From a virus, in IMG/VR virus record IMGVR_UViG_3300012017_000739, positions 1-20,658 of that record: a stretch of 20,658 nucleotides of DNA; one strand, written 5' to 3'. The position numbers were made by a program, and so were the translations under genes. Below, piece after piece: positions 1-20,658 of this stretch. The stretch's first letter is position 1. Each line of letters begins with the position of its first letter. Below the pieces are notes generated by a model. The model saw nothing but the letters and a program-made list of their open reading frames with translations. It had not been told where the DNA came from and made no database searches.

Positions 1-575
1 CTGAAGTACCTGTTAATCCGGAAGTACCTGAAGTACCTGATGAACCTGATGAACCGGATTGACCTGATATCCCGGAAATACCATTAAATCCTGAAGTACC
101 TGTAGTACCTGTAGTACCTGAAGAACCTGAGGATCCTGATGTTGCTGATTGACCTGAAAGACCGCTTAGACCATCTGAACCTGAAGTACCAGATGTGCCT
201 GATGTGCCTGATGTGCCTGATTTACCTGATGTGCCTGATGTGCCTGAAGTACCTGATGTGCCTGAAGTACCTGATGTACCTGAAGAACCGGATGCGCCTG
301 ATGTACCTGAAGTACCTGATGTACCTGAAGAACCGGATGCACCTGATGTACCTGAAGTACCTGATGTGCCTGAAGTACCTGATGTACCTGAAGTACCTGA
401 TGTACCTGAAGTACCTGATGTACCTGAAGTACCTGAAGTACCTGAAGTACCACCTGTACCACCTGACGTACCTGATGAACCTGATGTGCCCGATGTGCCT
501 GAAGTACCTGAAGTACCTGATGAACCCGAAGTACCTGATGCTCCTGATATTCCTGAATCTAGTGATGAAATTTGA
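1..575. repeat. Degenerate 9/18-bp tandem repeat coding for Gly-X-Ser
   Basis: On the plus strand the unit reads roughly cctgaagtacctgatgta, an 18-bp unit made of two related 9-bp halves, repeated with small changes. The most regular stretch is about 200-450. Each 9-bp half encodes three residues of the Gly-X-Ser repeat on the minus strand. Such arrays tend to change length by recombination or replication slippage, and they can collapse in short-read assembly, so the exact copy number should be treated with care. Confidence 0.9.
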
Positions 576-742
576 ACTAATGATACAACTCCATCATTGT
601 CTATAGTTAATACATAACCTAACCATCCTTCTTGTACAATAGGAAGATTTTCTTTATTAAATCCTAGTGACTGATCAAAATATCCTCTACCTTTATCGGG
701 TAAGTCTAGTCTATTGTTGCCACTTATTCTATTTTCAGCCAT
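1..742 (-). CDS. Collagen-like fibre protein, N-terminal part (runs off left edge)
   Basis: The gene starts at ATG 742-740 and stays open to the left window edge, so only the first 247 codons are seen and the C-terminus is missing. Residues 1-62 form a non-repetitive head (MAENRISGNNRLDL...). From about residue 64 to the edge the protein is an almost unbroken Gly-X-Ser repeat, mostly GTS and GSS with rare breaks such as GFN and GIS. Glycine at every third position is the hallmark of collagen-like phage fibre shafts, which form trimeric stalks. It lies 64 bases downstream of the gp15 gene, and the conserved upstream motif sits at 776-767. A tail or head fibre is the natural role, but the receptor-binding end is out of view. 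Reading frame and repeat are certain; function is inferred. It shares its repeat type with the fibre at 6124-8091. Confidence 0.85.
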   Translation of the reverse strand, partial: MAENRISGNNRLDLPDKGRGYFDQSLGFNKENLPIVQEGWLGYVLTIDNDGVVSLVQISSLDSGISGASGTSGSSGTSGTSGTSGTSGSSGTSGGTGGTSGTSGTSGTSGTSGTSGTSGTSGTSGTSGTSGTSGASGSSGTSGTSGTSGASGSSGTSGTSGTSGTSGTSGTSGKSGTSGTSGTSGTSGSDGLSGLSGQSATSGSSGSSGTTGTTGTSGFNGISGISGQSGSSGSSGTSGTSGLTGTS

Positions 743-766
743 TAAACTTCAGGTTCAGGTTATCCC

Positions 767-776
767 TTATAAATAT
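767..776 (-). promoter_or_regulatory. Recurrent upstream motif ATATTTATAA, copy 1
   Basis: On the coding strand this gap reads ATATTTATAAGGG. The motif lies 24 bases before the ATG of the collagen-like gene, the longest distance of the seven copies. The other copies are at 4016, 8510, 13885, 15368, 17113 and 19032. Its complement holds TATAAATA. The pattern is directly visible; a role in transcription or RNA processing is inference. Confidence 0.5.
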
Positions 777-806
777 TGAAAAAACACATAACTATTGAAA
801 AAATTT

Positions 807-1652
807 TTAAGGGAATATGTTAGTAGTAACTTCTTCTGAAATGTTTACCTGAGTTTTGTTTGAGAATTTGTTTAGCGCTGTAGTGTCTTTTTGGATAGTA
901 TTTGGGATTATATATCCGTTGATTTTTAGAGTAAAGGTACTTCTAACAGTTCTTTCATTATCAGCAATAAGTTCTGTTTGGAAAGCAAAAGAATCTATCA
1001 TTGCTTTAAATTGAAATCTTTGAGGATTACCCCAGTAAGCATCAGAAGCGTATTGGATTGCTTCAACTATTTTATTTTGTTGTTCAATATAATATGTAAA
1101 TACCTCACAATTATACGTCAATGTTACATAATCAGGAGATACTACAGCATAGTATTGTTTTTGGGGTTTACGATTGTTTAATACGGCAAACTGATCGTAA
1201 GCGTTACGATTATCATATGGCTTAGCAAATATTTGATAATTATGAGGCTCGTTAGCATCTAATTTGTTTGTAATAGATCTGTTTTTGTCTAAAGATTCTC
1301 TTTTAAACATAATTAAAGGAGCCATAATTTTACCTTTTTCATCTCTATAATATCCATCTTTTTGAACAGATTTCCATTTTTCAGGTGAACCATATATAAT
1401 AGGAACAGGTAATCTTTCTCCGTTTTGTATTACAAAAGGTTTTATAACTTCACCAAAGTAATAAAATATAGCTTCGTCTATATCTTGAATACCTACAGAA
1501 AACGGCTTTACATCGTCTCCTTTCCAAGAAACCTGCGTTGCTCTATTATTAATTTGGGCAGAGTTATTTGGATTACCTTCTTGTATATCAGTAGCAATGT
1601 GTTGAGATCTACTAATCTCTCTTTGGGTTTTAGGGGTAGGTTTTCTAGCCAT
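807..1652 (-). CDS. 15: Tail sheath stabiliser / tail terminator, gp15-like
   Basis: This 281-residue protein matches the layout of T4 gp15 (about 272 residues), the ring that caps the contractile tail and joins it to the neck. Shared signals are the strand LPVPIIYGSPEKW near residue 80 (T4 has a similar VPITYASKEHF), a short conserved segment IMAPLIMFKRESL, and a long C-terminal stretch from about residue 165. That stretch runs from SPDYVTLTYNCEVFTYY to the closing TLKINGYIIP strand, where T4 has SLTFEVNGWMYP. It starts 2 bases after the gp14 gene, so gp13, gp14 and gp15 stay together as in T4 apart from the inserted endonuclease. The assignment rests on remembered family patterns plus gene order, not a search. 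The first 50 residues are polar and probably disordered. Confidence 0.75.
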   Translation of the reverse strand: MARKPTPKTQREISRSQHIATDIQEGNPNNSAQINNRATQVSWKGDDVKPFSVGIQDIDEAIFYYFGEVIKPFVIQNGERLPVPIIYGSPEKWKSVQKDGYYRDEKGKIMAPLIMFKRESLDKNRSITNKLDANEPHNYQIFAKPYDNRNAYDQFAVLNNRKPQKQYYAVVSPDYVTLTYNCEVFTYYIEQQNKIVEAIQYASDAYWGNPQRFQFKAMIDSFAFQTELIADNERTVRSTFTLKINGYIIPNTIQKDTTALNKFSNKTQVNISEEVTTNIFP

Positions 1653-1654
1653 TT

Positions 1655-2176
1655 TTATAAACGTTGAGGTATAATACCAAGACGATCAGCAGGAACATAA
1701 TGGCATTTACATATTACTGAGGTGTTGTAGCCAAATTGGTCTAATCCAGGATTCAATGGGTTATTTCCATTTGAATCAGTATATGGATATTCCGGATCTT
1801 TGCCTACGAAGAATTGAGTAGCATTTGTTCCGTCTACTTCCCAATATCCGTTTTGGTACATGATTACATCTCCTATTTCAGGAACTATACCAGCATCAAC
1901 TAAATCATCTCGTAAAAATTTGTATGTTACTTGCCATTCAAAATCAACACCAAAATCACTTTCTGGGTAGTTAAAGTCTGAGGGTTCTATAAGAGCAAAT
2001 AGTATAACAGGGTCTAGGAAGTTTCTAGCTTCTGCTGCTTCGCCGTATATGTTTACTTTGGTTTGTGCTAATTCGTATTGGTAATATACTATTTGTTGAG
2101 ATATAATATTGCCCATCAACTCGCGGTTGACATATCTAAACATTGAGATGTCGCGTGCCTGTCCAAAGAGACTCAT
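1655..2176 (-). CDS. 14: Neck protein, gp14-like
   Basis: The protein has 173 residues, shorter than T4 gp14 (about 256). T4 gp13 and gp14 form the neck that seals the filled head before tail joining. The family signature is visible in the first third: a Tyr-rich segment IVYYQYELAQTKVNIYGEA around residues 29-47, then acidic and aromatic strands. The start at 2176 overlaps the stop of the GIY-YIG gene as ATGA, so translation may be coupled to it. The next gene, gp15, begins 2 bases after its stop. The family call is supported by position between gp13 and gp15. The missing length is mostly C-terminal to the conserved segment, and nothing suggests a frameshift. Confidence 0.75.
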   Translation of the reverse strand: MSLFGQARDISMFRYVNRELMGNIISQQIVYYQYELAQTKVNIYGEAAEARNFLDPVILFALIEPSDFNYPESDFGVDFEWQVTYKFLRDDLVDAGIVPEIGDVIMYQNGYWEVDGTNATQFFVGKDPEYPYTDSNGNNPLNPGLDQFGYNTSVICKCHYVPADRLGIIPQRL

Positions 2177-2832
2177 GATAAGTTTTTCTTTTTAATCCAA
2201 ATAAATCCACCACAAGATTGGGTTTTATTTATACTAGCGTTATGTATATTACTTTGTCTTAGTCCTAAACATTTAGCAGCTACGGCACCACTAGGCCATT
2301 CTTGTATAAAATTATTTTGCAAATCATATTGTAACAAAGGAATAGATTTTGATTTTATTACAGCATCTACATGATATCTTTTAGAAATACCCTTATCTTT
2401 TCTAATTTTAGTTATAATATTAGATATGCCTTTCTTAGCAGCACTTATTTTCTTTTTATGTTCTTCAGTTAGGGGTTTTCCTTTAAACCAGTAATTACTT
2501 CTTCCTTTATGACATTCACTTTTTTTCTTTTTAGTTTCTTCACTATCATATGAACCAAATCCTCTTCCTAATCTATTATTTAAATGTTTGTTAGATAATA
2601 CATTATAATATTTACCCCAATATATTTCTTTAATATCTAATTCTTCAGGAGCGCATATTTCTAATATTTCAAATTTATGGTTTTCTGGTCCATATTTTTG
2701 TAAAGAAAAAAATAAACTAGGTTGGTCTTTACATTTTAATTTTTTATATGCTTTCCATCTTGTAAAGATATTAGTAGATTGACCTATATACATTTTATTA
2801 TTAGGATTAGTTATTTTATAAATACCTATCAT
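2173..2832 (-). CDS. GIY-YIG homing endonuclease, free-standing
   Basis: This 219-residue protein has a complete GIY-YIG nuclease domain: GIY at residues 3-5, YIG at 15-17, the catalytic Arg25 in TRW, and a Glu at 69 in the IKEIYWGKYY helix. A NUMOD3-type DNA-binding segment follows at about 108-136 (GKPLTEEHKKKISAAKKG). A NUMOD1-type segment lies at about 164-213, with LLQYDLQNNFIQEW and a closing GGFIW. This is the modular plan of phage homing endonucleases. It sits between gp13 (13-base gap) and gp14 (ATGA overlap), with both flanking genes intact, so it is an intergenic insertion rather than an intron remnant. It is Lys-rich and more AT-rich than its neighbours, which fits independent mobility. 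The target is probably in the gp13-gp14 region of related phages (inference). Confidence 0.93.
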   Translation of the reverse strand: MIGIYKITNPNNKMYIGQSTNIFTRWKAYKKLKCKDQPSLFFSLQKYGPENHKFEILEICAPEELDIKEIYWGKYYNVLSNKHLNNRLGRGFGSYDSEETKKKKSECHKGRSNYWFKGKPLTEEHKKKISAAKKGISNIITKIRKDKGISKRYHVDAVIKSKSIPLLQYDLQNNFIQEWPSGAVAAKCLGLRQSNIHNASINKTQSCGGFIWIKKKNLS

Positions 2833-2845
2833 ATATTTAATTTTA

Positions 2846-4006
2846 TTAACCGATATAAATTGTCATTGGAGATTGATTCAATTCTTGTTGGCGAGCAGTT
2901 GATTCTGCTGCTCTTCTTTCAAGCAAAGATTGGCGAGAAGTAGAATCAAAATATTCTCTTAATTTTGTTATTAATGCTTCTTTTGTTGAAGTTGCTGATG
3001 ATAATAGATCAGATTGGTTTAATGTAACTTCAGCACCAGGGATTGGGATTTGTGTGTATTTTCCTCTAACATATCCTAGCATTTCTTTTGCTAGGGCTAA
3101 AGTATATTCGAATATCCAAGATCTACCTACAGAATTGATTTGAGAGTATATTGGGTTATCGTAAGGTACTTTAGATAAATTATTTATTTTAGTTCCAGTA
3201 GCAGCTCCAAAAGCAGAATTAATTCTATCGTCGTCTTTTATATAATAGAACCACATATTGGCTCCATCGTCTCCTGTTCCAGGAATAGGAAATACTTTAA
3301 GTTGATTGTTAACTAATTCAAATGTATAATTTGAAAAGCCAACTTGATTGTTCATTTCAATTGATTGGATTGTTTGGAGACCAAAGCTTAAAGGCATCAT
3401 AAGATAGCCTGTATATGTCCCGTATCCGTATCCTAATCCTACAGATCCTATAGCAGGAACGCCTCCTAGTCCTGCAAACCCACCCATATAAGGAGAGTAT
3501 AATTGTGAAACGGCCGGTAAAGGTTGGTATAATACTGCTTTAATTTCTATTCCACCTGTAATGTTTTGCTCTATTGCCCATTTTTTTAGGTCATATGTTT
3601 GAACACTTGCGGTTAATGGAATAGAACCACTGTACCACGTTACATTTCCTCCAACTCCTGCTTCTTCTCCGTATTGTTCAGATAATCTAACAATACTTGC
3701 CATAGTTGGGGTAACTAGTGCTTGGTTGACATTCGATGAAGTTGATGCTCCTTCTAATGTTAAGTAGTTGTCTCTTAATTGGTAAGCGTATAGTTCGTTA
3801 CCGTAAACGGTAACTGCTTCTTCAAAAGCAGTATAAAAATTTGTGGCTTGTAGTTCAACGTTTTCAATAGGATACCCTAAACGTAAAGCACAAAATCTTG
3901 CTACTTTGTCTGCATCTTGTTGAAATTGATAATCGTAGTCATAGAATCCAAATGGAGTTTCTCCAGGGAAAAATGAACTTGAACCAGGCCATATTGGTAT
4001 ATTCAT
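2846..4006 (-). CDS. 13: Neck protein, gp13-like
   Basis: The protein has 386 residues, longer than T4 gp13 (about 309). Two conserved blocks identify it. Near the N-terminus (residues 42-70), RLGYPIENVEL is followed by a helix ending in AVTVYGNEL, as in the T4 RLGAPIINVEL block. Near the C-terminus, YTLALAKEMLGYVRGKY is followed by IPIPGAEVTLN and a final helix, matching the T4 block with LPGG and an EKEALREEL helix. The central part (about 160-220) is Gly- and Tyr-rich and accounts for part of the extra length. Gp13 works with gp14 to close the packaged head. The conserved upstream motif ends 9 bases before the ATG. The first 20 residues (PIWPGSSSFFPGETPF) are Pro- and Phe-rich. Confidence 0.85.
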   Translation of the reverse strand: MNIPIWPGSSSFFPGETPFGFYDYDYQFQQDADKVARFCALRLGYPIENVELQATNFYTAFEEAVTVYGNELYAYQLRDNYLTLEGASTSSNVNQALVTPTMASIVRLSEQYGEEAGVGGNVTWYSGSIPLTASVQTYDLKKWAIEQNITGGIEIKAVLYQPLPAVSQLYSPYMGGFAGLGGVPAIGSVGLGYGYGTYTGYLMMPLSFGLQTIQSIEMNNQVGFSNYTFELVNNQLKVFPIPGTGDDGANMWFYYIKDDDRINSAFGAATGTKINNLSKVPYDNPIYSQINSVGRSWIFEYTLALAKEMLGYVRGKYTQIPIPGAEVTLNQSDLLSSATSTKEALITKLREYFDSTSRQSLLERRAAESTARQQELNQSPMTIYIG

Positions 4007-4015
4007 ATTTTTTGA

Positions 4016-4025
4016 TTATAAATAT
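4016..4025 (-). promoter_or_regulatory. Recurrent upstream motif ATATTTATAA, copy 2
   Basis: The motif lies 9 bases before the ATG of the gp13-like gene. The local coding-strand context is TTGCCATATTTATAATC. The copy upstream of 8501 shares the same TTGCC prefix, so these two copies are similar over 15 bases. It sits in a 99-base gap. Confidence 0.5.
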
Positions 4026-4042
4026 GGCAAAAAATACAAATA

Positions 4043-4096
4043 TTATTCCTTTTTTTTAGAGCTGTATTCGAGGAGGGTTGTTGTTTGTATTGCCAT
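4043..4096 (-). CDS. Possible 17-codon micro-ORF in the gap before gp13
   Basis: An ATG at 4096 opens a 17-residue frame (MAIQTTTLLEYSSKKKE) that ends in TAA at 4045-4043. It begins 9 bases after the stop of the 672-residue gene and fills over half of the gap. I recognise no family. It has no strong Shine-Dalgarno sequence and could be chance in a short spacer; a leader-peptide role is possible but unsupported. Confidence 0.15.
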   Translation of the reverse strand: MAIQTTTLLEYSSKKKE

Positions 4097-4105
4097 AGTT
4101 AATTT

Positions 4106-6124
4106 TTAATTTGTTGAAGTAAAACCATATTCAAAATTTCCAACATATACGTTAAGTGAACTTGTAGAAGTTAATTTTTGGCTATAAAATATGTCATTAT
4201 TGCTTACTACTCTAGCATACATAAGGTTTGTATTGTCATACCATTGTGTGTTAAATAATCCACCTGTGGTTGTAGTTAATGTAAATAATAAAACATCATT
4301 ACTTGCATTGAAAATATCTACACTTAATCCACTCCCATCTCCACTGTATCCAAAAACCGAACCACTTATAGGAGTTGTAAATCTGCTTAAAGTAGCAAAT
4401 CTTGTAAATCCGGCTCTATAGGCTGAATTGTTTTGGAAATATCTAAATAATCTATTTGCCCAAGGATTTATATAAGTTGATGGTGGGGCTTCGTTGTATT
4501 TTCCCATTGCATCACTAAATCCTAAGGTACTAACAACAGTTCCTATCTCACTATCTGTATTTAGGGCATCATCATATAGATTAGCATAGCCTATTCCATT
4601 TAATTCATTTGCTAATTTATCTGCTGTAAGTGTGATTCCATTAACTCCAGAACCAAAAGAATAGTTTTGATACCCATGCCCTACTATGTATGTGCTTGAG
4701 GTAATATTTGATGAAAATGGTATAGTTTCAGTCCATTTAGTGGTTACACCTCCTGCGTTTTGAAAATTACCAAAACCTGATGGGACCCATAAATGGTATT
4801 TTGTAGCATAATCTATTCCATTTGAAGGAATATCACTATGGTAATTTATTATATATAATCCACTTACGTTTGTAGCGACAACTGTAGCAGTAGCAAAAGC
4901 TGTTAATTCTAATGTATTATCTCCTCTTGTTAATGTTATTCCGTCATCTATCAAATGTTGTAATACTTTACCACCGCATATTGAACTACCGTTTGTGGTA
5001 TATGGTGTATAGTTTTGTGTTCCAACTTTTATATTTAAATTACTTACGTTTGCTACATCCCCCCAAAAAAATCTTAAAGCACTTTGTTTTAAATTTAGGT
5101 TATTTTCTAATGCTTTAAATGTTCTTGCAGCATAACTGGCATCTGCTGATGTAGTATTTCCTATAGGTGATTGAATATATTGAGGAACTAATAAAGTATT
5201 TAATAAACGTGTGGTATTAGTTTTATTATACTCGTAGGTTACATACAGTGTTGAAGGGATATTATTAAAATCTGCCCCAGTATTTAAATTCATCTGCCAC
5301 GAATGTGGCGCTGCTATATCAGGTAAAGATGAAGTAGGAATAGTCCAAATGTATCTATCGTAAGTATCACTTGCTAAAGCTGATTCTATTGTACCCCACG
5401 TAAAATTTTGTAAAAAGGTAGATGATGATACCTGTGCTCTTAATATTAAATCAGTAGAGGTAACAGCTTGTTCATTACCTTCTATTTCAAAAAAATAATC
5501 TCTAATAACAACATCTGCTTCAGGTAAAAACCCATCACTTCCTGTTAATGCTGGGATAGTCCCAAATGTAGTAAAAGTGCTCGGTATGCTACTTGTTGGG
5601 CTGTTAAAGGGTATAATAGCGGTTTTTAAATAGGTTATATCAGTGTCTTCGTGTTCATAGGTAGCAAATAATTTGGAAGTAAAGTTCCTATACAAACTAC
5701 CAGTTGAACTTTCTGCTATACTTGCTGTTGCTAATGCAAATATTTGAACACTACAACTTAAAGAAGAAGACGCTGCTGGAAAATTATTATTAAAGTATGT
5801 TGCTAGTTCAAATGGAGAAAATACTACCGATATGTGTTCTCCTGTATTTGTTGCTCCTGCTATATTAAAGTTTTGAGGAGATGCTCCTTCAAGTTGAACA
5901 CTTGCTGTAATATTTGTTATATCAAAGGCTGTAGCTAAACCTTGTCTAAAACCCACCTCTAAACCAACAGACTCAAAAACACGATTAGTAGTTTCAGGAA
6001 AATATAATTGTTTAAAACCTAAAGAACTAGTTACAATATACTGCTGTCCAGTATTTGTAGCAGGATTTAGTGATGCTGTTACTGTATTCCAAGCGTAATA
6101 TGCTGTTTTTGCTACTAGTGCCAT
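4106..6124 (-). CDS. Unrecognised large beta-rich virion protein
   Basis: This 672-residue protein is rich in Thr, Ser, Asn and aromatic residues and poor in Lys, the usual look of an extracellular beta-structured virion protein. I cannot place it in a family. No signal peptide, transmembrane helix or collagen repeat is seen. Residues from about 595 (SGSVFGYSGDGSGLSVDIF) resemble the start of a carboxypeptidase-regulatory or transthyretin-like beta-sandwich domain, but this is a weak visual match. Its start codon shares one base with the stop of the collagen-like fibre gene (TAATG), so the two are probably co-translated and may form one appendage. It is followed by a 99-base gap and gp13. A second fibre subunit, a whisker or collar protein, or a head decoration protein are all possible. 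Confidence 0.8.
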   Translation of the reverse strand: MALVAKTAYYAWNTVTASLNPATNTGQQYIVTSSLGFKQLYFPETTNRVFESVGLEVGFRQGLATAFDITNITASVQLEGASPQNFNIAGATNTGEHISVVFSPFELATYFNNNFPAASSSLSCSVQIFALATASIAESSTGSLYRNFTSKLFATYEHEDTDITYLKTAIIPFNSPTSSIPSTFTTFGTIPALTGSDGFLPEADVVIRDYFFEIEGNEQAVTSTDLILRAQVSSSTFLQNFTWGTIESALASDTYDRYIWTIPTSSLPDIAAPHSWQMNLNTGADFNNIPSTLYVTYEYNKTNTTRLLNTLLVPQYIQSPIGNTTSADASYAARTFKALENNLNLKQSALRFFWGDVANVSNLNIKVGTQNYTPYTTNGSSICGGKVLQHLIDDGITLTRGDNTLELTAFATATVVATNVSGLYIINYHSDIPSNGIDYATKYHLWVPSGFGNFQNAGGVTTKWTETIPFSSNITSSTYIVGHGYQNYSFGSGVNGITLTADKLANELNGIGYANLYDDALNTDSEIGTVVSTLGFSDAMGKYNEAPPSTYINPWANRLFRYFQNNSAYRAGFTRFATLSRFTTPISGSVFGYSGDGSGLSVDIFNASNDVLLFTLTTTTGGLFNTQWYDNTNLMYARVVSNNDIFYSQKLTSTSSLNVYVGNFEYGFTSTN

Positions 6125-8091
6125 TAGATATATTGTTCAGTTATCAATTGTAGATTCATAAAAGTTGCATTGTCGTTTGATTCTACTTCAATTATAAAAA
6201 CATCATTTGGGGCAAAAGAAGTAGTCCAACCGCTTACGTTTGTTGAAGATGTTAATTGATTTGCTGTTAATTGTGGTTTATTGCTTCCTACGATAGAATT
6301 AGCATTTGTAGGGATAGTATTATTAGCTTTCCAAATATCTAAAATTGCTGTTGATGATGTGTTAGCAGATAAACGGAATCCTGTAATACTTCCGCTGTAT
6401 TCTGAATAGTATATAGTTTGATTTTTGCTTCCTGTTGTTATGGGTGTAAATATACTCCCTATATTAAATGCTATTACTTTACTTTCAGTTGTTGCTATCC
6501 CTTGTAGAGAACCAGTAAAGGATGTAGCAGTTACACCACCCGCTACCTGTAAGGTGTTTGTTGGTGTTTCTGTTCCTATGCCTACTCTACCACTACCACT
6601 TACAAATAGGATATTAGTTTGAGTAGGTGAACTTACTCGTAATAAGTTACTGTTTGATGCCCCGCTTATGTGGAATGAAGCGGATGGTAATCCTGTCCCT
6701 AGCCCTAATCTACCTTCGTTTGTTATTACTGTTGAACCTGTTGGTGTTATAAAATGAATACTACCACTAACCCATCCTCCAACAGCATCTTCAAATGCGC
6801 TTCTTATTTCTATTTTTGTAGGTGATATTCCTAATAAAGAAGAAGTACCTGCTGTAAAATTATTAGGTACGCCTGGAAGGTAACTATAATTACTATTTAG
6901 TATGTTAATTTGACCTGCTTCTTCATTTACATAGTATTTGATAGGTTTATTGTTAGATAATAAAATATCACTTGATGATACAAATAATTCTAATCCGTCA
7001 TACCTTAATTTAGATTCACCATTTATTGTTCCACCACCAGTTGCAGTTAGTAGATAGTTATCAGTATTATTTGTTACAGCAGGTGTTATGTTAGAAGCGG
7101 TTAATGCGTTTTGGGCCCAACTTGATGTTCCAAATAGAGAACCTGTAAATGAAGTTGCGGTTACACCACCTACTACTTGCAGGGTGTTTGTGGGTGTTGA
7201 TGTACCTATACCTACATTACCATCATTTCTTACAACTAACGAGGCTGATGCATTGCTATTTTCTACTCTTAATGCTGTTGTTGCTGATGTTACACCACTA
7301 CCTTTTATTTCTAGTTTTGCGGATGGTGAACTTTCTCCAATCCCTACAAAACCAGTAGAACCTACAATCCTCATTATTTCGGTTTGGGTAAAACCTCCTG
7401 CCCAAAATGATAAATCATTTGTTCCAAAAATACCACCAAAATCTGATAGCATATAAGCTCCACTAAGTCCAAAACTTGCACTTGGGGTTCCTACTCCAGA
7501 ATGATTGTATCTTATGAATGGGGAATAACTTCCAAAATTATTAGCACCAATACTGTACCCATTTTCAATATTTATATTACCACCAGCAACAGTTAGGGTT
7601 GACAATGGGGATGTTGTTCCTATACCTACATTACCACTTGAACTAATGTACATTCTAACTGAGCCACTTGTTTCAAATTGTAAGTCTTGAGTGTCGTTTG
7701 TACCTAAAACTGCGGTTGCACCAAATGAATTTCCATCTTGAACAAAGGCGTTAACAGGAGATACACCTGAGCTTCCGCTTGATCCGGATGTGCCCGAAGT
7801 ACCTGAATCTCCACTTGAGCCAGAAGTACCTGAATCCCCACTTGAGCCAGAAGTACCGTTTATACCTGAGCTTCCGCTTGAGCCCGATGTGCCTGAACTT
7901 CCACTTAAGCCCGAGGTACCATTTGAACCTGAAAGCCCAACTGTAGATACTTGTATTACTGTTGTTACGGGCTGTGTTACAGTAACTTCTGTATTGCAAA
8001 CTTCACTAATTATATGAAGCTGATTGTCGTTGGTTTGTATATCAACGTTATTATTAAAAGAATCTACTACAATTTGATTTGGTGTAGCCAT
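6124..8091 (-). CDS. Collagen-like tail fibre with repeated GxVGIGT motifs
   Basis: This 655-residue protein has a clear modular build. Residues 1-52 are a non-repetitive head. Residues 53-109 are a Gly-X-Ser collagen-like stalk (GLSGSNGTSGLSGSSG...). From about 150 to 520 the motif GNVGIGTTSP recurs with variants GFVGIGESSP, GNVGIGTSTP, GRLGLGTGLP and GRVGIGTETP, each followed by a short beta stretch such as TNTLQVVGG; this motif is common in phage fibre shafts. Residues about 530-655 form a separate domain with DIWKANNTIPTNANSI and SGWTTSFAPNDVF, a pattern I associate with C-terminal domains of marine phage fibres. That domain may bind the host surface (inference). No S74 chaperone domain is seen. 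It overlaps both neighbours by one base (TAATG). Two copies of an 80-base block inside the gene point to internal duplication. Confidence 0.88.
   Translation of the reverse strand: MATPNQIVVDSFNNNVDIQTNDNQLHIISEVCNTEVTVTQPVTTVIQVSTVGLSGSNGTSGLSGSSGTSGSSGSSGINGTSGSSGDSGTSGSSGDSGTSGTSGSSGSSGVSPVNAFVQDGNSFGATAVLGTNDTQDLQFETSGSVRMYISSSGNVGIGTTSPLSTLTVAGGNINIENGYSIGANNFGSYSPFIRYNHSGVGTPSASFGLSGAYMLSDFGGIFGTNDLSFWAGGFTQTEIMRIVGSTGFVGIGESSPSAKLEIKGSGVTSATTALRVENSNASASLVVRNDGNVGIGTSTPTNTLQVVGGVTATSFTGSLFGTSSWAQNALTASNITPAVTNNTDNYLLTATGGGTINGESKLRYDGLELFVSSSDILLSNNKPIKYYVNEEAGQINILNSNYSYLPGVPNNFTAGTSSLLGISPTKIEIRSAFEDAVGGWVSGSIHFITPTGSTVITNEGRLGLGTGLPSASFHISGASNSNLLRVSSPTQTNILFVSGSGRVGIGTETPTNTLQVAGGVTATSFTGSLQGIATTESKVIAFNIGSIFTPITTGSKNQTIYYSEYSGSITGFRLSANTSSTAILDIWKANNTIPTNANSIVGSNKPQLTANQLTSSTNVSGWTTSFAPNDVFIIEVESNDNATFMNLQLITEQYI
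6506..6585 (-). repeat. Intragenic duplication in the fibre gene, copy A
   Basis: This 80-base block resembles 7136-7215 along its whole length. Both encode PTNTLQVxGGVTATSFTGSL (x is Ala here, Val in the other copy). Differences fall largely at third codon positions, which suggests an old duplication kept under protein-level selection. Confidence 0.75.
7136..7215 (-). repeat. Intragenic duplication in the fibre gene, copy B
   Basis: This is the partner of 6506-6585, of the same length and in the same orientation. After this copy the protein continues with FGTSSWAQNALTAS; after copy A it continues into the C-terminal domain. The duplication therefore joins two different downstream modules to the same linker. 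Confidence 0.75.
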
Positions 8092-8501
8092 TATTGAGTT
8101 ACTTGTTTGGATAGTTGTACTATTCCTTCTAATAGCCTTGTTCTAATACTACCCGATGTTATCTCTAGATCATAATATGCTTGACCTGTAAAGGTTAATG
8201 TGTCTGTAGCATACCACCCTGCGTATATTCCTATACTGCCTGAAGAGGGTGGGGTTGATAAATTGCTTCCTGAAAAGCTTAAAAATGAGCTGCCTGAAGG
8301 GAATCCTTCGCTGTATTGTGAACCGGATAGTGATGAGAAGGACAGGTATGTTGTGCCGCTTCCACTATAGTTTGAACGGATCTGCATTAATCCAGAATAT
8401 CCTGTTAAATCTATAGGATTTCCGTTTGCGTCTCTATATTGAATTTCAAAACTTAGTGTTGCTCCTTGCTCAATTGTAAAAGAATATCTTCCTGCGGCCA
8501 T
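8091..8501 (-). CDS. Small beta-rich virion protein, unrecognised
   Basis: The protein has 136 residues. The N-terminus (YSFTIEQGATLSFEIQYRD) followed by DLTGYSGLMQIRS is a pattern I have seen in phage structural proteins resembling the N-terminal domain of baseplate upper proteins (BppU-like); the exact family is not certain. The middle is Ser- and Gly-rich. The C-terminus alternates hydrophobic and polar residues (YYDLEITSGSIRTRLLEG), as in a beta sandwich. It lies between PhoH and the collagen-like fibre, overlapping the fibre start by one base. The tight coupling suggests it attaches the fibre to the virion or helps its assembly (inference). The start at 8501 follows the recurrent motif by 8 bases. 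Confidence 0.78.
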   Translation of the reverse strand: MAAGRYSFTIEQGATLSFEIQYRDANGNPIDLTGYSGLMQIRSNYSGSGTTYLSFSSLSGSQYSEGFPSGSSFLSFSGSNLSTPPSSGSIGIYAGWYATDTLTFTGQAYYDLEITSGSIRTRLLEGIVQLSKQVTQ

Positions 8502-8509
8502 AGTTTTTG

Positions 8510-8519
8510 TTATAAATAT
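8510..8519 (-). promoter_or_regulatory. Recurrent upstream motif ATATTTATAA, copy 3
   Basis: The motif lies 8 bases before the ATG at 8501, in the 37-base gap after phoH. It carries the same TTGCC prefix as the copy before gp13, and AAAGGAA lies further upstream in both gaps. Confidence 0.5.
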
Positions 8520-8538
8520 GGCAAGTCTAATGTTCCTT

Positions 8539-9261
8539 TTATTTTTTCGAACCGCTGTTTGTTAAACTAATTCCGCTTTCGTATGCGTCTTCGTAGTATG
8601 ATATTAAATCTTCTACTATTGGGTTTCTGTGGTTTGTTTTTAGTGATATTGCGGCTAAGTTTTTAATTTTTTTAGCAGCAGTATATAAAAATCTAAATCC
8701 AGAATCGCGTTTGTTTTTTAAGTCTACTTGGTTGTCGTCACCACAGATTATCATTTTGGAACGTAAACCTAAACGTGTTACAATCATTTCCATTTGTTCG
8801 TGGGTAACGTTTTGTGCTTCGTCTACTATGACCATTGAATCTAAAAAAGTGCGACCACGCATAAAACTAACAGGTACTATTTCGATGTCGCCTTCTTCTA
8901 TGTGTTTTTCTATTTTTACTCGGTCATACAGTGCGTACATGTTTTGGTATATGGGTTGTACCCAAGGGTCCATTTTTTCGCGTAAATCACCAGGTAAAAA
9001 ACCAATTTCTTCTTTTGATACTGTGGGTCGTGTTATGATTATTTTTTCAACTTCTTTCATAAATAGCTTTTCTAGTGCTATTTGACACGCTAAAAGCGTT
9101 TTACCGGAACCAGCAGAACCTGCTAATAACGTAACTGTGTTTTCTAATATTTTAGATTTTGCTTCTTTCTGTTCTTGATTTAATTCTATTTTAAATTTTA
9201 TAGGGTTTTTAGGTTTGCGTTTTTCTTGGAATATTTCATCTTCGTGATGGTTGGAGTTCAT
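8539..9261 (-). CDS. phoH: PhoH-like P-loop ATPase
   Basis: This 240-residue protein shows the full PhoH core: Walker A GSAGSGKT at 48-55, the block ITRPTVSKEEIGFLPGDLRE at about 77-95, Walker B VIVDEAQN at 144-151 followed by THEQM, and CGDDNQVD near 173-180. PhoH is a cytoplasmic ATPase or putative RNA helicase. It is frequent in marine phages, including ones whose hosts do not regulate phoH by phosphate, and its role in infection is unsettled. It lies among structural genes, downstream of a fibre-like gene, which suggests late expression or a hitchhiking position. No phosphate-box-like repeat is evident upstream. The gap before its start holds a weak form of the recurrent motif (coding strand AATTTATA at 9288-9281). 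Confidence 0.95.
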   Translation of the reverse strand: MNSNHHEDEIFQEKRKPKNPIKFKIELNQEQKEAKSKILENTVTLLAGSAGSGKTLLACQIALEKLFMKEVEKIIITRPTVSKEEIGFLPGDLREKMDPWVQPIYQNMYALYDRVKIEKHIEEGDIEIVPVSFMRGRTFLDSMVIVDEAQNVTHEQMEMIVTRLGLRSKMIICGDDNQVDLKNKRDSGFRFLYTAAKKIKNLAAISLKTNHRNPIVEDLISYYEDAYESGISLTNSGSKK

Positions 9262-9286
9262 AAAAAAAGTTTAAGTTAAATATAAA

Positions 9287-9907
9287 TTAAGTTCCGAAAG
9301 TTTTTTGAATAAAATAAATTACTCCTGCTACATCAACATTACCCCCACTAGCATATATTTTCCATTGATTACCATTAGCTATAAAATCATCATCAGCATA
9401 AAAATTAAATACTTCATAAAAATTTTCCCATTCATCGTTGCCTTTAGCAAAAGCTAAACTTTTAGAAACTCTATCGTATGGTGTCGCCCCGGTAGATGAT
9501 AATGAAAGATCTATATGAGTTTGATTAGCATTAGGAGCTTTAGCCTTAAATGTAACAACCATTGAATATACTTCTCCTGCTTTAGCCATTTGAATTTTTT
9601 TAGATGTTCCATCATAAAAAGGTATAGAAGAATTCATATGTGTTGTAATATTACTCCCAGCATTATTAGGTAAAACCACAGCAACTGCATCCTCAACAAC
9701 AGTAAAAAATGAAGAAGTAGTATATTGAGTATCGTCATATCTAGCCCAACCGAGTCCTCCTATTAAGCCAGGGGTTGAGCTTGTTATGTAATTTTTAATG
9801 GAGGTAAGAGTAGTTTGTTTAGTAATGCCACCTTGGACATCAGCAAAAATTTCAGCACCAGTAAGAGTAGAAGATGCAGGTAATTGGGATATTGGTAAAT
9901 TTGGCAT
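9287..9907 (-). CDS. Fibre- or decoration-like protein with jelly-roll C-terminus (tentative)
   Basis: The protein has 206 residues. It begins with PISQLPASSTLTGAEIFADV followed by QGGITKQTT, a short N-terminal segment that recurs in many phage fibre and appendage proteins and probably anchors them. Residues about 60-206 look beta-rich (FTVVEDAVAVVLPNN, YSMVVTFKAKAP, NQTHIDLSLSS, ending GVIYFIQKTFGT), compatible with a TNF-like or other jelly-roll domain. It starts 3 bases after the small gene at 9911-10165 and precedes phoH. It could be a head decoration protein or short fibre; its closeness to the capsid gene favours an abundant virion component (inference). Confidence 0.75.
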   Translation of the reverse strand: MPNLPISQLPASSTLTGAEIFADVQGGITKQTTLTSIKNYITSSTPGLIGGLGWARYDDTQYTTSSFFTVVEDAVAVVLPNNAGSNITTHMNSSIPFYDGTSKKIQMAKAGEVYSMVVTFKAKAPNANQTHIDLSLSSTGATPYDRVSKSLAFAKGNDEWENFYEVFNFYADDDFIANGNQWKIYASGGNVDVAGVIYFIQKTFGT

Positions 9908-9910
9908 ATT

Positions 9911-10165
9911 TTAAGTTATTATAATTTTAGATCCGTCTTCTTGTAATATAAGGTAATAATCATCATTAAAATCATCAAATTCTTCTTGAGCTAAATATTG
10001 TTCTACAATTCCTTTATTTTGATAAGTTATCCAATTTAATCTAGCAATAGATAAATCTTGAAGATATTGATTATAATATTGTACTTGCTCATGAAGAGGT
10101 AGTTTAGCAATACGAGGATATTTCGCAAATTGTAACCATGTTATTTCTTCAAAAATATTAATCAT
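9911..10165 (-). CDS. Small acidic hypothetical protein
   Basis: I place the start at ATG 10165, giving 84 residues (MINIFEEITWLQF...). The frame extends upstream to 10216, but that extension would be read through the terminator hairpin at 10207-10187, so the longer form is unlikely. An ATG at 10177 (MYRYMINIF) is a possible alternative. The protein looks helical, with aromatic residues in the middle (QYYNQYLQDLSIARLNW) and an acidic C-terminal part (EEFDDFNDDYYLILQEDGS). It shows no Cys, no signal peptide and no membrane segment. It is the first gene after the capsid terminator. I do not recognise a family. Confidence 0.7.
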   Translation of the reverse strand: MINIFEEITWLQFAKYPRIAKLPLHEQVQYYNQYLQDLSIARLNWITYQNKGIVEQYLAQEEFDDFNDDYYLILQEDGSKIIIT

Positions 10166-10179
10166 ATACCTATACATAT

Positions 10180-10207
10180 AAAAAAAAGCCCCGCTCTTCG
10201 CGGGGCT
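10180..10207 (-). terminator. Intrinsic terminator after the major capsid gene
   Basis: On the coding strand an 8-bp stem AGCCCCGC / GCGGGGCT with a 5-base loop GAAGA is followed by a run of eight T's. It starts 30 bases after the gp23 stop. This is a textbook Rho-independent terminator and the most GC-rich hairpin in the window. It closes the gp22-gp23 unit and should lower readthrough into the smaller genes beyond. Confidence 0.92.
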
Positions 10208-10236
10208 CTTTCTCACATTAAAGTTTTACTTTAAGA

Positions 10237-11976
10237 TTAAATAGTGGTTAAACCACTAACATAGATCTTAGCGTAGAACTCAGGACGTAACATCTTCTTA
10301 GCGTAGCGAGTCAATAGACCTTTTCTTGGAGTAAAGGTTTCAGGATCGTACACAAGAGGAGTCATAATTAACGGGATATAAGGGGCAAACACAGCACCTG
10401 TTTCTAGGAACTGAGATCCTTTGTAACCCATCAACATCAAGTTTTCAGTCATATATGGATTCTTATAAACCTTATAACGACCATTTAATGAGCCCATTTT
10501 CTGAACACCAAATGCATATTCCATTTGATCAGCTTCGCCATTGTTTGTAGAAGCAAATCCAGGAATTGATTCAAGGACAGTTGCTACAGTTGGAGAAGTA
10601 ACGATGAAATTAGCACCACCTCTTAAGGTTAACTGATGGATCTTGTTACTAAGTTTTTGTACTTTAGTACCAAGGGTTTGGAACCACTGACCTTGGGTGT
10701 TGTAGAAGGCATTAGCAGTAGCTTGAGTAGCTAAAGTACTACCATTGTACACAGTATTGTTAATAGCTGACCAATATTCAGTACCAGCGGCTGCATCTTC
10801 AATTAACATATCAAGAATTTCGAGGTCAATTTCCATAGAAATGTACTCGCTCATGATGTTTGTTAATTCAGCTTCAGCATCGATGTTCTGATAAGCAGCT
10901 AAGTCTTGTGCAAATTCAGGTGTCCATACAGCTTTCAATTTCTTGGTTTTAGCTGTGATAGGCTGAGATTGCATTCTAACGTTAATCTCTGGGATAACGA
11001 TTTGGGTAGCATTTAAGCTGTTAGGTACAGATACATCAGTTCTGTCTGCTTCAAAATCACCTCTTTGATCGTTACCAGTTAAGGTTTCGTTATTCAAGTT
11101 GGTAGCTTTGTTGTAGTATACTGTAAGAGCATTAGCTCCAGCGGTAATATTAGCAAAGTTAGCAGCACCTGTAAAGAAGAATGAAATGCTATTACCAGTA
11201 TAGTTATAAGTAGTAAACTGCTGTAATAAGCTAGCGGATGTAAAGTTTGAACCACTAACCATTACGAATGCTCTAACACCATCTTCATCAAATACGTTGC
11301 TGATAGTAGTAGAAGCAGTAGCTACAGTAAATTTATAAATTTGGCCAGCTACTACAGATTGAGAGTAAGCAGAATCAAAATTCAATTCACTCCAAGAGGC
11401 CGATACCACACTACCTGTACCAGCTCCTAATGTAGGAGGAACGTTATTTATAGAAGCAGATACCCATACTGAGGAAGAGAACTGGTTAGTAGAATATGCA
11501 AATCTACCAGCACCATATAAACCACCATCAGTTGCAGTAGTTTGGAATGGGAATTGACCTGATGGGTTTCTTTGACCATACAAAGATTGACCTGAGGTAA
11601 ATGGGTTCTTTGTGTTTCCGTATTGGAAATCTAAGAAGAACACAAGACCTGAAGGCATGTTCATAGGTTGAACAGAAACGAATTCTTTAGCTACGATAGT
11701 ACCGAATACTTTTCTTACTAAAGGAAGAGCAATACCAGCCCAGTTTTCACCTGTTGTTTGTACAGTGTAACCTGAGTTAGAGGTGATTTGGTTGGATTCT
11801 ATTACTAATTGCTTAGCTTGGTTTTCTAACAATAAGGACATATTGTTTCTATTGATCTCATCTAGACCTTCTAGGAGACCTGTTTTTGACCATTTACCGG
11901 CCAATTTTGCAGCGTCGCTTTGTAGATTTTTCCACGCGCCAGCTGCGGATTCTAATAATTGCTGTACTTGTGACAT
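10237..11976 (-). CDS. 23: Major capsid protein, gp23-like
   Basis: This 579-residue protein is longer than T4 gp23 (521). The family core is clear: ENWAGIALPLVRKVFGTIVA at about 78-97, followed by SVQPMNMPSGLVFFLDFQYG (T4 has CGVQPMNSPTGQVFALRAVYG). A later block has PITAKTKKLKAVWTPEFAQD and AEAELTNIMSEYISMEIDLE, and the end is RPEFYAKIYVSGLTTI. Residues 1-60 form a charged helical prosegment ending in QAKQLVIE. By analogy with T4, the gp21 protease would cut near Glu60, or possibly Glu51. The region from about 130 to 320 is Ser-, Thr- and Asn-rich and holds most of the extra length, probably an enlarged surface insertion. The gene follows gp22 after 22 bases and ends before a strong terminator, as expected for the most abundant virion protein. 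Confidence 0.95.
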   Translation of the reverse strand: MSQVQQLLESAAGAWKNLQSDAAKLAGKWSKTGLLEGLDEINRNNMSLLLENQAKQLVIESNQITSNSGYTVQTTGENWAGIALPLVRKVFGTIVAKEFVSVQPMNMPSGLVFFLDFQYGNTKNPFTSGQSLYGQRNPSGQFPFQTTATDGGLYGAGRFAYSTNQFSSSVWVSASINNVPPTLGAGTGSVVSASWSELNFDSAYSQSVVAGQIYKFTVATASTTISNVFDEDGVRAFVMVSGSNFTSASLLQQFTTYNYTGNSISFFFTGAANFANITAGANALTVYYNKATNLNNETLTGNDQRGDFEADRTDVSVPNSLNATQIVIPEINVRMQSQPITAKTKKLKAVWTPEFAQDLAAYQNIDAEAELTNIMSEYISMEIDLEILDMLIEDAAAGTEYWSAINNTVYNGSTLATQATANAFYNTQGQWFQTLGTKVQKLSNKIHQLTLRGGANFIVTSPTVATVLESIPGFASTNNGEADQMEYAFGVQKMGSLNGRYKVYKNPYMTENLMLMGYKGSQFLETGAVFAPYIPLIMTPLVYDPETFTPRKGLLTRYAKKMLRPEFYAKIYVSGLTTI

Positions 11977-11998
11977 GTTTTTTAAGGGTTTTTGTTGT

Positions 11999-13012
11999 TT
12001 ATTTAATACCTGCTAATTTCTGCCATCTTGCAAACTGATTGTTTACTTCGATGATAGGTTGTTTTGGGGCAGGACCCCCAATTACTTTAGAAGCACCACC
12101 TAACATTGATTCGTTGATTGAAGTTTTCTTTTCTTTTAGACCTTCAAGCAATGTTTCATATACAAGTTGAGCTTCCTTTTTGCTAGTTGCTTTATCAAAA
12201 GCAGTTAGCACTTTTACTTTTTGTGATTCGGTTAAACTCTTAGATTTAAAGATTTTGTTAGTGTAAAGAAGCTTAGCGTTAAGTAAATTGACTTCATTTA
12301 AAGTTGATTGCATTGCTTCGATAGTATCGTATGCTTCTTTAAGTTTCTTTTCAACTTCCTTTACTTTTTTATCTTCTTCTTCTTTTTTCTTTTCAGAAAT
12401 TTTAGCTTTTTTAACTTCAGCCATTAATTCTTCAAGATCAACTTCATCCATCATTTCCTCTTCACCTTCTTCTTCACCTTCTTCTTCGCCTTCCATACCT
12501 TCACCAGCTTCTAATTCACCGGCTTCAACCATATCAGCGATTACGCTTTCGATGAAATCTTTAAGGTCTTCAGCAGACATGTCTTCGATGTCGATTTCTT
12601 CTTCACCCATTTCTTCCTCTTCAGCTACGTTTCCGTGAGCAGTAGAACCTTTAGGGTCATTAAGTAAATCTTCAGCTTCGTTCATTTCTTCTTTACCTTC
12701 TTCCATATCATCGAGTTCTCTAAGGAGGGCTTCTAGGTCAAGTTCTTCATCCATTTCTTCTTTAGCTTCATCCATTTCAGTTTCAGCTTCGTCCATTTCG
12801 TAAGACTCTTCCATTTCCTCTCCGTACCCTTCTTCCATCTCTTCTTTAGCTTCATCCATTTCATCCATTTCAGATAGCTTCATAGCTAACTTTTCTCTTA
12901 AAAATGGTCCAAAGCTTTCTTCAAGAGCGGCTTTTGCATTTGCTATTGCTGTTTCCTTGACAGCTTTAGCGTCGGCGATTGCTTCTTTAAGCAAATCTCT
13001 GTTGCTGTTCAT
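11999..13012 (-). CDS. 22: Prohead scaffold protein, gp22-like
   Basis: I choose ATG 13012 (337 residues). A TTG five codons upstream keeps the frame open, but the GAGG at 13025-13022 is well spaced for the ATG. T4 gp22 (269 residues) is the main internal scaffold, destroyed by the gp21 protease during maturation. Here residues about 50-190 are extremely acidic, with MDEAKEEM-type repeats and runs of Glu. Residues about 195-245 form a Lys/Glu coiled coil. A conserved-looking helical block follows (NLLNAKLLYTNKIFKS, later TAFDKATSKKEAQLVYE). The C-terminus reads QFARWQKLAGIK, an aromatic-Leu-Ala-Gly end I have seen in core proteins of marine T4-like phages. Position directly before gp23 supports the call. 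The upstream leader is unusually structured. Confidence 0.88.
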   Translation of the reverse strand: MNSNRDLLKEAIADAKAVKETAIANAKAALEESFGPFLREKLAMKLSEMDEMDEAKEEMEEGYGEEMEESYEMDEAETEMDEAKEEMDEELDLEALLRELDDMEEGKEEMNEAEDLLNDPKGSTAHGNVAEEEEMGEEEIDIEDMSAEDLKDFIESVIADMVEAGELEAGEGMEGEEEGEEEGEEEMMDEVDLEELMAEVKKAKISEKKKEEEDKKVKEVEKKLKEAYDTIEAMQSTLNEVNLLNAKLLYTNKIFKSKSLTESQKVKVLTAFDKATSKKEAQLVYETLLEGLKEKKTSINESMLGGASKVIGGPAPKQPIIEVNNQFARWQKLAGIK

Positions 13013-13021
13013 TTTGTTTGT

Positions 13022-13025
13022 CCTC
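13022..13025 (-). promoter_or_regulatory. Shine-Dalgarno site of gp22
   Basis: The coding strand reads TTTGAGGACAAACAAAATG. GAGG is 9 bases before the ATG and is the clearest ribosome site in the window, where most starts have only A-rich upstream sequence. It decides the gp22 start in favour of 13012. Confidence 0.65.
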
Positions 13026-13042
13026 AAATTTTTTAGGGGAAA

Positions 13043-13064
13043 TACGCTTATTCCGTGAAGCGTA
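13043..13064 (-). promoter_or_regulatory. Hairpin in the gp22 leader
   Basis: A 7-bp stem (TACGCTT / AAGCGTA) with an 8-base loop lies 17 bases upstream of the GAGG. There is no T-run after it, so it is not a terminator. It may stabilise the 5' end of the scaffold-capsid mRNA (inference). Confidence 0.5.
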
Positions 13065-13080
13065 ATAAAATTATATTAAT

Positions 13081-13125
13081 ATCGATGCTATATATGTAAA
13101 TAGCATATTACATCGATACATATAT
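13081..13125. promoter_or_regulatory. Nested, mutually exclusive inverted repeats upstream of gp22
   Basis: Three pairs of complementary arms overlap here: atcgatg (13081-13087) with catcgat (13111-13117), atgctat (13085-13091) with atagcat (13100-13106), and atatatgta (13090-13098) with tacatatat (13117-13125). They cannot all form at once. A promoter for gp22-gp23 must lie between the terminator at 13152 and the gene. A TATAAT-like hexamer at 13075-13070 and TATAAATT at 13136-13129, both on the coding strand, are candidates. Confidence 0.45.
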
Positions 13126-13143
13126 CAAAATTTATAAAAATCG

Positions 13144-13175
13144 CAAAAAGAAACCCTCCTTTTTAGGGGAGGGTT
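13144..13175 (-). terminator. Intrinsic terminator after the HNH gene
   Basis: On the coding strand an 8-bp stem AACCCTCC / GGAGGGTT with an 8-base A-rich loop is followed by TCTTTTTG. It lies about 40 bases after the HNH stop and about 140 bases before gp22. It would separate the portal-protease-HNH transcripts from the scaffold-capsid unit. Confidence 0.75.
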
Positions 13176-13177
13176 GG

Positions 13178-13198
13178 TCTAAGGGGACTACCCTTAGA
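13178..13198. repeat. Second hairpin beside the HNH terminator
   Basis: A perfect 8-bp inverted repeat, TCTAAGGG / CCCTTAGA, with a 5-base loop, lies 2 bases from the terminator stem. There is no T-run of its own. It may strengthen the terminator, protect the RNA 3' end, or be a trace of the HNH insertion. Confidence 0.6.
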
Positions 13199-13213
13199 GG
13201 GGCGCGTGTTGTA

Positions 13214-13873
13214 TTAAAAAAGCAATTTATTTTTTTTACTTCTATTTTCGGATATGGTTAAAGGCTGAGTATTTTTGTAGTTAAAATAGGTGTAACAATC
13301 TTGTTCTGAGTTAATTAAATCTAATGGGTATATGTGGTCTACTTCCCAATAGGTTCCATGATTTTCCCAAGTCATTCCAGTTTTAAATTGGGATTCTAAA
13401 TGGGTTTTATAAGTATTTACATCACATCCCAAATATTTTAATCCACTATGTAATTTAGTTATGTTGTTTTTTTTAATGATTTCATTAACTCTTAATCTAA
13501 TACAATATTTTAGTTTATATATTGGATCATTTTGTTTTCGATTTTTTTGATAGTTTAAATTTTGATTAGTTTTTTTCTGGTATTGATTCCATTTTAAATT
13601 GAAACATATTTTACAATTTGCTCCGACTCCAAAACGTCCTTTTCCAGGTTTAAATTGTATTAATAATAATTCTTGTTTACAACAAGTACATATTTTGTAT
13701 CCTTCTTTTAAATTTTCTTTTAAACGAGGTGATTTTTTAGTTTTATAATGTTTGCTATGATGATTATGGCAACAATCTCTACATTCACGTTGCAACCCAT
13801 CTTTACGAGTTTTGTTTTTGTTAAAATCGTTTAATTTTTTTTCTTGATTACAAGTAGGACAAAATTTTATCAT
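13214..13873 (-). CDS. HNH homing endonuclease with two zinc-binding modules
   Basis: The protein has 219 residues. Two Cys4 modules come first: C5/C8 with C31/C34 (CPTC...CRDC) and C62/C65 with C87/C90 (CTCC...CKIC). A Lys- and Asn-rich linker follows. The HNH core is at the C-terminus: EVDHIYPL at 177-184, Asn201 in NTQPL, and Asn210 with RSKKN. This is the usual form of free-standing phage HNH endonucleases. It lies between intact gp21 and gp22, with 49 bases upstream and a terminator downstream, so it is an intergenic insertion. It is Lys-rich, very AT-rich and visibly different in composition from gp22 and gp23. The recurrent motif lies 11 bases before its ATG. Confidence 0.92.
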   Translation of the reverse strand: MIKFCPTCNQEKKLNDFNKNKTRKDGLQRECRDCCHNHHSKHYKTKKSPRLKENLKEGYKICTCCKQELLLIQFKPGKGRFGVGANCKICFNLKWNQYQKKTNQNLNYQKNRKQNDPIYKLKYCIRLRVNEIIKKNNITKLHSGLKYLGCDVNTYKTHLESQFKTGMTWENHGTYWEVDHIYPLDLINSEQDCYTYFNYKNTQPLTISENRSKKNKLLF

Positions 13874-13884
13874 AATTTATTTTA

Positions 13885-13894
13885 TTATAAATAT
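13885..13894 (-). promoter_or_regulatory. Recurrent upstream motif ATATTTATAA, copy 4
   Basis: The motif lies 11 bases before the HNH ATG, in the 49-base gap after gp21. The flanking sequence is nearly pure A/T. Its presence here shows that the inserted gene has the same signal as structural genes. Confidence 0.5.
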
Positions 13895-13922
13895 AATAAA
13901 AATTTTGAAAAATTATGTTGGG

Positions 13923-14525
13923 TTAAAAAAGAGGACAGGTTCCGTTAGCGCAGAGGATATCTGTGAGGATGTTGTTTACTTTGGAGTAAGGGTTGATGGT
14001 GTTTTCTTTGCCTTCTTTAATCAGATGCATGTATGAGCCGGGATTTGAAGGAGTACTTACAAAATCGAAACAGAGCAACTCGAAATCGTCTTGCACCTCC
14101 AACGTTTCCCCCATCTGCTTTAGCGAGCCCATTCCTCTACTCGAAACTCCCACCATAACATTATTTTCAATTAAAGCTTTAAGAATATTGCCGGAAGTTG
14201 TTGGAAGAATTTCTATTTTACCTAATACTTTATCACCATCCCACCATAATTCTCGAATGATGTGGGATACATTTTTTAGGTTTATGATTGAAGATTCGGG
14301 GTGATCAAGTTCACCGGTTGCTCTATTTTGTTTAACAACTTCTTGATATTTATCTATTTCACGTTCCCATAAATCCTTTGAATAGTATCTGCCGTTTCCG
14401 TTTTTTACTTCGGCTGTAGCTAATATCCCTTCTACCATAGGGTTACCTGATGGGGCTCTCATACCTTCTGTTAATTGAACAGGAGATATGCTAAACGGGA
14501 TTGTTTCTATGAGTACTTGTCTCAT
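13923..14525 (-). CDS. 21: Prohead maturation protease, gp21-like
   Basis: This 200-residue serine protease is close to the length of T4 gp21 (212). The catalytic His is H75 in GELDHPES and the Ser is S128 or S129 in VGVSSRGMGS, as in the herpesvirus-like fold of phage prohead proteases. ELLCFDFVSTPSNPGS at about 149-164 is the usual closing block. The enzyme sits inside the prohead core, cuts scaffold and capsid proteins after Glu, then degrades itself. The start codon follows the stop of the preceding gene directly (TAAATG). Gene order gp21 - [HNH] - gp22 - gp23 is that of T4 apart from the insertion. Confidence 0.95.
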   Translation of the reverse strand: MRQVLIETIPFSISPVQLTEGMRAPSGNPMVEGILATAEVKNGNGRYYSKDLWEREIDKYQEVVKQNRATGELDHPESSIINLKNVSHIIRELWWDGDKVLGKIEILPTTSGNILKALIENNVMVGVSSRGMGSLKQMGETLEVQDDFELLCFDFVSTPSNPGSYMHLIKEGKENTINPYSKVNNILTDILCANGTCPLF

Positions 14526-15365
14526 TTAGTTTAATTCTTCTTTTATTAAATTGCGAACTAATGAGCGAAGTTTAGATTCCTTTAGAGAATCCAATTTTTC
14601 CTTACTCATAGTATTAAAATTCTTTTTTCTATATTCTAAAGCTTTTAATGCTCTTGATCTATATGGTTCCGGCCATTTTTTATATACTTCTTCATCATCA
14701 GGAACATAATCCACTTCATATTTAATCCAATCAATTTCTTGGTTGTAAGTGTTTTGAATACCTAGTTTGTTTTCTTTTAAATCACCGTATCCACTAGACT
14801 TGTATTTGCCGGTTGGTGCTTTGGGTTCTTTAGATGTTTCTAATCCAATGCCTTTAACAGCAAACATTCCGTTTTTAGCATAATAGTTAATATCTTTAGC
14901 CATGTTTTTGGCTACAATTTGTTTTAATTCGTCTACTGTTTTTTCTGCATTTTTAGGATCATCCATTTCAGCTAAATAACCTATCAAGAATGATTGACCG
15001 TAAACATTGTCTATGTTTTTAGGATCGCTATTATCAAAATTGCTTTCTAAATCTTTAGCTACATCTTTATCTATTTTCTCAAATGTATTTTGATCACCAT
15101 ATTCTTTTTTATCTTTAACACCTACAGCTTCTTTTATGTTTGTATTAAAAATTTTAAACCAATCTGGTTGGTTTGGGTTTTGTGTTGCAATACCACCTAC
15201 TGCTTCGGTTAGGATATTTTTACCCTTTAATATTTTAACAGTATCTTTAAATGTACTGTTTACAGTAAGAAGTTCAGGGAACAAATAGCGAGCTTGTTTT
15301 AGGAAATGATCTTTATTTCCTTTACCCTCTGTAATTTCGATATATTGATTTTGTAATGTTTTCAT
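14526..15365 (-). CDS. Unrecognised protein, candidate prohead core component
   Basis: The protein has 279 residues and no family I recognise. It is charged and mostly helical by appearance. The C-terminal end LKESKLRSLVRNLIKEELN is a short basic-Leu helix seen at the end of several proteins in T4-like marine phages. It includes IKE, which fits the Leu/Ile-x-Glu cleavage rule of gp21. It lies directly before the protease, where T4 keeps the core genes 67 and 68. A role as an internal core protein or cleaved substrate is therefore reasonable but inferred. The recurrent motif ends only 2 bases before the ATG, the closest spacing in the window. Confidence 0.8.
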   Translation of the reverse strand: MKTLQNQYIEITEGKGNKDHFLKQARYLFPELLTVNSTFKDTVKILKGKNILTEAVGGIATQNPNQPDWFKIFNTNIKEAVGVKDKKEYGDQNTFEKIDKDVAKDLESNFDNSDPKNIDNVYGQSFLIGYLAEMDDPKNAEKTVDELKQIVAKNMAKDINYYAKNGMFAVKGIGLETSKEPKAPTGKYKSSGYGDLKENKLGIQNTYNQEIDWIKYEVDYVPDDEEVYKKWPEPYRSRALKALEYRKKNFNTMSKEKLDSLKESKLRSLVRNLIKEELN

Positions 15366-15367
15366 GA

Positions 15368-15377
15368 TTATAAATAT
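15368..15377 (-). promoter_or_regulatory. Recurrent upstream motif ATATTTATAA, copy 5
   Basis: The motif lies only 2 bases before the ATG at 15365 and overlaps the stop codon of the previous gene by one base. If it were a -10 promoter element, transcription would begin inside the coding region, which argues against that simple reading for this copy. Confidence 0.45.
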
Positions 15378-15658
15378 TATGTGTATAAAATTACAGGCGC
15401 ACTTAATGTCCCTAAACTACAAGAAGTTATAAATAGAGGTATTGTAACCCCAGCAGGAAGAGTAAATGAACCACCTGTTCCTTCTATGACCTGTCCTACA
15501 TTATCTATCCCTGCTCCGTATTTGTATGCTGTAATTAAAGAACCGGTAGGAGAATTAATTGAACCAGTTCCTAAACTTTGAATACCAGCAAACGAACCAG
15601 TAGCTGATTGTCCTGCTGTTAATATTACTCCTCCAAAATTTACGGGTATATTTGCCAT
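15377..15658 (-). CDS. Small low-charge protein, unrecognised
   Basis: The protein has 93 residues. It is made mainly of Gly, Ser, Thr, Ala, Ile and Val, with only three charged residues (one Lys, one Asp, one Glu). Alternating hydrophobic and small residues, as in GSFTLPAGVTIPLFITS, suggest a small beta barrel or sandwich rather than a membrane protein. It begins 1 base after the preceding stop (TAACATG), so it is translated with that gene. A small virion decoration or plug protein is possible; nothing in the sequence proves it. Confidence 0.72.
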   Translation of the reverse strand: MANIPVNFGGVILTAGQSATGSFAGIQSLGTGSINSPTGSLITAYKYGAGIDNVGQVIEGTGGSFTLPAGVTIPLFITSCSLGTLSAPVILYT

Positions 15659-15659
15659 G

Positions 15660-16250
15660 TTATTGTTGTTTTGTGTTGTCGTCGGGGGTAAATGAGTTAA
15701 TTATATCGTCTAATAACTCGTTTGTTGAATCTGTTGAATAAACAACAGCATATGATTTGGGATTATTTTTATAATAATCTAAAGTTTTATTTCTTGCTTG
15801 TTGTAGTAATGGGATTAATTGATTTAGCTTTTTTTCTAAAATATTAAATCCTTCTAAACGTTGAGCTAAAAATTTTCTTCTTTCAGGATCAGATACGTTC
15901 AAAGCATTTAAATAATCTTCTACTTCTATAGTTTCCCACAATTGTTTAACTTCAATACCTTTAGCCGCTTTGTTTAAAGCAGGTTGATTTACTAACTTAT
16001 ATTTAAATGTTTTTACATAGGTATTGTCTGTTACTCCTTCAGAACCAGCTTTAGGACCAGGACCCATATTAGCTCCAGGACCTTCTTTAACGGGTTTATA
16101 TCCTACTTGAGTGTATGCTCCGTAATTTCCTTTTGTAGATTTTTTAAAAGCTCTAGGAGCTGCAGTATTTTCACCTGTAGTTCCGGATGTAAAACCAGAA
16201 GTACTAGATATAGTGTTTGTTTCTTTTAATTTGTATTTATACTTTCCCAT
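15660..16250 (-). CDS. Unrecognised protein with disordered N-terminus
   Basis: The protein has 196 residues. The first 80 are rich in Gly, Thr, Ser, Pro and Lys (GKYKYKLKE, then GPGANMGPGPKAGSEG) and are probably disordered. Residues about 100-165 are helical and charged (PERRKFLAQRLEGF, LEKKLNQLIPLLQQARNKTL), compatible with a coiled coil. The tail is acidic. It overlaps the end of the previous gene by 14 bases, a sign of tight co-translation. Its place between portal and protease suggests a head-assembly role, but I recognise no family. Confidence 0.75.
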   Translation of the reverse strand: MGKYKYKLKETNTISSTSGFTSGTTGENTAAPRAFKKSTKGNYGAYTQVGYKPVKEGPGANMGPGPKAGSEGVTDNTYVKTFKYKLVNQPALNKAAKGIEVKQLWETIEVEDYLNALNVSDPERRKFLAQRLEGFNILEKKLNQLIPLLQQARNKTLDYYKNNPKSYAVVYSTDSTNELLDDIINSFTPDDNTKQQ

Positions 16251-17097
16251 GAATATTTTTAATTTCGTTTAAAAGTTCATAGTATTGTAATAAATTAATT
16301 AAATTATCGTCATTAACTTTATGTGATTTAGATAATGGAGTTAACAATTTAATTACTTCGTCTAATTTAATTTGAACTGCTTTATCTGCAATTTTAGGAG
16401 ATAAAGTAGTTAATTTTGTTTTAAGTTCTTCAATTTTAGTGTTATAAAAATCTCTTAGTTTTGGAGTTGAATCTACAGAATTAACAAATTCTTTTAATAT
16501 TGTTTTTTGATCCCCATTCAATGATGAGTATTTTTCATTAAATTTTTCTAAAAGAACTCTATATGCTAAAATACGAAGATCTTTATCGTATGATTGAAAT
16601 TCTACAAGAACATCCTCTTTAATTTTTTGTTTATCAATAGACTTAGACGTTAATGATTCTAAAATATTGATTTTATTTTCAATAAGTTGATCTGGGTTGT
16701 TTATATTAGTATTGTATAATTCTAATAGAGTGTAGAGGGAGGCGTGTAGTTTATAGTTAGGTAATTTGGTTTTAAAGAAATCTTCAATATTGTAATGAGT
16801 AGAAATTTCCTTAATTAAATTGTATTTTTGTCTTTTAATTGCTCCTCGGTTTAAACCTTTAGAAGTTTCTACAATAGAATTAATAACTATTTCAGCCTTG
16901 CCTTCTGTTAAGTTCCTGTGTTTAGATAGGGTTTCATATAATTTATATTCTTTCCCTAGTTCACTTTTAACAAAATATTTTTTTAAAATATTAATTGCTT
17001 TCGATTCTTTTCCGGATAATGTATCTGAGGTGATTTGTCGAACTAAAAGTTCGAATAAAATCCCTGTATTTTTTATCTTTGAGTGTCTTATGTTCAT
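16237..17097 (-). CDS. Unrecognised helical protein downstream of the portal gene
   Basis: The protein has 286 residues, rich in Lys, Leu, Asn and Ile, and appears all-helical. The N-terminus MNIRHSKIKNTGILFELLVR is followed by repeated helix-like stretches and SLYTLLELYNTNINN in the middle. No nuclease, ATPase or zinc motif is seen. It begins 35 bases after the portal gene, with the recurrent motif in the gap. T4 has gp67 here, but gp67 is far smaller, so direct equivalence is unlikely. A core, initiator or packaging-accessory protein would fit the position (inference). Confidence 0.78.
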   Translation of the reverse strand: MNIRHSKIKNTGILFELLVRQITSDTLSGKESKAINILKKYFVKSELGKEYKLYETLSKHRNLTEGKAEIVINSIVETSKGLNRGAIKRQKYNLIKEISTHYNIEDFFKTKLPNYKLHASLYTLLELYNTNINNPDQLIENKINILESLTSKSIDKQKIKEDVLVEFQSYDKDLRILAYRVLLEKFNEKYSSLNGDQKTILKEFVNSVDSTPKLRDFYNTKIEELKTKLTTLSPKIADKAVQIKLDEVIKLLTPLSKSHKVNDDNLINLLQYYELLNEIKNIHGKV

Positions 17098-17098
17098 T

Positions 17099-17108
17099 AG
17101 CCTAGGCT
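17099..17108. repeat. Perfect 10-bp palindrome AGCCTAGGCT
   Basis: The sequence lies one base before the ATG at 17097, between the start codon and the recurrent motif. It is a short perfect palindrome in an AT-rich gap and could be a protein-binding site or chance. Confidence 0.3.
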
Positions 17109-17112
17109 TTTG

Positions 17113-17122
17113 TTATAAATAT
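17113..17122 (-). promoter_or_regulatory. Recurrent upstream motif ATATTTATAA, copy 6
   Basis: The motif lies 15 bases before the ATG at 17097, in the 35-base gap after the portal gene. The coding strand reads GATATATTTATAACAAAAG. Confidence 0.5.
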
Positions 17123-17132
17123 ATCAGAATAT

Positions 17133-19022
17133 TTATTCCATTATGTTATTTTCGTCTAAAAATGAAATTTCTTCATCTTTTTTGACTAAACTTGGAGATT
17201 TTACTAAACTTTCTATTAGACTTTTATTTTTAAGATATACTTGTTTTGCTTCTAGTGCTAATGGAGACCCACCTTTATATTGAGGGCGAATACTATCAGA
17301 TTCATTGTCATCAAATTTTGCACCTCTATTACCTAATCTGTCTTTTCCAAATGGACTTTCTTGAGAATTTCTATCTGTAGATTTTTCTTCAGGGCGCCCT
17401 AATGGTACTTTTTCATCATATCCATCAGGTACTGAATTGTCCTCGTATCTGCTTCTTCCATATAGTGAAGCTAAATCGTGAGGAGTTCCATATGATTTTC
17501 CTGTTAATTTAGGATCATTTCCTTCTTCGGATACCTGTTTGTTTCTAAAGGCGCGTTTTTGGTCTTCAATAATTAAATCTCTATATTCTTCATATTGATC
17601 TTCACTCAAATGGAATATATTGTCGTAAATCCAATCAGTGGGTAGTAACTTAGTTTCCATAATCTTTTGAGCTAAGTCTACTTTTTGGGTTAATAATGCT
17701 ATTTTTTCTTGATCATATATAATAGACGGTGTTGTTAAATCTAATTCAAAATTTGTTAATTCATCACCGCTATACCCTTGAGCATATAAATGTACTAATG
17801 CTATTTTATATAATTCAGATAATACAATGCGCTGGATTCTGTCAATTGTGCGAGCAAATCTAATATCTTCAGCAGCTAATGTTGCTTTGCCTGTTAAATC
17901 TTTTTCATATCCCATAAATGCTTTAGGCACCTTGAGGGCAGCAAATAATTTGTCTCTTAAATATGTTACGTCTGTAATACCATCAAATTGTAAACCTTGA
18001 GCAGTGTCAATTTTAGTTACAGTATCGTTGCCTCTTACAGGGATATAAAAATCCTCAAGTAAGTTTTGCATATTATATTTTAAATTGTATTGGCCTGTTT
18101 CGTGGTCAATTAATGGAGTACGTTTTAATGTTGAAATAGTTTTTTGCATAAAGTTTTCTACTTCAGCAGGAGGAATAGAACCAACATTAATATAAAATAT
18201 TCTTCTATCTGGGCTACGAGATATTCTATTGATTAACATCGCGTCTTCCATTAGAATATATTGCTTAAATAGCCTACGAGCAGGCTCTAAATATGAACGA
18301 CCATAAGGAAGATAGTTAACATCTGTTATTAATCTAAAATGGGCCATTTCATAGTTATCAAAATAGATAGCATTTTGGTCTTTTTCAAACGCATTAGGTA
18401 CACCATAATATCCTGATCCACCTGAATAGAATCCTTCGGGAGAGTATTTGAATCTTACAGCATTTGGGTGTTCAGGATCATAGTTTTCTTGTCTTTGAAT
18501 ATGATAAGCTGTATAAGGAATAACATTATATACTCCAAATTTTTCAGCTATTTCAAGTTTTAAGAAAAAATCGCCGTATTTATTCATTTGGCGAATCCAA
18601 GACCATAAATTAAACTCGATATTTAATACATCATAAAATAAATTATATAATATTTTTTGAATATCTTCGTTTGAACTTCTGATTTGGAGTACTTCTCCCA
18701 TATCGTTTTTTAAAGTACATTCATCAGATATAATATCTAAAGCAGAAGAAATAATAGCATCGTAATCCATAGTATCATAATCTGAATAGATCATGGTACG
18801 AAGATATTGGTAGTTTATATTTAATTGTTGTCCAAATAAAGAGGTAGAGGATGGAGAGTATAAACGATTATATCTATCCATTATAGAATTTGTTGCTACA
18901 TCTCCTGTTGTTTGGATAGAGTCAACATCAATTACTTTTAATTGGTTTCCTCCTTGGTTGCGAATAATGACGTCTGTTGAAAATAGACGTTTTAATCGGG
19001 TGAATAAACTAGTATCTGCCAT
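17133..19022 (-). CDS. 20: Portal vertex protein, gp20-like
   Basis: The protein has 629 residues (T4 gp20 has 524). Gp20 forms the dodecameric ring through which DNA enters and leaves the head and on which the prohead starts to assemble. The family core is visible: DYDAIISSALDIISDECTLK at about 83-102, a WSWIRQMNKYGDFFLKLE block, PYGRSYLEPARRLFKQYILM, and VPKAFMGYEKDLTGKATLAA with EDIRFARTIDRIQRIVL near residues 370-410. The C-terminal 120 residues (from about SEEGNDPKL) are polar, rich in Arg, Gly, Ser and Asp, and probably disordered; they account for most of the extra length. The gene starts 18 bases after the terminase stop, where T4 has genes 18 and 19. Confidence 0.95.
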   Translation of the reverse strand: MADTSLFTRLKRLFSTDVIIRNQGGNQLKVIDVDSIQTTGDVATNSIMDRYNRLYSPSSTSLFGQQLNINYQYLRTMIYSDYDTMDYDAIISSALDIISDECTLKNDMGEVLQIRSSNEDIQKILYNLFYDVLNIEFNLWSWIRQMNKYGDFFLKLEIAEKFGVYNVIPYTAYHIQRQENYDPEHPNAVRFKYSPEGFYSGGSGYYGVPNAFEKDQNAIYFDNYEMAHFRLITDVNYLPYGRSYLEPARRLFKQYILMEDAMLINRISRSPDRRIFYINVGSIPPAEVENFMQKTISTLKRTPLIDHETGQYNLKYNMQNLLEDFYIPVRGNDTVTKIDTAQGLQFDGITDVTYLRDKLFAALKVPKAFMGYEKDLTGKATLAAEDIRFARTIDRIQRIVLSELYKIALVHLYAQGYSGDELTNFELDLTTPSIIYDQEKIALLTQKVDLAQKIMETKLLPTDWIYDNIFHLSEDQYEEYRDLIIEDQKRAFRNKQVSEEGNDPKLTGKSYGTPHDLASLYGRSRYEDNSVPDGYDEKVPLGRPEEKSTDRNSQESPFGKDRLGNRGAKFDDNESDSIRPQYKGGSPLALEAKQVYLKNKSLIESLVKSPSLVKKDEEISFLDENNIME

Positions 19023-19031
19023 TGTTTTTTA

Positions 19032-19041
19032 TTATAAATAT
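19032..19041 (-). promoter_or_regulatory. Recurrent upstream motif ATATTTATAA, copy 7
   Basis: The motif lies 9 bases before the portal ATG and its first base is the last base of the terminase stop codon. The coding strand reads AATATTTATAATAAAAAACAATG. Confidence 0.5.
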
Positions 19042-20612
19042 TATAGGAGCCAATTAATGCTCTCTTGTCCGTATTTTGTGTCTATCACATATGGGTTTGC
19101 TACTCTATTTGAGTTATATGCTCCGGCTGCTGTATTTTTTGTAATATTTCCAAGAGCGGCTCGGGTCATATCTAAACTTTGTTGTTGGAATTTCAATGAA
19201 GTGTCGCGTAAATACATTCCTACCGCAAAAGACATTACTAGGTCATCGTTGTACCCGGGTTGAGCTTCAGGTCTACCATTTTTCCAAACAAACACCCTCA
19301 TCTCTTCTAATAAACGTTTAGATTGTATTGTGACACTCCTATCTCCAATATATTCTCGCATTTTATTTACTACAAGAGGACGAGTTCTTAACGACATAGT
19401 AAAACCAGGAGTCATACTTGAGTCTCCTTCATAAACTTTTAAATATGATTCTGCAGTAAGTTGATCGGATTTAGGAGAATGATATAAATTTCTATAACCT
19501 CTTTCTAAAATAGCATCTAAAGTAGCCCAACCAATTGTAGCATTTTCTACAACTAGCAATGCATTGTTGTATTCTGTAGCAATAGCAACTAACATATAGC
19601 CAAATTCTTTTGGGGTCATTTGGCCTCTATATTCGGCTATTTGAGAATTTGTAGCAATATCAATTACATGGAATGCTGAAAAATCTTTACCATCTCCTCT
19701 AGCTACATCAGCCATAACCATGTATTCTCTAGAATAATCAGCTGATTCCCATATCCATAAATTTTGGTCTGCTCCTCTGCGTTCCATTGGGTCTTTAAGA
19801 GTAGTGGATTTAATAAAATCTATCCATTCACTATAAAATACTACATCACCTGATGTGTTAAAATCGCAATCACATTCTTGGGCTGCTAATCTAGGGTCAC
19901 CTAGTAGTTCATCTTGGCGTTTTCTCCAAGATTCGTCTCGTTCAGGGTGTACATACCAAGGTAATTTAATAGGTAAGAAATCATTGTCTGCATTTTCTGC
20001 TCTAACCCATGTTTGGTGAAACCAGTTACCTGTCCCATATGGTGTAGATAATACAATAGCTCCACCACCTGTTGCTAAGGTTTGTTGTGCTGAAGCCCAT
20101 ATTTCACCAATATTTTCGATAAATGCTGCCTCGTCAATTAATAGCAAAGATACTGCTTCTGATCTACCAGCATCGCTAGCTGCGGAGGTTGCTTTGATTA
20201 TTGAGCCGTTACTTAAACGTAAAGATAATTTATTATTTTCGTCTGCTGCTACTTTTAACCATGATGGTAAATTATCGTACATGAATTTAACTTTGGTTAC
20301 CATGTTTCGAGCGGTTTCCTGTTTCGTGGCAATACAAAGTACGTTTTTATCTTTATGGAAAGTCATTAACCATAAAGAATATCCGGCAGCTAATGTTGAT
20401 ATACCTAGCTGTCTTGATTTAAGTACGATAGAATATGGGTTGTCTTTCCAAAGTTTTAATACTTTATCTTGGAAAGGAAATAAATTAAATAATACTCTAC
20501 CCCTTTGAGGATGTTGAATATTACAATACTTACGCATAAAATGGCCGGGATCAGTGGCACATTTTATGTATTCTTGTCTAAGTACTTCTTTTATATTTTG
20601 TTGTTCACTCAT
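19041..20612 (-). CDS. 17: Terminase large subunit, gp17-like
   Basis: This 523-residue packaging motor is shorter than T4 gp17 (610). The ATPase half has the Walker A variant SRQLGIST at 66-73 (the classic form in this family), Walker B LLLIDEAAF at 156-164 and the coupling motif LSTPYG at 189-194. The nuclease half has the RNase H-like acidic residues Asp302 in MADVARGDGKD, Glu357 in LVVENA and Asp457 in YNDDLVMSFAVG. The protein docks on the gp20 portal, pumps DNA into the prohead and cuts the concatemer. The shorter length is mainly at the N-terminus. AGG lies 4 bases before the ATG. Confidence 0.97.
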   Translation of the reverse strand: MSEQQNIKEVLRQEYIKCATDPGHFMRKYCNIQHPQRGRVLFNLFPFQDKVLKLWKDNPYSIVLKSRQLGISTLAAGYSLWLMTFHKDKNVLCIATKQETARNMVTKVKFMYDNLPSWLKVAADENNKLSLRLSNGSIIKATSAASDAGRSEAVSLLLIDEAAFIENIGEIWASAQQTLATGGGAIVLSTPYGTGNWFHQTWVRAENADNDFLPIKLPWYVHPERDESWRKRQDELLGDPRLAAQECDCDFNTSGDVVFYSEWIDFIKSTTLKDPMERRGADQNLWIWESADYSREYMVMADVARGDGKDFSAFHVIDIATNSQIAEYRGQMTPKEFGYMLVAIATEYNNALLVVENATIGWATLDAILERGYRNLYHSPKSDQLTAESYLKVYEGDSSMTPGFTMSLRTRPLVVNKMREYIGDRSVTIQSKRLLEEMRVFVWKNGRPEAQPGYNDDLVMSFAVGMYLRDTSLKFQQQSLDMTRAALGNITKNTAAGAYNSNRVANPYVIDTKYGQESINWLL

Positions 20613-20658
20613 TTACCTAGTTTCCAAAGCAATTTGAACGAGCCTTGTGGGGTTAAAT
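20609..20658 (-). CDS. Possible 3' end of an upstream gene
   Basis: The 46 bases before the terminase ATG are open in two frames. One ends in TGA overlapping the terminase start as ATGA (last residues LTPQGSFKLLWKLGK). The other ends in TAA at 20615-20613 (last residues FNPTRLVQIALETR). The overlap style used elsewhere in this window favours the first. A small terminase subunit would be the expected neighbour in T4 order, but the fragment is too short to identify. Confidence 0.3.
   Translation of the reverse strand, partial: LTPQGSFKLLWKLGK

Follow-up and report, generated by a model that had tools for sequence, protein, structure and literature searches.

Which proteins occupy the prohead-core position between the portal and the prohead protease of this virus, and what might they do there? 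We analyzed the complete stretch of 20,658 nucleotides (hereafter the window) and found four ORFs between these two genes, all on the minus strand, at the position given for them in the first-pass annotation. The tight spacing reported there was also seen, with a 14-nt overlap of p286 and p196 and subsequent gaps of 1, 11 and 0 nt. The features considered in this analysis are the following.

17133-19022, minus strand: portal protein (gp20 type; PF07230, E 7e-67).
16237-17097, minus strand: p286, 286 aa, encoded directly behind the portal, putative scaffold protein of the core.
15660-16250, minus strand: p196, 196 aa, proposed gp21-processed core or internal protein.
15377-15658, minus strand: p93, 93 aa, small, probably beta-rich protein.
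14526-15365, minus strand: p279, 279 aa with the C-terminus LIKEELN, putative internal protein processed by gp21 and carrying cargo.
15198-15365, minus strand: N-terminal helical region of p279 (residues 1-56), with the CTS-like start MKTLQNQYIEITE/G and a second site ILTE/A at residue 54 (slashes mark the sites).
14526-14780, minus strand: tail of p279, made of LKE, cassette c5 (IDWIKYEVDYVP...), LKE and the leader-like module c10 (SKLRSLVRNLIKEELN).
13923-14525, minus strand: gp21-type prohead protease (S77; PF03420, E 2e-30; phrog_207, E 3e-58).
11999-13027, minus strand: acidic gp22-type scaffold candidate, proposed by position and composition.
10237-11976, minus strand: major capsid protein (gp23 type; PF07068, E 3e-75).
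8539-9261: phoH-like gene.

We propose that the block is probably a lineage-specific prohead-core module of Far-T4-like phages, a functional stand-in for gp67/gp68 with a cleavable and swappable tail. None of its four proteins belonged to a named family (Pfam and PHROGs were among the searches), and clear homology to enzymes or host-takeover proteins, previously named as the finding that would speak against a role in capsid assembly, was looked for by family searches and not found. Relatives of p286 were present in at least 598 loci in IMG/VR, and the four ORFs are therefore more than chance ORFs. Among the 80 of these loci that were examined, the order portal-p286-p196-(p93)-p279-protease was seen in all 56 loci that had portal, p286, p196, p279 and protease; p286 directly followed the portal gene in 79 of 79 loci holding both, and p286 and p196 overlapped in 77 of 77. 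The gene for p93 was found in 24 of the 56 complete blocks, always between p196 and p279, and was absent from the other 32.

Further evidence came from the cutting motif of gp21, Leu/Ile-x-Glu ([LI]xE), whose observed and expected numbers were compared using 2000 shuffles. The window copy of p286 had 15 such motifs against 5.5 expected, a number reached in none of the 2000 shuffles, and 24 non-redundant relatives had 355 against 127 expected (2.8x). This enrichment was confined to the LxE spacing, as LE, LxxE, LxxxE, LxD, LxK, LxQ and FxE occurred at 0.25x-1.2x. When the LxE statistic was tested on T4, gp22, gp21 and gp68 ranked 1st, 2nd and 9th of 126 ORFs, whereas gp17, gp18, gp19 and gp20 were near expectation (1.3x for the gp20 portal) and gp67, a genuine core protein, had no excess; p286 would place 2nd among these ORFs. 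Except for AF3 (1.3x), the other T4-like phages (6 of 7) showed gp22 values of 2.0-3.3x. Similarly, the top three LxE scores among 79 ORFs of five related loci all belonged to p286 homologues, and the acidic scaffold candidate, which had no match in Pfam and PHROG searches, contained 316 [LI]xE against 184 expected (19 non-redundant relatives). In the capsid protein these motifs were clustered N-terminally (4.53 per 100 aa within residues 1-70 compared with 0.53 within residues 71-400; 29 sequences), and therefore the gp21 motif seems to be still used in this lineage. The window protease carried GELDHP and GVSSRG, corresponding to GELNHP and GVSSRG in T4, residues which we take to be catalytic in gp21-type (S77) proteases, and by these motifs and the S77 profile (PF03420) it belongs to the gp21 protease family. 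The earlier description of p286 as helical agreed with its AlphaFold2 model, which was all-helical (14 helices, mean pLDDT 79.9); this model had no PDB match at E<=1, and p286 had two homologues in BFVD, both from uncultured phages. We suggest that p286 has an accessory scaffolding role and would be degraded by the gp21-type protease during prohead maturation.

Protein p279 was composed of a CTS-like N-terminus, a conserved core of ~190 aa and, often, a hypervariable cassette-mosaic tail. Its LIKEELN C-terminus, recorded in the first-pass annotation, belongs to a recurrent module; both this module and the tail mosaic had been missed. Cassettes were followed from 22 seeds chosen by eye, of which 20 came from p279 proteins and 2 from gp079 of Flavobacterium phage immuto (NC_055915; host Flavobacterium sp. 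LMO8), and their counts are lower bounds. Of 100 complete and distinct p279 proteins, 44 had tails of no more than 9 aa, and tails are dispensable for that reason; they were swapped between close relatives, and near-identical phages differed completely there. These observations would fit neutral recombination debris on a permissive C-terminus, an explanation that concerns the tail only, would not conflict with the block having a core role and appears rather unlikely. Against it, the same cassettes recurred in reading frame in varying orders among p279 proteins (for example, c5 had a different order in L016 and different partners in L011), and one cassette was found as a separate ORF (L192). 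In addition, cassette homology tended to stop near LxE sites, with 53 of 131 ends within 3 aa of a site Glu vs 25.3 expected (0/2000 shuffles); homology starts near sites were not significant (8/32 vs 4.6 expected, 141/2000 shuffles). The cassettes had no enzyme or known domain above Pfam cut-offs and only weak PHROG matches (Srd anti-sigma, E 0.02), and two cassette-bearing proteins located elsewhere, immuto gp079 and an L190 ORF, were without LxE enrichment. If the tails are indeed cargo, p279 in many phages would carry along a string of cassettes separated by Leu/Ile-x-Glu sites, and protease cutting would free the pieces inside the head, from where they could be ejected with DNA.

The near-invariant [LI]xE sites of p196 and p279 fall at domain boundaries. 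In p196, which consists of a short N-terminus ending in KLKE, a Gly-rich segment and a conserved helical C-terminus, Glu10 before the Gly-rich segment was invariant (19/19), and 69 of 72 distinct relatives had an [LI]xE no more than 14 aa before this segment. In p279, site 1 was [LI]xE in 104 of 112 relatives and site 2, which adjoins a gappy linker, in 111 of 112. As single proteins both were weakly enriched: the window copies had z values of 1.6 for p196 and 2.2 for p279 (values reached by 21 and 10 of 126 T4 ORFs, respectively), and p279 cores were enriched in LxxE too (1.68x). This weak enrichment, together with the resemblance of the helical p196 domain to a stable fold, would favor p286 as the only core protein, with p196 and p279 being permanent internal or neck-proximal structural proteins (e.g. 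portal-associated) in which LxE marks domain linkers for other reasons. We consider this unlikely, since linker function alone leaves the near-invariance of Glu10 and of site 2 unexplained. A function in portal initiation, also raised in the first-pass annotation, or as an assembly chaperone (in membrane anchoring or portal folding), with no part in the core, is very unlikely. It would agree with the position of p286 behind the portal gene but offers no reason for a protease-site load so far above that of the T4 portal.

Thus, a prohead-core role of the block is the most likely one on the sequence statistics, and the proposal of an alternative prohead core fitted p286, p196 and p279 with regard to slot, gp21-site statistics, invariant domain-edge sites and the CTS-like N-terminus. 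No such support was found for p93: the window copy had no [LI]xE, 17 non-redundant relatives together had 1 where 3.2 were expected, and many complete blocks lack the gene. This protein had three charged residues as annotated (one K, one D and one E) and was encoded once per genome in 9 of the 12 large contigs, and it matched no known family in Pfam (over 20 members), NCBIfam, PHROGs and PDB sequences, decoration and spike families included. A spike-base or decoration protein was considered and rejected; the C-terminal pattern resembled immuto gp065 by eye, and hhalign gave only 0.3%.

According to the proposed model, p196 and p279 would be core or internal proteins cut by the same protease at the fixed domain-edge sites, and the N-terminal region of p279 would mediate core entry as the capsid-targeting sequence does for T4 internal proteins; prohead location, cleavage, packaging and ejection may apply to the block proteins. 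The AlphaFold2 model of p279 was poor overall (59.2), with a block at residues 1-50 of pLDDT 83-92. In a scan for CTS-like starts, IPII and IPIII tied 4th-5th of 847 T4 start contexts and IPI was 26th; three other contexts outranked IPII/IPIII, one of them probably the start of thymidylate synthase. MKTxQ was found among the 847 contexts in IPII and IPIII alone. The p279 N-terminal model matched strongly at a single place in each of 12 genomes, with one extra weak match (E 0.034), and its use as a tag shared across genes was rejected on this basis.

A different element did recur. A 484-kb relative has, in the same slot, separate small genes whose N-terminal leader is again the cassette KLRSLIRxLIKEEL. 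In the head block of LR756508, 8 of the 33 genes had a leader-like N-terminus, compared with 1 of 97 genes from control stretches (p 6e-5). LxE within the leader was rejected as independent proof of cleavage, as the leader pattern itself favors I-K/R-E. Tentatively, and with more doubt than confidence, we suggest that capsid targeting has a second signal besides the T4-type CTS, namely the amphipathic leader KLRxIIRxEIxxVLxE, with which Far-T4 and some jumbo phages may bring numerous small and rapidly changing proteins into the core of the prohead. These would be separate core-slot genes in the 484-kb relative, and in the window lineage some would have become part of p279 as a string that can be cut apart, so that a single gene would supply the host with several exchangeable cargo peptides along with DNA.

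If true, these ideas would give a testable role to unknown gene families of a common uncultured aquatic phage group, and would mean that unrelated proteins can make up a T4-type core as long as the protease motif is kept. Where homology is lacking, the motif-density test is a cheap route to the core and internal proteins of phages, and packaged proteins might be predicted from sequence by means of a portable leader. A cargo tail that differs between near-identical phages would point to phage proteins under host-defense pressure.

With regard to known systems, the block shares its slot with T4 gp67 and gp68, which are degraded by gp21 according to PMC9958956. It has three to four genes where T4 has two, genes 67 and 68 being indeed the only ones there, as annotated. 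Both gp68 and p286 are enriched in gp21 motifs, but p286, twice as large as gp68, has neither the acidic tail of gp67 nor the basic tail of gp68. Homology of p286 or p279 to gp67 and gp68 was ruled out at the hhalign sensitivity used (probabilities 0.06-0.44%, single T4 sequences on one side). LxE density is 2.7x in the T4 scaffold gp22 and 2.8x in p286; a p286-gp22 homology was rejected after a profile comparison with the single T4 sequence gave no match, and the window phage has its own acidic scaffold candidate besides p286. IPII and IPIII of T4 are similar to p279 in the MKTxQ N-terminus, an aromatic residue, I-x-E followed by a small residue and a variable mature part. T-even internal proteins are described in PMC3012670 as a highly diverse defense set in which only the CTS is conserved. 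In contrast, p279 has a 190-aa conserved core, often a cassette string, a head-operon location and its first site at residue 13 rather than 10. SPN3US and phiKZ also have propeptide-targeted internal proteins whose propeptides are removed by a gp21-related protease, but the propeptides of their head ejection proteins are often >100 residues, and a cassette polyprotein is not described in the portion of PMC5694885 at hand. No paper on the p286, p196, p93 and p279 genes, or on any cassette polyprotein that gp21 cuts, was found in open-licence PMC literature. Far-T4 phages and Immutovirus have the terminase-portal-protease-capsid order with phoH nearby, as in the window; the phoH-like gene and gene order fit the Far-T4 description in PMC4360716, and immuto carries p286 (gp073), a short p196 (gp072) and p279 (gp071) in the slot, annotated as hypothetical only.

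The four genes between portal and protease, named here by product length (p286, p196, p93 and p279), were called unrecognised in the first-pass annotation, and indeed none had an accepted match in Pfam, PHROGs or NCBIfam; the best hit was phrog_27361, of unknown function, against p286 (E 9e-4). The relevant features are as follows.

19041-20612, minus strand: terminase
17133-19022, minus strand: portal
16237-17097, minus strand: p286
15660-16250, minus strand: p196
15377-15658, minus strand: p93
14526-15365, minus strand: p279
13923-14525, minus strand: gp21-type protease
13214-13873, minus strand: HNH-like ORF, between protease and scaffold candidate
11999-13027, minus strand: acidic scaffold candidate
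10237-11976, minus strand: capsid protein
2173-2832: GIY-YIG-like ORF, tail region

The HNH and GIY-YIG labels are presumptive and rest on motif recognition. A relative of the HNH-like ORF sits between terminase and portal in one related locus (L032). Long collagen-like SGTSGTSG repeats occur beyond the head genes, downstream, in ORFs 6124-8091 and 2-742, the latter running past the window edge. In Flavobacterium phage immuto, the 89-aa gp065 (L001:18088-18357), encoded after the capsid gene, matches a PHROG named tail fiber; by eye it looks like a head-spike base protein of the kind known from RcGTA.

An IMG/VR scan with p286 yielded at least 598 relatives, and 80 loci were kept for neighbour mapping and counts, which exclude the phage-collection records (L001-L003) and the window itself (L084). 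Portal and p286 were both found in 79 of the 80 loci, with a gap of 29-42 nt in 75 and small overlaps in 4 because start codons were extended. p286 and p196 occurred together in 77 loci and overlapped in all 77. Portal, p286, p196, p279 and protease were all held by 56 loci, invariably in this order. Together the four slot genes form a single conserved unit. In the phage collection, p286 has relatives in four Immutovirus records, in Microcystis phage Mel-JY01 and in the uncultured jumbo phage LR756508. Among seven genome-collection matches, two were listed as bacteria, one was an alphaproteobacterial MAG and four had Bacteroidota titles (two Flavobacteriaceae, one Chitinophagaceae, one Bacteroidetes), which fits the proposal, in an excerpt of PMC7198788, that Bacteroidota are hosts of Far-T4-like viruses. 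The words protease, scaffold, prohead and gp21 are absent from the main text of PMC4360716.

T4 gp21 carries GELNHP and GVSSRG, and the corresponding motifs of the window protease are GELDHP and GVSSRG. In LR756508 the protease ORF (L003:18323-20047) encodes 574 aa where 200 aa is usual; a long additional segment follows GELDHP and may represent an intein or insertion. T4 gp21 cleaves after the Glu of Leu/Ile-x-Glu ([LI]xE). The motif seems to remain in use in the window lineage: among its 29 distinct capsid proteins, such sites numbered 4.53 per 100 aa in residues 1-70 versus 0.53 in residues 71-400. T4 gp23 loses its first 65 residues to the protease, according to an excerpt of PMC9958956.

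Sites were then compared with expectations from within-protein shuffles. Window p286 contained 15 versus 5.5 expected, a number reached by 0 of 2000 shuffles, and 24 non-redundant relatives contained 355 versus 127 (2.8x); the z of 25 for this set is overstated because the relatives are not independent, which affects neither the single-sequence result nor the T4 ranking. Other spacings or end residues gave ratios of 0.25-1.5 in these relatives, the highest at a Leu-Glu distance of eight. In T4, gp22 (16 versus 5.9), gp21 (7 versus 2.5) and gp68 (5 versus 2.0) were enriched, gp67 showed no excess (3 versus 2.6), and ratios for gp17, gp18, gp19 and gp20 were 0.8-1.4. Among 126 T4 ORFs of at least 100 aa, gp22 ranked first, gp21 second and gp68 ninth; p286 (z 4.8) would take second place. 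The coordinates of the third-ranked ORF match I-TevI, and the test therefore has false positives. Thirteen non-core window ORFs, when pooled, had a slight excess (49 versus 35), with individual p values of 0.030 and 0.048 occurring among them.

Only ten columns were invariant among 19 aligned p196 relatives, including Glu10, which ends an [LI]xE directly before a Gly-rich segment (L023 has Met for Leu/Ile). A site lay within 14 aa before this segment in 69 of 72 distinct proteins. Many relatives begin with a leader, e.g. MKERIREIVRKVLKE or MSKRDKIKDLIVKRLKE, and some have an additional domain inserted between the N-terminal KLKE and a second site. Conservation in p279 covers the N-terminal ~190 residues; its first site (I-x-E before GKG, residue 13) was present in 104 of 112 relatives and its second (residue 54) in 111, the one exception being truncated where its contig stops. 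AlphaFold2 was confident, and helical, for residues 1-50 only, with the remainder poor. Three of the four slot genes look like they encode substrates of the neighbouring protease. The fourth product, p93, has no [LI]xE site, no family was found for it, and its gene was present in 24 of the 56 complete blocks; it occurred as one copy per genome, adjoining p279, in 9 of 12. It is possibly a surface part of the head. Two loci have diverged tandem duplicates of p93 (L007:3118-3699 and L038:2299-2838).

The p279 start, M-K-T-L-Q-x-x-Y-x-x-I-x-E, resembles MKTYQEFIAE of the T4 internal proteins IPII and IPIII, whose Ile and Glu are the Leu/Ile-x-Glu residues. When a p279 N-terminal profile was scored on 847 start contexts from ~122 kb of T4, mechanical non-gene ORFs included, IPII and IPIII ranked 4th and 5th and IPI 26th; MKTxQ was found in IPII and IPIII alone. 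These similarities are suggestive of a relationship, short of proving homology. The 10th-ranked context, a 54-aa T4 ORF (L196) with the start MKTFKEFIKED, like a capsid-targeting sequence, is probably modA.4 and may be an unrecognised packaged protein.

Beyond its conserved part, p279 has a tail of at most 9 aa in 44 of 100 complete distinct proteins and of at least 30 aa in 52. Tails consist of recurring pieces (cassettes) in varying order: c5-c10 in the window (shown as its identical twin L106), c6-c11-c10-c5-c10-c13-c1 in L016 and c22-c9-c8-c10-c7-c1 in L041. L005 and L006, which match the window at 99% for portal, p286 and p196 and at 96% for the best p279 segment, have c10-c1 instead of c5-c10; L004 is nearly tailless, and L024 has c10 only. 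Of the 131 distinct local-homology ends in the 44 tails retained, 53 lay within 3 aa of a site Glu (25.3 expected, 0 of 2000 shuffles), although some ends sit at the shared core-tail junction and hence are not independent; starts were not significant (8 of 32 versus 4.6). No cassette had an accepted family. Outside p279, c13 occurs in the 841-aa immuto gp079, whereas c12 is found within a 654-aa ORF of L190 and stands as a separate 93-aa ORF in L192; further parts of gp079 match Synechococcus phage hypothetical proteins. Both gp079 (L001:3503-6028) and S-SM2_109 (L193:4698-6824) are large, cassette-built and near terminase genes, and pieces of such proteins are common to one Flavobacterium phage and many Synechococcus phages.

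LR756508 has about a dozen small ORFs from p286 to protease, six starting with forms of MKxxEQKLRxIIRxEIxxV, a leader resembling the c10 module inside p279. The leader pattern was found in 8 of 33 genes of this head block versus 1 of 97 in three stretches of that genome used as controls (p 6e-5), a contrast partly built in as the pattern was derived from the block itself, and in 0 of 200 T4 genes. A leader profile at E<=10 gave 30 matches in LR756508 (all candidates from a first look), 8, 5 and 2 in three IMG/VR contigs of the window lineage, 3 in immuto, 2 in Mel-JY01, 1 in T4 (internal to an ORF) and 0 in P-SSM4, RN05-S and S-SM2. In the 155-kb contig with eight matches (G018), six begin an ORF and end in L-x-E, and one is c10 of its own p279. 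Judged by sequence pattern, the cassette tail and the leader suggest a system for loading internal proteins.

Given the conserved unit and three substrate-like proteins, the block is best read as a replacement prohead core. The alternative core proposed in the first-pass annotation is thus favoured for these three, and p93, without a site and often absent, does not share this support. No homology that would place the block in the gp67/gp68 family was found here, but it would work like gp67/gp68. The T4 record bears out that genes 67 and 68 occupy the slot there. Seven further T4-like records, AG-345-O18 and Goe21 not among them, have few and mostly small slot genes: one in P-SSM4 (112 aa), AF3 (69 aa) and CJLB-10 (55 aa), and two in heyday (56 and 104 aa), pEa_SNUABM_44 (77 and 291 aa), RN05-S (68 and 182 aa) and phiWae14 (54 and 158 aa). 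In contrast to these phages, the window lineage has an unusual set of three or four slot genes, one of which encodes a conserved 286-residue protein.
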